The notes under the pieces: generated by a model | What the model saw: the letters and a program-made list of their open reading frames with translations, nothing else | Told to the model about the DNA's origin: nothing | The model's database searches: none | Translations under genes and position numbers: made by a program | Shown here: positions 1 to 64,000 of the stretch, piece by piece | Position numbering within the stretch: position 1 is the stretch's first letter | Layout: every line of letters begins with the position of its first letter | NCBI RefSeq assembly: GCF_003987135.1 | Contig: NZ_PIPJ01000003.1 | Location: forward strand, 124,001-188,000 | DNA length: 64,000 nt | DNA from: Aliidiomarina iranensis | Lineage (GTDB): Bacteria > Pseudomonadota > Gammaproteobacteria > Enterobacterales > Alteromonadaceae | Direction: 5' to 3'

Positions 1-1
1 T

Positions 2-1660
2 GTAGGTGTTGTCAACAACGAGTATGTGCTTAACCCAACACCGAGCGAACTAGAAAGCTCTGATCTTGATCTCGTAGTAGCGGGCACCGAAGCGGCCGTA
101 TTAATGGTTGAATCAGAAGCTAACTTACTAAGCGAAGATGTAATGCTTGGCGCTGTTATGTATGGCCACGAGCAATTGCAATCGGTGATTTCTGCAGTGA
201 ATGAATTTGCCGCTGAAGTAAATACTCCGAAATGGGATTGGCAAGCACCAGCGAAGAACGAACCTTTAATCGCTGCAGTAAAAGAATTGGCCGAAAGTAA
301 AATCGGTGAAGCTTACCGTATTACCGATAAAGGCGAACGTAAAACGGCTTTAGGCGTTGCTTTAAAAGAAGTTATTGCGGAGCTAAAAGCAAAAGATGAA
401 GAACTCAACGAGAAAGAAGTTGGCGATATCTTCCACGATTTAGAATCAAAAGTTGTGCGTACTCGCATCACTGCCGGTGAACCGCGTATTGATGGTCGTG
501 AACCTGACATGATTCGTGCTATTAACGTAGGCACTGGCGTGCTTCCTCGCGTACATGGTTCATCTGTGTTCACTCGTGGTGAAACACAAGCCATTGTTGC
601 TGCTACTTTAGGTACAGAGCGTGATGCACAGAATATTGATGAAATCATGGGTCCGCGCACCGATCGCTTCATGTTACATTACAACTTCCCTCCGTACTGT
701 GTTGGCGAAACTGGTATGGTAGGCTCACCTAAGCGTCGCGAAATTGGCCATGGCCGTTTAGCGAAGCGCGGTGTGTTAGCCGTTATGCCAAGTGCTGATG
801 AATTCCCGTACACGGTTCGTATCGTATCGGAAATTACCGAATCAAATGGCTCAAGCTCAATGGCCTCTGTGTGTGGCACGTCATTAGCATTGATGGACGC
901 TGGCGTACCAATCAAAGCTTCAGTTGCCGGTATCGCAATGGGCTTGGTAAAAGAAGGTGATAAATTCGTAGTGCTTTCCGATATCCTCGGTGATGAAGAT
1001 CACCTTGGCGATATGGATTTCAAAGTAGCGGGTAGCAGCACTGGTATTACTGCTTTGCAGATGGATATCAAGATTGAAGGGATCACTAAAGAAATCATGC
1101 AACAAGCCTTAGCGCAAGCGAAAGCGGCTCGTTTGCATATTTTGGGCGTAATGGACCAAGCAATCAGCACAGCTCGCGACGACGTATCTGATTTTGCGCC
1201 GCGCTTCCACATCATGAAAATTAACCCAGAGAAAATCCGGGATGTAATTGGTAAAGGTGGTGCGGTGATTCGGGAACTTACTGAATCAACGGGTACAACA
1301 ATCGAAATCGATGACGATGGCACGATCAAGATTGCAGCTACTGATGATGCCTCTGCTCAAAACGCAGTTAAGCGTATTGAAGCGTTAACAGCTGAAGTTG
1401 AAGTAGGGCGCATTTACGAAGGTAAAGTTGCGCGTATCGTAGATTTCGGTGCGTTTGTAACCATTTTGCCAGGTAAAGATGGCTTAGTGCATATTTCACA
1501 AATCAGCGATAAACGCGTTGAAGATGTGAATGAATACCTAACGGTTGGCCAAACGGTTCCAGTGAAAGTATTGGAAATCGATCGCCAGGGCCGTGTGCGC
1601 TTGAGCATGAAAGAAGCGCAAGAAGCACCTGCACCAGCAGCAGATTCTGATGCAGAGTAA
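2..1660 (+). CDS. pnp: Polyribonucleotide nucleotidyltransferase (PNPase), 3' part
   Basis: Phosphorolytic 3'-5' exoribonuclease, the core RNA-decay enzyme of the cytoplasm and a degradosome partner of RNase E. The frame is open from base 2, so the gene begins before the window; against the E. coli protein (711 residues) about 150 N-terminal residues are missing. What is seen: the end of the first RNase PH domain, the linker, the second RNase PH domain ([25 protein letters not shown]), then a KH domain ([16 protein letters not shown]) and a C-terminal S1 domain (GFGAFV-type [20 protein letters not shown]). The alignment to E. coli is nearly collinear to the alanine-rich C-terminal tail. It is followed by a good intrinsic terminator and then nlpI, as in E. 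coli. Confidence 0.98.
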
Positions 1661-1688
1661 GTTCGATAGCTGATAATTTGAGCTTGTT

Positions 1689-1722
1689 AAAAGCCGCAGA
1701 AGGTAACTTTTGCGGCTTTTTT
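1689..1722 (+). terminator. Intrinsic terminator after pnp
   Basis: The stem AAAAGCCGCA / TGCGGCTTTT encloses a 12-base loop and runs into a T tract. It lies 28 bases after the pnp stop and before nlpI. Confidence 0.85.
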
Positions 1723-1777
1723 GTAGCTGTTAACTGTGGTGTAATGAAGCTACAGCTTTTAATTTGGAGTATCCATT

Positions 1778-2725
1778 GTGAATCAAAGATTCTTTCGTAA
1801 AGAGAGCAAATTAGCGCTTAGCTTTGTTCTGAGTTTATTTTTTGTTTCCGCCTGTGCGGTATCTCCAAATGATCCCGATGTTATTGAAGAATCAGAAGAA
1901 AGAATAGAAGTTGCCGGGCATCGCGATGCACAACTGTATCTAGTAGAACCCTTGCCTGCAGATCAAAATATGGAAATAGAGTTACTCCAGCTTACGGAAA
2001 TTCTCTACAACGCCGAACTTGATGATGAACAAAAAGCCAATGTGTTGTTACGCCGCGCCGTAACCTTCGATTATTTGGGTTTGAAAACATTATCGCTTGT
2101 GGATATTAATCAAGCCATCGAGTTAAAACCCGACCTAGTAGATGCGTATCACTCGTTAGGTATCTATTTTTCTGAGCGGGGCGAGTATGCCGGTGCATTC
2201 GAAGCCTTTGATAGCGTAATTGAATTGGAACCGAATCATGATTTTGTGTATCTGAATCGGGGCTTAGCTTCTTACTATAACGGTCAGTTTGATTTAGCGA
2301 TGGCGGATTTTGCCGATCACTATTTTCAAGATCCGCAAGACCCATTTCGAGTGATTTGGTACTATTTTGCAGCCAAACAAATTGATTCAGGCCGCGCTGA
2401 AGAACAAATTCGCGAGCAATGGCCGCAAGCCGATGGTGATGCCTGGGGCCAGAAAATTCTTGCTTATTTAGTGAATGAGGTTAGCGAGGACGAACTTATC
2501 CGAGAAGCTTTTTCTGGCAGTGAAGATCAAACGGAATTGAATCATCGCTTATGTGAAGCCTATTTTTATATGGGCAAGGTGGCTGCTGCCCAAGGGCAGA
2601 ATTACAACGCCTTGAACTTCTTTAAGTTATCTTTATCCACCAACGTTTATGCCTACTTGGAGCATCGCTATGCTCGTTCGGAAATAGCGCGTTTACGTGA
2701 AAGTATTCGCACTGAACAGGAATAA
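1778..2725 (+). CDS. nlpI: Lipoprotein NlpI, TPR adaptor
   Basis: Outer-membrane lipoprotein whose TPR repeats act, in E. coli, as an adaptor presenting murein hydrolases such as MepS to the protease Prc. The GTG start at 1778 follows a GGAG-type ribosome site. The N-terminus has a basic region, a hydrophobic core and a lipobox ending VSAC, with Cys26 as the likely lipidated residue. TPR motifs are visible around residues 80-180, for example the segments with DAYHSLGIYFSERGEYAGAF and FVYLNRGLASYYNGQF. At 315 residues it is close to E. coli NlpI (294). The position directly downstream of pnp is the conserved one. The next gene begins only six bases after the stop, so the two are probably co-translated. 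Confidence 0.93.
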   Translation: MNQRFFRKESKLALSFVLSLFFVSACAVSPNDPDVIEESEERIEVAGHRDAQLYLVEPLPADQNMEIELLQLTEILYNAELDDEQKANVLLRRAVTFDYLGLKTLSLVDINQAIELKPDLVDAYHSLGIYFSERGEYAGAFEAFDSVIELEPNHDFVYLNRGLASYYNGQFDLAMADFADHYFQDPQDPFRVIWYYFAAKQIDSGRAEEQIREQWPQADGDAWGQKILAYLVNEVSEDELIREAFSGSEDQTELNHRLCEAYFYMGKVAAAQGQNYNALNFFKLSLSTNVYAYLEHRYARSEIARLRESIRTEQE

Positions 2726-2731
2726 GTAAAC

Positions 2732-3772
2732 TTGCGAAGCAAAATAACGCTGTTTGTGCTGACGGCCTCGGCGGTTTGTGCGTTGGCTTGGCTAAGTTTG
2801 GAAACATCGTTTTTTCGCTCAGAGCTACCGGCTGATAATCGGCATAACAACACAGATGAAGCGCCCGGTGAATCTTCAGCGGTAGCACAAGCGACAGCCC
2901 GAGTGTTGCCGCGAGTTGTTGCTGCACCAAAAGATTGTGATCTGCATTTGAATTTTCATGGCCAACCAGATGATTTTGTACGTGTAGAATACTGGCAACA
3001 ACGATTAACCGAGCTTTTCGCTGCGGAAAACCTCGCTAGCCTTGATTCTCTAGCAGAACCTTCGCCTCTGCGTTTTTGTGCATCATTGCACTTCGATGTG
3101 TATTCCGATAATTGCCCTGAGCAAGCGGGCCGCGCTTGGTGTCGCCCGTTACCACAGAGCAATAGCTCTGCTAATAAAGACTCGTTAGCACGTTTAATAT
3201 CAGAATCTCGTGCGCCTGCATCGGCTGCAGAATCTGCTCCTTTGCAAACCACTAAAGCCACAGACATTTCAGTAAAACCGCAATTTGATATCGTGCTTGC
3301 TGATACCGGTTTAGCAAACACGCGGAACGGTGTAGTGTTTTTGCAGCGAACAGCCAGTGTGCATGTATTAAAGCATGAATTTGGCCATGCGCTTGGCTTA
3401 GCCGATGAATATCCAATGCATTCAGAGTTAGCGCGCCAGTTTTGCAATGGTGAATTTAACTTCACCGCGAATAATTTGGTGATTACAGATAAAGCTTGGT
3501 TAACACCACAAGAAATGCGGGTATTTCAACAAAGCTTACCCTGGTATGATTTTTTGCAACAACCTCTCGGAGTACAGGAACCTAACGGCATTTGGCGCTT
3601 AGGCTCGCCCGATAGCGGCAAAGTAGGCCTGTTTAAAGCAAGTACTTGTGAGGGCACAGGGCGATATGCTTGGAAGCCAGTAGCTGATACAACATGGATG
3701 GAACAACATCAAATTGGCAACATTCCAGCACTTTATATCCAACTCATACAAAATCAGTTAAACGGGCAATAA
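2732..3772 (+). CDS. Exported zinc metalloprotease-like protein (HExxHxxGxxDEY)
   Basis: Probable secreted or membrane-anchored zinc peptidase of unknown substrate. The key motif is at residues 215-227: His215, Glu216 and His219 form HEFGH, followed by Gly222 and then Asp225-Glu226-Tyr227, the extended HExxHxxGxxDEY pattern also seen in M64-type peptidases. The N-terminus (residues 5-22) is hydrophobic and may be a signal anchor. Several cysteines (70, 116, 128, 137) would suit disulfides outside the cytoplasm. The start is a TTG at 2732 with an AGGAA ribosome site inside the last codons of nlpI; no better in-frame start lies nearby. The six-base gap to nlpI suggests translational coupling and a shared envelope role. 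The family assignment is uncertain; metal binding is well supported. Confidence 0.75.
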   Translation: MRSKITLFVLTASAVCALAWLSLETSFFRSELPADNRHNNTDEAPGESSAVAQATARVLPRVVAAPKDCDLHLNFHGQPDDFVRVEYWQQRLTELFAAENLASLDSLAEPSPLRFCASLHFDVYSDNCPEQAGRAWCRPLPQSNSSANKDSLARLISESRAPASAAESAPLQTTKATDISVKPQFDIVLADTGLANTRNGVVFLQRTASVHVLKHEFGHALGLADEYPMHSELARQFCNGEFNFTANNLVITDKAWLTPQEMRVFQQSLPWYDFLQQPLGVQEPNGIWRLGSPDSGKVGLFKASTCEGTGRYAWKPVADTTWMEQHQIGNIPALYIQLIQNQLNGQ

Positions 3773-3773
3773 A

Positions 3774-3795
3774 AAAGCGCCTCGAGAGGCGCTTT
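3774..3795. terminator. Terminator between convergent genes
   Basis: AAAGCGCCTC / GAGGCGCTTT inverted repeat in the 44-base gap between the metalloprotease gene (+) and the S9 peptidase gene (-). The six adenines on its left form a U run for the minus-strand transcript, so it mainly serves the S9 gene but may act in both directions. Confidence 0.8.
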
Positions 3796-3816
3796 CAGAG
3801 CGAAATACGAGGGTAA

Positions 3817-6246
3817 TTATTCTTCAGCTTCGGTTACATCGGCATTTTTCACAAATTCATCGAGCCATTCAGTGGTTTCCCAGAGCATGTGCAATACAGA
3901 TTCACGCGCCCGATAACCATGTGATTCCAATGGCAACATCACTAAGCGAACAACACCTCCGTTACCCTTAACGGCTTGATACAAGCGTTCGCTTTGCATT
4001 GGGAAGGTGCCCGAGTTGTTATCATCGGTGCCATGAATTAATAGCAGCGGTGTTTTAATTTGATGCGCTGAGAAGAAAGGCGACATGGTTTGATACAACT
4101 GCGGATCATCCCATATGGTTCGTTCTTCCCGTTGGAAACCAAAGGGTGTAAGCGAGCGGTTATAAGCACCGCTACGAGCAATACCGGCTTTAAACAAATC
4201 GGAATGAGCAAGTACATTAGCCGTCATGAAAGCGCCGTAAGAATGCCCGCCAAGCGCAAAGCGCTCTGGGTCGCTAACACCCAGCTCAGTGCCAAATTCA
4301 ATAACGGCTTTGGAATTCATAATAAGCTGTTCAATAAAAGTATCGTTAGGCAGTTGCTCACCTTCGCCTACAATCGGCATCGTTGCATTATCAAATACAG
4401 CATAGCCTTGTGTAGCCAAAAATTGCGGCCGCCAGTAGCTAATGCGATTGAATTCATACGGTGATCCGCTCACTTGGGCAGCAGCACTTGAGCTGCGATA
4501 TTCTCGCGGATAAGCCCAAACAATAGTGGGTAATGGCCCATCAGTTTCTTTATCGTACCCTGCTGGGAGATAAAGTGTAGCTGACATAGGTAAGCCATCC
4601 TCACGCTCATAATTAACCAATTCGCGGGATATCTCCAGAGTTTGTGGCATAGGGTGAGGCGTATTCGTGAGTGCCGTTAACTTCTCATTTTTAATATCAC
4701 GAACATAAAAATCAGGCGGCGTATCAATGCTTTCACGTTGGGTTAAGAAGGTGAGTGCATTTACATCAATGATATTCCGCGGGCGTTCAAAGAAAGGCGC
4801 TTCCGAACGCCATAAGCGCTCAGTATCGCCGGTGCTTAGGTTACGGCGATCAATAAATGGCCGATCGCCTTCATCCGAAGCGCCAGTGCCGGTAAGTAAA
4901 ATATGATCATTCTCCAGAATTAATACTCTGCGCCCATCCGCGAGTTGTTGCGTAAAAGGGCTACCCGGGTCGTTGTAGCGATCTTCGAATGAGCGATCCC
5001 AAACCAATTCAGGTTCGGCATTACCATCAGGGCTTATTCGCCATAAACGTTCATTACGTTCAGCCCACCAACGCTCCCAAACAAGCGCTGTTTCGCCATC
5101 GGCGGCTAAAAGGCGGCTAAAGCGAAAGCTCAAATCGGCGAGTTTTTTCGGCTCTTGGTTGAATGGCGCAGAGAGCTGGAAGAGCTGATCGCGCACTTCT
5201 GCTTCGGCGCGTGGATCGCCGCCATCAGCGGCTTGAGCCCAAATTAGAGTAGCATCCGCATCGTTTCGCCAGCTAATACTGCGGCGCGAGGGAACAACGG
5301 CATCAAAACCAATGGGCAAATTATCGGCAAGTTCTTGTTCCACTACCGTGTAAACGGATTCGCCAGCATGATTCCAAACCGAGGTAGTGCGAGCGAAACG
5401 AAACTGCGGAACCGCATAAGAGTAAGGCTTGTTTAACTGAGTAACTAATAGGAATTGGCTATTCGGCGCTAAACTAACACTGTTTATAACAGCCGGAACA
5501 CCTAAGTTCTGAACGCGGCCACGCTCATTTATGCGAGCAACTTGGCTGCTGAAATAATAATCAAAAAGTGCTTCATCGTGGCTGTCGGCCAATAAATCTT
5601 GATAAGTGCGCGAGGGGGCGGTGCGCCCGCGAGATTCTGTAACCACCGGGCCGGCAGGAACGCGGCTTCGTTGCGGCGCGTTGCCGCGCTTCGTGTCCAC
5701 AACAAGGGTATAAATAGATTTACTATCTTTACTCCACTCAAGTTGCGGGCCCCATACAGCGTTTAAATCGGCTTTTGACCAACGCGTAGCTCGGCCGCGT
5801 TGGGTATCAATACGCCACAAATGAGTAGCTGTTTCTTCCATTTGCGCAAAGGCAATATAGCGATTATCTGGCGACCAAGCCACACCAATCGCACGTAGGT
5901 TGTCAGGTAAACCACGGATTTCAATTTCCTCGCGGTTTGCGGTGCTAACTAAACGAAAGCCGGAGATGTAGCGAGTTTGTGCTCGCGTTTGGTTGTCTGG
6001 GTTAATGCGAACACCAGCTAGACGATGTTCAGAAACGGCTAAATCAGCGAGTACCGGCAGCGCTGGATACTCTAAAACGAGTAAGAGCTCGCCGTCACCG
6101 CTTAAACTAGCGCCGGGGGCAGGAGCGGCATCAACGATATCAACAATTTCTTCAGCAGGTTCGAGATAACCGGTTTGTACCGGATTTGCCATGGCTGTAT
6201 TTGCAAAGAGCAAACACAGAGATAATAAGAGGACCAAGCTACGCAT
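3817..6246 (-). CDS. Exported S9-family serine peptidase (prolyl-oligopeptidase fold)
   Basis: Periplasmic or secreted serine peptidase with an N-terminal beta-propeller-like region and a C-terminal alpha/beta hydrolase domain. Residues 1-20 form a clear signal peptide ending TAMA. The nucleophile elbow reads LGGHSYGAFMTANVLAHSD (Ser in GHSYG), the acid is in LLIHGTDDNNSGTFP and the base in LPLESHGYRARES, so the triad is complete. The sequence around the nucleophile resembles glutamyl endopeptidase/S9D-type enzymes, but substrate preference cannot be read from this. At 809 residues it is full length for the family. The start ATG at 6246 has a GGAG ribosome site six bases upstream, and that site sits inside a long inverted repeat (separate entry), hinting at translational control. 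Confidence 0.9.
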   Translation of the reverse strand: MRSLVLLLSLCLLFANTAMANPVQTGYLEPAEEIVDIVDAAPAPGASLSGDGELLLVLEYPALPVLADLAVSEHRLAGVRINPDNQTRAQTRYISGFRLVSTANREEIEIRGLPDNLRAIGVAWSPDNRYIAFAQMEETATHLWRIDTQRGRATRWSKADLNAVWGPQLEWSKDSKSIYTLVVDTKRGNAPQRSRVPAGPVVTESRGRTAPSRTYQDLLADSHDEALFDYYFSSQVARINERGRVQNLGVPAVINSVSLAPNSQFLLVTQLNKPYSYAVPQFRFARTTSVWNHAGESVYTVVEQELADNLPIGFDAVVPSRRSISWRNDADATLIWAQAADGGDPRAEAEVRDQLFQLSAPFNQEPKKLADLSFRFSRLLAADGETALVWERWWAERNERLWRISPDGNAEPELVWDRSFEDRYNDPGSPFTQQLADGRRVLILENDHILLTGTGASDEGDRPFIDRRNLSTGDTERLWRSEAPFFERPRNIIDVNALTFLTQRESIDTPPDFYVRDIKNEKLTALTNTPHPMPQTLEISRELVNYEREDGLPMSATLYLPAGYDKETDGPLPTIVWAYPREYRSSSAAAQVSGSPYEFNRISYWRPQFLATQGYAVFDNATMPIVGEGEQLPNDTFIEQLIMNSKAVIEFGTELGVSDPERFALGGHSYGAFMTANVLAHSDLFKAGIARSGAYNRSLTPFGFQREERTIWDDPQLYQTMSPFFSAHQIKTPLLLIHGTDDNNSGTFPMQSERLYQAVKGNGGVVRLVMLPLESHGYRARESVLHMLWETTEWLDEFVKNADVTEAEE

Positions 6247-6248
6247 AG

Positions 6249-6321
6249 ATTTCTCCAGATTTATAATTAGCTGCGATAGTTACCCATCACACCCTGTTTT
6301 ACATTATAAATCTAGAGAAAT
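6249..6321 (-). promoter_or_regulatory. Inverted repeat sequestering the Shine-Dalgarno of the S9 peptidase gene
   Basis: Arms at 6303-6321 and 6249-6267 with a 35-base spacer. In the minus-strand RNA the 19 positions all pair, with a single U-G wobble. The downstream arm contains the GGAG ribosome site, and the ATG is only two bases beyond the stem. The stem is AU-rich and is not followed by a U run, so it does not look like a terminator for the upstream lipA gene. It could be a translational on/off switch. The alternative is a DNA-level operator, since the upstream arm also contains TATAAT on the minus strand. Confidence 0.7.
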
Positions 6322-6354
6322 GCGATTAAGTGCGAACAATCAACGATTGCACGC

Positions 6355-7338
6355 TTACTTTACTTCAATACCAGCGGCTTGTAGATCAGCGTGATACGAC
6401 GAGCGCACTAGTGGGCCAGAGGCTGCTTGTGTAAAGCCCATACGATCAGCTTCACGTTTGAACATTGCAAACTCATCCGGTGTTACATAGCGTGCTACCG
6501 GGATATGATGCCGGCTTGGCTGCAAGTATTGGCCAATGGTTAACATATCCACGTTATGGCGGCGAAGATCTTCCATAACTTCGAGAATTTCTTCATTGGT
6601 TTCACCTAAACCAACCATTAATCCAGATTTGGTTCGCACATCTGGACGACGCTCTTTATATAGCTTAAGCAAATCTAAAGACCACTGATAGTTTGCTCCA
6701 GGGCGTGCGGCTTTATACATACGTGGCACGGTTTCTAGGTTGTGGTTAAATACATCGGGAGCTTCGGCACTGAGAATATCGAGAGCTATATTCATGCGAC
6801 CGCGAAAATCAGGTACTAACACTTCAACTTTGATATCCGGAGTGTAGGCCCGTATTTCACGAATACAATCAGCAAAATGTTGAGCGCCACCATCGCGCAG
6901 ATCATCACGGTCAACTGAGGTAACAACTACGTAATTCACACCCATATCACGAATGGTAACGCCAAGTTTTTCAGCTTCTTTTGGGTCCGGAGGCAGAGGC
7001 CGGCCGTGAGCTACATCACAAAATGGGCAACGGCGCGTGCAAATATCACCAAGAATCATGAAGGTGGCTGTGCCATGATTAAAGCATTCTGGCAGATTCG
7101 GGCAGGAGGCCTCTTCGCAAACAGAATGTAGGCCATGCTTGCGCATGGCTTGTTTGATTTTATCGATTTTATCGGTTGTGCGCGGCAACTTCACTTTCAA
7201 CCACTCGGGTTTACGCAACATTTGCTCGCGCTCAGTGGGTAACACCTTCACAGGAATAAGCGACATTTTATCGGCATCGCGTAATTTTTCACCGGCTTCT
7301 AGTTTCGCCGTTTTGATTGACGTTGCTTGTTTAGACAT
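6355..7338 (-). CDS. lipA: Lipoyl synthase
   Basis: Radical SAM enzyme that inserts two sulfurs into protein-bound octanoyl groups to make lipoyl cofactors of PDH, OGDH and the glycine cleavage system. The N-terminal auxiliary cluster motif [12 protein letters not shown] and the radical SAM motif [10 protein letters not shown] are both intact, and the family end signature VRSSYHA is present. I chose the ATG at 7338 (327 residues, [10 protein letters not shown]), which matches the family length; the frame stays open upstream to 7446, but that stretch is lipB in another frame. The start overlaps the lipB stop by eight bases, so the two genes are translationally coupled. Confidence 0.96.
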
Positions 7339-7984
7339 AAGGTTCAGGCAGCCCCGTTTGTTCTTCAATCTGAATGTAACTAAGTTGCTCTGCGAATATT
7401 TGCACAACACGCTCAGCTGCTTGTTTAACAGTATCTGGCCCACCATGGGCCGAAGTTTGTGTCATTACCATGCCGGCATAGCCGCATGGATTAATTCTTA
7501 AAAAAGGCGATAAATCCATGTTCACATTAAGTGCTAAGCCGTGAAACGAACAGCCCTTGCGTATTCTTAGGCCTAAAGAACACACTTTCTCTTCACCAAT
7601 GTAAACACCTGGCGCATCGGGGCGTGGCGCGGCTTTGATGCCACGTTCAGCTAACAGCGCCACTATTGTATCTTCTATGGCAGTTACTAATTGCCGGACA
7701 CCGAGCTTGCGGCGGCGGATATCTAGTAGGAAATACACTACTAATTGGCCAGGCCCGTGGTAAGTAACTTGCCCGCCACGATCAACAGGCACCACGGGTA
7801 TATCTCCGGGTGCCAATAGATGCTCTGCTTTACCCGCTTGCCCTTGGGTGAATACCGGCGGATGCTCAACTACCCAGAGTTCATCATCTGTGCTTTCATC
7901 ACGATTATCGGTAAAGTTCTGCATCGCTTTCCAAACCGGCTCATAGGCCATGTTCTGGAGCTGGCGGATGATTAACTTTCGCAT
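7331..7984 (-). CDS. lipB: Octanoyltransferase LipB
   Basis: Transfers the octanoyl group from acyl carrier protein to lipoyl domains, the step before LipA. The conserved block [15 protein letters not shown] and the catalytic region around INPCGYAGM (the acyl-enzyme Cys) with the upstream conserved Lys in [14 protein letters not shown] are seen. It has 217 residues, the normal size. The ATG at 7984 has a GGAG twelve bases upstream, a rather long spacing. A TATAAT lies six bases before the start, without a recognisable -35 box. It is followed by lipA with an eight-base overlap. Confidence 0.96.
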
Positions 7985-8120
7985 GGGGTTATTATACTCC
8001 GCTGGATTGGGAACACCACCCGATAAAGCATGTGGTTATTAGCCTTTGTTTGCAGGTGAGTTAACGTTGTTATGTGCGATTACGATCAGCATCACGGCTA
8101 AACCTTTGGTTACACCGGCG

Positions 8121-8384
8121 TTAGAGTACGTAACGTACTTCTTCAATATCGGAAAGGCTACGATAAAGCGTTTCAACGTGGTGTTTACTAGTTACCACAA
8201 CGCTTACCGAAATAGACCAGTAGTTGCCTTTGCTAGAAGGTTTTATTTCTGGGCTGTAATCGCCGGGTGCATACTTCTGAACAACCGATATAATTTCATC
8301 GGGAAGATTTTCGGAAGCCACACCCATCACTCGAAAAGTAAAATCGCAGGGAAAATCTAAAAGCTCATCAAATTTTGTATTCAT
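8121..8384 (-). CDS. ybeD: YbeD-family small protein (DUF493)
   Basis: Conserved cytoplasmic protein of about 87 residues found between dacA and lipB in many gammaproteobacteria; its fold is ACT-like and its role is not settled. The sequence matches E. coli YbeD along its whole length, including [23 protein letters not shown] chose the ATG at 8384 ([11 protein letters not shown]) because it matches E. coli and has a GGGAG ribosome site seven bases upstream. The frame stays open upstream to a TTG at 8447 through a 12-bp tandem repeat, whose last unit supplies that ribosome site (separate entry). Confidence 0.93.
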
Positions 8385-8393
8385 TGTACTACT

Positions 8394-8441
8394 CCCAAAG
8401 CAAGTCCCAAAGCAAGTCCCAAAGCTAGTCTCAAAGCTAGT
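8394..8441 (-). repeat. 12-bp tandem repeat, four copies, directly upstream of ybeD
   Basis: On the plus strand the units read CCCAAAGCAAGT twice, then CCCAAAGCTAGT and CTCAAAGCTAGT, with a partial fifth copy beyond. On the transcribed (minus) strand each unit carries TTTGGGAC or TTTGAGAC, and the boundary with unique sequence gives TTTGGGAG, which is the ybeD ribosome site. The repeat length is a multiple of three and keeps the ybeD frame open. Confidence 0.9.
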
Positions 8442-8517
8442 CCTCAAGTCGGAAACCGTTCGCGTTTACTATCCAGTGTTGCCGGCTTGAATAAATCAAC
8501 TGTTATGATAAATAAGC

Positions 8518-8547
8518 AAAAATCTCCGTTTTGAAGCGGAGATTTTT
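8518..8547 (-). terminator. Intrinsic terminator after dacA
   Basis: AAAAATCTCCG / CGGAGATTTTT stem with an eight-base loop, about 120 bases after the dacA stop and before the ybeD start. The stem ends in T-rich sequence on both strands. Confidence 0.8.
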
Positions 8548-8665
8548 GTTTTAATCCTTTTCTAACGGACCATCTCATTGTTAAACCATCTCATCATGGT
8601 CGCTTGAGGTTCATGGTTATTCAACACTATGAATTTTATATGGGGGCAGCCGTTAGGGTTTTAAA

Positions 8666-9829
8666 CTACTCATCATTAAATCTTTGCTTAATATTGTCCA
8701 TTATACGCTTAAAGAAGCCACCTTGCTCAACAGCTTGTAACGTCACTAATGGGAAACTAGCAATATCTTCACCATCTAGCGTTAAATTAACCGTTCCAAC
8801 CGTTTGTCCCTCAGCTAGTGGTGCTTCTAACACGTTATCGAGAACAAAACTCGCAGTAAGGTTTTGGCGTTGACCCCGAGGAAGGGTGATAACCACATCT
8901 TCGCCGGCACCAAGTTGAATCTCGTCGATATCACCGCCCCAAATACGTTGGCTCGCCATTTCATCGCCAGTGCTATAAGCGGTAACTGTTTCAAAGTAGC
9001 GGAAGCCATAGTTCAATAATTTTTTTGATTCAGCAGCACGCGCGGCTTCGCTATTCGCGCCCATTACTACTGTTATCAGGCGGGTATCACCATCGGTAGC
9101 AGAGGTCACTAAACTATAGCCCGATTCACTGGTAAAGCCTGTTTTCATGCCATCAACATTAAGGCTTCGATCCCATAATAGTGAATTCCGATTGTACTGA
9201 CGAATACCATTGTAGGTGAATTCACGATTTTGATAAATTTCATACTGATTGGGCACATCACGAATCATGGCGCGTGCAAGAATAGCCATATCTCGAGCTG
9301 TAGTCCTTTGGTTATCAGCGGGCAAACCGTGGGAGTTTGCGAAAGTGGTGTTGGTCATCCCGAGTTGTGTGGTGTAGGTGTTCATCAGGTTCACAAACGC
9401 ATCTTCGGTTCCAGCTATGTGCTCTGCCATAGCAACACAAGCATCGTTACCCGAAGCGATCATAATACCGTAATTGAGATCGGCAACAGATACCTCTTTA
9501 CCTACTTCGATGAACATTAATGATGAACCCGGAAAATTACGCGCCCAAGCATTGCGGCTCACCGTTACCATATCGGTTTCGGCAATATTGCCAGTGCGTA
9601 ATTCATTACCAATGATGTAGCTGGTCATGATTTTGGTTAGGCTTGCCGGGCCGTGCAGCTCATCGGCATTCTCACTGGCGATAATTTGCCCGGTTGTGTA
9701 ATCCATCATCACGTATGCTTTCGCATTCACGTTTGGCACCGGTGGCACAATCGATTGCGCATTAGCAACACCTTGCCAAAGAATTAGAGCAACGCTCGCT
9801 ACAACAAATAAAGTTCGAATGCTTTTCAT
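8666..9829 (-). CDS. dacA: D-alanyl-D-alanine carboxypeptidase (PBP5/6 type)
   Basis: Periplasmic low-molecular-weight penicillin-binding protein that trims the terminal D-Ala from peptidoglycan pentapeptides. A signal peptide ends near VANAQ. The three active-site motifs are present: SLTK (Ser63, Lys66), SGN in IASGNDA and KTG in DGMKTGFTSESG. The C-terminal beta domain (PBP5_C) is followed by an amphipathic end, GFFKRIMDNIKQRFNDE, that fits the membrane anchor of this class. At 387 residues the length is normal. It is transcribed with rlpA and mltB upstream and ends at a terminator before ybeD. Confidence 0.96.
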   Translation of the reverse strand: MKSIRTLFVVASVALILWQGVANAQSIVPPVPNVNAKAYVMMDYTTGQIIASENADELHGPASLTKIMTSYIIGNELRTGNIAETDMVTVSRNAWARNFPGSSLMFIEVGKEVSVADLNYGIMIASGNDACVAMAEHIAGTEDAFVNLMNTYTTQLGMTNTTFANSHGLPADNQRTTARDMAILARAMIRDVPNQYEIYQNREFTYNGIRQYNRNSLLWDRSLNVDGMKTGFTSESGYSLVTSATDGDTRLITVVMGANSEAARAAESKKLLNYGFRYFETVTAYSTGDEMASQRIWGGDIDEIQLGAGEDVVITLPRGQRQNLTASFVLDNVLEAPLAEGQTVGTVNLTLDGEDIASFPLVTLQAVEQGGFFKRIMDNIKQRFNDE

Positions 9830-9886
9830 AATGACTAATTTTCTCTTTAGTTAAACGGGCGAATAAATATGCTTTTACCGATATGT

Positions 9887-10705
9887 TTACTGGGTTTGAT
9901 TGATAGGTACGCGGAATATTCCGTTAAAGCCATCCGCTTGCAGCCGATTAATCCATTGCATGGTTTGCTGTTCAGTAAACGGGCCTAATAATAACCGATT
10001 CAGACCATTTCTTTGCTCGGTAGTTGCATCAAGGGCATAAATTTCTTGTAAACGTAATTGGATACTCTGCAAATTCGCAATATCACGGGCGGCTGCAATT
10101 TGAATGAAGTGGGTATATTCGTAATTTGCACTTTGATCTAAGAGCACATTGCTGTTTCTATTTGGCGTGATGGTTTCTAAATGTACTCGGCCGGTTCCGG
10201 TTTTATCGATTCCCAGAGCGTAAGCTGCGGCGTAAGATAAATCGATGATGCGGTCAGGATGGAACGGCCCACGATCATTTACGCGCACCACAATTTGTTT
10301 ATCGTTATCTAAATTAGTAACCCGCACCCAGCTGGGTAGAGGCAGAGTTTTGTGTGCAGCAGTTAAGCCATACATATCAAAGAACTCACCCATTGAGGTT
10401 CGGTGGCCATGGAATTTTTGCCCATACCAAGAGGCAATGCCTTCTTCACTGTAATCTTGATTGCTCTCAAGCACGAAATATTGAATACCATTTACTTCGT
10501 ATGGCAAGTTACCTACGCGGCTTATGGGTTCATATCGTGGCTCAATCTGATTCAATTCAGCAGCGGTTGGAGTGCGCGCTGGAGCCTGATCTTGATACAT
10601 TCTGTAGCGTTGCTCGGCGCTACTTGAGCAAGCATTTAGAGTGAGCAAACTAAAGGCAATGAAGGTTAATTTTATTGCCAGCACTGGTTTTCTATCTATT
10701 TTCAT
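9887..10705 (-). CDS. rlpA: Septal ring lytic transglycosylase RlpA
   Basis: Outer-membrane lipoprotein; in Pseudomonas RlpA cleaves naked glycan strands at division sites. A lipobox, LTLNAC, puts the lipidated Cys at residue 26. The double-psi beta-barrel domain runs from GIASWYGQKFHG to RIIDLSYAAAYALG, with the conserved VRVNDRGPF segment, and a C-terminal SPOR domain starts around THFIQIAAARD. I chose ATG 10705 (272 residues); a TTG four codons upstream at 10717 is possible. It lies 15 bases after mltB in the elongation/division cluster. Confidence 0.94.
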   Translation of the reverse strand: MKIDRKPVLAIKLTFIAFSLLTLNACSSSAEQRYRMYQDQAPARTPTAAELNQIEPRYEPISRVGNLPYEVNGIQYFVLESNQDYSEEGIASWYGQKFHGHRTSMGEFFDMYGLTAAHKTLPLPSWVRVTNLDNDKQIVVRVNDRGPFHPDRIIDLSYAAAYALGIDKTGTGRVHLETITPNRNSNVLLDQSANYEYTHFIQIAAARDIANLQSIQLRLQEIYALDATTEQRNGLNRLLLGPFTEQQTMQWINRLQADGFNGIFRVPINQTQ

Positions 10706-10720
10706 TCTTGCGGCCAACGT

Positions 10721-11743
10721 TTACTTTCTATGTTCGCGAAGTTGCTTTGATAATTGTAAAACAGCCATCGCATATAGTGGGCTGTGATTATACCGCGTAA
10801 TGGCATAAAAGTTAGGTAGCCCAACCCAGTATGAGAAGTTCCCATTTGCTTCCTCAAAAGCAAATAAACGCGCTTTCGTGCTATCCGGAAGGGCAGTGAT
10901 AAAGTGAACGCCTTGTTCATGCAGTTCGCCTACTGTATGAGTAAGTGTTTGGCCACGGCCGGAGGTGAGCTCAGCCACAGGTGTATTTTCACTTATCCAG
11001 GCAGGCACTGCCGCGGGTTGGCCTGCTTGCCAGCGATGCTCGGCGAAGTAATTGGCAACGCTACCGATAGCATCATCCACGTTCCCCATCAAATCGCGCA
11101 CGCCATCGCCATCAAAATCAACCGCATAGTGGCGGTAACTGGAGGAAATGAATTGGCCAAAGCCCATTGCGCCAGCATAGGAGCCTAAAATTTCGTTCGC
11201 TGGAATATTTTCTTCTTCACTCAACTGAATAAACTGGCGTAATTCACCACGGAAAAATGTTTGCCGTGGCGGATAATGAAAGCCGAGGGTGTATAAAGCG
11301 TCCAACACTCGATGACGGCCCATGATGGTACCATAAAAGGTTTCTACGCCCATGATAGCGACAATGATTTCAGGCGCTACGCCATAGGTTGCAGCTGCTC
11401 GGTTTAGAGTTTCTTCGTGTGTGTTCCAAAACTCAATGCCCGCCTCTAAGCGGCGCTCGGTAAGAAAAATGGTGTAGTATTCATGCCATGGGCGAGCCTC
11501 CCAAGGGCGAGTAATGGCATCAATAATTTCTTGGCTCTTACTGGCATCTCGCAATAATGCCTCGGTTCGTGCTCTTGGTATTTGATAATCTTGTTCGAGT
11601 TCTTGAATGAAGGCTTGCTCTTCTGCGCTCCAATCATCAGCACTCGCAACTGGATTAAATGCAAAAACCGCCATGGTTAGAGCGGCAAACGTTCGAGGTT
11701 TGCACATCAAACTGGAAATCATAGAAGGGAATAAACGTAACAT
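10721..11743 (-). CDS. mltB: Lytic murein transglycosylase B
   Basis: Periplasmic enzyme cleaving the beta-1,4 bond between MurNAc and GlcNAc with 1,6-anhydro formation. The catalytic Glu134 is in IMGVETFYG, and the family blocks YAGAMGFGQFISSSYRHYAVDFDGD and GSVANYF are present. The start at 11743 has an AAGGAA ribosome site. One oddity is that the leader ends in an ASA-DD signal peptidase I-type site and has no lipobox. Unlike E. coli MltB it is therefore probably soluble in the periplasm. It sits between rodA and rlpA. Confidence 0.95.
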   Translation of the reverse strand: MLRLFPSMISSLMCKPRTFAALTMAVFAFNPVASADDWSAEEQAFIQELEQDYQIPRARTEALLRDASKSQEIIDAITRPWEARPWHEYYTIFLTERRLEAGIEFWNTHEETLNRAAATYGVAPEIIVAIMGVETFYGTIMGRHRVLDALYTLGFHYPPRQTFFRGELRQFIQLSEEENIPANEILGSYAGAMGFGQFISSSYRHYAVDFDGDGVRDLMGNVDDAIGSVANYFAEHRWQAGQPAAVPAWISENTPVAELTSGRGQTLTHTVGELHEQGVHFITALPDSTKARLFAFEEANGNFSYWVGLPNFYAITRYNHSPLYAMAVLQLSKQLREHRK

Positions 11744-11761
11744 TAGAGATTCCTTTTACCG

Positions 11762-12883
11762 CTATGTTGATTGGCTAATAGCAAGCCGCCTGTGGGTGGC
11801 AATACCCATTATTATCCCGAAACCCGCCATCATAGTTACCATTGAGGTGCCACCATAGCTTATCAACGGAAGGGGCACGCCGACAACGGGTAACACTCCG
11901 GAAACCATACCGATATTAACCAGTACATAAATAAAGAAGGTTAGCGTAATGCTACCACCAAGGATACGTTGGAAGTTACTTTGGGCACGAATTGATAGCA
12001 GCATACCGCGAAAAATAACAAAACCATACAAGGCTAGTAGGGCAACCACGCCGATAAACCCAAACTCTTCACTAAATACAGAAAAAATAAAATCGGTGTG
12101 CCGCTCCGGCAAGAACTCGAGTTGTGATTGTGTGCCTTGTAACCAACCTTTGCCCTCAAATCCACCAGAGCCAATGGCTATTTTAGATTGAATAATGTGA
12201 TATCCGGAGCCAAGTGGATCGCTCTCCGGATTTAAAAATGTGAGTACGCGTTGGCGTTGATATTCTCGAAGTAGAAAAAACCAAAAAACTGGCAGAGATG
12301 CGCCAAGAGCAACGATACCAGCGAATACTAAGCGCCAACTCATGCCTGCTAGAAATAGCGCAAAAATACCACTACTTGCAACCAGCACCGAGGTACCCAA
12401 ATCGGGCTGTTGAGCAATCAGCAGGGTAGGTGCAATCACCAAAAGAAGACCGCCCAATACTTGTAGGAAACGAATTGGCAGCGGGTTGCGAGCGCAATAC
12501 CAAGCGAGCATGATAGGCACCGCGAGCTTCATAATTTCAGAGGGCTGAATGCGTGTTACACCAATATCGAGCCAGCGTTGGGCGCCTTTCCCGGTAACAC
12601 CAAAAAACATCACCGCTACGAGCATCAATAGCCCGGCGATATAAACTGGAAAAGCATAAGTGCGGAAGGTATCCGGGGCGATTTGTGCCACAATGAAGAG
12701 TACACCAAAAGATATCCCCATGCGGATCACTTGCCGTTGCACCAAGCCTAAATCCTGGCCACCTGCGCTATAAATTACGAATAAACTAACGCAGCTAAGT
12801 GCGATTAACCCCAGCAGCAGAGGGCCATCGATGTGTAATTTAGCAAGCCAAGGATGGCGTTGGCGTTCTTCAGTTGTTTGCAT
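11762..12883 (-). CDS. rodA: Rod-shape SEDS glycosyltransferase RodA
   Basis: Multi-pass inner-membrane peptidoglycan glycosyltransferase of the elongasome, partner of PBP2. About ten hydrophobic segments are seen, with the SEDS signatures RIQPSEIMKLAVPIMLAWY, QQPDLGTSVL and PLPLISYGGTSMV. I chose ATG 12883 (MQTTEERQRH, 373 residues) because a GAGGA site precedes it and the length matches E. coli (370); the frame extends upstream to 12940 inside mrdA. The start overlaps the mrdA stop by 14 bases, indicating coupled synthesis of the enzyme pair. Confidence 0.96.
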   Translation of the reverse strand: MQTTEERQRHPWLAKLHIDGPLLLGLIALSCVSLFVIYSAGGQDLGLVQRQVIRMGISFGVLFIVAQIAPDTFRTYAFPVYIAGLLMLVAVMFFGVTGKGAQRWLDIGVTRIQPSEIMKLAVPIMLAWYCARNPLPIRFLQVLGGLLLVIAPTLLIAQQPDLGTSVLVASSGIFALFLAGMSWRLVFAGIVALGASLPVFWFFLLREYQRQRVLTFLNPESDPLGSGYHIIQSKIAIGSGGFEGKGWLQGTQSQLEFLPERHTDFIFSVFSEEFGFIGVVALLALYGFVIFRGMLLSIRAQSNFQRILGGSITLTFFIYVLVNIGMVSGVLPVVGVPLPLISYGGTSMVTMMAGFGIIMGIATHRRLAISQST

Positions 12884-14783
12884 CGACTTCCTCATCGGCA
12901 ATAGCTTGCAGAATTGCAGTTCTACCGGCATCGTCAGCAAAATAATAATCCATTAATGCACGTGATACTGGGGCTGCATTGCGGCCACCACCACCCACGT
13001 TTTCGATAGCGATTGCAACTACAATTTCAGGGTATTCCGCCGGCGCATATCCTACATAAGTTGCGTTATCTCGAAACCGCTCGATAACATCTTCAGTTTC
13101 CGGCCGCTCGTCGGTTTCATCACTTAAAGCCACTACTTGTGCGGTACCTGTTTTACCTGCGGCGGTGTATGGCGCGTTAATAAACGCCATGCGTGCTGTG
13201 CCACGGACATCTGTGATCGTGGCGCGCATTGCATTCTTGATGGTTTGCCAATGGGCAGAATCGCTTATTACCAAGGGCGGCTTTTCAATAATTTCGCTAT
13301 ATTCAATGGCATTTTGCTCGCCAATACCATGCAATAAACGTGGTTGTAGGCGGCGGCCCTCGGTAGCGATAATGCTTGTGGAAGTAGCCAGTTGCAGGGG
13401 TGTCACCGTCCAAAAGCTCTGGCCGATACCAACGGATAAGGTTTCACCTTGATACCAAGGCTCATTATAACGAGCACGTTTCCAACCACGATCTGGCATC
13501 AACGCAGTGCTTTCTTCTGTGATATCAATACCCGTTCGCTCGCCAAAGCCCATTTCGCTCATGAAGCTGGAAATATTATCGATACCAAGCTTAAACGATA
13601 AATCATAGTAGTAGGTGTTACAGGATTCAGCGATGGCTTTGGTAATATCAACCCAGCCGTGCCCTTGCTGCCGCCAATCTCGAAAGCGGCGTTCAACACC
13701 CTCGAGCTGGTACCAGCCAGGATCCCATACCGTTGAATCGGCGGTAATAACCCCTAAGTGCAAACCGAGAAGGCCTAAGTGCGGCTTTATCGTAGAGGCA
13801 GGGGGATAGCGGCCTTGGGTAGCGCGGTTAATTAAGGGATTTGCGGAGTTATTTAACAGTTCACGGTATTCATTGCTGGAAATACCACCAACAAATAAGT
13901 TGGGATCGTACCCAGGGTTAGAATACATCGCTAAAACGCCGCCGGTATTTGCATCTAAAACAATAATTGCGCCGCGGCGTCCTCGCAGTTGATGCCTCGC
14001 TACTTTCTGATAACCAATATCAATCTCTAAATGAATATCTTTGCCGGGTGTTGGTGGATTGAAATCCAAAGTACGAACAACTCGGCCACGATTATTCACT
14101 TCTACGGTTTGATAGCCCACTTCACCATGTAAAATATTTTCATAATAGCGCTCGATACCAAGCTTGCCGATGGTTCGAGTAGCAGCGTATTGAGCATATA
14201 ATTCTTGTTCACGAAGCCTTGTAACATCTTGCTGATTGATGCGGCCCACATAACCCAAGGTATGCGTAAGTAGATCTCTATGGGGATAAAACCGTTGCAA
14301 ACGACCTTCGATGTTTATGCCCGGAAATTGATGCTGTGCACTGACAAAAAGAGCAACTTGTTGTTCGTTCAAATTATCAAATAAGGTTACTTGCGGAAAT
14401 CGCCGCGGCTGATTCAAACGAACATAAAAGGTATCCGCGGTATCTTCTGGTAGGCTGAGCAACGCCACTAATCGCTCGATAGTATCGGCAATATTGTTAA
14501 CCTCTGCAGGAGATACCTCGAGGCTATAAACAGGTGTGTTATCCGCAAGTAAACTGCCGTTTCGATCATAAATCAGGCCGCGATTGGGCGCGACTGGAAG
14601 AACAACGATGCGGTTACTGTTTGAACGGGTTTGAAATTCTTGGAAACTGGTAACTTGAAGTTGATAGAGGTTCGCGAGTAAACCGAGAAATACAATGGCA
14701 ACAATACTCAAACTAACAATAGCTCTGCGCCCAAATAAGGCTGATTCAGCTTGATGATTTCGAATCGGAACGCGTTTTTTCAT
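12870..14783 (-). CDS. mrdA: Penicillin-binding protein 2 (elongation transpeptidase)
   Basis: Inner-membrane D,D-transpeptidase of the elongasome. A short cytoplasmic N-terminus is followed by one membrane helix (about residues 21-42), the dimerisation domain and the transpeptidase domain. The active-site motifs are Ser330-Thr-Ile-Lys333 (the same residue number as in E. coli), SCN in AESCNTYYYDL, and KTGT in AAGKTGTAQV. It has 637 residues, full length. It lies eight bases after rlmH and overlaps rodA, the conserved order. Confidence 0.97.
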   Translation of the reverse strand: MKKRVPIRNHQAESALFGRRAIVSLSIVAIVFLGLLANLYQLQVTSFQEFQTRSNSNRIVVLPVAPNRGLIYDRNGSLLADNTPVYSLEVSPAEVNNIADTIERLVALLSLPEDTADTFYVRLNQPRRFPQVTLFDNLNEQQVALFVSAQHQFPGINIEGRLQRFYPHRDLLTHTLGYVGRINQQDVTRLREQELYAQYAATRTIGKLGIERYYENILHGEVGYQTVEVNNRGRVVRTLDFNPPTPGKDIHLEIDIGYQKVARHQLRGRRGAIIVLDANTGGVLAMYSNPGYDPNLFVGGISSNEYRELLNNSANPLINRATQGRYPPASTIKPHLGLLGLHLGVITADSTVWDPGWYQLEGVERRFRDWRQQGHGWVDITKAIAESCNTYYYDLSFKLGIDNISSFMSEMGFGERTGIDITEESTALMPDRGWKRARYNEPWYQGETLSVGIGQSFWTVTPLQLATSTSIIATEGRRLQPRLLHGIGEQNAIEYSEIIEKPPLVISDSAHWQTIKNAMRATITDVRGTARMAFINAPYTAAGKTGTAQVVALSDETDERPETEDVIERFRDNATYVGYAPAEYPEIVVAIAIENVGGGGRNAAPVSRALMDYYFADDAGRTAILQAIADEEVDANN

Positions 14784-14790
14784 GTTTTAA

Positions 14791-15261
14791 TTATTCGCGA
14801 TGATAAGGGTGATTACTCAGTAGGCTCCAAGCACGAAATAGTGCTTCAGCAATAACAACACGAACAAGCGGGTGTGGCAAGGTTAAAGGCGACAAAGACC
14901 ACCGTTCATCAGCTCGGGCCTGGCATTCAGCCGACAGGCCCTCAGGCCCACCTACTAAAAAGGCTACATCGCGGCCATCGAGCTGCCATTGCTGCATACG
15001 TTGGGCTAATTTGTGCGTATCCCATGGCTTGCCATTTACTTCGAGGGTTACCACATGGGTTGGGCCTCTCAATGCCGCTAGCATTTTTTCACCTTCTTGT
15101 TGGGTAAGTTTTCCAACATCGGCTTTTTTACTGCGTTTACCTGCGGGTATTTCAACTAAATCGAGGGGCAATTCAGGTGGCATTCGTTTGGCATATTCTT
15201 GATAGCCAGTGGCCACCCAACTCGGCATTTTATTGCCCACGGCGATTAACTGTAAACGCAT
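14791..15261 (-). CDS. rlmH: 23S rRNA pseudouridine-1915 N3-methyltransferase
   Basis: SPOUT-class methyltransferase that modifies helix 69 of 23S rRNA in assembled 70S ribosomes. The family blocks [26 protein letters not shown] (SAM-binding knot) and the C-terminal [20 protein letters not shown] with YHRE are all present. It has 156 residues, essentially the E. coli size (155). It lies ten bases downstream of rsfS, another ribosome factor, and just upstream of mrdA. Confidence 0.97.
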
Positions 15262-15270
15262 ACTGGTTGT

Positions 15271-15588
15271 TTAACCCCAGAGCTTTTCGAGCTGATAGAA
15301 ATCTCGAGTACTATCTTGCATTACGTGCGCAACAACAGGACCAAAATCAACTAAAACCCACTCGCCGTCGTCTTCGCCTTCCATACCCAAGGCAACTTCG
15401 CCAGCATGTTTAGCTTCAAGCGCCACATGTTTGGCAATACTGCGAACGTGGGTTTTAGAGTTGCCAGAACAAATCACTAAGAAATCGGTTACATCTGTTT
15501 TGTCTCGGATATCAAGAACTTGAATATCACGGCCTTTAAGGTCTTCAATTTTGCTGAGAATAAAATCTCGTAATTGTTCGGTTTGCAA
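15271..15588 (-). CDS. rsfS: Ribosomal silencing factor RsfS
   Basis: Binds ribosomal protein L14 and blocks subunit joining when nutrients are low. The sequence follows E. coli RsfS throughout (DIRDKTDVTDFLVICSGNS, VDFGPVVAHVMQ, YQLEKLW). I chose the TTG at 15588: it has an AGGAG ten bases upstream and gives exactly the 105 residues of E. coli RsfS. A GTG at 15633 would add 15 residues not found in the family. It is co-transcribed with nadD upstream and rlmH downstream. Confidence 0.92.
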   Translation of the reverse strand: MQTEQLRDFILSKIEDLKGRDIQVLDIRDKTDVTDFLVICSGNSKTHVRSIAKHVALEAKHAGEVALGMEGEDDGEWVLVDFGPVVAHVMQDSTRDFYQLEKLWG

Positions 15589-15659
15589 CGCTCGGTTACT
15601 CCTATAAATGTTGTTAACCGCAGAGTGTACCACGAGTACAGCCCTTGATGCAGCTATCG

Positions 15660-16301
15660 CTAACGGTAAAGATCGTGTTCACGAATATATTGCCAAACAG
15701 GCTCTGGTAACAGCTCAGGGCGCTGCGCCGAATTCTTCAGTTGCTGGCGAAGCTCGGTTGCGGATATATCTAGAGGCTCAGTATTGGCAATAAAAATTTT
15801 ACCCGCGCCTGTTTGCATTTCCTTGCTGTTACTCTGGCGCTCGGCAAGCAAGGCCTTCACATCGGCACTTGCATCGGCAAGATTATAGCCAGGCCGAGGA
15901 ATAACAATAAAATGAGCAAAATCGAATAACCGTTGCCAATGTTGCCAATCTGGTAAATTGAGCAAGCTGTCCATGCCAATGATAAAATACAACGTAGCAT
16001 CTGCAGAAACGGTGTGAAAATGTTTGAGCGTCGGCAACGTTCGCGAAGGCAAACCTTGGCGTAACTCCCAATCGTTCACAACGAATCGATGATCTAAGGT
16101 GCAAGCGGCGTCAAGCATACCAAGCCGGTGGGTATTCAAAACCTCAGGCTGCTGCCGGTGGGGTGGCGCGCACGTAGGTAGTAAATGAATGCATTCGAAA
16201 TCAAAATCTTTGGCTACGGCAAGAATAGGTTTTAGATGGCCCCAATGTACGGGATCGAATGTGCCGCCAACGATAGCAATTTGCCGTTTTCTATTCGCCA
16301 T
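15660..16301 (-). CDS. nadD: Nicotinate-nucleotide adenylyltransferase
   Basis: Makes deamido-NAD from nicotinate mononucleotide and ATP. The nucleotidyltransferase signature GGTFDPVHWGHL (with the HxGH-type site) is at the N-terminus, and DISATELRQQL (the ISST-like site) is near the C-terminus. I chose ATG 16301 with a GAGGA upstream (213 residues); a TTG three codons earlier overlaps the holA end. It sits directly after holA, as in E. coli. Confidence 0.96.
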   Translation of the reverse strand: MANRKRQIAIVGGTFDPVHWGHLKPILAVAKDFDFECIHLLPTCAPPHRQQPEVLNTHRLGMLDAACTLDHRFVVNDWELRQGLPSRTLPTLKHFHTVSADATLYFIIGMDSLLNLPDWQHWQRLFDFAHFIVIPRPGYNLADASADVKALLAERQSNSKEMQTGAGKIFIANTEPLDISATELRQQLKNSAQRPELLPEPVWQYIREHDLYR

Positions 16302-16303
16302 AA

Positions 16304-17365
16304 TTACCAATCCTCATAGTTAGCTGAGTGGGTAAAGGCTGCCAACGAATCAAGCTGGTTGAGTTGTGGCATAAAAAGTAGGCCAATGTGGCTAGCTAAT
16401 ACTTTGCTTGATTCGCCAGAATCGCGTTTTAACGCAAGTTCAAGACGTTCAAGCAAGTGAATGCGGGCTTGGCTACGATAGGGCGTATCTTTGCGAGCTA
16501 ACTGCAAATAATATTCCTGTTGTGCCTGCCAAATGTTCTCAGCAGCCCAGATAGGTTGTAAGTTTTGTTTCTGGCGCATTGCCTTACGTATTTTAATAAG
16601 TGTGAAATGTAAGCTTTGCAACACCCAATGAATGAGAACCGGCTCTGTGCCTGTTTCGAGCAAACGTTGTAAGCAATGTAAAAAGGCTTTTGGCTTTTGT
16701 TGAATTAACGCATCGCGCAAAGCAAATACATCAAAACGGCTACTATCTTCGTTAGCAGCTGTAACCGCGTCTAAATCGATTGTTGTTTCCGGGTAGAGCA
16801 GTTTAAGTTTCTCTAGAGCCTGGCTGAGAGCCAGCAAATTACCCTCATACCAATTGCATAGCTGCTGGATGGCAGGCATATCGATTGCTAAGCCAAGCTT
16901 TTCTGCACGTTGTTGCACGAAGGCCGGAAGTTTGTTGCGATCTGGTGCGTATACGGGAACGAATACACCGTTGTTTTCAAGCGCTTTAAACCATTTACTT
17001 TTTTGTTGGTCTTTGCGCAGCCTACCACCGAATAAAATAAGCAGCTGATCCGGTGCTTGTGTGGTGGCATATTCAGCTAACGCTGCGCTACCTTCACGGC
17101 CCGGTTTTGCCTCGGGTAATTCTAATTCGATAATTTGCTTGCTGGTGAACAAGGAGAGTGTGTGGCTTGCATGGAATAAGCTATCCCAATTGAACTCTTT
17201 ATCTTGAGTGAAGCGCTGGCGCTCATCGTAACCCTGCTTGCGGGCACTCTTGCGAATGCGATCACAACACTCTGAAACTAAAAAAGGTTCGTCCCCGAAC
17301 ACCAAATAAATCGGTGCTAAGGGTTGCTTGAGCTGGTTTGCTAAACGCTCTGCATAAACTTGCAA
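16304..17365 (-). CDS. holA: DNA polymerase III delta subunit
   Basis: Clamp-loader subunit that opens the beta sliding clamp. The protein matches E. coli HolA across its length, with the N-terminal YLVFGDEPFLVSEC block, SLFTSKQIIELELPE and the central NWYEGNLLALSQALEKLKLLYP. It has 353 residues against 343 in E. coli. The start is a TTG at 17365 with a GAGG ribosome site; no ATG fits the family N-terminus (MQVYAERLANQL). It lies 14 bases after lptE and ends two bases before nadD. Confidence 0.96.
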   Translation of the reverse strand: MQVYAERLANQLKQPLAPIYLVFGDEPFLVSECCDRIRKSARKQGYDERQRFTQDKEFNWDSLFHASHTLSLFTSKQIIELELPEAKPGREGSAALAEYATTQAPDQLLILFGGRLRKDQQKSKWFKALENNGVFVPVYAPDRNKLPAFVQQRAEKLGLAIDMPAIQQLCNWYEGNLLALSQALEKLKLLYPETTIDLDAVTAANEDSSRFDVFALRDALIQQKPKAFLHCLQRLLETGTEPVLIHWVLQSLHFTLIKIRKAMRQKQNLQPIWAAENIWQAQQEYYLQLARKDTPYRSQARIHLLERLELALKRDSGESSKVLASHIGLLFMPQLNQLDSLAAFTHSANYEDW

Positions 17366-17379
17366 ATAATCGCCTCTAC

Positions 17380-17889
17380 CTAATCAATGGTTAATTGGTT
17401 TAACAGCAATAAAAGCCGGTTGGCGGCTTCCGTTCGCATTTCACTAACCAAAAGTTCGAGCTCTCGTGTTTTTGCCAACGCGTAGTTTGGGTCGTCTTGG
17501 TAATCGCGTAAGATTTGGATGTTGTGGCTGGTAGTTACACCATTTTGTGTGGTGATAGTTACCGGTAGCACATAAATCATTTCGTACTCTGCCACTTGCC
17601 CCGATGCCAACATCGATAGAATTCGGCGATCGAGGCGATCTTGATGCACAACTACGTGAGTAGTGCCAGATGCCTGTGCAACAACATTGATGCCGCGTTG
17701 GCTGAACGTTTCCAACACTTGCGTTCGAATTTCACTACGAGCGGGTGCTTCCAGAGATAAATTTTGTAATTGTGAGGTTACTTGATAATCGCCCCGCAAC
17801 TGAAAACTACAGGCGCTCAATAACAGCACCGCGCATGCTATTGTGAGAACATGTTTGCTCTGTGCACAGAGGCGATTATAAACATTCAT
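17380..17889 (-). CDS. lptE: LPS-assembly lipoprotein LptE
   Basis: Outer-membrane lipoprotein that plugs the LptD barrel and helps place lipopolysaccharide in the outer leaflet. A lipobox, LLLSAC, puts the lipidated Cys at residue 27, followed by CSFQLRGDY, the typical start of mature LptE. It has 169 residues, close to the family (193 in E. coli). It begins two bases after the leuS stop and precedes holA, the conserved position. Confidence 0.95.
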   Translation of the reverse strand: MNVYNRLCAQSKHVLTIACAVLLLSACSFQLRGDYQVTSQLQNLSLEAPARSEIRTQVLETFSQRGINVVAQASGTTHVVVHQDRLDRRILSMLASGQVAEYEMIYVLPVTITTQNGVTTSHNIQILRDYQDDPNYALAKTRELELLVSEMRTEAANRLLLLLNQLTID

Positions 17890-17891
17890 GA

Positions 17892-20483
17892 TTAACTTAC
17901 CACGATGTTAACAAGCTTACCGGGCACATAAATCACCTTCCGAACGGTTAAGCCTTCGGTGTATTTTTGTATTTGCGGTTGTTCAAGTGCCAGCTTTTCC
18001 ATTACTTCTTTACTGATATCCGCAGGCACTGTGAGTTTAGCTCTCACCTTGCCGTTCACTTGCAAAACAACAAGTTTTTCATCCTCTACCAGCGCTTGTG
18101 AATCTACCTCTGGCCACCCACTGAAGTTGATATCATCAGCATGCCCGAGCGCTTGCCACATCCGCTCACAGATATGCGGGGTAATTGGTGCGAGCATGAT
18201 AGTGATCGCATCCAGTGCTTCTTGCATTAATGCTTTATCATTCGCTGATTCAAGAGGCGCTTTTTGTAAATGATTGCTCAGTTCCATAATAGCCGCAATC
18301 GCAGTATTAAAATTCTGCCTCCGGCCCATATCATCGCTTACTTTGCTGATGGTTTTATGCACTTCGCGGCGCAGCGCTTTTTGTAAGCTATTCAACGCAT
18401 TGATATCGAGCTCAAAGTTACCAGCGTAATCTTGGAAATCATAAACCATTTTCCAAACTCGCTTGAGGAAGCGGTGAGCTCCTTCAACACCTGAATCCGA
18501 CCACTCCAAGGTAAGTTCTGGTGGTGCCGCAAACATCATAAATAAGCGCACAGTATCGGCGCCGTATTTATCTACCATGATTTGAGGGTCAATGCCGTTA
18601 TTCTTGGATTTCGACATTTTGCTGATGCCGGCATGAGTAACTGGCTCACCATCTTTACGATAAATGGCTTGAGTTACTTCGCCTTTCTCGTTGCGAGTAA
18701 TATCCACATCAACAGGCGAGAACCAAGATTTACCACCATTCGCATCTTCGCGGAAGTAACTATCGGCGAGCACCATACCTTGGCAAAGTAAGCGTTTAAA
18801 CGGTTCATCTGAGGCAACTAAGCCGGTATCGCGCATTAATTTGTGGAAAAAACGTGCATACAATAGATGCAAAATGGCATGTTCAATACCACCGATGTAC
18901 TGATCAACAGGCAACCAATAGTTTGCTTTTTCTGGGTCTAACATGCCTTCTTTGTGTTGCGGCGAGCAATAGCGAGCGTAATACCAGCTTGATTCCATGA
19001 AGGTATCAAAGGTATCGGTTTCATGCTCAGCAGGCATGCCGTTGTAAGTAGTTTTCCGCCACTCTGGGTTATCTTTAATGGGCGAGGTTACGCCATCCAT
19101 CACCACATCTTCGGGCAAGCGAACAGGTAACTCATTTTCTGGCACCGCAACTGAATCGCCATTTTCTAGATTCAGCATTGGAATTGGGGTTCCCCAATAA
19201 CGTTGGCGCGATACGCCCCAATCACGAAGGCGGAAGTTTACTTGGCGTTCGCCAACACCCATGTCTTGCAATTTATTAGCAATAGCAGAAAAGCCATCAG
19301 CTGAAGTTAAGCCGTTATACTCGCCGGAATTAATTAACGTACCCTTTTCAACCAGAGCGGCAACGGTGTAATCGTGGTCGGTGCCCGCATCGATTACCGG
19401 TTTAATGTTGAGTTTGTAAGTGGTAGCAAACTCGAAGTCCCGTTGATCATGCGCTGGTACCGCCATTACTGCACCAGTGCCGTAATCCATAAGAACAAAG
19501 TTAGCTACCCAAACTGGCACTGATTCGCCAGTAAGCGGATGTTTAGCTGTGTAGCCGGTGGCAATGCCGCGCTTTTCCATAGTTGCCAGCTCTGCTTCGG
19601 CTACTTTTTGTTGTTTACAACTCTCAACAAACTCGGATACTTCAGGGGTTTCAGCAGCCGCTTTTTGCGCTAATGGATGCTGCGCAGCCACAGCCATATA
19701 GGTTACGCCAAAAAGGGTATCTGGGCGCGTAGTGTAAACACTTAACGCCATATCTATCTGCTCTACTTGAAAGGTGATCTGGGCACCCTCGGAGCGGCCA
19801 ATCCAGTTTCGCTGCATCGCCTTTACTTGCTCAGGCCATTCATCAAGTTGCTCTAAATCTTGCAAAAGCTCATCGGCGTAGGCGGTGATTTTTACGAACC
19901 ACTGTGGAATTTCTTTTTGTTCAACTAACGCGCCTGAGCGCCAACCGCGGCCATCAATAACTTGCTCGTTGGCTAACACGGTTTGGTCTACCGGATCCCA
20001 GTTCACGGTAGAGTTCTTTTTATACACTAGGCCTTTTTCATAAAGCTTAGTGAAGAACCATTGCTCCCAGCGATAGTATTCTGGATCACAGGTAGCAAAC
20101 TCACGATCCCAATCGTAACCAAAACCAAGGGCTTTCAATTGGTTGCGCATATCGCCAATATTTTGGTAGGTCCATTTAGCCGGAGCTGATTTATTCTGAA
20201 TCGCTGCATTTTCTGCGGGCAAACCAAAGGCATCCCAACCAATAGGGTGAAGAACATTTTTTCCAAGTAAACGTTGATAGCGAGCAACAACATCACTAAG
20301 CGTGTAGTTACGCACATGGCCCATGTGTAACTTACCACTTGGATACGGAAACATTGATAAACAATAGAATTTCTCTTTGCTCTCATCTTCCGTTACCGTA
20401 AATACTTGGTCTTGTTCCCAACGCTGCTGTACTTCTGGTTCCAGTTGCGTTGGTTGATATTGTTCCTCAATTTTCCGCGTCAT
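17892..20483 (-). CDS. leuS: Leucyl-tRNA synthetase
   Basis: Class Ia aminoacyl-tRNA synthetase charging tRNA-Leu. The HIGH motif is in [15 protein letters not shown] and the KMSKS motif in [15 protein letters not shown]. The CP1 editing domain is recognisable by [16 protein letters not shown] and [15 protein letters not shown]. The C-terminal tail binds the tRNA. It has 863 residues, full length. Start ATG at 20483. Two of the five tRNAs in this window are its substrates. Confidence 0.98.
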
Positions 20484-20514
20484 TAAGTTACTACCTATTA
20501 CCTGAATTTAAACT

Positions 20515-20724
20515 TTAGGAATTAAAAATCATCGCTAACCACATCACTAACGCAATCACGATACCGCTAACGCCAAAAAAGAAGGCTTCGATCCGGCCAC
20601 GCGCTTTCGCTTCATTATCGAGTTCAGCGGCTGCTGGTAAACAACCCACAATCAGGCTTGCGACACCAAGGCCGGCAGAAGCAACTAAAACAGTAAATAA
20701 AATGGCATCAATTAAATTGCCCAT
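20515..20724 (-). CDS. Small two-helix membrane protein, unknown function
   Basis: A 69-residue protein with two predicted membrane helices (about residues 5-27 and 45-66), separated by a short charged loop, AELDNEAKARGRIEA. I do not recognise the family. The ATG at 20724 has an excellent ribosome site (AAGGA, seven-base spacing), which argues that it is a real gene. It lies 31 bases upstream of leuS and may be co-transcribed with it. Confidence 0.7.
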   Translation of the reverse strand: MGNLIDAILFTVLVASAGLGVASLIVGCLPAAAELDNEAKARGRIEAFFFGVSGIVIALVMWLAMIFNS

Positions 20725-20750
20725 AACGTTTTCCTTTTGATGATAGACCA

Positions 20751-20769
20751 AAGGGCTAATATAGCCCTT
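20751..20769 (-). terminator. Possible terminator after lnt
   Basis: AAGGGCT / AGCCCTT stem with a five-base loop, 40 bases after the lnt stop. The following U run is short, so its strength is doubtful. Confidence 0.45.
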
Positions 20770-20808
20770 AAGTGTATAGTTTTTCGATTAGGTTGACTAT
20801 GTTCGATA

Positions 20809-22383
20809 TCACGTTTTCTGACGAGCTTTTACACCTTTTTGCCACCGTAGACCAGGCAAGGCAACTAATATCGCTAAAAGCCAAGCCGGAAGTTCACCAA
20901 AACGTGCAAACAGGGTAGTGCCCTCTACCAAAACAACCCGAGTGCTGGCTACATCGGCTGTAAATTGCGGCAAGCGCACTACTGTATTACCTTGTTCATC
21001 AAACACGCCCGTAATCCCGTTGTTGGTTGCCCGTAACATTGGCCGGCCCAATTCACGTGCGCGCATACGGGCAATTTCTAAGTGTTGATGCGGGCCGTGA
21101 GAATCACCGAACCATGAATCATTACTTATGGTTAACAACAACTGAGTATCGGTTTGAAAGTTTGCTCTTATTTGCCGACTAAAGGCCACTTCAAAACAGA
21201 TGTTTGCCGCAATAGTAAAGCCGTTTGCATCAAGGTTTGGCTGAATAGATTCGCCACGGCTAAACGACGACATGGGCAAATTAAACAGCGGCGCAATTGG
21301 GCGCAATATCGATTCAAAGGGCACAAACTCACCAATGGGTAAAAGGTGATGCTTCCGGTATCGATTATCGTGGCGATAGAACCAAGAACCACCGGATTGT
21401 TCACCCATTACAATCATAGAGTTATAGAAGTCATTGGTGCGCCGATCTAGATCAATAATTCCGCTAATAAGAGTGGTTTCTTCCGCGAGTAACCGTTGGT
21501 CAAGTGCAGCTAATTGCTGTTGTGCGTGGGGCTCAATGTACGTAATGGCAGATTCTGGCCAAACGATTAAATCGTGATCGTAATAGCCTTCGGTTAACGC
21601 TAAATAAGTTTGTAGGTTTGGCCATTGCTGCTCAGGGTTCCATTTAAGCTCTTGCTCTACATTGCCCTGAACGAGTGCCACAGTGATGGTTTCACCGCTA
21701 GGCTGAATGGTACTAAACCTAGGCGCAAACCAAGCAAGTGAAAAAATAATTACAGGTACAAAAAGCCACTCTAAGCGTTTTCGTAAAATTGTTAATGCTA
21801 AGCTAATGGCGATAACCATGAGCAGTAAGCTAATCCCAATCTCACCGATATAAGGTGCTAAATTGCCCAGCGTTAAGGTGGTTTGCGAGTAACCTAAACT
21901 TAACCAAGGAAAGCCAGTGAGGAACCAGCCGCGCAGAAATTCGGTAATAAGCCAGATGATAGGCAGTAAAAGCAGGCTGTAACCGGATGCGAACTTGCGG
22001 CTGCGAAACCAAAGCCAACCCGCTAGGGCAGGGAATAGGGCGAGATACAAACACAGCAAAAGCATCAATAAAATCGAAAAGATAAGCGGTAAACCGCCAA
22101 ACTGATCAATGCTTACGAAAACCCAGCTCACTCCGGTAACAAACCAACCGACACCAAAGCAATAGCTAGTTAATGTAGCTTCTTTCGCGGTTTGGCTGCG
22201 CACCAAACCCAACAACCAAAATGCGAGTAAGAGTGGAACAAGCCAACCTTGTTGAAAGGGCGCGTAGGCGAATACCATGGCGCCGCCTGCCAAAAGCATA
22301 AGGCTGTTGCGCCACTTACTGTGAGTAAGAAACGGCTTATTTTGCAATACTTGAAGAAACCAAGCACTTACACCCTGTAACAT
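20809..22383 (-). CDS. lnt: Apolipoprotein N-acyltransferase
   Basis: Inner-membrane enzyme adding the third acyl chain to lipoproteins such as the LptE, RlpA, NlpI and LolB encoded here. An N-terminal bundle of hydrophobic helices is followed by a periplasmic nitrilase domain. The Glu of the triad is in PIGEFVPFE, the Lys in NRYRKHHLLP and the Cys in ANICFEVAF. I chose ATG 22383 (524 residues; E. coli has 512); a TTG at 22407 is also possible. It follows corC, the conserved pair. Confidence 0.95.
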   Translation of the reverse strand: MLQGVSAWFLQVLQNKPFLTHSKWRNSLMLLAGGAMVFAYAPFQQGWLVPLLLAFWLLGLVRSQTAKEATLTSYCFGVGWFVTGVSWVFVSIDQFGGLPLIFSILLMLLLCLYLALFPALAGWLWFRSRKFASGYSLLLLPIIWLITEFLRGWFLTGFPWLSLGYSQTTLTLGNLAPYIGEIGISLLLMVIAISLALTILRKRLEWLFVPVIIFSLAWFAPRFSTIQPSGETITVALVQGNVEQELKWNPEQQWPNLQTYLALTEGYYDHDLIVWPESAITYIEPHAQQQLAALDQRLLAEETTLISGIIDLDRRTNDFYNSMIVMGEQSGGSWFYRHDNRYRKHHLLPIGEFVPFESILRPIAPLFNLPMSSFSRGESIQPNLDANGFTIAANICFEVAFSRQIRANFQTDTQLLLTISNDSWFGDSHGPHQHLEIARMRARELGRPMLRATNNGITGVFDEQGNTVVRLPQFTADVASTRVVLVEGTTLFARFGELPAWLLAILVALPGLRWQKGVKARQKT

Positions 22384-22412
22384 CTTAGGCCAATCTCCAT
22401 CGCGCAATTACC

Positions 22413-23270
22413 TTAAGCTTCTGCCGGTAAAGAAACCTGTAGTTGTTGGATGCGGCGGCGATCGGCAGCCGTTACTTTAAAGGTTAATTCGCCAATCACT
22501 GTTGCTTCGCCAATTTCCGGTAAATGGCCAAAATTGTGCGCCACTAAACCACCAATGGTATCGTATTCATCATCGGCAAACTCTGTATGAAAGAATTCGT
22601 TAAAATCTTCGATAGTGGTTAAGGCTTTAACGGCGAAGCGAGAGTTATTGATCCGACGAATATCGCTACTTGAATCCTCATCGTCGGTTTCATCTTCGAT
22701 TTCGCCAACAATTTCTTCTAGGATATCTTCAATGGTTACTAGGCCCGATACACCACCATATTCATCTACAACAATGGCCATATGGTAGCGTTTTGAGCGG
22801 AACTCTTTGAGTAGGGCATCAACGCGTTTGCTCTCTGGAACAATTACGGCAGGGCGCATTACTTGCGCCAACGAGAAAGGTTCATCAACCATGTTGAAGC
22901 CGTAACTGAGCAAATCTTTAGCCAGTAACACACCTTCAATATGGTCTTTATTTTCACTCACTACCGGGTAACGAGAGTGCTGAGTTTGAATAACCGTAGG
23001 TAGAAACTCTTCCACACTTTGGTTTTTATCAATGGTTACCATTTGTGAGCGAGGAATCATGATATCGCGAACTTTAAGTTCAGCTACATCAAGCACACCC
23101 TCTATCATTTCTTTTGTATCTAAATCGATCAGATCGCGATTCTCCGCGTCCTGAATCATATCCACCAGCTCTTCTCTGCTGGTAGGCTCACCGTTAAAAG
23201 CCTGAAGTAGTTTTTGAGCCCAGGTTTTACGCGGTGAACCGTTCCCTGGGTGGGGTTTGTCATCGTTCAT
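22413..23270 (-). CDS. corC: CorC/YbeX-type CBS-domain protein
   Basis: Cytoplasmic protein linked to magnesium/cobalt efflux and, in later work, to ribosome biogenesis (YbeX). Two CBS domains (about residues 70-195, with [15 protein letters not shown] and [25 protein letters not shown]) are followed by an acidic linker and a C-terminal CorC_HlyC transporter-associated domain ([21 protein letters not shown]). It has 285 residues, close to 292 in E. coli. It lies between ybeY and lnt. Confidence 0.95.
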
Positions 23271-23276
23271 CGATGT

Positions 23277-23786
23277 TTACTCGCTCCTCGAGTGATTAAC
23301 AGGCGCTGGCGCCGATTGTTCATTAAGATACGGATCAGGAATGGAAAATTGCGCTAAGATGCGCGCTTCTAAACTTTCCATCTCATCCGCTTCTGCTGCT
23401 TCTATATGGTCATAACCTAGCAGATGCAAGGTGCCATGAACAACAAGATGCGCAAAGTGGTGTTGAAATGCAATGTTTTGTGCCGTTGCTTCCGCCTGTA
23501 ACACCGGTTCGCAGATAATAATATCACCTAATAACGGCACGTCTAGCTGTATGCCATCGGGTAAGGCTTCACCAAATGGAAAAGATAAAACATTGGTGGG
23601 TTTATCTTTGCCCCGGTATTCACGGTTCAATGTTTGTACTTCATCCGCGTCACTAATTCGAATTGTCATCTCAGCAGTTTCTAACTCGTGATGATGCAAC
23701 ACAGCACTCGCCCACTGAATGATTTCGGCATCTGGGGGCTGGTTTGGTGTCTCTACTGCTCGTTGGATATCAATATGAAAACTCAT
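23277..23786 (-). CDS. ybeY: Endoribonuclease YbeY (16S rRNA maturation)
   Basis: Single-strand endoribonuclease needed for 16S rRNA 3'-end processing and ribosome quality control. The zinc-binding motif HGTLHLLGYDH (three His) is intact and preceded by the conserved NVLSFPF. It has 169 residues; the C-terminal 15 or so residues are a loose tail. It starts two bases after ybeZ and precedes corC, an arrangement known from E. coli. Confidence 0.96.
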   Translation of the reverse strand: MSFHIDIQRAVETPNQPPDAEIIQWASAVLHHHELETAEMTIRISDADEVQTLNREYRGKDKPTNVLSFPFGEALPDGIQLDVPLLGDIIICEPVLQAEATAQNIAFQHHFAHLVVHGTLHLLGYDHIEAAEADEMESLEARILAQFSIPDPYLNEQSAPAPVNHSRSE

Positions 23787-23788
23787 GT

Positions 23789-24874
23789 CTATTGCTCGCC
23801 TGCGCCGGTGCTGCTGGCCACAACTTTTGCGCTATCCCGCTTTTCGGCAGCCGCTTTACGATATTCATTCGCTTTTCGTTCTTCTTCAGCTTTACTGGCG
23901 AGCTCAAACTTTTCATAAGCTACTACAACGCGCTGCACTACCGGATGGCGCACAACGTCTTTGGCGTTAAAGAAGGTAAAACTAATGCCATCAATATCAT
24001 TGAGTACTTCAATGGCCTGCCTCAGGCCTGATTTTTGACCACGAGGTAAATCAATCTGAGTAATATCGCCGGTAATTACCGCCCGCGAGTTAAAACCGAT
24101 GCGCGTTAAAAACATCTTCATTTGCTCGGGTGTGGTGTTTTGGCTTTCATCAAGAATAATGAAGGCGTCATTCAGGGTACGGCCACGCATGTAGGCAAGC
24201 GGGGCGATCTCAATAATGTTGCGCTCCAAGAGTTTCTCAACCTTTTCAAATCCCAACATTTCAAACAGAGCATCGTAGAGAGGACGTAGGTAAGGATCTA
24301 CTTTTTGCGCTAAATCACCCGGTAAAAAGCCAAGTTTTTCACCGGCCTCAACCGCTGGTCGAGTAAGCAGAATGCGGCGCACTTCTTGGCGTTCTAGCGC
24401 ATCAACTGCGGCAGCCACCGCTAAATACGTTTTCCCGGTGCCGGCAGGGCCAACACCAAAATTGATGTCGTTAGTAACGATCGCGCGCACGTAGCCCTGC
24501 TGATTTTTATTGCGTGGTTTAACCAGCCCGCGTTTAGTTTTAATCAGCGTCATGGGGTCGTCTTCCGGCCCCTCGTCTTGCTCTAACGCGTTACTCTCTT
24601 GAATCGCCAGGTGCACTTGATTAGGGTCAACCGCTTTTTGTTGGCCACGCACTGGTGCCGTTTCAATATATAGGTTTTTGAGAATCTCTTGCGTGGCGCG
24701 CAAAGCCGCAGGCTCACCAATAATCCGAAAGTGGTTATTGTTTTGCACAACTTCAACGCCCAATCGCCGCTCAATGTGCTGAATGTTATCGTTAAACGGA
24801 CCACATAAACCAGCTAAACGCTGGCTATCAGCAGGTTCAAGATATAAATCTACACTCTCAACAGAATTACTCAA
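23789..24874 (-). CDS. ybeZ: PhoH-like ATPase YbeZ (PhoL)
   Basis: Cytoplasmic PhoH-family ATPase, thought to work with YbeY in RNA metabolism. The Walker A motif is FGVGPAGTGKTYLAVAAAV and the Walker B is DAFIILDESQN; ITGDITQIDLPRGQKSGL is the family signature. An N-terminal KH-like region precedes the ATPase. It has 361 residues. It forms a tight operon with miaB upstream and ybeY downstream. Confidence 0.95.
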   Translation of the reverse strand: MSNSVESVDLYLEPADSQRLAGLCGPFNDNIQHIERRLGVEVVQNNNHFRIIGEPAALRATQEILKNLYIETAPVRGQQKAVDPNQVHLAIQESNALEQDEGPEDDPMTLIKTKRGLVKPRNKNQQGYVRAIVTNDINFGVGPAGTGKTYLAVAAAVDALERQEVRRILLTRPAVEAGEKLGFLPGDLAQKVDPYLRPLYDALFEMLGFEKVEKLLERNIIEIAPLAYMRGRTLNDAFIILDESQNTTPEQMKMFLTRIGFNSRAVITGDITQIDLPRGQKSGLRQAIEVLNDIDGISFTFFNAKDVVRHPVVQRVVVAYEKFELASKAEEERKANEYRKAAAEKRDSAKVVASSTGAGEQ

Positions 24875-24899
24875 CCAATCCTCTCAATGTCTTTAATAA

Positions 24900-26342
24900 T
24901 TAGCTTGTAGGTGAAACTGGATTAAAATGAGCAACACCTAATTCATCGGCAGCTTCCGGGTTCCGCGCCAAAATTGCTTGTGGCGCAGTATCAATGCGCA
25001 AGCCCATTTCGTGCTCTTCTCGAATTAAATCGCCGCGTAGTGAGTTTGGTAATGCTTCAGTAATTAAAACATCCACAAACTTACCAATCATATCAGGGCG
25101 GCCCTCAAAATTTACAACCCTGTTATTCTCAGTACGGCCACTCAGTTCCATTGGATTCTTCTTCGATGGGCCGATTACCAGAATGCGTTGCTCAGTGTTG
25201 AGCATTTGCCGCGCATGCCGTTGTGCTTGTTGATTAATGCGTTGCTGTAATAATTGCAAACGATCTTTCTTAGTTTGTTCAGTTACGTCGTCTGGCAAAT
25301 CCGCCGCCGGCGTTCCGGGCCGAGCGCTATAAATAAAACTGAAACTTAAATCGAAATCGATCGCTTGAATTAAATCCATAGTTGCTTCGAAATCCGCATC
25401 GGTTTCACCGGGAAAGCCAATAATAAAATCAGAAGACATCGCCATATTAGGGCGTACTTTCTTCAATTTACGAATCTGTGATTTATATTCAATCGCCGTG
25501 TGGCCACGTTTCATTAACGCCAGCACTCGATCAGAACCGCTTTGTACAGGCAAATGCAAATGATTAACCAGCTCTGGGATAGTTTCATAGGCAGCAATGA
25601 TATCGTCGGTAAATTCTACCGGATGAGATGTGGTGTAGCGAATTCTGTCAATGCCATCAATAGCAGCAATTAAATGCAATAATTCAGCGAACGTACAAAT
25701 ATCACCATCGTGATGGGGGCCGCGAAATGCATTCACGTTTTGCCCGAGTAAATTAACTTCTCGAACACCTTGTTCAGCGAGTTGCGCAATTTCGTATAAC
25801 ACGTCATCTACCGGGCGGCTCACTTCTTCGCCGCGTGTGTAGGGTACTACGCAGAACGTACAATACTTACTACAGCCTTCCATGATCGATACGAAAGCGG
25901 TTGGGCCTTCGGCAATAGGATCAGGTAGGCGATCGAATTTCTCGATTTCGGGAAATGAAATATCAATTACCGAGCCGCTACCTTCGCTCAGTTCTTTCAA
26001 CATGGCCGGCAAGCGGTGAAGCGTTTGTGGGCCAAAAACCAAATCAACGAAGGGCGCACGGGCACGAATCGCGGCACCCTCTTGGGAAGCAACGCAACCA
26101 CCAACGCCGATCACTAAATCGGGTTTATCTTGTTTGAGTAATTTCCAGCGGCCGAGCTGATGAAATACCTTTTCTTGCGCTTTTTCGCGAATTGAGCAGG
26201 TGTTTAGAAGAATTAAATCAGCATCTTCAGCTTCAGCTGTTGGCTCGTAACCGAGGTGTGCATGCAGTAGATCCGCCATTTTGCCGGAATCATACTCGTT
26301 CATTTGGCAACCCCAGGTTTTGATATAGACCTTTTTACTCAT
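24900..26342 (-). CDS. miaB: tRNA-2-methylthio-N6-isopentenyladenosine-37 synthase
   Basis: Radical SAM methylthiotransferase modifying A37 of tRNAs that read U-starting codons. The N-terminal cluster cysteines are in [19 protein letters not shown] and GGCVAS, the radical SAM CxxxCxxC is CSKYCTFC followed by VVPYTRG, and a C-terminal TRAM domain is present. I chose ATG 26342 ([11 protein letters not shown]; 480 residues, E. coli 474) over the upstream 26372. It heads the ybeZ-ybeY-corC-lnt operon. Confidence 0.96.
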
Positions 26343-26438
26343 AACCTTGTTTTCATTCCACCGCTTGTACAAAAGGGAGCGTATTCTACCTTGTTCGCAA
26401 TTCGTACGCTACCTCGGTTGCTAGATAGCCATTGAATT

Positions 26439-27320
26439 TTAGCGGGATTCTCTACTGGCAACTGCGCTCGATCTGCCACCATGCCGGATTGCGGCATAAC
26501 CCGCTGCAATGATCACCAATGAGCCTAAAAACATGTTCAAGGTAAATGCCTCGCCCCACACTAAATATCCGATTAAGCCGGCGAATAGTACCGAACTGTA
26601 GGTAAAAACGCCTACCTGGGAGGGGGGTGCAATACTAAATGCTCGGGTCATAGTAAGTTGTCCAAGTACCGCGAAGAAGCCCATAAGGGCAACCCCAAGC
26701 CAGAGTTCTAGGCTTAGTGTTTGCCAATTGAGGAGAACAGGAATGGCCGTCATTACCGTGGCGAAAAAGGAAAAATAAAATACGATTTTACTCGGCGATT
26801 CGGTGCTAGCCATTTGCCGAATGATGGTTTTTGTTGCCGCTGCAAGCGCAGCTGCCAACACAGCCAGAAACATAATGGCAGGGAAAGGGCTGGTAAATGG
26901 ATTTAAAAAGATTAAAACACCAAAGAACCCAAGGCCAATCGCGAACCAAAGGCGATTGGAAATGCGTTCACGAAGCCAAATGAAACTAATAATAGGAATA
27001 AAGAACGGAGCCATCAGTAGCACTAAAGTGGCTTTTGCTAAAGGTACTTGTGAAATCACGAGAAAGAATAAATACATTGCACTCACGCCAGCGATGCCAC
27101 GAAACACATGTAATCGTAACTGCGAGGTTTTAAAGGCGCTGTGGCGTTTTCGAATGAGCCAAGGGATTAAGATTAAGAAAGCAAAAAAATTACGGAAAAA
27201 TACCAAATGAAAGAAGGGTACATCGGGGGTGAGGTGTTTAACCATAGCGCTTGTGCCTGCGAAACATAATTCGGCGAATAATAAGAGCGCGGAAGCGAGA
27301 ATTACCGGATTCAGAAACAC
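26439..27320 (-). CDS. EamA-family (DMT) transporter
   Basis: Inner-membrane protein with about ten predicted helices arranged as two EamA repeats (roughly residues 8-140 and 150-280). Such proteins export or import small metabolites, but the substrate cannot be told from sequence. The internal repeat and the short charged C-terminus (RHGGRSSAVASRESR) are normal for the group. It lies between miaB and the divergent ubiF-like gene. It is an insertion relative to E. coli, where ubiF directly adjoins miaB. Confidence 0.88.
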   Translation of the reverse strand: MFLNPVILASALLLFAELCFAGTSAMVKHLTPDVPFFHLVFFRNFFAFLILIPWLIRKRHSAFKTSQLRLHVFRGIAGVSAMYLFFLVISQVPLAKATLVLLMAPFFIPIISFIWLRERISNRLWFAIGLGFFGVLIFLNPFTSPFPAIMFLAVLAAALAAATKTIIRQMASTESPSKIVFYFSFFATVMTAIPVLLNWQTLSLELWLGVALMGFFAVLGQLTMTRAFSIAPPSQVGVFTYSSVLFAGLIGYLVWGEAFTLNMFLGSLVIIAAGYAAIRHGGRSSAVASRESR

Positions 27321-27498
27321 CTCGGTGATAGATCATTGAGCTTTGGAACGTATCATAACATGAGACTAAATGTTTCCCGTTAAAATTAGTGTCTAATTTG
27401 TTGGCGCCGCGGTCGTTGTGGCCTAATTTATGGTAGCCTTAGTGGGTGTGTTTGGCATTAGAATGCTATGAGCGAACGTAAAAAAGAGAGTGATAGCT

Positions 27499-28737
27499 GT
27501 GAATGAAATGGCAACTAAATCTGAAAATGTAAGTTTACCTTGGGTTGTTGTGGGTGGTGGCATGGTGGGTGGTGCAATGGCATTAGCCATCGCCGAATCA
27601 GGCCGGAGAGTAGTTGTGCTAGAGCCTTACCCAGAAACCGAGTTTGCTATCAATAGTGCTTACGATCTTAGGATTTCAGCTATCACCGCCGATAACATTG
27701 CCTTGCTGGAGAGTTTAGGTGTTTGGCCACAAGTACAAGCATTACGAGCGCAGCCTTTTATGCAACTAGCCGTACGTGAGCAAGGGAGTGAATGGCTTAG
27801 CTTTGCTAGCGAAACTTCACAGCCTTTGGGCTATATGGTTGAAAATAAAGCATTGCAATCGGTACTTACTGAACGTTTGCGAACCCACGCTTTGGTTGAT
27901 TATCGAACAGAGGGCTTCACATCTATTGTGGCGGCAAAACCGCAAGTACAAATTAAAAACGGTGTTGGTGAAAGTGAACAGCCTGAAAAATCAGCAGGGT
28001 ATGTTGTAACATCTTCTGGCGCTGAAATTGCGTATCAATATTTAATTGGCGCCGATGGCGTTAACTCGAATGTGCGAAGTGCAGCCGGCATTGGCACAGC
28101 AGGATCAAGTTACCAAGAACGTTGTTTACTCGCCACAGTTAAGCTTGCCGAAGAAATACCACCAGAAACATGGCAAATATTTGCAGGTAACGAAGTTCAT
28201 GCATTGTTGCCGTTAGCAAACCAGCAGGCCTGTTTAATTCTCTACGCAGATACAGCCGTAATTAAGGGTTGGCCTAAGGATGCTATTGAGGCCGAACTAA
28301 GCGAGCGTTTTAGTAAGGAGATTGGTGATTTTCAGTTACAAAATGCGGCGAGTTTCCCCTTAAAGCATCAACATGCTTTGGCTTATTTCAATAGCGCGCT
28401 GCGTACTTTGATTATCGGTGATGCCGCTCATGGTGTGCACCCTTTAGCCGGGCAAGGTGTAAATTTGGGTTTGCGAGATGTTGCAGCGGTTCGCGATCTA
28501 CTCACTCAGCTAGCTGACGAGAATATTAATTTCAGAGTTAAGCTTGAGCGCGCTTTAAAGCATCGGCAGTTCGAAAATTTAGCAATGGGGCAGGGGTTGG
28601 ATACTATTGCTCGGGTATTCCGTGCTCAGCATCCAGTTCTAAAATTTGCTCGCCGATCATTGTTTTCAGTGATGGCGCAGAGCAAACCTTTACGAAAATT
28701 CGTAGGGCGGTTTGCGGGTGCGGCATTCGCGAAATAA
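27499..28737 (+). CDS. ubiF: UbiF/UbiH-family FAD-dependent hydroxylase (ubiquinone synthesis)
   Basis: Flavin monooxygenase that hydroxylates a ring position in ubiquinone biosynthesis. The FAD-binding GxGxxG is VVVGGGMVGGAMALAIAESGR, the family DG motif is LIGADGVNSNVRS and the GD motif is LIIGDAAHGVHPLAGQGVNLG. The location beside miaB and the Met-Leu-Gln tRNA cluster matches E. coli ubiF; a different UbiH-group position is possible from sequence alone. I chose GTG 27499, preceded by AGAGAG at eight bases; GTG 27490 and ATG 27508 are alternatives. Confidence 0.9.
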   Translation: MNEMATKSENVSLPWVVVGGGMVGGAMALAIAESGRRVVVLEPYPETEFAINSAYDLRISAITADNIALLESLGVWPQVQALRAQPFMQLAVREQGSEWLSFASETSQPLGYMVENKALQSVLTERLRTHALVDYRTEGFTSIVAAKPQVQIKNGVGESEQPEKSAGYVVTSSGAEIAYQYLIGADGVNSNVRSAAGIGTAGSSYQERCLLATVKLAEEIPPETWQIFAGNEVHALLPLANQQACLILYADTAVIKGWPKDAIEAELSERFSKEIGDFQLQNAASFPLKHQHALAYFNSALRTLIIGDAAHGVHPLAGQGVNLGLRDVAAVRDLLTQLADENINFRVKLERALKHRQFENLAMGQGLDTIARVFRAQHPVLKFARRSLFSVMAQSKPLRKFVGRFAGAAFAK

Positions 28738-28798
28738 TCAACGAGATAGCATGAGGGCTTTGTAGCAAGTTCTAAGGTATTTTCCATAAGCGCTGAAT

Positions 28799-28885
28799 TG
28801 GTGCGGAGAGAGGGACTCGAACCCTCACATCCTTTCGGACACTAGCACCTGAAGCTAGCGCGTCTACCAATTCCGCCACCACCGC
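28799..28885 (-). tRNA. tRNA-Leu (CAG)
   Basis: The anticodon loop TTCAGGT gives CAG, flanked by a CTAGC/GCTAG stem. The long variable arm is typical of class II tRNA, the T loop is TTCGAGT, and CCA is encoded. The acceptor stem GCGGTGG / TCTCCGC has a U5-U68 mismatch and a G7-U66 wobble, unlike the neighbouring tRNA-Leu(TAG). Confidence 0.95.
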
Positions 28886-28906
28886 AATTCAGTACTTATC
28901 AGAAAT

Positions 28907-28981
28907 TGGCTGGGGTACCAGGATTCGAACCTGGGAATGGCGGGATCAAAACCCGCTGCCTTACCACTTGGCTATACCCCA
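28907..28981 (-). tRNA. tRNA-Gln (TTG), copy 2 of the operon
   Basis: 75 bases with encoded CCA. The anticodon loop TTTTGAT gives TTG, the stem is GCGGG/CCCGC and the acceptor TGGGGTA pairs with TACCCCA. It is identical in sequence to the copy at 29029-29103. Confidence 0.97.
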
Positions 28982-29028
28982 CCAGGGATGCTTAATATGA
29001 TTTTACTAGAGAAGTGCCGTAGGAAAGA

Positions 29029-29103
29029 TGGCTGGGGTACCAGGATTCGAACCTGGGAATGGCGGGATCAAAACCCGCTGCCTTACCACTTGGCTATACC
29101 CCA
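29029..29103 (-). tRNA. tRNA-Gln (TTG), copy 1 of the operon
   Basis: Identical 75-base tRNA-Gln with anticodon TTG and encoded CCA. It lies 47 bases upstream (in transcription) of the second copy; tandem Gln tRNAs at this position also occur in E. coli (glnU/glnW). Confidence 0.97.
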
Positions 29104-29129
29104 ACTGAATCTAACAGCATAAAACTGAT

Positions 29130-29214
29130 TGGTGCGGAAGGAGAGACTCGAACTCTCACGCCTTGCGGCACTGGAACCTAAATCCAGCGTGTCTACCAAT
29201 TCCACCACTCCCGC
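29130..29214 (-). tRNA. tRNA-Leu (TAG)
   Basis: 85 bases with a long variable arm and encoded CCA. The anticodon loop TTTAGGT gives TAG and the acceptor GCGGGAG pairs fully (one wobble) with CTTCCGC. Equivalent to E. coli leuW. Confidence 0.97.
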
Positions 29215-29226
29215 GGATCAGTTTTT

Positions 29227-29303
29227 TGGTGGCTACGGCGGGATTCGAACCTGCGACCCCATCATTATGAGTGATGTGCTCTAACCAACTGAGCTACGTA
29301 GCC
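29227..29303 (-). tRNA. tRNA-Met (CAT, elongator)
   Basis: 77 bases with encoded CCA. The anticodon loop CTCATAA gives CAT, and the sequence is nearly identical to E. coli metT. The G1-C72 pair marks it as an elongator tRNA. It is the first tRNA of the operon, just downstream of a strong promoter. Confidence 0.97.
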
Positions 29304-29344
29304 TTGCCTTTCTGTTTTGCACTGTACGTGTCAGTGCGGCGCGT

Positions 29345-29373
29345 ATTATGCGAATCCACCCGTGTTCAGTCAA
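29345..29373 (-). promoter_or_regulatory. Sigma-70 promoter of the tRNA operon
   Basis: On the minus strand TTGACT, a 17-base spacer and CATAAT are followed by the GC-rich discriminator ACGCGCCGC. The combination is typical of stable-RNA promoters under stringent control. It lies about 40 bases before the tRNA-Met 5' end. Confidence 0.88.
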
Positions 29374-29459
29374 CACCTTTTCGGAAAAAAACTGATATTT
29401 CTGTGCTGATTGCTCAAAAAAGCACTGAACTGGTGAAAAGTGCAGCAAAATATTTACAA

Positions 29460-29478
29460 AAGGGCGCATTTCGCCCTT
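29460..29478 (-). terminator. Probable terminator after the short-chain dehydrogenase gene
   Basis: AAGGGCG / CGCCCTT stem with a five-base loop, followed on the minus strand by TTTTG. It lies about 130 bases after the stop of the gene ending at 29605. With the tRNA promoter it accounts for the otherwise gene-free stretch 29304-29604. Confidence 0.55.
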
Positions 29479-29604
29479 CATAAAACTTACAAAAGTAAAT
29501 TTTGCATCGCACTATCGGCTTTTATTCTTTGGCCGTTCTCATAATTTGCCAATAGCTATAATCTAGCAGTTCTGATCATCCAGAACTCTACAGTTGCGGC
29601 TAGA

Positions 29605-30273
29605 TTACCAAGGAAGCACTTCACCATTACTGTGCCAGAAAGTTCCGGTATTTTCTAAATTCAAGTTGGCAATACGCTGGCGCAATCTTTCGGCTGCTTC
29701 TGCTGCCGTGATATCACCGGTATTGTTCACCATATCGGTTTGTACATAGCCCGGGTGGAGTAAGCCTACCGCAATGCCATCCGCTTTTAAATCGCAAGCC
29801 AAAGAAACGCCTGCCGCATTCAGTGCTGCTTTCGACATGCGGTAACCATAGTAACCGCCGCTGCCGTTATCGCTCATGGAACCCATACGGCTGGTAATCA
29901 TGATTACCTTAGCGTTTGTGTTTAATTGTGAACGCAAACCTAGTGTGAGTTGCAGTGGTGCTAAGGCATTAACAATGAACTGCTGTTGAATATCAGCCGC
30001 TGGTGCGCTTTCTAGATTCTCGCGAGTAAGTATGCCCGCGTTGTTAATCAAGATATCAATCTTTGTGCCACCAAGCTCATTTTTCAGTGTATCGGCGGCT
30101 TTGCTATCGGTTACGTCGATACCGGAAATCACAACTGCATCACTGGTGATTAGTTCATCACTCGGTTTGCGGCACGCAGCAAATACTTTAGCGCCTTCAG
30201 CACAATATTGCTTCGCCAGTTGTAAGCCAATACCACGGTTTGCACCTGTTATAAGAACGTTTAAATTTGCCAT
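29605..30273 (-). CDS. Short-chain dehydrogenase/reductase
   Basis: Cytoplasmic NAD(P)-dependent oxidoreductase of the classical SDR fold. The cofactor motif is TGANRGIG, NNAG is in ILINNAGIL and the catalytic Ser/Tyr/Lys are in ITSRMGSM and YGYRMSKAALN, so the active site is complete. At 222 residues it is short but full. Its ATG shares one base with the fumC stop (TAATG) and has a perfect AAGGAGG site, so it is translated from the fumC transcript. The substrate is unknown. Confidence 0.9.
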   Translation of the reverse strand: MANLNVLITGANRGIGLQLAKQYCAEGAKVFAACRKPSDELITSDAVVISGIDVTDSKAADTLKNELGGTKIDILINNAGILTRENLESAPAADIQQQFIVNALAPLQLTLGLRSQLNTNAKVIMITSRMGSMSDNGSGGYYGYRMSKAALNAAGVSLACDLKADGIAVGLLHPGYVQTDMVNNTGDITAAEAAERLRQRIANLNLENTGTFWHSNGEVLPW

Positions 30274-31655
30274 TACTGCAATCCTCCTTTAGTGAGTTCG
30301 AGAGGCGATAATAAATCGCTTAATTCATTTTCGCTAAGGTCGGTCATTTCTTTCGCAACCTCGATAACCGGGCGATTTTGTTGATACGCGGCTTTCGCAA
30401 TTTCAGCGGCTTTGTTGTAGCCGATCACCGGGTTCAATGCAGTTACCAGAATAGGGTTACGGTTCAGCGCCTCGTTTAGTTTTTCGGTGTTTACTTGAAA
30501 ATCAGCAATTGCCTGATTGGCTAAAGCATCAGAACTTGCCCACATGAGTTCAATACTTTGCAGTAGGTTGTAAGCAATAAGAGGTAACATCACGTTTAAT
30601 TGAAAATTACCACTTTGGCCAGCAACGCTGATACTTGTTTGATTGCCCATTACCTGAGCTGAGGCCATAGCAACGGCTTCTGGAATCACCGGGTTAACCT
30701 TACCCGGCATAATGCTGGAACCCGGTTGTAGCGCGGTAAGCGTAATTTCGCCTAAACCGGCGAGTGGGCCACTATTCATCCAACGCAGATCATTGGCGAT
30801 CTTCATCATTACTGTGGCCACCGAAACCATACTCCCCGAAGTTGCAACGGCAATATCTTGGCCAGCAATGCCCGCAAATTTATTTTCTGCAGGCGTGTAA
30901 GGTTGTTCGGTAAAGTTGCTCATACTATCGCAAAAAGCCTGAGCAAAATCTGGATGGGCGTTGATACCAGTGCCAATTGCGGTGCCGCCTTGCGGCAAGG
31001 CACGAAGTTGTGGCAATAGCGCTTCTAAACGCTGCTCTGCTAGCTCTAGTTGTGCACTCCATGTTTTCAACTCTTGCCCTAGTGTAAGGGGCATAGCATC
31101 CATCAAATGTGTACGCCCTGTTTTTACAACATGAGCAAGTTCATCAGCTTTTTTATCGATTACATTCCGCAAATTTTGCATAGCAGGAACGAGCTTGCGT
31201 TGAATTCGGCGAGCTGCGCTCAGTTGGATAGCTGTAGGAATCACATCATTGCTACTTTGCCCAAGATTCACGTCATCGTTGGGGTGAATTTCTAAGCCAC
31301 TCGAACGTGAGGCTAGGGTAGCGAGCACCTCATTAACATTCATATTGGTGCTCGTACCGGATCCTGTTTGAAACACATCGATTGGGAATTGATTCTGCCA
31401 GCGGCCTTCAAATACCTCGAGAGCTGCTTGCATTATGGCGTCGGCTTTGTTGTTGGCTAGTTGGCCAAGCTGAGCATTCGCTTCAGCGGCACAATATTTG
31501 ATTAAAGCTACCGCACGGATAAATGCGAAAGGCAGAGTAAGCCCGCTCATTTTAAAGTTGTTCAGTGCCCTTTGGGTTTGTGCGCCGTAAAGTGCATCGT
31601 CGGGAACGTCTATTTCACCCATACTATCCCGCTCGGTTCGGAATTTTTGTGCCAT
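30273..31655 (-). CDS. fumC: Class II fumarate hydratase
   Basis: Iron-independent homotetrameric fumarase of the TCA cycle. The signature GSSIMPGKVNPVIPEA is intact, as are the TGSGTSTNMNVNEV and GRTHLMDAMPLTLGQE blocks that build the shared active site. It has 460 residues, the usual size. A GGGAG ribosome site precedes the ATG at 31655. Class II enzymes often replace oxidant-sensitive class I fumarases. It shares its transcript with the downstream dehydrogenase. Confidence 0.97.
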   Translation of the reverse strand: MAQKFRTERDSMGEIDVPDDALYGAQTQRALNNFKMSGLTLPFAFIRAVALIKYCAAEANAQLGQLANNKADAIMQAALEVFEGRWQNQFPIDVFQTGSGTSTNMNVNEVLATLASRSSGLEIHPNDDVNLGQSSNDVIPTAIQLSAARRIQRKLVPAMQNLRNVIDKKADELAHVVKTGRTHLMDAMPLTLGQELKTWSAQLELAEQRLEALLPQLRALPQGGTAIGTGINAHPDFAQAFCDSMSNFTEQPYTPAENKFAGIAGQDIAVATSGSMVSVATVMMKIANDLRWMNSGPLAGLGEITLTALQPGSSIMPGKVNPVIPEAVAMASAQVMGNQTSISVAGQSGNFQLNVMLPLIAYNLLQSIELMWASSDALANQAIADFQVNTEKLNEALNRNPILVTALNPVIGYNKAAEIAKAAYQQNRPVIEVAKEMTDLSENELSDLLSPLELTKGGLQ

Positions 31656-31966
31656 AAAAATAATCTCCCAGTTCCTTTATGCTAGTGAATAGCTGAAGTT
31701 TAACACATCTTGAATATTGCCCCCATTTGGCTCCGCTATACTTTGGTGGAAAGATATAAAGTAAATGGGTTTTAGTGCCGATAAGTTTTCAGTAGCGTTG
31801 TAGGGTATTGAGGTAAACGCTTACTTAAAGCAAGGTTTACGCGAGATGAGAGTTTAGGGGGAATTCAGCAGATCGAAGCGGAGATTTAAATGAAATTAGT
31901 TAATATCGCTTAGATCAATATTGCTTGCATGAGCAGCGCTTGTTATTCCATGCTAAATCTATCAAT

Positions 31967-32752
31967 ATGATTAAAAATATAAAAACTATGTGTTTAAACT
32001 TGGATTCCATTAATTTGAATAAACGTATTTATTTCTTTGCACTTGTTGTTCTAGTGTCTAGTTCACTCGTATTACCTTTAAAGGCTCTGGCCGATGAGGC
32101 GGATGCGAACTTGGCTTCTGAAACTCTTTTCTTCATCGACGCCGACGAAAAACCGCTCGCGGGCGTGATTCTATTTCAGATTGCAAATGCTAATGGGGAT
32201 GCAACAGTTAACCCAGCAAGTAACCCAGCAAGTAACCCATCTGGGCCAATAAAAGAGCCTACGGAACACATTATGGATCAGGTGAGCCGCCAGTTCTTAC
32301 CGAAGGTTTTGATTGTTTCCAAAGGCGATTCGGTGAGTTTCCCAAATAGCGATTCTATTCGGCATCATGTTTATTCATTTTCGAGTGCTCGGTCGTTCGA
32401 TATCGAGCTTTATGGCAATTCCGAAATACCTACACTCGATTTTCCTCGTTCAGGCTTAGTTGTGGTGGGATGTAACATTCATGATGAAATGATTGGTTAC
32501 ATTATTGTTAGTGAGGGAGCAGTTACATTACAAAGCGATGCCGAAGGGCGCATAGTGCTAACCACTGATATTGAAAACGCAGAAGAGTGGGTAGCTTGGC
32601 ATCCTTGGATGTCAGCGGCCGGTTTTGCGCCGGTTCCCTTGGAGGATATAGCGAGAAATATACCCACGCAATTTTCGGTTCGGGCTCCAGCCGTGCGAGA
32701 AGAATCGGATCTGGAATCTCGCTTTCGGAGAAGATTAAATCGTGGGAATTAA
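31967..32752 (+). CDS. Periplasmic cupredoxin-like protein (methylamine-utilization-type)
   Basis: Exported single-domain copper protein, probably a redox carrier or copper sensor. After an N-terminal hydrophobic leader (around NKRIYFFALVVLVSSSLVLPLKALA) comes a cupredoxin-like domain. The presumed type-1 copper ligands are a His in DSIRHHVYSF and the Cys, His and Met of VGCNIHDEMIG (C-x2-H-x2-M). Such proteins are often labelled methylamine utilization protein, with no direct evidence for that role. The start is uncertain: ATG 31967, ATG 31988 and a TTG at 31925 are open, none with a clear ribosome site. The gene overlaps the next by 11 bases and heads a four-gene operon. A short NPAS tandem repeat lies before the copper domain. 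Confidence 0.8.
   Translation: MIKNIKTMCLNLDSINLNKRIYFFALVVLVSSSLVLPLKALADEADANLASETLFFIDADEKPLAGVILFQIANANGDATVNPASNPASNPSGPIKEPTEHIMDQVSRQFLPKVLIVSKGDSVSFPNSDSIRHHVYSFSSARSFDIELYGNSEIPTLDFPRSGLVVVGCNIHDEMIGYIIVSEGAVTLQSDAEGRIVLTTDIENAEEWVAWHPWMSAAGFAPVPLEDIARNIPTQFSVRAPAVREESDLESRFRRRLNRGN
32209..32244 (+). repeat. 12-bp repeat inside the cupredoxin gene
   Basis: Two exact copies of TAACCCAGCAAG plus a diverged third, TAACCCATCTGG, encode the low-complexity segment NPASNPASNPSG. The period is a multiple of three, so copy changes would not break the frame. Confidence 0.85.
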
Positions 32753-35054
32753 CTTCCGTACTCGATTATTGATGATGGTTGGTGGCGGTATTAGCGCTGC
32801 TTTGTTGGTGGTTGTAGTTGCTATTATTATCTCTACCCAGCAAAGCGTGAACGTGCACACCGAACGAGAGTTGGAAGTGAGCCAAAGGGTGGTTTCACAG
32901 TTAATTAATTATCGCGATAGCCAGCTTCGGCAAGCCGCCCTGGTGTTAGCTGATGATTTTGGTTTCCGACAAGCGTTAGCAACGGCAGATGAGGACACCA
33001 TCATCTCTGCTCTTACGAACCAAGCCCAACGAATAGATTCTGATTTGGTTATGTTATTGGAGCCGAACACCGAAGTAATTGTAGCGAGCCACGAGATTTC
33101 TGTTTCTGAAATGAACGCAATACGCAATTTCATGGAAGCGGATACCAACTCCGGTGCCGCTATGTTGGTTGCAGAACAAGAATTGTTTCAGGTTGTGCTA
33201 GTTCCAATTCGGGCGCCACATTTGCTTGCTTGGCTGGTTTTAGGCTTCTCGGTAGACCGTGATTTAGCGCAACAGCTTCAAGAACTTACCAATTCCTCTG
33301 TGCACTTTGTTGCTGGGCGCTACACCGATGCTCCGAGTGTGATTTCATCCGCTACTGAAGCAAAGCAAGCTGAGCTTGGCGTAGCTCTACAAAGCAACGC
33401 AATTTCGGAGTGGCTGGCTTCATATAACGAGCAGGGCGTTTGGTTACCTTTGGGGATGGATGATACGGAAAGCCAGCAAACTGCGGATCGCGCTGGTGTT
33501 TATGTTTTTCTTACGTCGAGCAGAGAAATAGCGGAAGAACCATTTGCGCCGTTGCAGCAGCAGTTGATCGTGATTGTGATACTCACGCTCTTGATCACCG
33601 CGCTCGTTACTTTGTTGGCCAGCCGGCGCTTTGTAGAACCTTTGCGCAAACTTGCCGCAGCGGCTGGGGATATCGCTAAAGGTAACTACAAGCAGAAAAT
33701 AGTTGTGCGCGGTAAAGACGAAATTAGCACTTTAGCCAAAGCGTTAGATCGCATGCAAAGCGCTATCGCGGATCGCGAAGCAGAAATTTCGTTTCAATCA
33801 AATCACGATATTCTTACTGGCTTGCCTAATCAACGTGCGTTTAATCGCGATGCAGATCTTCTTTTACAAGATAATAAACCCTGGACACTGGTTATATTGA
33901 ATTTGGATAACTTTCGGAATCTGAACGATATGTTTGGGCAAAGTGTGTGTGATGACATCTTAAAAGCCTTCGCGCACAGATTAGTTGAACTTACCGAGCC
34001 TAAGTTTAGTGTGGCCCGACGCCACGGTAACGAGTTCGTCCTGATTTATCAGGGGGCTACTGATTTAGCTGCGGTAGAGTTAGAAAAGGTTTTAAAAGCC
34101 GCCTCGCAACCTATTGAAATGGAGGGTGTTCGGTATTCAGTGGCACTCACAGCTGGATTAGCAGAGGCGCCAGTGCATGCCAGCGGAAGAGACGAGTTAG
34201 TTCGTTTAGCGCAATTTGCTCGGAATAAATCAAAACAACAAAAGAAGACACTGAATATTTATCAAACGGGTGAAGATGAGCCCTATTTGCGCACCTTGCA
34301 AGTGTCGGCAGCAATACCTGATGCCATAAAAAATGAAAAGTTTACCTTGGTGTATCAGCCGCAAGTGCGAAAAACCGACCATCAGATACTCAGTTGTGAA
34401 GCCCTTATTCGCTGGCAAGATCCTGAACTAGGCTTTGTAAGCCCCGCAGAATTTATCCCATTAGCAGAGCAATCGGGGCACATATTTGCAATTACTCAGT
34501 GGGTACTGCGAGAAAGCTTGCAGCAAATCGGGAAATGGCAAAAAGTATTACCTGAGTTAGGGCTTTCAGTGAATCTATCAGGTGCCGATTTGGCGGAGCC
34601 TGGGCTGTTGGATGTTATATTTAGTGCTTTGGCTGATGCGCAGGTGTTGGCTACTTCACTAACCGTAGAGGTAACTGAGAGTGCAGTAGTCAATGATCCG
34701 GAACAAGCAATTGAGCAGCTGACGAAATTACGTGCTGCAGGGATTCAGGTAGCGATCGATGATTACGGCACAGGCTACTCGTCGTTGGCGCAATTACGTG
34801 GTATGCCAGCTACTGAATTGAAAATTGACCGTAGTTTTATCATGCATTTGGCAAGCCAAGAAACGGATAAAACCATAGTGCAATCAACGATCAATATGGC
34901 GCACAAATTGGGCTTAAAGGTGGTTGCTGAGGGCGTGGAAGATGAAGATACGGCTAAACTGCTGGCAAGTTATCAGTGTGATGTGTTGCAAGGTTATTGG
35001 TTCAGTAAACCACTAACGGTAGATGATTTCGAGCAATGGATTAACAAAGAATAA
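32742..35054 (+). CDS. Membrane c-di-GMP phosphodiesterase: sensor-HAMP-GGDEF(degenerate)-EAL
   Basis: Inner-membrane signalling protein, 770 residues. Helices at about 7-31 and 273-293 flank a periplasmic sensor region, followed by HAMP (about 294-345), GGDEF (about 352-510) and EAL (about 520-765). The GGDEF signature is degenerate: His428-Gly-Asn430-Glu-Phe replaces GGDEF, so cyclase activity is unlikely. The EAL domain keeps E553-A-L, N611, E643, D673-D674, K694, E730 and Q750, so it should hydrolyse c-di-GMP. The GTG start at 32742 overlaps the cupredoxin gene by 11 bases. The context suggests that the periplasmic sensor responds to a redox, copper or gas signal handled by the operon partners; that is inference. 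Confidence 0.93.
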   Translation: MGINFRTRLLMMVGGGISAALLVVVVAIIISTQQSVNVHTERELEVSQRVVSQLINYRDSQLRQAALVLADDFGFRQALATADEDTIISALTNQAQRIDSDLVMLLEPNTEVIVASHEISVSEMNAIRNFMEADTNSGAAMLVAEQELFQVVLVPIRAPHLLAWLVLGFSVDRDLAQQLQELTNSSVHFVAGRYTDAPSVISSATEAKQAELGVALQSNAISEWLASYNEQGVWLPLGMDDTESQQTADRAGVYVFLTSSREIAEEPFAPLQQQLIVIVILTLLITALVTLLASRRFVEPLRKLAAAAGDIAKGNYKQKIVVRGKDEISTLAKALDRMQSAIADREAEISFQSNHDILTGLPNQRAFNRDADLLLQDNKPWTLVILNLDNFRNLNDMFGQSVCDDILKAFAHRLVELTEPKFSVARRHGNEFVLIYQGATDLAAVELEKVLKAASQPIEMEGVRYSVALTAGLAEAPVHASGRDELVRLAQFARNKSKQQKKTLNIYQTGEDEPYLRTLQVSAAIPDAIKNEKFTLVYQPQVRKTDHQILSCEALIRWQDPELGFVSPAEFIPLAEQSGHIFAITQWVLRESLQQIGKWQKVLPELGLSVNLSGADLAEPGLLDVIFSALADAQVLATSLTVEVTESAVVNDPEQAIEQLTKLRAAGIQVAIDDYGTGYSSLAQLRGMPATELKIDRSFIMHLASQETDKTIVQSTINMAHKLGLKVVAEGVEDEDTAKLLASYQCDVLQGYWFSKPLTVDDFEQWINKE

Positions 35055-35071
35055 TAATTAGGAACGAAGAG

Positions 35072-35911
35072 ATGAAGAAGAAAATGATTCAGGGCCTAGT
35101 ATTAGCTCTAGCGGTGTCATCCAGTGCCATGGCTGCAGAAGGGCGCTTGCTTGCCACTGGTGGGGCAACAAGCGTTGAAGGTTCAGCCGGTGGTGGCTTG
35201 GTGCCATGGGCGGTAATTAGTGGTTACACGGAAGATGATGAGATTGGCGGAACAGTAGCGGTTACGCGAGCGCAAGTGGATGATTATCGATTAGATGTAA
35301 CGGCCGCTAGTTTTTCGTTTCGTAACCGATTAGAGGTTTCAGTGGCATCACAAATTCTGAACTTAGAAAACCTAGGTACGGAATTACGCCAACAAACCTT
35401 TGGTTTAAAGTACCGTGTGGCCGGTGATTTAATTTATGGCGATTTGCCACAAATTAGTGCCGGTGTGCAGTATAAACGAAATACTCGTTATGATTTACCT
35501 GAAGCAGTAGGCTCCCAACGGGATAGTGATTGGGATGCTTATCTGGCCGCGAGCCGTGTATGGCTTGCTGGCCCATTTAATCGAACTTGGCTTGCCAATG
35601 TTACGGTGCGTGCCACGCGTGCAAATCAATTTGGTTTACTGGGTTATGGTGGTGATTTAAATGATAGCCGAGAGCTACAGGTAGAAGCTGCAGCCGGTAT
35701 GTTCCTAAATCGGGGGCTGGCAGTGGGCTTAGAGTATCGGCAAAAGCCTGACAATTTGGGTTTTGCGGAAGAAGAGGATGCAATGTCGGCATTCGTTGCT
35801 TGGTTCCCCTCGAAAAATGTTTCATTGGTAGGGGCTTATGTTGATTTGGGCAGTATTGCCGGTGCTAATAATCAAACCGGTTATTATTTGAGCCTGCAAG
35901 CATCGTTTTAA
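35072..35911 (+). CDS. DUF3034-like outer-membrane beta-barrel protein
   Basis: Exported protein of 279 residues with a signal peptide ending SSAMAAEG. The mature part opens with GRLLATGGATSVEGSAGGGLVPWAV (a stretch I associate with DUF3034) and consists of alternating-polarity strands ending in an aromatic Phe (LSLQASF), which fits an outer-membrane barrel. Its function is unknown. It lies 17 bases after the EAL protein and 29 before the globin gene, so it belongs to the same operon. I am fairly sure of the location in the cell and less sure of the family name. Confidence 0.75.
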   Translation: MKKKMIQGLVLALAVSSSAMAAEGRLLATGGATSVEGSAGGGLVPWAVISGYTEDDEIGGTVAVTRAQVDDYRLDVTAASFSFRNRLEVSVASQILNLENLGTELRQQTFGLKYRVAGDLIYGDLPQISAGVQYKRNTRYDLPEAVGSQRDSDWDAYLAASRVWLAGPFNRTWLANVTVRATRANQFGLLGYGGDLNDSRELQVEAAAGMFLNRGLAVGLEYRQKPDNLGFAEEEDAMSAFVAWFPSKNVSLVGAYVDLGSIAGANNQTGYYLSLQASF

Positions 35912-35940
35912 AAGCATTATTGCTGAAGAGGTAATTTTTT

Positions 35941-36369
35941 ATGTATAAATTTTTAATCAGTAGCGTATTGTTCGCCACCATTTCATTGCTTCCTGGGCAA
36001 GCTGATGCCCGCGATGATAGTTTGTATCAGCAACTTGGCGGTACGGCTGGCATTGAACAAATTGTTGAGGACACGCTATTTAACTCTATTGATGATCGCC
36101 GAATTCGCCATCATTTTACTGAAGTTGATATGGTTCGTTTGCATGAAAAGCTCAGTGAACAAATTTGTGAGCTTGCGGGTGGGCCTTGTGTTTATACTGG
36201 TGATGACATGGTGAAATCGCATACCGGAATGGGTGTTACCCGTGCGGATTTCAATGCGCTTGTAGAGGCTATGCAATTGGCTATGGACGATAATAACGTT
36301 TCGGTAACAGCTCAAAACCGGCTTCTGGCTTTGTTGGCGCCAATGCATCATGAGATTGTGGGGCTTTAG
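35941..36369 (+). CDS. Periplasmic group 1 truncated hemoglobin
   Basis: Heme protein of the trHbN type binding O2 or NO. Seen are the N-terminal YQQLGGTAGIEQIVEDTLFNS block, RIRHHF and the proximal-His segment MVKSHTGMGVTRADF. Unlike most truncated globins it carries an N-terminal signal peptide (about residues 1-23, ending GQADA), placing it in the periplasm. That matches its operon partners, a periplasmic cupredoxin and a sensor with a periplasmic domain. It is the last gene of the operon and is followed by a strong terminator. A role in NO or oxygen chemistry is family-based inference. Confidence 0.9.
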   Translation: MYKFLISSVLFATISLLPGQADARDDSLYQQLGGTAGIEQIVEDTLFNSIDDRRIRHHFTEVDMVRLHEKLSEQICELAGGPCVYTGDDMVKSHTGMGVTRADFNALVEAMQLAMDDNNVSVTAQNRLLALLAPMHHEIVGL

Positions 36370-36430
36370 GCTAATTAGCGAGCTTGTAAGCAACTTTTTC
36401 AGTAGAGTTATAAGCTCTGAACCTTAACAG

Positions 36431-36463
36431 AAAAGGGCCTTAACGCGATGTTAAGGCCCTTTT
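36431..36463. terminator. Strong bidirectional terminator
   Basis: AAAAGGGCCTTAAC / GTTAAGGCCCTTTT, a 14-bp perfect stem with a five-base loop and U tracts on both strands. It closes the globin operon (+) and faces ychF (-). Confidence 0.92.
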
Positions 36464-36554
36464 GTATGAGGCTTAAAGATTGATTGATTTTTCTGTTTAA
36501 CTACTGCGCAGGGCTTTTTCAATAGGCACAGTATTTTCAGTTAAACCGAATAGA

Positions 36555-37646
36555 TTACACGTTAAAGCGGAAGTGAATAACATCGCCATCTTTAACGATA
36601 TATTCTTTCCCTTCTAAACGCCATTTACCGGCATCTTTCGCACCTTGTTCACCGTTGTTATTGATAAAATCATCAAAACCAACGATTTCTGCACGAATAA
36701 AACCTTTTTCGAAATCAGTATGGATGCGGCCCGCGGCTTGCGGTGCAGTAGAGCGTTTCTTTATTGTCCATGCCCGCACTTCTTTAACGCCCGCGGTAAA
36801 GTAAGTGTGTAGGTCTAGTAGTTCATAGCCGGCACGAATAACGCGGTTTAGGCCCGGCTCTTCAAGGCCCATAGAATCTAAGAACTCAGCTTTTTCATCA
36901 TCTTCAAGCTCAGCTATTTCTGATTCAATCGCCGCACACACAGGCACTACAATTGCGTTTTCGTTTTCAGCTAATTTGCGAACAGTTTCTAAATGCGGGT
37001 TGTTTTCAAAACCATCTTCAGCCACGTTGCAGATATACATAGTTGGCTTTAGAGTGAGCAAGTTGAACGAACGAATTACTTTCTTATCGTCGTCGCTAAG
37101 ATCTACTGAACGTGCCATGTGGCCTTCAGCTAGCGCTGGAAGTAGCTTCTCGAGTACGGCTACCTCATCTTTTGCCTGCTTATCGCCCCCTTTGGCTTTC
37201 TTGCTCAAACGGTACACGGCTTTTTCTACGGAATCTAAATCAGCAAGCGCCAACTCGGTATTAATGGTATCGATATCTTCTAGGGGATCTACTTTGCCGG
37301 CAACATGCACAATGTTTTCATCTTCAAAACAACGCACAACATGGCCAATCGCATCAGTTTCACGAATGTTGGCTAAAAATTGATTGCCAAGGCCTTCACC
37401 TTTCGAAGCCCCCTTAACTAAACCTGCAATATCAACGAATTCCATCGTTGTCGGAATAACCTTTTGTGGTTTAACAATCGCCGATAGCTGGCTTAACCGC
37501 GTGTCGGGTACTGAAACCACACCTGTGTTTGGCTCAATGGTGCAGAACGGGAAGTTCGCTGCATCGATGCCTGCTTTGGTTAACGCATTAAAAAGTGTTG
37601 ATTTTCCAACGTTGGGTAAACCAACGATTCCGCATTTAAAGCCCAT
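36555..37646 (-). CDS. ychF: Ribosome-binding ATPase YchF
   Basis: Obg-family P-loop ATPase that binds ribosomes. The P loop is [16 protein letters not shown] and G3 is [17 protein letters not shown]. The G4 motif reads NVAED instead of NKxD, the known basis for ATP rather than GTP use. A C-terminal TGS domain follows ([15 protein letters not shown]). It has 363 residues as in E. coli. It sits downstream of pth in the conserved pair. Confidence 0.97.
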
Positions 37647-37661
37647 GAGTGATATCCGAGT

Positions 37662-38255
37662 TTATTCAGGTTTAATCGAATGTAAATATTGTTTTGCAGC
37701 AACCCAGCCATCGTTCATAGCTATTTCTACTGCACGTAATGAAGCATCTATTGCATCATCCATTAAATTTTGTTCATTGCTTGGTGCTTTGCCCAACACA
37801 TATCCGGTTACTTTTGAGCTATGGCCAGGATGCCCTATACCAATGCGCAAGCGATGAAAGTTAGTTTGATTCGCCAATGCTCGGGCAATATCTTTCAAAC
37901 CATTATGGCCGCCATGGCCACCACCTTGTTTAAATTTGGCAATACCAGGTGGCAAATCGAGTTCATCATGCACTACAAGAATTTCTTCCGGTAGGATTTT
38001 GAAAAAAGTTGCCATTGCGCCAACTGCTTGCCCACTTCGATTCATAAAGGTAGTAGGGTTGAGTAGGCGAGTATCCATATAAGGAGGCCCAAGCCGAGCG
38101 ATGTGCCCAAAGAACTTGGATTCTGGTGTGAGGTTTACGTTGAATTGCCGCGCTAGGGCTTCAACAAACCAGAACCCGGCATTATGCCGGGTTGCTGTAT
38201 ATTCGGGGCCAGGATTCCCTAGGCCCACGATAAGTTTAATGTCTGCTGACATCAT
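37662..38255 (-). CDS. pth: Peptidyl-tRNA hydrolase
   Basis: Recycles peptidyl-tRNA dropped from stalled ribosomes. The catalytic His is in [11 protein letters not shown] and the catalytic Asp in [11 protein letters not shown]; the [16 protein letters not shown] and RIGIGHPGH blocks are present. It has 197 residues. Two adjacent ATG codons open the frame (38255 and 38252). It lies between rplY and ychF. Confidence 0.97.
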
Positions 38256-38270
38256 TGCGTATCCGCAAAA

Positions 38271-38918
38271 TTACTCTTTGTCGTCTTCGCCAGCTTCTTC
38301 AGGCTCTGCAGGTGCTTCTGGGGCATCATCAGATACTGTTTCAGCTTTCGGCTTGCTTACAGTTACCAATACTGGGTCGTGGTCTTCACCACGAGTAAGT
38401 TCGATGAAAGTAACGCCTTTCGGTGCAGTGATTTGGCTTAGGTGAATGTTGTCACCGATTTCCAAACCTTCAACGTTTACTTCAACATACTCTGGTAAAT
38501 CTTTTGGTAAGCAGCTGATTTCGATTTCGTTCATCTGGTGAACAACAACACCACCTGCTTTCTTCACAGCGTCTTCGCCGATGAAGTGAATAGGTAAGTT
38601 AGTGTGTAGTTCTTCTTTTGCGCTTACACGTTGGAAATCTAAGTGTGTGATCTTAGGCTTGAACGGGTGGCGCTGAACGTCTTTCAAAATTGCTTGATGC
38701 TTTTTGCCATCAATATGCAATGTTAAAATGTGGCTGTAAAAGCCTTCATGGTCAGCAGCGTTGATGATTTTGTCGTGGTCTAATGTTAACGACACAGCAT
38801 CAGCGTTTCCGCCATAAAGAATAGCTGGAACATTTCCTTCGTGACGAAGGCGGCGGCTCGCACCTTTACCTTTGTCCGTACGGATTTCAGCTTTGAATTC
38901 GTAATTTGGTGTACTCAT
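38271..38918 (-). CDS. rplY: 50S ribosomal protein bL25, long CTC form
   Basis: 5S rRNA-binding protein of the large subunit. The N-terminal L25 domain (FKAEIRTDKGKGASRRLRHEGNVPAILYGG) is followed by the C-terminal beta domain of general stress protein CTC type and an acidic tail. At 215 residues it is the two-domain form, unlike the 94-residue E. coli L25. A GGAG ribosome site precedes the ATG at 38918. The leader has a strong promoter and two hairpins (separate entries). It is upstream of pth and ychF. Confidence 0.96.
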   Translation of the reverse strand: MSTPNYEFKAEIRTDKGKGASRRLRHEGNVPAILYGGNADAVSLTLDHDKIINAADHEGFYSHILTLHIDGKKHQAILKDVQRHPFKPKITHLDFQRVSAKEELHTNLPIHFIGEDAVKKAGGVVVHQMNEIEISCLPKDLPEYVEVNVEGLEIGDNIHLSQITAPKGVTFIELTRGEDHDPVLVTVSKPKAETVSDDAPEAPAEPEEAGEDDKE

Positions 38919-38943
38919 TTCGTATATCTCCGAAGATAAATGA

Positions 38944-38990
38944 GCTGTTTTCCGCGACCTGAAAACAGCGAATACCCCTGATTTCAGGGG
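38944..38990 (-). promoter_or_regulatory. Two hairpins in the rplY leader
   Basis: The minus-strand transcript contains CCCCTGA/TCAGGGG (38975-38990) and then GCTGTTTTC/GAAAACAGC (38944-38969), both perfect, just after the predicted start point and before the ribosome site. Autogenous control of rplY through its 5' UTR is known in E. coli. These hairpins may do the same job here. Confidence 0.65.
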
Positions 38991-38996
38991 CCGCGC

Positions 38997-39026
38997 ATTC
39001 TAACACCGAATCTAACCTTGTTGCAA
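38997..39026 (-). promoter_or_regulatory. rplY: Promoter of rplY
   Basis: TTGCAA, an 18-base spacer and TAGAAT on the minus strand, followed by a GC-rich discriminator (GCGCGGCC) as expected for a growth-rate-controlled ribosomal gene. Confidence 0.75.
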
Positions 39027-39143
39027 CGCCGAAAGTGCTTTTTCACCCGCCCACGAACACTACGAATAATTGCATGGACGGTTATTTTCAGCGCTGGCCC
39101 TAATTATCCGGTTCACTGTTTTTCGTTTGGTTAATTTGTGTGG

Positions 39144-40184
39144 CTAAACTAATTCAGCCAGCATGGCTGCATCATACTCAACGAGAGGCTCTTGATTACG
39201 AACTCGAGTAATAAAATCTGGATTAGCTATGAATGGCCGACCGATAGCGGCCAAATCAAACGCATCTTCGGAAATCCCTTGTTCTGCGGTTTCTGGTGTA
39301 AGGCCGCCAACACTCATAAATGTGCCTTTGTAGCGCTCCCGAATGTACGTACTTGAACGGCCACCGAGATGCTCAAAAGTGAGGCTATCGTCGAAGATTC
39401 CTAGGTGTAAATAGGCTAAATCCCGTTGATTGAGTTCTTCAATAAGATAATCGAATACATCTCTATCACGAGCATCGGGTTCAATGTGTGCGTAGGCACC
39501 TGGGGTTATACGCAACGCTGTGCGATCGGCTCCCACAGCTGCAATCACGGCATCAACTACCTCAAGGCAGAAACGGCTCATATTCTCTGAAGTTTTGCCA
39601 TATTCATCGTTTCGTTTGTTAGTATCAAAATGTAAGAACTGGTCAATTAAATAGCCGTTTGCACCATGTATCTCAACGCCATCGAAGCCTGCCGCCATAG
39701 CATTCTTTGCTGCGGTTACATAATCGGCGACAACTTCACGGATTTCTTCTGTGCTCAGCGCTTTTGGCATTTCGTAGCTCAAATCACGCATTCTCGGCAA
39801 GGTACCTTCATGCTTTACCGCACTTGGAGCCACCGGCTGCAAGCCGGAGAAATAGGAATGAGCAACGCGGCCTACATGCCAAAGCTGCATAAAGATTTTG
39901 CCACCTCGCGCGTGCACTTTTTCGGTTACCGTTTTCCACCCTTCAATTTGTGCATCGGTAAAAATCCCGGGAGTATTTGGATAGCCTTGGGCATCAGCAC
40001 GAATAATGGTGGCCTCGCTAATTATCAAGCCGGCATCAGCGCGGCGTGCATAATAATCTGCCATGGCTTCAGTAGGTACGAGATCCGGGCCAGCCATACA
40101 GCGTGTTAACGGAGCCATAGCGAAGCGGTTAGCTAAAGTTAATGTGGAATTAAGAGAATACGATTCGAACAACTTAGAAGACAT
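39144..40184 (-). CDS. Old yellow enzyme-type alkene reductase
   Basis: FMN-dependent NAD(P)H oxidoreductase reducing activated C=C bonds, nitro esters or quinone-like electrophiles (NemA group). The substrate-anion His/Asn pair is in EIHGANGYLIDQFL; FMN-binding blocks AMAPLTRCMAG, MQLWHVGRVAH and SVGGLTPETAEQG...AIGRPFIANPDF are present. It has 346 residues, and the ATG at 40184 has a GGAG site. It stands alone between rplY and prs and is not part of the E. coli-like order. Confidence 0.94.
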   Translation of the reverse strand: MSSKLFESYSLNSTLTLANRFAMAPLTRCMAGPDLVPTEAMADYYARRADAGLIISEATIIRADAQGYPNTPGIFTDAQIEGWKTVTEKVHARGGKIFMQLWHVGRVAHSYFSGLQPVAPSAVKHEGTLPRMRDLSYEMPKALSTEEIREVVADYVTAAKNAMAAGFDGVEIHGANGYLIDQFLHFDTNKRNDEYGKTSENMSRFCLEVVDAVIAAVGADRTALRITPGAYAHIEPDARDRDVFDYLIEELNQRDLAYLHLGIFDDSLTFEHLGGRSSTYIRERYKGTFMSVGGLTPETAEQGISEDAFDLAAIGRPFIANPDFITRVRNQEPLVEYDAAMLAELV

Positions 40185-40296
40185 GAATACTCCATAAACC
40201 TAAACAGGTGATTAATACTTGTATAGCTATATGGGGGGTAGATGGCAGCTTTCAAGGATGTAGAGGGATAGTGCAGTGATTAAATTTAACTATCTT

Positions 40297-40328
40297 AGAT
40301 AGAAAAAATATAAGATAGAAAAAGTATA
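40297..40328. repeat. 16-bp tandem duplication
   Basis: AGATAGAAAAAATATA is followed directly by AGATAGAAAAAGTATA, one mismatch in 16. It lies next to the terminator stem. Confidence 0.8.
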
Positions 40329-40356
40329 AAGCGGGGTTTTAACTTCCCGCTTTATA
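40325..40356 (-). terminator. Terminator after prs
   Basis: TATAAAGCGGG / CCCGCTTTATA stem with a ten-base loop. T-rich on both sides, with CTTTTTC following on the minus strand, about 165 bases after the prs stop. Confidence 0.65.
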
Positions 40357-40519
40357 TTTTGTGTTAAGCAATTTGTTTCGTTTAGCAATTTAGTTGCTTC
40401 ACAAAACATGCTAACCATCTGGGTAGCCAGCCTAATACCGTTTTTTCAAACGCTTGAGCAGCAAATGCAATTAGCACCAACACAAGTGTTTACGGTAGTA
40501 GTACGTTCAGTGCAAGACG

Positions 40520-41467
40520 TTAGTACTCAAACATAGCTGAAATCGATTCTTCGTTACTTACGCGGCGTAAGGCTTCAGAGAGCATACCGCTCAGCGTAAG
40601 CTGAGTCACTAAATTCAGCGATTTCATCTCCTCCGATAAAGGAATTGAATCGGTAACAATTACTTCATCGATGGCTGAATTTTTCAGGTTCTCAACAGCA
40701 TTGCCTGAGAATACCGGATGAGTAGCATAAGCAAACACCCGCTTAGCACCATTTTTCTTCAATGCTTCAGCCGCTTTGCATAAAGTACCGCCGGTATCGA
40801 TCATGTCGTCAACCATAATACAATCGCGGCCATTAACATCACCAATGATATGCATAACTTGCGATTCATTGGCTTTTGGCCGGCGCTTATCGATAATCGC
40901 TAAATCAGCGTCGTTCATTAGCTTAGCCATGGCCCGTGCACGTACTACGCCACCGATGTCGGGTGATACCATAACTGGTGAATCCCACTGCTGGAGCTTC
41001 ATGTGCTCCAGCAAAACGGGGCTACCAAACACGTTATCAACAGGAACATCGAAGAAGCCTTGAATCTGCTCCGCGTGTAAATCAACCGTAAGTACACGGT
41101 CAACCCCAACACTGGAGAGAAAATCAGCCACTACTTTAGCGGTAATGGGAACCCTTGCTGAGCGAACTCGGCGATCTTGGCGTGCATAGCCAAAATATGG
41201 GATTACAGCAGTGATGCGGCCAGCAGAAGCACGGCGCAATGCATCAACCATAACCACAAGTTCCATCAGGCTGTCGTTAGTAGGTGCGCAAGTTGATTGA
41301 ATGATGAAAACATCTGAACCACGAACGTTTTCATTAATGATGACGCTAATCTCACCGTCACTGAAGCGGCCAACCTCGGCATCTCCAAGCTTAATGTATA
41401 GGCGATCAGCAATCTTACGGGCTAGCTCGGGTATTGCATTGCCAGCAAAGAGCTTCATGTCAGGCAC
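40520..41467 (-). CDS. prs: Ribose-phosphate pyrophosphokinase
   Basis: Makes PRPP from ribose 5-phosphate and ATP for nucleotide, His, Trp and NAD synthesis. Nearly identical to E. coli Prs along all 315 residues, including the PRPP loop [14 protein letters not shown] and the ATP-binding region [18 protein letters not shown]. The start is GTG at 41467, preceded by GAGG. The conserved neighbour ispE lies upstream, 68 bases away. Confidence 0.98.
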
Positions 41468-41535
41468 AGTTTACCTCGACCAATTTATGTATTGTGAGCG
41501 GAATTCGACAGGTATCTGGTATTCCAACTGTTACC

Positions 41536-42384
41536 TCAGGGGAGCTGCTTCAATGCCTGGTGCAGTGGCGATTGATTAACTCCTTTTGCAACAAACCCCC
41601 GAAATTCTGTCGGAAGTACTTGCAAGGCTTGTTCTGCTTCAACTGCCGAAGAGAAGCAACCAAAAACACAAGCCCCGGTCCCCGTCATTCTGGACAGAGC
41701 GTATTTTAGCAACCACTGCAGTGCGCTGGCAACCTGCGGATAAAGTGAACAGACTAATTTCTCACAATCATTGTGCCCCTGCTCCCATTCATTTAAGGCC
41801 TTCTCGAGCGCAGGTGTATTTCGCGTTAGAGCAGGGTGGGAAAAGACTTCAGCGGTACTCACATGTACTTCTGGCTGCACAATCAAATACCAATTTTCCG
41901 CTGGATTTGCCGGTGAAAATATTTCACCAACACCCTGTGCAAAGGTGGCGTGGCCGTGAATAAATACCGGAACATCCGCGCCTAAACGCAAACCAATGTT
42001 GGCTAATTGCTGTTGTGTTAAGCCAAGCTGCCATAGATGATTCAAGCCAAGCAAGGTGGTGGCAGCATCGGAGGAGCCACCGCCAAGGCCGCCGCCGGCG
42101 GGCAACTGCTTGATTAATTTTAAACGAGCACCTTGCTGTGGGTCGTTGCGAAACGGTAGAAGCAGGTTCGCCGCGCGATAAATAAGGTTTTCAGTTATGG
42201 GAAAGTTCAAACCGCCTTGATCTAATTCAATCTCGCCGTTTGCGGTTAACTCAAATTGAATTTCATCGCTGTAATTTAAAAATTGAAATAGTGTTTCAAG
42301 TTCATGATAACCATCAGCCCGTTGTCCAATAATATGTAGGTAGAGATTGAGTTTGGCGGGCGCTGGTAAGCTAAATGCTGCCAT
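41536..42384 (-). CDS. ispE: 4-diphosphocytidyl-2-C-methyl-D-erythritol kinase
   Basis: GHMP kinase of the MEP isoprenoid pathway. The N-terminal PAPAKLNLYLHIIGQRADGYHELET block and the ATP loop LPAGGGLGGGSSDAATTL are intact, and GTGACVFGCF is the third GHMP motif. I chose ATG 42384 (282 residues) from alignment with E. coli. A TTG at 42393 has a better ribosome site (GAGG at ten bases), and the longer open frame to 42546 is lolB in another frame. It lies between lolB and prs. Confidence 0.95.
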   Translation of the reverse strand: MAAFSLPAPAKLNLYLHIIGQRADGYHELETLFQFLNYSDEIQFELTANGEIELDQGGLNFPITENLIYRAANLLLPFRNDPQQGARLKLIKQLPAGGGLGGGSSDAATTLLGLNHLWQLGLTQQQLANIGLRLGADVPVFIHGHATFAQGVGEIFSPANPAENWYLIVQPEVHVSTAEVFSHPALTRNTPALEKALNEWEQGHNDCEKLVCSLYPQVASALQWLLKYALSRMTGTGACVFGCFSSAVEAEQALQVLPTEFRGFVAKGVNQSPLHQALKQLP

Positions 42385-42430
42385 GTTTTTCAAGATGGTT
42401 TCGCCTCTAAGGTTTGAATTCAAGATTGTT

Positions 42431-43360
42431 TTACTGAGTTCTGGGCAAACTGGCTTCCGGCCGCCATCGGCTGATGCGCAGGTGCACGCGAAAATTATCA
42501 CGGCTTGCTTCAATTCGATGGGGTAACAAAAATTGCTGCCCAGCAAAAGTTACGCTGCGATAATCGCCTAACGCCAGTAACCAGCGCTCGGTAGCCCAAG
42601 TTCCCAATCTAAATTCAGCCTCATAGGTTGCTAGTGCACCATTCGCGTACCAACGTTTTTGCCGCAAGCGGGCGTTTGGTTCGGCACCGGTAATGGCTTG
42701 ATTAAGCAGCGAGAACGGAATGGCCATGCCGGTGTGTTGAAGTAATAAAAGGTTTAAATCGGAACCTTCATAGCGATTGCCACTGCGGTCTATGAGAACG
42801 CTTAGTTCATCGGTTTGTTGTAAACGGGCTAAGGTGCCGCCAATCTGATGGTATAGGCGAAAATGTGTTTCTTGCTCGGTTCTATTCCAATTAAAACGGG
42901 CTGCGTCACGAATACCCTCGGCATCATCAAAAAAGGCAACGCTGCCTAGCAGCCCAAACTCTGAAAGCTGGGCCAATGATTGCTGCTGTATTTCTATCAA
43001 CTCGCTATCAAGTTGCCGAGCAGTGAATGTTTCACCATCAATGGCGGGAGGCGATACGCAAGCGCTAAGAAACAGGCAAGCAAAAACGAGGGTGAAGGCC
43101 GCCATGAGTTTCGCTTTGAATGAATGCCGATGCGCTTGTTCTGTATCTACTTGCGAGAAGTGCGTTTCTCGCTCAGGGCTGTTGCTTCGCTCAAGGCTGT
43201 TGTTGCTTAGCTCAAGGCTGTTGTTGCTTAGCTCAAGGCTGTTGTTGCTTAGCTCAAGGCTGTTGCTAGCTGTTTCTATTTTATCGATTGCACTATTCTG
43301 AAAATACATAGGCACGAGCCGTTGGAAATTAACGTTTAAGGGTATCATTGCGTTTGGCAT
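42431..43360 (-). CDS. lolB: Outer-membrane lipoprotein insertase LolB, with a repeat-bearing N-terminal extension
   Basis: Accepts lipoproteins from LolA and inserts them into the outer membrane. The conserved part begins with a hydrophobic leader and the lipobox LFLSAC, followed by the LolB domain (LGSVAFFDDAEGIRDAARFNW, SGNRYEGSDLN). The position between hemA and ispE is conserved. The frame is open 85 codons upstream of the leader's own Met (43105) to an ATG at 43360 that has an AGGA site at normal spacing; Met at 43105 has no good ribosome site and gives no basic n-region. The extension contains four 7-residue repeats (SLELSNN). Whether it is translated is open. Starting at 43105 gives 224 residues, close to E. 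coli (207). Confidence 0.85.
   Translation of the reverse strand: MPNAMIPLNVNFQRLVPMYFQNSAIDKIETASNSLELSNNSLELSNNSLELSNNSLERSNSPERETHFSQVDTEQAHRHSFKAKLMAAFTLVFACLFLSACVSPPAIDGETFTARQLDSELIEIQQQSLAQLSEFGLLGSVAFFDDAEGIRDAARFNWNRTEQETHFRLYHQIGGTLARLQQTDELSVLIDRSGNRYEGSDLNLLLLQHTGMAIPFSLLNQAITGAEPNARLRQKRWYANGALATYEAEFRLGTWATERWLLALGDYRSVTFAGQQFLLPHRIEASRDNFRVHLRISRWRPEASLPRTQ
43171..43270 (-). repeat. 21-bp tandem repeat at the lolB 5' end
   Basis: Three exact 21-bp units (43189-43251; GCTCAAGGCTGTTGTTGCTT plus A) are followed by a shortened fourth unit to 43270 and preceded by a diverged 18-bp unit from 43171. In the lolB frame each unit encodes SNNSLEL. The period is a multiple of three. Confidence 0.92.
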
Positions 43361-43798
43361 TTAAATTCCTAACAAAGATATTTCAAGCTACAGCTCAAAT
43401 ACAATAAGCTACAAAGGATACAGCAAGCTGCAAACGGAACACCATAGTAGCTATCAGAATGATGCAGCACGCACGCTAGATTAATGGCGTTTGAGCGCGA
43501 TTAAAGAAAGTGTAGCACTTTGGTAATCTTGAATGCACCATATCAGAGCCTGATTCTATTTACGCCTCCTGTAGCAACTTAGTTGCGTTTCAAAGTAGGG
43601 CGCAAAAAATAGCGAATGGTGGGTTAGGAATCCGCGCAGAAAGCGCGTTTAATGGGCAATGAATACTAGGAAGCTAGCCGGCACTGCTTTCAATAGCAAC
43701 GCTTCTCGCATACAATACGGGCCGGAATTCGCAGGCGATGTTTCACCTAAACGCACGTATCTAAATTCACGTTTTACAGGGCTTCTTGCACAACATAC
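43361..43798. other. Divergent intergenic region lolB / hemA
   Basis: No gene of its own. It should carry the promoters of hemA (+) and of lolB-ispE (-). Imperfect 18-19-bp repeats built on CAAGCTACAG / AATAAGCTACAAAG / CAGCAAGCTGCAAA lie at 43384-43435. No clear sigma-70 pair is seen. hemA has no strong ribosome site in front of its ATG. Confidence 0.6.
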
Positions 43799-45058
43799 AT
43801 GACAATACTGGCACTTGGTATCAATCACAAAACCGCCTCCGTGGATATCCGCGAGCGAGTGGCGTTTCAACCTGAGCAAATTGAGCTAGCATTACAATCG
43901 CTGGTTCAACAGGGCAAGGTGAGCGAAACTGTGATTGTTTCAACCTGTAATCGCACAGAATTGTATTGCCATGCAGATAGCAGTGAACAGCAAGAGATTA
44001 TTAATTGGCTTGCAACCTTCCATCAAATTTCTCCGGAAGAGTTGAGCCAGTACCTTTATCAGCATGAAGATACTGCCGCAGTATCACACCTGATGGCGGT
44101 TGCATCTGGGCTCGATTCACTAGTGCTTGGTGAACCGCAGATATTAGGGCAAGTTAAACAAGCGTTTCAGCAAGCTCGTGATGCCGGCACTGTTGGTTCG
44201 GTTTTTGAACGCTTATTTCAATCAACCTTTGCCGCGGCGAAAGTTATTCGCACGGAAACTGAAGTGGGCCAGAATGCTGTTTCCGTTGCCTTCGCGGCGG
44301 TGAATTTAGCGCGCCATATTTTTGCCGATTTGAAGAATGCGGATGTGCTCTTGGTCGGCGCTGGTGAAACGGCTGAACTAGCGGCCCGCCACTTGCAAGA
44401 GCAAGGTGTGCGGAATTTACGCGTTGCCAATCGCACAGTGGCACGAGCCGAAGAGCTCACGAAAGTAGTAGGCGGCGAGCCCTATGCGTTGAACGCATTA
44501 GAGGAACTGCTGCCAAAATCCGATATTATTATCAGTTCCACAGCCAGCCCAGTGCCCGTAATAGGGAAAGGGTTAGTGGAAAGTGCGCTGCGAAAACGCA
44601 AACATCGGCCGATGCTGTTCATTGATCTTGCCGTACCACGAGATATCGAAAGGCAAGTAAGTGAGCTTGACGATGCCTTCTTATACACGGTTGATGATTT
44701 GCAATCGATCGTGAATAAGAACCTTGAGCAACGCCATCAAGCTGCTAATGAAGCGCGTGATATTATCTATAAATACGCCGAGGAATTTTCCGGTTGGATG
44801 GAAAGCCTTAATAGCGTTGATTTGTTGCGGCGCTATCGTGCCAAGGCCGAACTTATTGCGGAACAGCAAAAAGAGAGGGCTCTGGCGGCGCTGGTGAGTG
44901 GTAAGCCGGCGGAACAAGTGATTCAAGAGTTAACTCAGCGCTTAACCAACACTCTGGCTCACGCGCCAACAAAAGCTATTCAAGACGCAGGCAAACGCAA
45001 AGATATTTCGGCGCTTGCGGCTTATCAGAAACTATTTAACGATACATCTCAGGATTAA
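43799..45058 (+). CDS. hemA: Glutamyl-tRNA reductase
   Basis: First committed enzyme of C5-pathway heme synthesis, reducing Glu-tRNA-Glu to glutamate-1-semialdehyde. The catalytic Cys50 is in VSTCNRTELYC, LVLGEPQILGQVK is the family signature, and the NADPH site is DVLLVGAGETAELAARHL. A C-terminal dimerisation helix follows. It has 419 residues (E. coli 418). prfA follows after three bases, the conserved operon. Confidence 0.98.
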   Translation: MTILALGINHKTASVDIRERVAFQPEQIELALQSLVQQGKVSETVIVSTCNRTELYCHADSSEQQEIINWLATFHQISPEELSQYLYQHEDTAAVSHLMAVASGLDSLVLGEPQILGQVKQAFQQARDAGTVGSVFERLFQSTFAAAKVIRTETEVGQNAVSVAFAAVNLARHIFADLKNADVLLVGAGETAELAARHLQEQGVRNLRVANRTVARAEELTKVVGGEPYALNALEELLPKSDIIISSTASPVPVIGKGLVESALRKRKHRPMLFIDLAVPRDIERQVSELDDAFLYTVDDLQSIVNKNLEQRHQAANEARDIIYKYAEEFSGWMESLNSVDLLRRYRAKAELIAEQQKERALAALVSGKPAEQVIQELTQRLTNTLAHAPTKAIQDAGKRKDISALAAYQKLFNDTSQD

Positions 45059-45061
45059 TAC

Positions 45062-46156
45062 ATGCTTAAAGCATCCTTGGTGAACAAGCTCGAGAGCTTG
45101 ATAGAGCGCCATGAAGAACTCGAAGTTTTGTTAGGTGATGCCGATATCATTACCAATCAAGATAAATTTCGTGCTCTTTCCCGTGAATACTCTCAACTAG
45201 AAGACGCCGTGAAGTGTTTTCGTCAGTATCAGCAATCGCTGGCAGATTTAGCTACCGCAAAAGAAATGGTAGATGAATCCGATGCTGAGATGCGCGAAAT
45301 GGCATACGAAGAAGTGGAGCTAGCAGAGGAATCGCTAGCGAATCTAGCCAGTGAGTTACAAATTCTTTTACTACCCAAAGACCCGAACGACGATCGCCCG
45401 TGCTATTTAGAAATTAGAGCTGGGGCTGGTGGTGATGAAGCTGCAATTTTTGCGGGTGATTTGTTCCGAATGTATAGCCGTTATGCAGAGCGTAACGGTT
45501 GGCGCATGAATATTATTAGCGCTAATGAAGGCGAGCATGGTGGTTTTAAAGAGATCATTGTGCACATGATGGGCGATGGTGCCTATGGCCGCATGAAGTT
45601 TGAATCAGGAGGACACCGCGTGCAGCGGGTTCCCGAAACAGAATCCCAAGGCCGAATTCATACCTCAGCTTGTACGGTAGCTGTACTACCGGAAATTCCG
45701 GAAGCAGAAGCGATTGATATTAACCCCGCTGATTTGCGCATTGATACCTACCGAGCATCCGGTGCTGGTGGCCAGCATGTTAACCGAACTGATTCAGCGG
45801 TGCGGTTAACGCATTTACCAACAGGTGTTGTGGTGGAGTGTCAGGAAGAGCGCTCTCAGCACAAAAACAAAGCAAAAGCGATGTCGGTACTGCAATCACG
45901 ATTACAAGCAGCTGAAGATGCGCGCCGAGCGGCAGCAGAGCAGAGCACACGCCGCAGCCTTGTAGGTAGCGGCGATCGTTCAGAGCGTATTCGAACTTAC
46001 AATTACCCTCAGGGGCGAGTAACAGATCATCGTATCAACTTAACCTTGCATCGCTTAAACGAGGTGATCGAAGGCAGCCTTGATCTCTTGCTTGATGCGA
46101 TTATTCAAGAGCATAATGCGGATCTACTCGCAGCACTTTCCGAACAGGGAGAGTAA
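45062..46156 (+). CDS. prfA: Peptide chain release factor 1
   Basis: Recognises UAA and UAG and triggers peptidyl-tRNA hydrolysis. The catalytic GGQ is in [17 protein letters not shown]; the codon-reading tripeptide is PET in [17 protein letters not shown] (PAT in E. coli). It has 364 residues, full length (E. coli 360). Its Gln in GGQ is the substrate of PrmC, encoded next. A hairpin lies in the 112-base gap between the two genes. Confidence 0.98.
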
Positions 46157-46162
46157 CTTTTC

Positions 46163-46204
46163 GCGTTAAGAATAGCCGCTCGGCTGTAAGCGGCACTTAA
46201 ACGC
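46163..46204 (+). promoter_or_regulatory. Intercistronic hairpin between prfA and prmC
   Basis: An inner stem AGCCGCT/AGCGGC and an outer stem GCGTTAAG/CTTAAACGC (one bulged base) form one long hairpin. No U run follows, so it is not a classic terminator. It might protect the prfA 3' end or tune prmC expression. Confidence 0.5.
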
Positions 46205-46268
46205 CACTTTATCGGTAGCCTGCAAGCCTTAAATCGGTGAAAGTGCAAAAGTTAAGGCCAAAACCAAC

Positions 46269-47108
46269 ATGAAAACCATTGCAGAAACATTGCAAGAAGC
46301 AACGCACCGATTGCGCAATAGCGGTAGTGAAACACCAAATTTAGATGCACAAGTTTTGCTCAAATCAGTGCTGCAGTGCGAGCGAAGTTATTTTTATACC
46401 TGGCCAGAGAAGCAATTGAGTTTGGCGCAGAGCAGCGATTTTGAAGCTCTCATGCAGCAACGGGAGAGTGGCAGACCCGTGGCTCACATTCTTGGTAGCC
46501 GCGAATTCTGGTCGTTAGATTTACAGGTAAACGCAACCACACTTATCCCACGGCCAGATACCGAAATATTGGTAGAAGCTGCCCTTGATTTAGTGTCTCA
46601 AAATTTCGCCCGTGTGCTTGATTTAGGTACCGGAACTGGTGCAATTGCGTTGGCACTTGCGAAAGAACATCCTGAATGGCAGGTTACCGCAGTAGATGTG
46701 GTTACCGAAGCGGTTGAATTAGCAAAACGCAATGCTGCTAAGCATGAACTTTCGAATGTTTTGGTTATGCAAAGCCATTGGTTTGCGGCAATTCCTTCTC
46801 AGCATTTTGATTTAATTGTTAGTAATCCGCCCTATATCGATGGCGCCGATCATCATCTACAGCAGGGCGATGTGCGGTTCGAACCGCATAGTGCGCTTGT
46901 TGCCGCGGAAAATGGGTTTGCGGATTTGCGGTATATCGTTGTGGCAGCAAAAGATTACCTTGCGAAGGACGGTTGGTTAGTACTCGAGCATGGTGCGGAG
47001 CAAGCTGAAGAGTTACAGCGCATATTTGTGGAACATGGCTATAATCAAATACATACCCGGCAAGATTATGCTAACTTAGATCGGGTAACATGTGGGCGCC
47101 GCGGCTGA
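46269..47108 (+). CDS. prmC: Release factor glutamine methyltransferase
   Basis: SAM-dependent N5-methylation of the GGQ glutamine of RF1 and RF2. The SAM site is VLDLGTGTGAIALALAKE, and the catalytic NPPY is in DLIVSNPPYIDG. It has 279 residues (E. coli 277). It follows prfA as in E. coli, separated here by 112 bases with a hairpin. Confidence 0.97.
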   Translation: MKTIAETLQEATHRLRNSGSETPNLDAQVLLKSVLQCERSYFYTWPEKQLSLAQSSDFEALMQQRESGRPVAHILGSREFWSLDLQVNATTLIPRPDTEILVEAALDLVSQNFARVLDLGTGTGAIALALAKEHPEWQVTAVDVVTEAVELAKRNAAKHELSNVLVMQSHWFAAIPSQHFDLIVSNPPYIDGADHHLQQGDVRFEPHSALVAAENGFADLRYIVVAAKDYLAKDGWLVLEHGAEQAEELQRIFVEHGYNQIHTRQDYANLDRVTCGRRG

Positions 47109-47237
47109 ACAGGTTTTCAATGTTTTGGCGGTCGTGTATCAGGCTTAGTGTTCAACTTGTACGTTAGTGCATGAGTTAACGGCAAAATATAGCTGAGTGA
47201 AAAGCAACTATTTGGGTACAAAAGACAGGACATATAT

Positions 47238-48737
47238 ATGACTGATCGTTATTTGTTTGCTGACGAACCTACGGAAACGCCAGAAGCACTAAACGAACGT
47301 TGGAAAATATTAATCGTTGATGATGAGCCTGAAGTGCACGCGGTAACGCGATTAGCGCTAAGCGATTTTCAATTTTTAGGCCGTGGCCTAGAGTTTTACA
47401 GCGCAGAATCCGGAGAAGCCGGTTGTGCGTTGATGCGCGAACACCCAGATGCTGCCATTATTTTGCTTGATGTTGTTATGGAAACCGATGATGCCGGTTT
47501 AAAGGTTGCACGATACATTCGTGAGGAACTGGATAATCACTTTATTCGCATTATTTTACGTACTGGCCAGCCGGGGCAAGCCCCAGAGCGAACAGTGATC
47601 ATTAATTACGATATCAATGATTACAAATCAAAAACTGAACTAACGGCGCAAAAGTTATTTACCGCGGTGATGTCGAGCTTACGTTCCTACCGCGATATCA
47701 TGTCCATTGAACATAGCCGCCGTGGGCTTGAAAAGATTTTGCAGTCGTCTGCCGACCTGTTTTCGGAACAATCAATTGATAACTTTGTTGATGGATTGGT
47801 GCAGCAGTTAAGCTGGCTTATTGGTGGTGCCCGACAAGTTTTGTATGCAGAAGTGGACCCGGATCATAATCCCGGACAATTTACGGTGCGGGCCGCCTTT
47901 GGTGAAGAGGCCGATATTATGGTTGGCCGGCCGATCAAAGCTGGTTTACCGGTAGAAGCCCTGAGTGAGCTTGAGCAGGTTGTAAGAACTCGCCGTCCAT
48001 TCTTTAGCGATGATATCGCTATCGTTTATTCCTTGAGCGGGGCCCGGCCCTTGGGTGGCTTGCTTTGTTTATCCGGTTTAGCACGGCAATTAAACCGGCA
48101 AGAACGTGATTTACTCACACTATTTGCCGATCAGATTCAATTAGCGTTAAACAATGTTTTGCGGGAGCGCGATGCGAATCATTTTGTAGCGCAATTAAGC
48201 GAACGCTTGCTGGTTCTTGAGCAAAATGCACTATATCGCGATGATGTGAATCAACATCCGGCTGCAAAAACAAGCTTGGTTCTTAGTGATGCGCTTGGTT
48301 TAACCAACGCAGAGCAAGAGCACACAGCCTTAGCAAGCACCTTAATGGCACTCATCTCTGGAATTTGTGAAGTAACGCTTGCGCAAGAAGCACTAGAAGT
48401 GCGAGTTTGCTACGAACGCATGCATCGAATTGCTAAAGGGATAGAAGTTGATTCTAACCCTGTTGTGAAGGTTTTGCTGATTGGCATTGATGAGCGTTTC
48501 GAGCGTTTCGACGGCGAAGGCTTTCCCGGATTGGTGCAGGCAGAAGAATTCTCATTAAATAGCCAAGTAATAAGCCTAATTAGCATTATATATGGTGAAA
48601 TTAGCGCTGGGCGTGGTGTAGAAGCAACGCTCAAAGCATTATTAGCTGAAACAGAGGGGCGCTTTGCCCCGGGTTTGGTGAGCGCGCTAAGAAGCAATTT
48701 TTCCACGATTGCTGATTGCTTTAATGTACAGGCATGA
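47238..48737 (+). CDS. Response regulator: REC-DUF3369-degenerate HD-GYP
   Basis: Cytoplasmic signalling protein of 499 residues. The receiver domain (about 22-145) is complete: Asp28/Asp29, phospho-acceptor Asp78, Thr109 and Lys130 or 132. A GAF-like DUF3369 region (about 150-320) follows. The C-terminal part aligns with HD-GYP phosphodiesterases around ERFDGEGFPG (422-431; normally HERWDGxGYP) and EGRFAPGLVSAL, but the HD metal ligands are not seen. It is probably catalytically dead and may bind c-di-GMP or partners. It occupies the place of the sirB genes between prmC and kdsA in E. coli. An AGGA ribosome site precedes the ATG. No partner kinase is nearby. Confidence 0.85.
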   Translation: MTDRYLFADEPTETPEALNERWKILIVDDEPEVHAVTRLALSDFQFLGRGLEFYSAESGEAGCALMREHPDAAIILLDVVMETDDAGLKVARYIREELDNHFIRIILRTGQPGQAPERTVIINYDINDYKSKTELTAQKLFTAVMSSLRSYRDIMSIEHSRRGLEKILQSSADLFSEQSIDNFVDGLVQQLSWLIGGARQVLYAEVDPDHNPGQFTVRAAFGEEADIMVGRPIKAGLPVEALSELEQVVRTRRPFFSDDIAIVYSLSGARPLGGLLCLSGLARQLNRQERDLLTLFADQIQLALNNVLRERDANHFVAQLSERLLVLEQNALYRDDVNQHPAAKTSLVLSDALGLTNAEQEHTALASTLMALISGICEVTLAQEALEVRVCYERMHRIAKGIEVDSNPVVKVLLIGIDERFERFDGEGFPGLVQAEEFSLNSQVISLISIIYGEISAGRGVEATLKALLAETEGRFAPGLVSALRSNFSTIADCFNVQA

Positions 48738-48750
48738 AGTAAGTAAGCTA

Positions 48751-48776
48751 AGCAATCACTATTGCGCAATCACTAT
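48751..48776. repeat. Short direct repeats upstream of kdsA
   Basis: GCAATCACTATT occurs twice (48751-48762 and 48765-48776), surrounded by AAGTAAGTAAG and AAGTAATAACTACTAAGTAAG. The whole gap between the response-regulator gene and kdsA is repetitive. Confidence 0.75.
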
Positions 48777-48808
48777 TAAGTAATAACTACTAAGTAAGAA
48801 CCAAATAA

Positions 48809-49687
<879 letters not shown>

Positions 49688-49759
49688 AAATTACGCCCTC
49701 TTGATGTGAGAACTTGAGGGCTTGCTGATAGGGCCATTCTGCTGTAGATTTAACCTTAG

Positions 49760-49776
49760 TTAAACGATCGTTTTAA
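49760..49776 (+). promoter_or_regulatory. Palindromic operator-like site before the TetR gene
   Basis: A TTAAACGATCGTTTTAA site with the perfect core AAACGATCGTTT lies 13 bases before the start of the TetR-family gene, right where an autoregulatory site is expected. AAAC..GTTT half sites fit PsrA-type operators. Confidence 0.65.
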
Positions 49777-49789
49777 ATAAGGGGCAGTT

Positions 49790-50437
49790 ATGGCGAAAGC
49801 CCTACGCACGAAAGACAAAATTATTATTGCGGCAGAAAAACTATTCTCGGAGCACGGCTTTGAGCAAACCTCTTTGCGGCAAATTACCAGTGAGGCCGAA
49901 GTTAATTTAGCTTCTGTAAATTACCACTTTGGTTCCAAGAAAGCCTTGATTCAAGCAGTAATGGCACGCTATCAAAGCGTATTTATGCCCGCTTTAGCAG
50001 AACAATTACACCAGCTGCAGAAACACCCAGAGCAAATTACCACCAAGGATGTACTGGCCTGTACGATGCAACCTATGATTGCGCTGCGGCATGTGCGCTT
50101 AGATGGTCCTGTTATCTATTTGCGTTTGCTTGGCTATGCTTACAGTGAAATTCAAGGGCATTTGCGTAAATTCACTATGAGCAACTATGGTGAAATCGTG
50201 CATGAATTTTTTCAATTGATACAACAAGCGAATCCTAGCGTATGCCCTAAAACCCTATTTTGGCGCTTACACTTTAGCTTGGGAGCCATGTTGTTTGCGC
50301 AAACATCGAGCCAAGCTCTTCGAGAAATAGCGGCCGCAGATTTTGGTGAGGAAACGCAAGCAGAAGAAACATTATTAAAATTATTACCCTTCGTGGCTGC
50401 GGGGATTTCTGCTGCCGAGCCAGATGTGGAAAGTTAA
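49790..50437 (+). CDS. TetR/AcrR regulator, PsrA-like
   Basis: Transcription factor of 215 residues. The N-terminal helix-turn-helix (KDKIIIAAEKLFSEHGFEQTSLRQITSEAEVNLASVNYHFGSK, about 8-52) is textbook TetR. The C-terminal ligand domain resembles PsrA-type regulators, which sense long-chain acyl ligands and repress fatty-acid oxidation genes. That fits the adjacent fadE. The ATG at 49790 has an AAGGGG ribosome site. A palindrome before the gene suggests autoregulation. The PsrA assignment rests on context and overall similarity. Confidence 0.85.
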   Translation: MAKALRTKDKIIIAAEKLFSEHGFEQTSLRQITSEAEVNLASVNYHFGSKKALIQAVMARYQSVFMPALAEQLHQLQKHPEQITTKDVLACTMQPMIALRHVRLDGPVIYLRLLGYAYSEIQGHLRKFTMSNYGEIVHEFFQLIQQANPSVCPKTLFWRLHFSLGAMLFAQTSSQALREIAAADFGEETQAEETLLKLLPFVAAGISAAEPDVES

Positions 50438-50447
50438 GCTATGTTAT

Positions 50448-50461
50448 ATACGATCGAGTAT
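50448..50461 (+). promoter_or_regulatory. Possible second operator before fadE
   Basis: ATACGATCGAGTAT shares ACGATCG with the site before the regulator gene and has ATAC...GTAT symmetry. It lies just upstream of a CATAAT that could be the fadE -10 box. Confidence 0.4.
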
Positions 50462-50489
50462 TCATAATACGGGCTGTTAAGGAGCTGTC

Positions 50490-52802
50490 ATGTCCATTAT
50501 TTTAATTCTACTTGTTATTATCGCGGTGCTATTTGGTGTGCCGGATATCCGCCGGCGGGTAATTTCGCGCCCGGCATTCAAGTTTTTCAAACGCGTGCTA
50601 CCGCCTATGTCGAATACTGAGCGGGAGGCGATGGAAGCTGGGGATGTATGGTGGGATGGTGAATTATTTTCCGGGCAACCGGATTGGTTTTCGCTGCTGA
50701 AAACCAAAGCACCCACGTTCACGAGCGAAGAACAAGCTTTTATTGATGGGCCACTAGAGGAACTTCTAGCGGCGTTGGATGATTTTGATATCAACGTGCA
50801 CCAACGCGATTTACCGGAAGCAGTTTGGGCGATTATTAAAAAGCATCGTTTCTTTGCCATGATCATTGGTAAAGAGTATGGCGGGTTAGATTTCTCTCCC
50901 GCTGCAAACTCGCACATTGTTTCCCGTATTGCCACGCGCTCCTTGGCTACCGCGGTAACTATCATGGTGCCTAATTCTCTAGGTCCAGGTGAGTTACTTA
51001 CGCATTATGGCACTATGGAGCAAAAGCAACGTTGGTTGCCGGGTCTGGCGAAGGGTGATGAAATCCCATGTTTCGCGCTAACAGGGCCAGAAGCAGGTTC
51101 CGATGCCGGAAGCATTCCGGATACTGGGGTAATCTGTAAAGGTGAATATAACGGTGAGGAAGTGGTTGGTATTCGGCTGAATTGGAGTAAGCGGTATATC
51201 ACCTTAGCGCCAGTAGCAACAGTGCTTGGGCTAGCTTTTAAATTGTATGATCCAGAAAACCTAATAGGTGAAAAAGAAGAGCTTGGTATAACCTGCGCGT
51301 TAATTCCCACGAATCACGAGGGGGTAGAAATTGGTGATCGCCATTACCCGCTTACCCAAGCTTTCATGAACGGCACCACCTACGGAAAAGATGTGTTCAT
51401 TCCGTTAGATTGGATTATCGGTGGCCAAAAATATGCCGGTAAAGGCTGGCAAATGCTGATGGAATGCTTGTCAGCAGGGCGAGGTATTTCGTTGCCGGCT
51501 TTAGCAACAGCTACTGGACACAACGCCCAACGCTACACTGGTGCGTACGCTTTCGTTCGCCAGCAGTTCGGGTTACCTATTGGTAAATTCGAGGGCGTAC
51601 AGGAGGCTATGGGGCGAATCGGCGGGTTGAACTACAGTATAGAATCCATGCGTCGATTAACGGTTACAGCCTTGTGTGAGGGCTACAGCCCATCAGTGAT
51701 TACGGCAATGACAAAGTACCACATGACAGAAATGGGCCGGCAAGTGATGAACGATGCGCTCGATGTGCATGCTGGTAAAGGTATTCAGATGGGGCCGTTA
51801 AATTACCTAGCCTCTGGCTATATGGGTACACCCATTTCGATTACCGTTGAAGGGGCCAATATTCTTACGCGTAATCTAATGATTTTTGGTCAAGGTGCAA
51901 CTCGATGTCATCCTTATGTGTTGGCGGAAATGGAAGCGGCGGCAAATGAAGATGAAGAAGCCGGTTTACGCGCATTTGATCATTTACTCATCAAGCATAT
52001 AGGTTTTGCCGCGGGGAACACCTTCAGCGCCTTGTGGCATGGTTTAACAGGTGCGCGATTTGCAAATGCACCGGTAAGCGGGGAAACCACAAAGTATTAC
52101 CAGCAATTATCTCGTATGAGCCGTGGCCTCGCGCTATGTGCCGATGTTTCCATGCTCACTATGGGCGGCGATTTAAAACGCAAAGAGATGATTTCGGCAC
52201 GGCTTGGGGATGTATTGAGCCATTTATATATGGCATCGGCGGTGTTGAAGCGGTTTGAAGATGACGGCCGGCAGGTGGCTGATTTGCCTTTTGTTCATTA
52301 CGCCATCGCAAATCATTTACATGCCATTGGTGTTGCCTTTGCGGGCTTCTTTCAAAATTTCCCAAATCAGGCCGTTGGCCGAATACTCAAATTCTTCGTG
52401 TTCCCATTCGGTATCCGTTATTTGAAACCAGCTGATGGCTATGCTCAAGCTATATCTGAAGCCATGATGCAGCCAGGTGTTGCCCGTGAACGCCATACAT
52501 TCTTGAGCTACTGGAAAGATGATGGAAAAGATGTAACTGGCCATATGGAATTGGCATTCGTGCGGATGTTCGAATTGCAGGACGTTTATAAACGTATCAA
52601 GAAGGCTCAGAAAAAAGGTGAGATAAGCGAAAATCTTTTAGGCGATGAGTTAGCAGATGCCGCGCTGGAAGCCGAAATTTTAAGTACGGATGAAGCCAAG
52701 GCCTTCCGTGAGTGTGAAATATTACGCATGCGCGCGGTGGCGGTAGATAGCTTTGCCAAAGAAGATGTGAAGAAAGGTGAATTTAATGCGAAACCTACCT
52801 AG
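50490..52802 (+). CDS. fadE: Acyl-CoA dehydrogenase FadE
   Basis: First step of fatty-acid beta-oxidation, introducing the trans-2 double bond into acyl-CoA. This is the large (about 800-residue) membrane-associated form: an N-terminal hydrophobic helix (residues 1-18), the acyl-CoA dehydrogenase core with FALTGPEAGSDAGSIPDTG and the catalytic region ITVEGANILTRNLMIFGQG, and the C-terminal DUF1974-type domain. It has 770 residues against 814 in E. coli. It lies downstream of the PsrA-like regulator and ends at a strong terminator. Confidence 0.96.
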   Translation: MSIILILLVIIAVLFGVPDIRRRVISRPAFKFFKRVLPPMSNTEREAMEAGDVWWDGELFSGQPDWFSLLKTKAPTFTSEEQAFIDGPLEELLAALDDFDINVHQRDLPEAVWAIIKKHRFFAMIIGKEYGGLDFSPAANSHIVSRIATRSLATAVTIMVPNSLGPGELLTHYGTMEQKQRWLPGLAKGDEIPCFALTGPEAGSDAGSIPDTGVICKGEYNGEEVVGIRLNWSKRYITLAPVATVLGLAFKLYDPENLIGEKEELGITCALIPTNHEGVEIGDRHYPLTQAFMNGTTYGKDVFIPLDWIIGGQKYAGKGWQMLMECLSAGRGISLPALATATGHNAQRYTGAYAFVRQQFGLPIGKFEGVQEAMGRIGGLNYSIESMRRLTVTALCEGYSPSVITAMTKYHMTEMGRQVMNDALDVHAGKGIQMGPLNYLASGYMGTPISITVEGANILTRNLMIFGQGATRCHPYVLAEMEAAANEDEEAGLRAFDHLLIKHIGFAAGNTFSALWHGLTGARFANAPVSGETTKYYQQLSRMSRGLALCADVSMLTMGGDLKRKEMISARLGDVLSHLYMASAVLKRFEDDGRQVADLPFVHYAIANHLHAIGVAFAGFFQNFPNQAVGRILKFFVFPFGIRYLKPADGYAQAISEAMMQPGVARERHTFLSYWKDDGKDVTGHMELAFVRMFELQDVYKRIKKAQKKGEISENLLGDELADAALEAEILSTDEAKAFRECEILRMRAVAVDSFAKEDVKKGEFNAKPT

Positions 52803-52818
52803 AAGATAGGCGGAATAT

Positions 52819-52847
52819 AAAAAACCGGCAGTCAATGCCGGTTTTTT
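52819..52847. terminator. Terminator after fadE
   Basis: AAAAAACCGGCA / TGCCGGTTTTTT stem with a five-base loop and U tracts on both strands. It also serves the convergent S41 protease gene. Confidence 0.92.
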
Positions 52848-52874
52848 ATTTGCTCTTACTGTAAGGGCGCACCC

Positions 52875-54251
52875 TTAAAATTCATTGCGCCATTTTTCAA
52901 GAAGTGGATTATTAGATTTTACCGGGGCGGATAACACCCGAGCGTCGGTTTCTTCCACTTGTAAACTGCTTACACTCGCCGCTGCACTGCATTGCCCGTT
53001 TGCAATGTGATAAGAGGCTTCTGCGAGCAACGGATCGGCGGGGTCTCCCCAATCACCTACAATCACATCTTCGGCAGCGCAAGTAACGGGTAAGCCATCA
53101 AAATAGTTACCAAAGCCTTCGGCATTAACGGTTTGGAAGGTAATTGCAAATACAACTTTATCGCAAATGTCGCGAGGTTGTTGGCCAACGGGTTTACCAC
53201 AGGTGGGCGCACCAATAGTAACTACTTCAACGAAGGGGCTCAGTGAATTAATTACCAACTCTGAGGAAGAGCAACTGGCATTGGTGGTGAGAACATACAC
53301 ACGATCTAAATTTAAACGTTCGATTCCGGGCCCTAAATCGAAAAATGTCACTTGGTCTTCGTAATTATCGTTATATTGATAGGTAAGAAATACTTCATTT
53401 TCAACGTTATTCCACGCCGCTTGTGAAGCTAGTTGATTTGCAACCCGCACGAGGCCGCCACCGTTGTAGCGTAAATCAATGATCAATTCATCCACACCAA
53501 TAAGGGCATCATAAGCGTTGTTTAAATCAACTTCGGCACGGTTGATAAAGGTGTCGAATACAAAATATCCCACTTCTTTATCGTCAATTTGCAACCGTTC
53601 AGTAGCCATTACCGTGTTGGTTTCTACCGTGCTTTTTTCTAAACGCTCAGTAAATAGTTGGCCGTCAGGTTTACGATAAGTAATCTCGCGCTCAACACCG
53701 TCGCTGTTATCACCGAACAGATCAACGGTAGATGCTTCACCGTTTTCTATACGTTGATACCAAGTTTCCATCGGAATACCTTCAATTTCGGTAATCACAT
53801 CGCCGCGGCGAATACCCGCTTGAGCTGCCGCTGAATTATCATAAACATAACGAACTTCGATTACGCCTAAATCGGTTCGGTCACGAATACCAAAACCAAA
53901 CCCAAAAAACTCGGCATCAATGTAGCGTGCCTGGTACTCTTCCTCGGTAATGATGAAAGAAAACCTATCGCGAGGTACAACTAAATCATCGAGCAGCTCA
54001 AACACTGAACCGTAACTATCCGGGTTCACATTGGTGTTGATCTCATCGTTCCAAAGGTAGCGATCATCCATAAAATCGAGTAGTTGCTGGTTCTGCCCAG
54101 CAATCGAACATTGGTTATTGTTGATCAGTGGTGGCTCGCCTTCGAATACATCTTCACTACCACAGGCCGCTAGAACTAGTGGCAGGGTAGCTGCCACTAG
54201 CAGTTTTCGTTGCGATGAAAAGCGTTTTGAATTTACTTTGCTGGCACACAT
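52875..54251 (-). CDS. S41-family peptidase lipoprotein with PDZ domain
   Basis: Exported C-terminal-processing-type serine protease. The leader has a lipobox, LVLAAC, so it is a lipoprotein. A PDZ-like domain (about 120-190; VYDNSAAAQAGIRRGDVITEIEGIP) is followed by the S41 catalytic domain: DLRYNGGGLV, the nucleophile region TNASCSSSELVINSL and the general-base Lys in APTCGKPVGQQ. Paired cysteines in the C-terminal part suggest disulfides. It has 458 residues. The ATG at 54251 has a GAGAG site. The substrate is unknown; it is not the prc gene paired with NlpI. Confidence 0.9.
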   Translation of the reverse strand: MCASKVNSKRFSSQRKLLVAATLPLVLAACGSEDVFEGEPPLINNNQCSIAGQNQQLLDFMDDRYLWNDEINTNVNPDSYGSVFELLDDLVVPRDRFSFIITEEEYQARYIDAEFFGFGFGIRDRTDLGVIEVRYVYDNSAAAQAGIRRGDVITEIEGIPMETWYQRIENGEASTVDLFGDNSDGVEREITYRKPDGQLFTERLEKSTVETNTVMATERLQIDDKEVGYFVFDTFINRAEVDLNNAYDALIGVDELIIDLRYNGGGLVRVANQLASQAAWNNVENEVFLTYQYNDNYEDQVTFFDLGPGIERLNLDRVYVLTTNASCSSSELVINSLSPFVEVVTIGAPTCGKPVGQQPRDICDKVVFAITFQTVNAEGFGNYFDGLPVTCAAEDVIVGDWGDPADPLLAEASYHIANGQCSAAASVSSLQVEETDARVLSAPVKSNNPLLEKWRNEF

Positions 54252-54573
54252 AATTTCTCTCTACTTCTAAGAGCCCTGTTTTGCCATAAAAGCAAAAGAA
54301 AAGGCTCATGCTAATTCACCAACCCCCTTTCAGAAACAATCATATAATGTGCTTTATTCACTGAAGATCGGTTGTAACCTTGCCGTTGTTTCTAGCATAG
54401 TTATATTTTTGTTAATTTGGAATGCTTTCGTGCACGCATTTACTGAGTTTTACTCTTCTAATGAGTTTCGGCCGATTTACTTGCAATTTACGCCGCAGCA
54501 GAGCAGAAATTCGATATGCAATGGGTTATTGTAATAAGGCAGTAGTTAACTTTACACAAGGAATAAACGTTTT
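54252..54573. other. Divergent intergenic region S41 peptidase / nagZ
   Basis: No convincing gene. A 61-codon open frame at 54349-54534 lacks a ribosome site and any recognisable product. The AT-rich stretch must carry the promoters of both flanking genes, but I see no clear consensus. Confidence 0.6.
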
Positions 54574-55578
54574 ATGTCAGGATTGATTCTCGATTTCGCA
54601 GGTACTCGTTTAACGGAGCAAGATCGTGAGCTTTTGTTGCATCCATCGGTTGCGGGCGTAATCCTTTTTACGCGCAATTACGAGAGCCCTGAGCAGTTAA
54701 CTGAGCTTACTGCCGATATTAGAAATACGGCGAAGCGAGATATTCTGATCACGGTGGATCATGAAGGTGGTCGTGTACAGCGTTTTCGGAGTGGCTTTTC
54801 AGCGATTCCAGCTATGGGACATTTTCAGCATATTGCGAAAAATGAAGCGCAACAAGCGGCACTTGCGCGGGAAATGGGTTGGTTGATGGCCAGTGAGTTA
54901 TTAGCCTGCGGCGTAGACCACAGTTTTGCACCTGTGCTTGATGTGCATGGTCCGAGCCAGGTGATTGGCGATCGAGCTTTCGCTGAAAAGCCCGAAGATA
55001 TTGTTTGGTTGGCGAATGCATTTATTCGTGGAATGCATGAAGCAGGTATGCGCGCTACCGGTAAACATTTTCCCGGGCACGGAACTGTTGTGGCTGATTC
55101 ACATGTAGATATTCCCGTTGATGATCGCGATCTTGCCGCGATTCTCGAGCATGATGGTGCAGTGTTCGCGCAATTAGCGCAAAATATTCAAGCGGTTATG
55201 CCAGCACATGTTATTTATCCAAAAGTTGCACCTGAACCCGCTGGCTTTTCCTCGTTTTGGTTGCAAGAGATATTGCGGGAACGTTTTGAATTTGCCGGTG
55301 TGATCATCAGCGATGATTTGTTGATGGCAGGTGCTACCGTGGCGGGTAGTGTGCAAGAGCGAGCAGAAAAGGCGTTAGCAGCCGGTTGTGATTTGTTGCT
55401 CGTATGCAACGACCAAGCCGCCGCGCGCAAGGTTCTTGCAGATGTGAGTTTTCCTGAGCCAAGCCGTGATGCTATTGGCATCTTAAAAGGGAAAACTAGC
55501 TTCACAACGCTGGATGCTCTAAAAGGCAGCCAGCGCTGGAAGAACGCTCAGAAACTTTTGGAAATGTTTATCGCTTAA
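54574..55578 (+). CDS. nagZ: Beta-N-acetylhexosaminidase NagZ
   Basis: Cytoplasmic glycoside hydrolase family 3 enzyme of peptidoglycan recycling, releasing GlcNAc from muropeptides. The family motif KHFPGHGTVVADSHVDIPV carries the catalytic His, and the nucleophile Asp is in VIISDDLLMAGA. The N-terminal block LTEQDRELLLHPSVAGVILFTRNY matches the family. It has 334 residues (E. coli 341). An AAGGAA ribosome site precedes the ATG. Confidence 0.97.
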   Translation: MSGLILDFAGTRLTEQDRELLLHPSVAGVILFTRNYESPEQLTELTADIRNTAKRDILITVDHEGGRVQRFRSGFSAIPAMGHFQHIAKNEAQQAALAREMGWLMASELLACGVDHSFAPVLDVHGPSQVIGDRAFAEKPEDIVWLANAFIRGMHEAGMRATGKHFPGHGTVVADSHVDIPVDDRDLAAILEHDGAVFAQLAQNIQAVMPAHVIYPKVAPEPAGFSSFWLQEILRERFEFAGVIISDDLLMAGATVAGSVQERAEKALAAGCDLLLVCNDQAAARKVLADVSFPEPSRDAIGILKGKTSFTTLDALKGSQRWKNAQKLLEMFIA

Positions 55579-55590
55579 AGCATCTGTAAC

Positions 55591-56289
55591 TTATTCTTCG
55601 TAGGTTAATGGATCGGTGATACCGTGGGCGGCAAATGCTGCTAGGCGTTCACGGCATGCGCTGCATTTGCCGCACGCGTGTTCTCTGCCGTTGTAGCAGG
55701 TCCATGTGTCGGCATAATCTAAGTTCATGCGAATGCCATCAGCTAAGATATCGCCCTTTGTGTTGTGTAAATAGGGCGAGTGCACTGGGATCGCCTTATA
55801 ATTAGCGAGTTGGCTTACAGTATTCATGGCCTCAACGAATTCTGGGCGGCAATCGGGATAGATATCGTGGTCACCTGCATGTGCACCGTAATAAACCTCA
55901 TCAGCATCAATTGAAACCGCGTAACCAATCGCTAACGAGAGTAAAATCATATTTCGGTTAGGAACCACGGTTGATTGCATATTGCTCTCGGCGTAATCGG
56001 CGTTTGGTACGGCAATATCGGAAGTTAGGGAGGAGCCAGCCAGTAAGCTGTTGATTGCACGGATATCAACAATTTTGTGTTCAATTTTCAGCTTTTCGCA
56101 TACTTTAGCCGCATAATCTAGCTCTTTACTGTGGCGTTGCCCGTAATTAAATGAAAGTGCGGCAACTTGGCAGCCGTCGGCGATTGCGCGATTTAATACG
56201 GTAAAAGAATCCATACCGCCGGAATAGATTACAACGGCTCGTTTGCACTTGGCCGCTGGCTGATTCGATGATGCTGGTGTGGGCTGCAT
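55591..56289 (-). CDS. queC: 7-cyano-7-deazaguanine synthase
   Basis: Forms preQ0 from CDG in queuosine synthesis, using ATP. The ATP pyrophosphatase loop is [14 protein letters not shown]. The zinc ligands are the C-terminal cysteines of [13 protein letters not shown], with the earlier TWTCYNG. It has 232 residues. It is divergent from queE, the enzyme before it in the pathway, and the two starts are 126 bases apart. Confidence 0.97.
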
Positions 56290-56340
56290 TTAGGCGAAAA
56301 CTCCAATTTCTATTTGTTAATGCGTTCACGATAGTGGATT

Positions 56341-56349
56341 TGCTATAAT
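56341..56349 (+). promoter_or_regulatory. queE: Extended -10 promoter element for queE
   Basis: TGCTATAAT is a perfect TATAAT with the TGn extension. No good -35 is visible, as expected for extended -10 promoters. It lies 67 bases before the queE ATG. Confidence 0.65.
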
Positions 56350-56415
56350 GCCACTTACTTTGCGATCTTACCTCAATCCGCATTAATACAGAAGCTACTC
56401 AAGAAGGCAACGGCC

Positions 56416-57087
56416 ATGCAATATCCGGTTAATGAACTGTTCGAAACTATTCAAGGCGAAGGTTTATATACCGGTGTGCCGGCAATATTTTTGCGCTTAC
56501 AAGGCTGCCCTGTGGGTTGCCCTTGGTGTGATACGCAACACACCTGGAGTAAAATGGCAGAAAATGCTGTTGATTTCGGCCAAATCATTACCAAAACTGG
56601 CCCGGATGAGCGTTACAGCGAACTCAGCGCGGAAGCGATTTTACAACGCATTCAGAGCTTGGGTTTTACCGCCAAACACATCGTGATTACCGGCGGAGAA
56701 CCTTGTATGTACGATCTGCGCCCCCTCGCCGAAGTACTCGAACCCCTTGGTTATCAATTACAAATCGAAACAAGTGGAACCTTTCCTATTTTGGCAAGCT
56801 CCAGTACTTGGGTTACGGTATCGCCAAAAGTTGATATGCCGGGTGGCTACCCGGTTTTAGCCGATGCTATGCAGCGTGCAGATGAAATTAAATATCCGAT
56901 TGCGATGGAAAAACACATTAGTGCATTCGATGCCTTGCTGGCAGAAAAGCCTGCCCGTGCTGGCGCGGTTATTTGTTTGCAGCCTATAAGCCAGCGGCCA
57001 AGAGCAACGGAACTGGCGATTAAAGTGTGCCGAGAGCGCAACTGGCGGTTGTCGGTACAACTACATAAATATTTGGCAATAGAGTAA
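56416..57087 (+). CDS. queE: 7-carboxy-7-deazaguanine synthase
   Basis: Radical SAM enzyme that contracts CPH4 to CDG, the step before QueC. The cluster motif CxxxCxxC is LQGCPVGCPWCDTQHTW, and the SAM site is VITGGEPCMYDL. It has 223 residues, the E. coli type length. The ATG at 56416 lies downstream of an extended -10 element. The Tad locus follows 106 bases later. Confidence 0.96.
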   Translation: MQYPVNELFETIQGEGLYTGVPAIFLRLQGCPVGCPWCDTQHTWSKMAENAVDFGQIITKTGPDERYSELSAEAILQRIQSLGFTAKHIVITGGEPCMYDLRPLAEVLEPLGYQLQIETSGTFPILASSSTWVTVSPKVDMPGGYPVLADAMQRADEIKYPIAMEKHISAFDALLAEKPARAGAVICLQPISQRPRATELAIKVCRERNWRLSVQLHKYLAIE

Positions 57088-57125
57088 AAGCCGCTCACGA
57101 ACTTTTCTCATGTTGTGCTTAGAGC

Positions 57126-57175
57126 TATGCTTTCACTATTACGGCAAGGGTTACCGTAATAGCTAGGGAAGCATA
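57126..57175 (+). promoter_or_regulatory. Nested hairpin in front of the Tad pilus locus
   Basis: A perfect 9-bp inner stem, CTATTACGG (57136-57144) / CCGTAATAG (57154-57162), lies inside a 7-bp outer stem, TATGCTT (57126-57132) / AAGCATA (57169-57175). It ends 18 bases before the pilin ATG and is not followed by a U run, so it is not a usual terminator of queE. It may be an operator or an RNA control element. Confidence 0.7.
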
Positions 57176-57193
57176 CTGCTCAAGGAGGGCAAC

Positions 57194-57520
57194 ATGTTAA
57201 GAAAACACTTCAGTAAATCATTATCAAAGCAAAATCACTTGCGGCAGAGCACGGGTGCTCCTGCACGTATCCAAGCTGGGCAGGGCATGACAGAGTACAT
57301 TGTTGTTCTAGCCCTAGTTGTTGTTGCGGCTATTGGTGTGTACTCATTCTTTGGAAAAACTGTTCGTAATCAAATGGCTGGTGTTGCCCAAGAAATCTCA
57401 GGAAAATCGAGTACCACACAAGTACGCAATGCCGCCGCAGCAGCCAACAGTGCGGCCACTCAAGCGAATAAAGATTACAGTTTGAGTAACTACGATGAAG
57501 CCACAAACTCGGGGAATTAA
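57194..57520 (+). CDS. Flp-type pilin-like protein
   Basis: Probable structural pilin of the Tad system. The prepilin site is Gly29-Gln30 with Glu34 and Tyr35 (G/QGMTEY), which is the canonical G/xxxxEY pattern of Flp pilins, followed directly by a hydrophobic helix (VVLALVVVAAIGVYSFFG). The leader is long (29 residues) and the mature part has an extra Ala/Ser/Thr/Asn-rich tail, so at 108 residues it is larger than typical Flp. The ATG at 57194 has a strong AAGGAGGG site. It is the first gene of the locus. Confidence 0.85.
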   Translation: MLRKHFSKSLSKQNHLRQSTGAPARIQAGQGMTEYIVVLALVVVAAIGVYSFFGKTVRNQMAGVAQEISGKSSTTQVRNAAAAANSAATQANKDYSLSNYDEATNSGN

Positions 57521-58736
57521 GGCGCCAGCGCGGGGAATTTATTTGCTGCTAGCCGCTTTGCTGATGGCTGGGTTGGCGTTTGCACTCCTTCAGGTTGTTG
57601 AATTGAGCCAACAGGTTCAAAAACAAACTGAAATCGAGCAAGTAGCGCAATATGCCGCTGAAGCCTTAGGAATCATTGCGGCCCGCGATTTAAACATTAA
57701 AGCAATTAGTAACCGCGCTATGGTAGCCAACGAAATGGCGATTGGCCAAATTATTGGCTTCCATACCTGGTATGAAATGACCAGGGAAACCAGTACGAAC
57801 ATGGCTTTGATATCGGCGTGGATACCCTATGTGAATAGTGTCACCTTTCAAATTGCTCGATTGTTAAATCAACTTCAACAACCAATGCGAACCGGTATCC
57901 AGGCGGCACTTGCTTTGCAAAGAGCAGTAATTAGTGGGCTCTCTGGTTTTCAGTGGGCGTTTCATCAGGCTGCTTGGTTGAGCAGCATTGCCACCGCGAC
58001 CGATATTGTAGAGGGCACTGAAAAAGATTTAGAAATCCGCTTGCTCAATCACCAAACCTTGGTAGACGCTGAATATTTATGGCTACGAATGCAAAAACAT
58101 AGCCGTGATCTTGAACATCAAGAGGATTACGCGCAGATGGTGAGTGATTCTCGTGATTCATTCAGTGAACGAAGAACTTATAGTTGGGTGAATGTTTTAG
58201 GTTCGAAAGTTTACCGCGCGGGCGGCTCAGAAATTAAGGTAAATAATCAGGGGCAGTTAGTTTGGCAATCACTTGATACGCATCAATTGCACCTAGATCT
58301 ATGGGTTACCAATGCTTATATACCAATCGGTGGCGGCGCTAGTTATTTAACCGAAGCACTACCACGCAGGCGAAGCACTGAAGGTTTTGGCGATAGTTAT
58401 CAACTAAATTGGACAACATCAAGAGCAACGGCACGGCGTGGGCATCGCTTTCTTCTACAACCGCAAGCACCGGCCTACTATCGGCTGCAGGATGCAGAGG
58501 GTATTACCAAGAAACCGCCACAAATCACGCTCGTTGTTCAAGAGCGTGGGGGCAGCGATGATGAACCTCGTCTTTGGGGTATGGGCCGCAGTGAAATTTA
58601 TTTTCAAAGGCCAAATCGATTCTGGCCCCGAGCCGATGATTCTATCGAGCGGGCCAACTTGCATAATGCTCTGTGGCAAGTTCGGCCGAAAAACATTAGC
58701 GAAGTAGACCGGAAATTAATTGGAGCACAGTTATGA
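57495..58736 (+). CDS. TadG-like pilus assembly protein
   Basis: Inner-membrane protein with one N-terminal helix (about 14-36) and a large extracytoplasmic domain of 413 residues in total. The N-terminus RGIYLLLAALLMAGLAFAL is the Tad-type pseudopilin-like segment seen in TadG. I see no von Willebrand A domain MIDAS motif. Its start overlaps the pilin gene by 26 bases and its end overlaps the next start by four, so the genes are translationally coupled. Confidence 0.75.
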   Translation: MKPQTRGIKAPARGIYLLLAALLMAGLAFALLQVVELSQQVQKQTEIEQVAQYAAEALGIIAARDLNIKAISNRAMVANEMAIGQIIGFHTWYEMTRETSTNMALISAWIPYVNSVTFQIARLLNQLQQPMRTGIQAALALQRAVISGLSGFQWAFHQAAWLSSIATATDIVEGTEKDLEIRLLNHQTLVDAEYLWLRMQKHSRDLEHQEDYAQMVSDSRDSFSERRTYSWVNVLGSKVYRAGGSEIKVNNQGQLVWQSLDTHQLHLDLWVTNAYIPIGGGASYLTEALPRRRSTEGFGDSYQLNWTTSRATARRGHRFLLQPQAPAYYRLQDAEGITKKPPQITLVVQERGGSDDEPRLWGMGRSEIYFQRPNRFWPRADDSIERANLHNALWQVRPKNISEVDRKLIGAQL

Positions 58737-59419
58737 ATAAAGCTTATGGAAGAGCTTTACAGGGATTATCGAAACGATCATTTGGTCAAGCTATGGTTGA
58801 GTTCACCCTGCTAATCAGTGTTTTAGGCATGATTTTATTATGGGCACTACCGGAACTGAAAGGCAGGCTAGATAAGCGCTATGAGGCGCAACAATTACTT
58901 TCATTGCATCTTCAGCAAGTGCCGCTGAGAGAGCACGCAGGATTAGAACATTGGCAAATCGATGATTACCAGCGTGAGTTCAACTTAGAAATTGGTAAGG
59001 AATACCAATTAACTACGGCGGTAAGCGATGATTATGCCTTTGCTAAAGGCATCCGGCCGCTTTGGAAACTGTTGGATTGGCAGGAAGATTTCTCACTGCC
59101 TTTGAATACCCTGCACAGCGCGATTTTACAGCCAAAAGGTGATGATTCAGGGCATCCGCCATGGTTGAGCTATTTGCGTTTAAGCGATGGCTGGGCACCA
59201 AGGCACTTGCAGGATCTCATTGGTCGGCCGCAGGCCCTAACCACTTCTCAGTATGTAAAAAACTTGGGGTTTGAACATGTGCAATTATTAGTATCTATTT
59301 TGCCATTTGCACGGGAGTTTTCGCCAAAGCAATTACGTTTGGGATTTGTTGATGCGGATGTTGTTCCGAGTAACGCACTATGTGAGCCACGAAATCATTC
59401 GAATCAAGGTACTTGCTGA
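58733..59419 (+). CDS. TadE-like pseudopilin
   Basis: Minor pseudopilin of the Tad system. The cleavage site is Gly18-Gln19 with Glu23 at +5 (G/QAMVEF), followed by a hydrophobic helix, TLLISVLGMILLWAL. The rest (about 200 residues) is a soluble domain of unknown fold and is long for TadE. It overlaps its neighbours by four bases (ATGA) upstream and one base (TGATG) downstream. Confidence 0.8.
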   Translation: MNKAYGRALQGLSKRSFGQAMVEFTLLISVLGMILLWALPELKGRLDKRYEAQQLLSLHLQQVPLREHAGLEHWQIDDYQREFNLEIGKEYQLTTAVSDDYAFAKGIRPLWKLLDWQEDFSLPLNTLHSAILQPKGDDSGHPPWLSYLRLSDGWAPRHLQDLIGRPQALTTSQYVKNLGFEHVQLLVSILPFAREFSPKQLRLGFVDADVVPSNALCEPRNHSNQGTC

Positions 59420-60198
59420 TGAACCAGTTCAAGCAGTTATCGCTATTTTTGTTGGTTATGTTGAGCGCATCATCGTTGATCTCCGCTAAAGCGTTTGGTT
59501 CTGAAACTCAATTTCTTGCAAGTGATATGGTTTCGGGAATGCAGCCGAAGTATTTAGATGCTCATAAGGTTTCACTCAACGCTACCAGTTCGCTTCGGCT
59601 TTTGAACTATGAATTAACGGTGTGGCCTAGTTCTGCCTCATTTGCCGAATTAGTGGCACACTTGGAATCGCTTGAAGATTGCTTAATATTTCAATCGGAT
59701 TCGACCGAGCATAAAACCGATTCTCGACATGCGAATAGCCAAGTTGAAGTAAAACGGCGGCAGATAAGTTGCGCAAACGAAAAGGCAATTCTATCGGCTT
59801 ATGCTACCAAATATGGCGTTTTTTGGTCAGAAGCATGGCTAGAATCGCAAAAAGCTCAGTTTTCGCAGGGGGATTCGGATTTCTCTAACACCACGGTGAT
59901 GAAAAACGGCACAAATGGCAGGAACATAATCGATAGGAAGCAAACACAGCTAGTTTCTGAGTACAGCAGCGGTGCTGAGCGAGTAATTACATGGATATCA
60001 GACCGCAGTATTGATGATTTACAGCAACAAGAACTGAGATTAGCGCAGGGGAAAGGCTGGCGAATTACCGCTTACGATCAGTATACGGGCAGTTTTGTTC
60101 TGGCTAAAGAAAATCACTCAATCCAGGTTTTTATATCGGGTTGGGAACAAGATGACGGCCGCATATTTATTACCGAGGTAACGCAGAAGAAACCATAG
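59419..60198 (+). CDS. Exported protein of unknown function in the Tad locus
   Basis: A 259-residue protein with a signal peptide (LSLFLLVMLSASSLISAKAFG) and two cysteines in the mature part that could form a disulfide (EDCLIF and QISCAN). I do not recognise a family. Its ATG overlaps the TadE-like stop (TGATG), so it is made together with the pilus proteins, and it precedes cpaB by 29 bases. A periplasmic assembly or accessory role is inference from context. Confidence 0.75.
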   Translation: MNQFKQLSLFLLVMLSASSLISAKAFGSETQFLASDMVSGMQPKYLDAHKVSLNATSSLRLLNYELTVWPSSASFAELVAHLESLEDCLIFQSDSTEHKTDSRHANSQVEVKRRQISCANEKAILSAYATKYGVFWSEAWLESQKAQFSQGDSDFSNTTVMKNGTNGRNIIDRKQTQLVSEYSSGAERVITWISDRSIDDLQQQELRLAQGKGWRITAYDQYTGSFVLAKENHSIQVFISGWEQDDGRIFITEVTQKKP

Positions 60199-60227
60199 TT
60201 TGCACATTTACAGCAGAGGGAACTGCA

Positions 60228-61052
60228 GTGTTTAAAGGAAAATTTTTCAAAGGGATATTTTTGCCACTGGCAATTGGTTTGATTTGTGCCCTGATATCAG
60301 CGGTACTTTTATATCAGTACGTTCAAGACCTGCAAGTAAAACAGCTTGCAGATTCACGGGTACAGATTGAGCCCGCAAAGCCAAAAATTCCCGTGGTGGT
60401 GTCAACACAAGGGTTACACCCGGGTATGCCATTGAACCTTGATGATTTGCGCGTGCGTGAGCTCGATGAAACCAGTTTGCCTTCTGATATCGTACACCCG
60501 CATGAGGCTGAATTATTAGTTGGCAGAACTGTTCGTGCAGATTTAACGCAGGCTATTCGTTCAGGTAAACCTCTGCAGTGGTTGCATTTGCAGCCGCTAG
60601 CTGCGGCGAGTTTTGCTAGCACTCTACCACCCGGTTCAGTACCGCTTTCGTTTTCTATTTCTTCACTGCAGCAACACGCGGGTTTACTCAAGCCCGGTGA
60701 TACCATTGATCTATACGCGAATATGCAGGGTAACGCAGAGCTCATTCTTGAGCGTGCAGTAGTAATGGCTACAGGGCACATCACTCAGGCATCCCAAGAG
60801 CAAAGCTCCGGAGTAGTGAACACCGGACAATCACTCAGGCCGGAAGCCTACCAGCAAATAACCGTTGCTGTGCCGTTAGCTGATTACTTCAAAATTCACC
60901 AGATTTCTGAAAACCAAATGCTACTTCCGATTCTTAGAGATGCTAAAGATCCTGTTCGAGTTGAGGGTCTTGCGGGCTTTTCCTCGGTAGAAATCATTAC
61001 CCCGGGTAGCCACACCGCTGTTCCGAATTTTTCTCAGTATGGAGGTTACTAA
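60228..61052 (+). CDS. cpaB: Flp pilus assembly protein CpaB (RcpC)
   Basis: Periplasmic protein of the Tad/Flp secretion apparatus, anchored by an N-terminal helix (about 9-30). The SAF-domain region KPKIPVVVSTQGLHPGMPLNLDDLRVRELD is seen, followed by the RcpC beta region (SFSISSLQQHAGLLKPGDTIDLYA). It has 274 residues. The start is GTG 60228 with an AGAGGGA site. Its stop is followed directly by the ATG of the secretin gene. Confidence 0.88.
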   Translation: MFKGKFFKGIFLPLAIGLICALISAVLLYQYVQDLQVKQLADSRVQIEPAKPKIPVVVSTQGLHPGMPLNLDDLRVRELDETSLPSDIVHPHEAELLVGRTVRADLTQAIRSGKPLQWLHLQPLAAASFASTLPPGSVPLSFSISSLQQHAGLLKPGDTIDLYANMQGNAELILERAVVMATGHITQASQEQSSGVVNTGQSLRPEAYQQITVAVPLADYFKIHQISENQMLLPILRDAKDPVRVEGLAGFSSVEIITPGSHTAVPNFSQYGGY

Positions 61053-62390
61053 ATGCCCGCTACTGCATTCCTACGTTCAATGATGCTGCTCATAATTTCT
61101 TCGCTATTCCTGATTAACGGGTATTCGTTTTCTGCAAAGGCCAATGATGAAATTAGCGTTAACCAAGAGCCAAAAAGCTTAGCTGTTGGGAGCGCAGAAA
61201 TGATTTACACGGAAGAAAAAATAATCCGTGTAGCGTTGGCCAACCCAAGTATCGCCGAGGCTCGGCTTATCAATGATAAAGAGCTAATGATCATGGCATT
61301 GGCGGCTGGGCAAACAGACGTGATTTGGTGGTTGGAAAGTGGTGGTCATGAAAAGATACAAGTACAGGTGCATGCACCAACCGATGTTAGTTTGCGCGCC
61401 ACACTTGAGCAAATTACGGATACTGCGCCATTGCTGAGTGTAACCTGGCAGCGTGGGCAGCCCATTTTAAGTGGTGAGGTAGATGAATATGTATTTGCCA
61501 GATTAGAAAAACTAAAAGCGGATTTTTCAAGCTTAAACATTGCCAATGTTGAATTGAAAAATTTACCAAAAGCCACTTTGGAATTAGCGGTAAAAGTGTA
61601 TGAGGTGAATCGACGCTCACTACGGCAATTAGGTTTGAATTGGCAGCAAAGCATAGCAGGGCCAGCGTTAGGGGTTATTAGTGATTGGCACAGCGGTAAT
61701 CGGTTTCGAGCAATAGGCGAACAAGCGCTTAACACAGTGCCCGGAGCGGAATCGTTATTGGCAGGTTTACCGCAAGGCCAATATGGCTATCTAGGCTGGA
61801 ATACGAGTTTAGCAAGCACTTTGCAAATGATACAGGAGCGTGGTGAAGGGCGCGTATTAGCAACGCCAAAGTTGCGCGTTGAAAGTGGCGAAAGCGCCGA
61901 GTTTTTGGCGGGCGGTGAAATTCCTATTCCACAAATTACTTTACAAGGCGCTACACAAGTTGATTTTAAAAACTATGGGATTTACCTAAAAGTGGCACCG
62001 GTAAAGCTGGCTGATGGGCGCATCCGCACGCAAGTAATCAGTGAGTTGAGCCAACCTGATTTGGGCATAGCAGTGCAGGGGGTACCTGGTTTGCGCACAC
62101 GGCGAACGGAAACCATGGTCACGGTAAACGAGGGGGAAACCTTAGTGATTGCCGGTTTAGTAAGCCATGAAGAAAGCGAGGTGCATTCTGGCATACCGGG
62201 GGCGGGACGCTGGTTATCAAATCGTGATCAACAAGCACAGGAAACCGAGTTAGTTGTATTTATTACGCCAATAGATGTCCATGAGCAAACTGCTCGGTAT
62301 GCCGAGCAGCTTGAGCAGCAAGCGGAGCTCTTGCAGAGTTTTAATGCGTTGGGCTGCACTGGAATGCTTGAGGTTGAGGAGAAGCCATAA
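61053..62390 (+). CDS. cpaC: Tad/Flp pilus secretin CpaC (RcpA)
   Basis: Outer-membrane secretin forming the exit pore of the pilus. A signal peptide is followed by the N-terminal pilus-assembly domain (IIRVALANPSIAEARLINDKELMIMALAAGQTDVIWW), a BON-like domain and the C-terminal secretin domain (GEGRVLATPKLRVESGESAEFLAGGEIPIP ... ETMVTVNEGETLVIAGL ... ETELVVFITP). It has 445 residues and is complete. It is fused tightly between cpaB and cpaF, with stop and start codons adjacent on both sides. Confidence 0.93.
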   Translation: MPATAFLRSMMLLIISSLFLINGYSFSAKANDEISVNQEPKSLAVGSAEMIYTEEKIIRVALANPSIAEARLINDKELMIMALAAGQTDVIWWLESGGHEKIQVQVHAPTDVSLRATLEQITDTAPLLSVTWQRGQPILSGEVDEYVFARLEKLKADFSSLNIANVELKNLPKATLELAVKVYEVNRRSLRQLGLNWQQSIAGPALGVISDWHSGNRFRAIGEQALNTVPGAESLLAGLPQGQYGYLGWNTSLASTLQMIQERGEGRVLATPKLRVESGESAEFLAGGEIPIPQITLQGATQVDFKNYGIYLKVAPVKLADGRIRTQVISELSQPDLGIAVQGVPGLRTRRTETMVTVNEGETLVIAGLVSHEESEVHSGIPGAGRWLSNRDQQAQETELVVFITPIDVHEQTARYAEQLEQQAELLQSFNALGCTGMLEVEEKP

Positions 62391-63668
62391 ATGGATTTTG
62401 CTAATTTTGCGGATGCCGAAAGAAGTCGTTATCAAAGGTTGCTTGAAAACACCTTGAAGGCGGTAAATATTCATCATACTGATGTTGATTTGCTCTCAGA
62501 TACTGAGTTGCGAGAGGTGGTTGCCACCGTTATTAGAAAGGAATTGAAAAGAGAATCGATCGACATTCAAAGTGTTAATGAAGAAGTGCTGATTCAAAGT
62601 GCCATTGATGATTTGGTGGGGCTCGGGCCGATAGAAAATTTACTTCGTGATCCCGACGTTACGGAAATAATGCTAAATCGCTTTAATCAAGTTTTCATTG
62701 AACGCCGCGGCAGTTTAACGCTGAGCCCTTATAGTTTTCGCGATGAGCAGGCCGTTCGCCGAGTGATTGAGAGAATTGTTACACCCCTTGGGCGCCGCAT
62801 TGATGAGAGTGTGCCTATGGTCGATGCGCGATTACCAAATGGTGCTCGAGTGAACGCCGTCATTCCGCCACTGGCTGTTGATGGTGCTTGCCTCACCATT
62901 CGAAAGTTCGCGATAAATCGGCTAACTATGGCGAATTTGCAAGATTCTGGAAGTGTGAGCCCCGAACTTGCGAAGCTATTGATGAGTGCGGTGCGATGTC
63001 GACAAAATATGTTGATTTGCGGCGGCACTGGCAGTGGTAAAACCACCTTATTGAATATATTAGCTGATTTCATTCCAGAACATGAGCGCATCATCACGAT
63101 TGAAGATGCTGCGGAGTTGCAATTGCAGCACGCCAATTTAGTTAGATTAGAGGCGCGGCCAGCCAATCAGGAGGGTGAGGGCGCGGTGAGTATTCGCCAA
63201 TTGGTGATAAACGCATTGCGAATGCGGCCAGATCGGATTGTGGTGGGTGAGTGTCGAGCGGGCGAGAGTTTAGATATGTTGCAGGCTATGAACACCGGGC
63301 ATGATGGTTCTCTAACCACGTTGCATGCGAATACACCTAGAGATGCACTTCGCCGATTAGAAACCATGGTGCTAATGGCGGGAATTGAAATCCCTATGAG
63401 CGCGATTCGGCAACAGATTATGGGTGCAGTTAAATTACTTGTGCAAATTACTCGGCTGGCGAATGGCAAGCGCGTTGTTTCTAGCTTAGCGGAGCTACAA
63501 GGTAACGATGGCGATGTACTACAACTTGCCGAGCTTGTTCGCTACAACACAGAAACAGAATCTCATGAAGTAACGGGGCAAGTGCCACGGTTTATTGATC
63601 AACTCCCAGAATCTGAACGGGAGAAAATACTAGCAGAACTAAATCAAGCAAATGCATTCGCGTTTTAG
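62391..63668 (+). CDS. cpaF: Tad pilus assembly ATPase CpaF (TadA)
   Basis: Hexameric secretion ATPase powering pilus assembly at the inner membrane. The Walker A is ICGGTGSGKTTLLNILA, the Asp box is TIEDAAELQL, the Walker B region is RIVVGECRAGE and the His box is GSLTTLHANTPRDAL. The N-terminal all-alpha part (about 1-100) is standard. It has 425 residues. The ATG follows the cpaC stop directly; the gene for TadZ/CpaE, often found between these two, is absent here. Confidence 0.95.
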   Translation: MDFANFADAERSRYQRLLENTLKAVNIHHTDVDLLSDTELREVVATVIRKELKRESIDIQSVNEEVLIQSAIDDLVGLGPIENLLRDPDVTEIMLNRFNQVFIERRGSLTLSPYSFRDEQAVRRVIERIVTPLGRRIDESVPMVDARLPNGARVNAVIPPLAVDGACLTIRKFAINRLTMANLQDSGSVSPELAKLLMSAVRCRQNMLICGGTGSGKTTLLNILADFIPEHERIITIEDAAELQLQHANLVRLEARPANQEGEGAVSIRQLVINALRMRPDRIVVGECRAGESLDMLQAMNTGHDGSLTTLHANTPRDALRRLETMVLMAGIEIPMSAIRQQIMGAVKLLVQITRLANGKRVVSSLAELQGNDGDVLQLAELVRYNTETESHEVTGQVPRFIDQLPESEREKILAELNQANAFAF

Positions 63669-63696
63669 CTTGTCGGTTATTTAAGGTGATATCGGT

Positions 63697-64000
63697 ATGT
63701 TGATCGTGCTTATCGCGTTTTTTATTGGCTTAAGTAGCGCAGCTCTCGCGCTATTGCTACAAACCGGATTGCGCCAGATCGCAGAAAGCTATGAGAAAAC
63801 TTACGAAAATAGAATGCAACAAAGCCTTACCGAACTATTTCTTTTTGTACCGGTGCGGCAGTTACTTACCCTCTGGCTCTTTGTTTGGTTAGTGATGTTG
63901 TGCACGCTTTGGTTGCTTTCTGTTGCCTGGGGTTGGTTGATATCTATCATGATTGCACTTAGTTTTGGGCCTTGGCAGCTCTATCAATACCTGAAGAAGA
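63697..64000 (+). CDS. tadB: Tad inner-membrane platform protein TadB, 5' part
   Basis: The frame is open from ATG 63697 to the window end, so only the first 101 residues are seen. An N-terminal helix (LIVLIAFFIGLSSAALALLL) is followed by a short soluble stretch and two further hydrophobic segments, the usual start of TadB before its type II secretion F domain. An AAGGTGAT ribosome site precedes the ATG. The position after cpaF fits TadB; the diagnostic domain lies outside the window. Confidence 0.75.
   Translation, partial: MLIVLIAFFIGLSSAALALLLQTGLRQIAESYEKTYENRMQQSLTELFLFVPVRQLLTLWLFVWLVMLCTLWLLSVAWGWLISIMIALSFGPWQLYQYLKK

Follow-up and report, generated by a model that had tools for sequence, protein, structure and literature searches.

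Bacterial genes are closely packed and terminators leak. The transposase gene of IS10/Tn10 is shielded from outside transcription, its ribosome site being buried in read-through RNA. Other controls of insertion sequences are described in PMC8450116. In phage T4, two reports describe genes e, soc, 49 and I-TevI as having a ribosome site that is buried in long upstream transcripts (PMC3014915, PMC2988022). For gene e, the structure is reported to reduce synthesis 100-fold, and its 5' portion is missing from the late transcripts (PMC3014915). The other report gives the same arrangement for I-TevI and related T4 genes (PMC2988022). Here, we analyse the leader of a chromosomal peptidase gene whose ribosome site lies in one arm of a long stem. 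We found no report of this leader in the literature, in searches that were narrow and in which absence is not proof.

The stem and the ribosome site of the peptidase gene

Coordinates are positions in the window, i.e. the whole stretch of 64,000 nt that was analysed. G000 designates the genome of the studied locus, and G002–G016 its congeners. The gene (3817..6246, minus strand) encodes an S9-type peptidase of the prolyl oligopeptidase family (809 aa). We read its N-terminus as a signal peptide, which suggests that the peptidase is exported. The gene is present in all 17 genomes of the genus that were compared, and the proteins of the 16 others are 64–87% identical to that of G000. Upstream, on the same strand, lies lipA (lipoyl synthase, 6355..7446), whose stop codon is separated from the peptidase ATG (6246) by 108 nt. 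No intrinsic terminator was found between the two genes in G000 or in its closest relative, G004. After the peptidase gene there is a strong terminator-like hairpin (3771–3796 of the window, minus strand, GAAAGCGCCTCTCGAGGCGCTTTTTT).

We searched positions 5900–6700 of the window for inverted repeats of at least 12 nt and retrieved one, which matches 6249–6267 with 6303–6321 over 19 nt (95% complementary). As RNA, its arms pair over the full 19 nt with 18 Watson-Crick pairs and one U-G, in agreement with the pairing described in the original prediction. The 5' arm (6303..6321, minus strand) lies within a block that is conserved in the genus and has TATAAT at 6308–6303. The 3' arm (6249..6267, minus strand) contains the GGAG of the ribosome site (6256–6253), and the ATG comes two bases (CT) further on; this placement, which had also been proposed, can be read directly in the sequence. 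Between the arms is a 35 nt loop (6268..6302, minus strand), where the fold predicts a smaller inner hairpin (about 6294–6269). The start codon is also paired in the predicted fold, where CGCAU (6324–6320) faces the AUGCG of the gene start (6242–6246). It is buried too because the conserved CGCAT of the block (6320–6324) is complementary to ATGCG in G000 and in G004.

The fold of positions 6330–6230 has a predicted energy of −35.3 kcal/mol. Shuffled sequences average −17.8 kcal/mol (s.d. 2.9), which gives a z-score of −6.0, and none of 200 shuffles was as good. When the upstream part alone was shuffled and the ribosome-site end was kept fixed, the GGAG was as deeply buried in none of 500 sequences. 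We then ranked 266 leaders of G000, taken from 464 kb (the window plus 400 kb), each with a Shine-Dalgarno match of four letters or more and an open reading frame of 120 aa or more. The predicted cost of freeing the GGAG of the peptidase gene, about 12.7 kcal/mol, is the highest among them (the next is 8.9), and so is its stem score of 19 (the next is 14). These results uphold the original claim that the repeat is unlikely to occur here by chance.

The stem repeat is single-copy, with one match in the genome, which rules out a repeat element, a MITE or another mobile element. A search of positions 5800–6800 against Rfam 15 gave no family at gathering score and two matches, both far below it; a known Rfam regulatory RNA (riboswitch or thermometer model) is ruled out in this way. 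No U-tract directly follows the stem in G000, where the sequence is CTATGCG instead, and the structure does not qualify as an intrinsic terminator.

The conserved block, candidate promoters and the 5' end of the RNA

The block that contains the whole 5' arm is 41 nt long (6285..6325, minus strand) and reads TCKCAT-N4-CTRG-N20-TKTGATR. It is found ungapped, with fixed spacing and at least 14 of its 17 marked positions, in 13 of the 17 congeners. The distance from its first base to the ATG is 67–82 nt in 12 of these 13 species and 124 nt in G002. The score of 11 out of 17 obtained in G005, G009, G010 and G011 corresponds to background. As a control, the other leaders of G000 among the 266 scored at most 13, whereas the G005 sample included one that scored 14; the block scores are partly circular, because the peptidase leaders being scored also served to define the block. 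The genes upstream of the block differ between species: lipA in some, and in others genes that we read as greB-like, slyD-like or beta-lactamase-like. Hence, the block travels with the peptidase gene and not with the neighbour. A block of this kind is probably the gene's own promoter, or a region where an activator acts on it.

We found no regulon associated with the block. The pattern CTGG-N18-21-CASGBTKTGATR has no match in the genome and also misses the site of the peptidase gene, which reads CTAG. The block pattern with at most two mismatches has three matches, the peptidase site with none and two others with two mismatches each, and the reversed control has one. The genome holds no second full match to the block. 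Comparisons made by eye with sigma-54 or other named sigma sites, and of TKTGATR with CRP-like or other regulator sites, were not convincing.

Two candidate promoters could serve the peptidase gene. With the conserved block as promoter, transcription would start a few bases past TKTGATR, near 6280; by eye, the block is a poor match to sigma-70. With the TATAAT of the 5' arm (6308–6303), it would start near 6296. This TATAAT had originally been cited in favour of an operator at DNA level; it has no recognisable −35 partner and reads TATAAG in the nearest relative, G004. The search by consensus listed no minus-strand promoter in positions 5900–6700. Both candidates would start transcription within the loop (6268–6302), and an mRNA from the gene's own promoter would therefore lack the 5' arm. 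In our reading, a transcript start inside this interval is the likeliest case.

The position of the 5' end has a strong effect on the predicted burial. In long transcripts the Shine-Dalgarno is predicted to be held in a stable helix that would cost 12.3–12.7 kcal/mol to open, a value obtained for all nine starts tried from 6700 to 6321. The cost is 5.4 kcal/mol for a start at 6315, and 1.3–3.9 kcal/mol for all 10 starts tried from 6310 to 6270. Since burial depends so sharply on the 5' end, what matters is whether the 5' arm is part of the mRNA. If transcription starts inside the loop, the stem would have no regulatory effect on the mRNA from the gene's own promoter, and would make sense instead as an element acting in read-through RNA.

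Burial and upstream neighbours across the genus

We extended the comparison to 17 genomes of the genus, one per species and G000 included. The ribosome site of the peptidase gene is buried in six species (G000, G004, G005, G012, G015 and G016), with predicted costs of 9.0–14.9 kcal/mol to open it, and costs 0.9–5.8 kcal/mol to open in the remaining 11. In each of the six burying species, at most one of 500 shuffles was as deep as the real leader. The opening cost ranks first in G000, G004, G015 and G016 (among 266, 71, 70 and 45 leaders, respectively). The stem length ranks first only in G000 and G004, being sixth of 70 in G015 and third of 45 in G016. The value for G005 is 9.0 kcal/mol with the site model, which matched three letters only, and 12.2 kcal/mol with AGGG; this leader is outside the ranked set of 62 G005 leaders, where the highest cost is 9.5 kcal/mol. 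Another leader of G005 has a long stem over its ribosome site (L144, gene at about 15263–15652, minus strand), with 17 pairs, one mismatch and a cost of 9.5 kcal/mol.

The stems fall into three registers, with 5' arms that start from column 6 of the block in G000 and G004, column 19 in G012, G015 and G016, and column 23 in G005. In the comparison of leaders from related genomes that had originally been proposed, G004 keeps 17 of the 19 pairs, G002 keeps none and has an opening cost of 2.6 kcal/mol, and four other species have different stems with the same effect. G012, G015 and G016 share an AAGCTCC-type stem; the U-tract behind it extends into the ATG, so that by its form this stem is a terminator as well. 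Their stems show one compensatory pair (A-U to G-C), which is not significant (172 of 500 shuffles). G005 has a AACGGTTTCCCT-type stem, without U-tract and beside another neighbour. In G012, G015 and G016 (L008:1409–1456 and L009:1418–1466), the 3' arm of the U-tract hairpin holds the GGAG of the next gene, which combines terminator and burial in one element. The leader of G002 has a strong U-tract hairpin (L004:1402–1450) that begins within the block and leaves the ribosome site uncovered; it could end the lipA RNA or attenuate the peptidase mRNA.

On the peptidase tree, the burial trait needs three changes, which are forced by well-supported branches, and 11 of 500 label shuffles gave a number as low. 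Separate origins are favoured because the arms pair different columns, although a single gain followed by two losses would also give three changes. In the comparison of G000 with G004, substitutions are found at 3 of 38 arm sites and at 11 of 35 loop sites (p = 0.016). The flank between lipA and the stem differs at 3 of 33 sites and is as well kept as the arms, so that arm conservation gives weak support for a constraint on pairing. In the wider family, the highest opening cost was 7.9 kcal/mol among the 31 scorable loci of the best 80 out of at least 572; the 49 others were dropped for want of a usable start or Shine-Dalgarno, and two of the 31 (L034 and L037) seem to duplicate the records of G002 and G013.

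The genes upstream of the peptidase gene vary within the genus. The neighbour is lipA in seven species. From our reading of the translations, it is slyD-like in G007, G009 (of which G010 is a near twin) and G011, greB-like in G003, G013 and G014 (divergent in the first of these), beta-lactamase-like in G008, and another gene in G005 and in G006. These differences indicate that the surroundings of the peptidase gene have been rearranged. The upstream regions of L005, L006, L010–L016 and L018 illustrate how neighbours vary within one genus, with most species keeping the leader block.

Nine species have a same-strand neighbour that lacks a separate terminator, and six of them show burial; none of the other eight does, in which the neighbour is divergent or a separate terminator is present (Fisher exact test, p = 0.009, with classes that we set after the stems had been seen and statistics that ignore kinship). 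The stems of G012, G015 and G016 were not counted as separate terminators, nor was a weak hairpin in G013, and G003 was classed as divergent. G006 was classed by eye as having its own terminator (AAAGAGGCC-TTCG-GGCCTCTTT), though the terminator listing has none for this genome. If G006 is moved, the counts become 6/10 versus 0/7 (p = 0.035); if G013 is moved, the p-value is 0.002. There are three exceptions, G008, G013 and G014, which have a close same-strand neighbour and no clear separate terminator, yet show no burial.

Possible roles of the stem

The best explanation in our view, to which we give about an even chance, is that the stem is a translational insulator against lipA read-through and keeps the peptidase from accidental synthesis. 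The mechanism that we infer, with its transcript starts, read-through and repression, builds on computed features: the stem, its predicted burial of the ribosome site, the way in which this burial varies with the 5' end, the conserved block and the lack of a terminator found after lipA. RNA reading through from lipA would carry both arms, the 19 bp stem would form, the GGAG would be buried and the peptidase would remain untranslated. This untranslated RNA may then be open to Rho or RNase. Transcription of the gene's own mRNA, driven by the conserved block or by the TATAAT of the arm, would begin within the loop; this mRNA would be devoid of the 5' arm and its ribosome site would be open. Since that mRNA would lack the 5' arm, the stem would form only in upstream-derived RNA. 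The comparative support for the insulator is weakened by the stem-length ranks and by the variant in which G006 is reclassified. The absence of burial in G008, G013 and G014, and the low opening costs in the wider family, also speak against it.

Several other explanations must be weighed against it. The strongest rival, which we regard as unlikely, is that the hairpin is the 3' end of lipA, as a terminator or an RNA-protecting structure, and overlaps the next ribosome site by chance of the short gap. The presence of a U-tract after the hairpin at this place in G002, G012, G015 and G016, and the failure to find another lipA terminator in G000, are in its favour. However, there is no U-tract in G000, G004 and G005, and the hairpin of G002 does not cover the ribosome site. 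Termination alone could explain G012, G015 and G016, because a U-tract follows their stem; these stems may also be terminator and insulator at once. Untranslated read-through RNA is a target for Rho, which makes the two functions compatible. The very strong predicted burial would also be expected of a riboregulator, i.e. a stem within the main peptidase mRNA that is opened by a small RNA, a protein or a ligand. This is improbable, given that either candidate promoter would place the transcript start within the loop, that the sequence and place of the arms vary between species, and that no Rfam family matched at gathering score. An RNA thermometer, as originally suggested, would account for an A+U-rich stem that covers the ribosome site. 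It has next to no chance of being correct, since the predicted cost of opening the GGAG falls smoothly, from 12.6 kcal/mol at 37 °C to 10.4 at 50 °C, 8.6 at 60 °C and 6.5 at 70 °C, and stays well above zero in the growth range.

The repeat could also act, or have arisen, at the DNA level. The original prediction considered an operator, in which two inverted regulator sites flank a promoter, and the 5' arm does overlap the conserved promoter-like block. However, the 3' arm is kept in G000 and G004 only, of 17 leaders, the other stem-bearing species have different arms, and among 57 relatives the leader DNA matches G004 and, weakly, G002 only. We consider an operator made of this repeat very improbable. 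Template switching makes near-perfect inverted repeats, and this one is near-perfect. The stem might then be a neutral by-product, without any role, of a replication template switch that laid down an inverted copy of the promoter region across the ribosome site. Such an origin may hold for G000 taken alone, but is quite improbable as the full account: 17 of the 19 pairs are kept in G004 while the loop diverged, and the recurrence, with different stems of the same effect in two other lineages, is left unexplained.

If the stem is indeed an insulator, a wider and more tentative reading is possible. On three or more occasions, and each time out of different sequence, one chromosomal gene may have built a stem that buries its ribosome site, in species where it has a same-strand neighbour without a separate terminator. 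Each stem would straddle the gene's own transcription start and so restrict translation to the mRNA that begins there; the stem of one clade would also be the neighbour's terminator. If this reading is true, translational insulation is a selected and evolvable property of ordinary chromosomes, beyond phages and transposons. It is important to highlight that, if such stems silence read-through RNA, RNA-seq coverage over a gene would not mean protein. The layout, with a promoter between the arms, could be sought genome-wide, and a natural test set is provided by this genus, where a single gene has stems of several kinds.

Comparison with known systems

The locus resembles several known arrangements in part. 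The stems of G012, G015 and G016 have both features of an intrinsic terminator that overlaps the ribosome site of the next gene, whereas the stem of G000 lacks the U-tract. As in IS10/Tn10, the gene would guard itself against the promoters of its neighbours; in contrast to IS10/Tn10, the peptidase stem is single-copy and shows no sign of a mobile element. The likeness to T4 lies in the Shine-Dalgarno, which is in the 3' arm, and in the candidate promoter that overlaps the 5' arm, such that proximal transcripts would lack this arm. Unlike in T4, the setting is a bacterial chromosome and an exported peptidase, with no phage timing; we claim no sequence kinship, and we infer both the transcript starts and the repression. 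An insulator of the kind known from T4 and IS10 is probably present here in a bacterial chromosome, where it has apparently evolved more than once within one genus.
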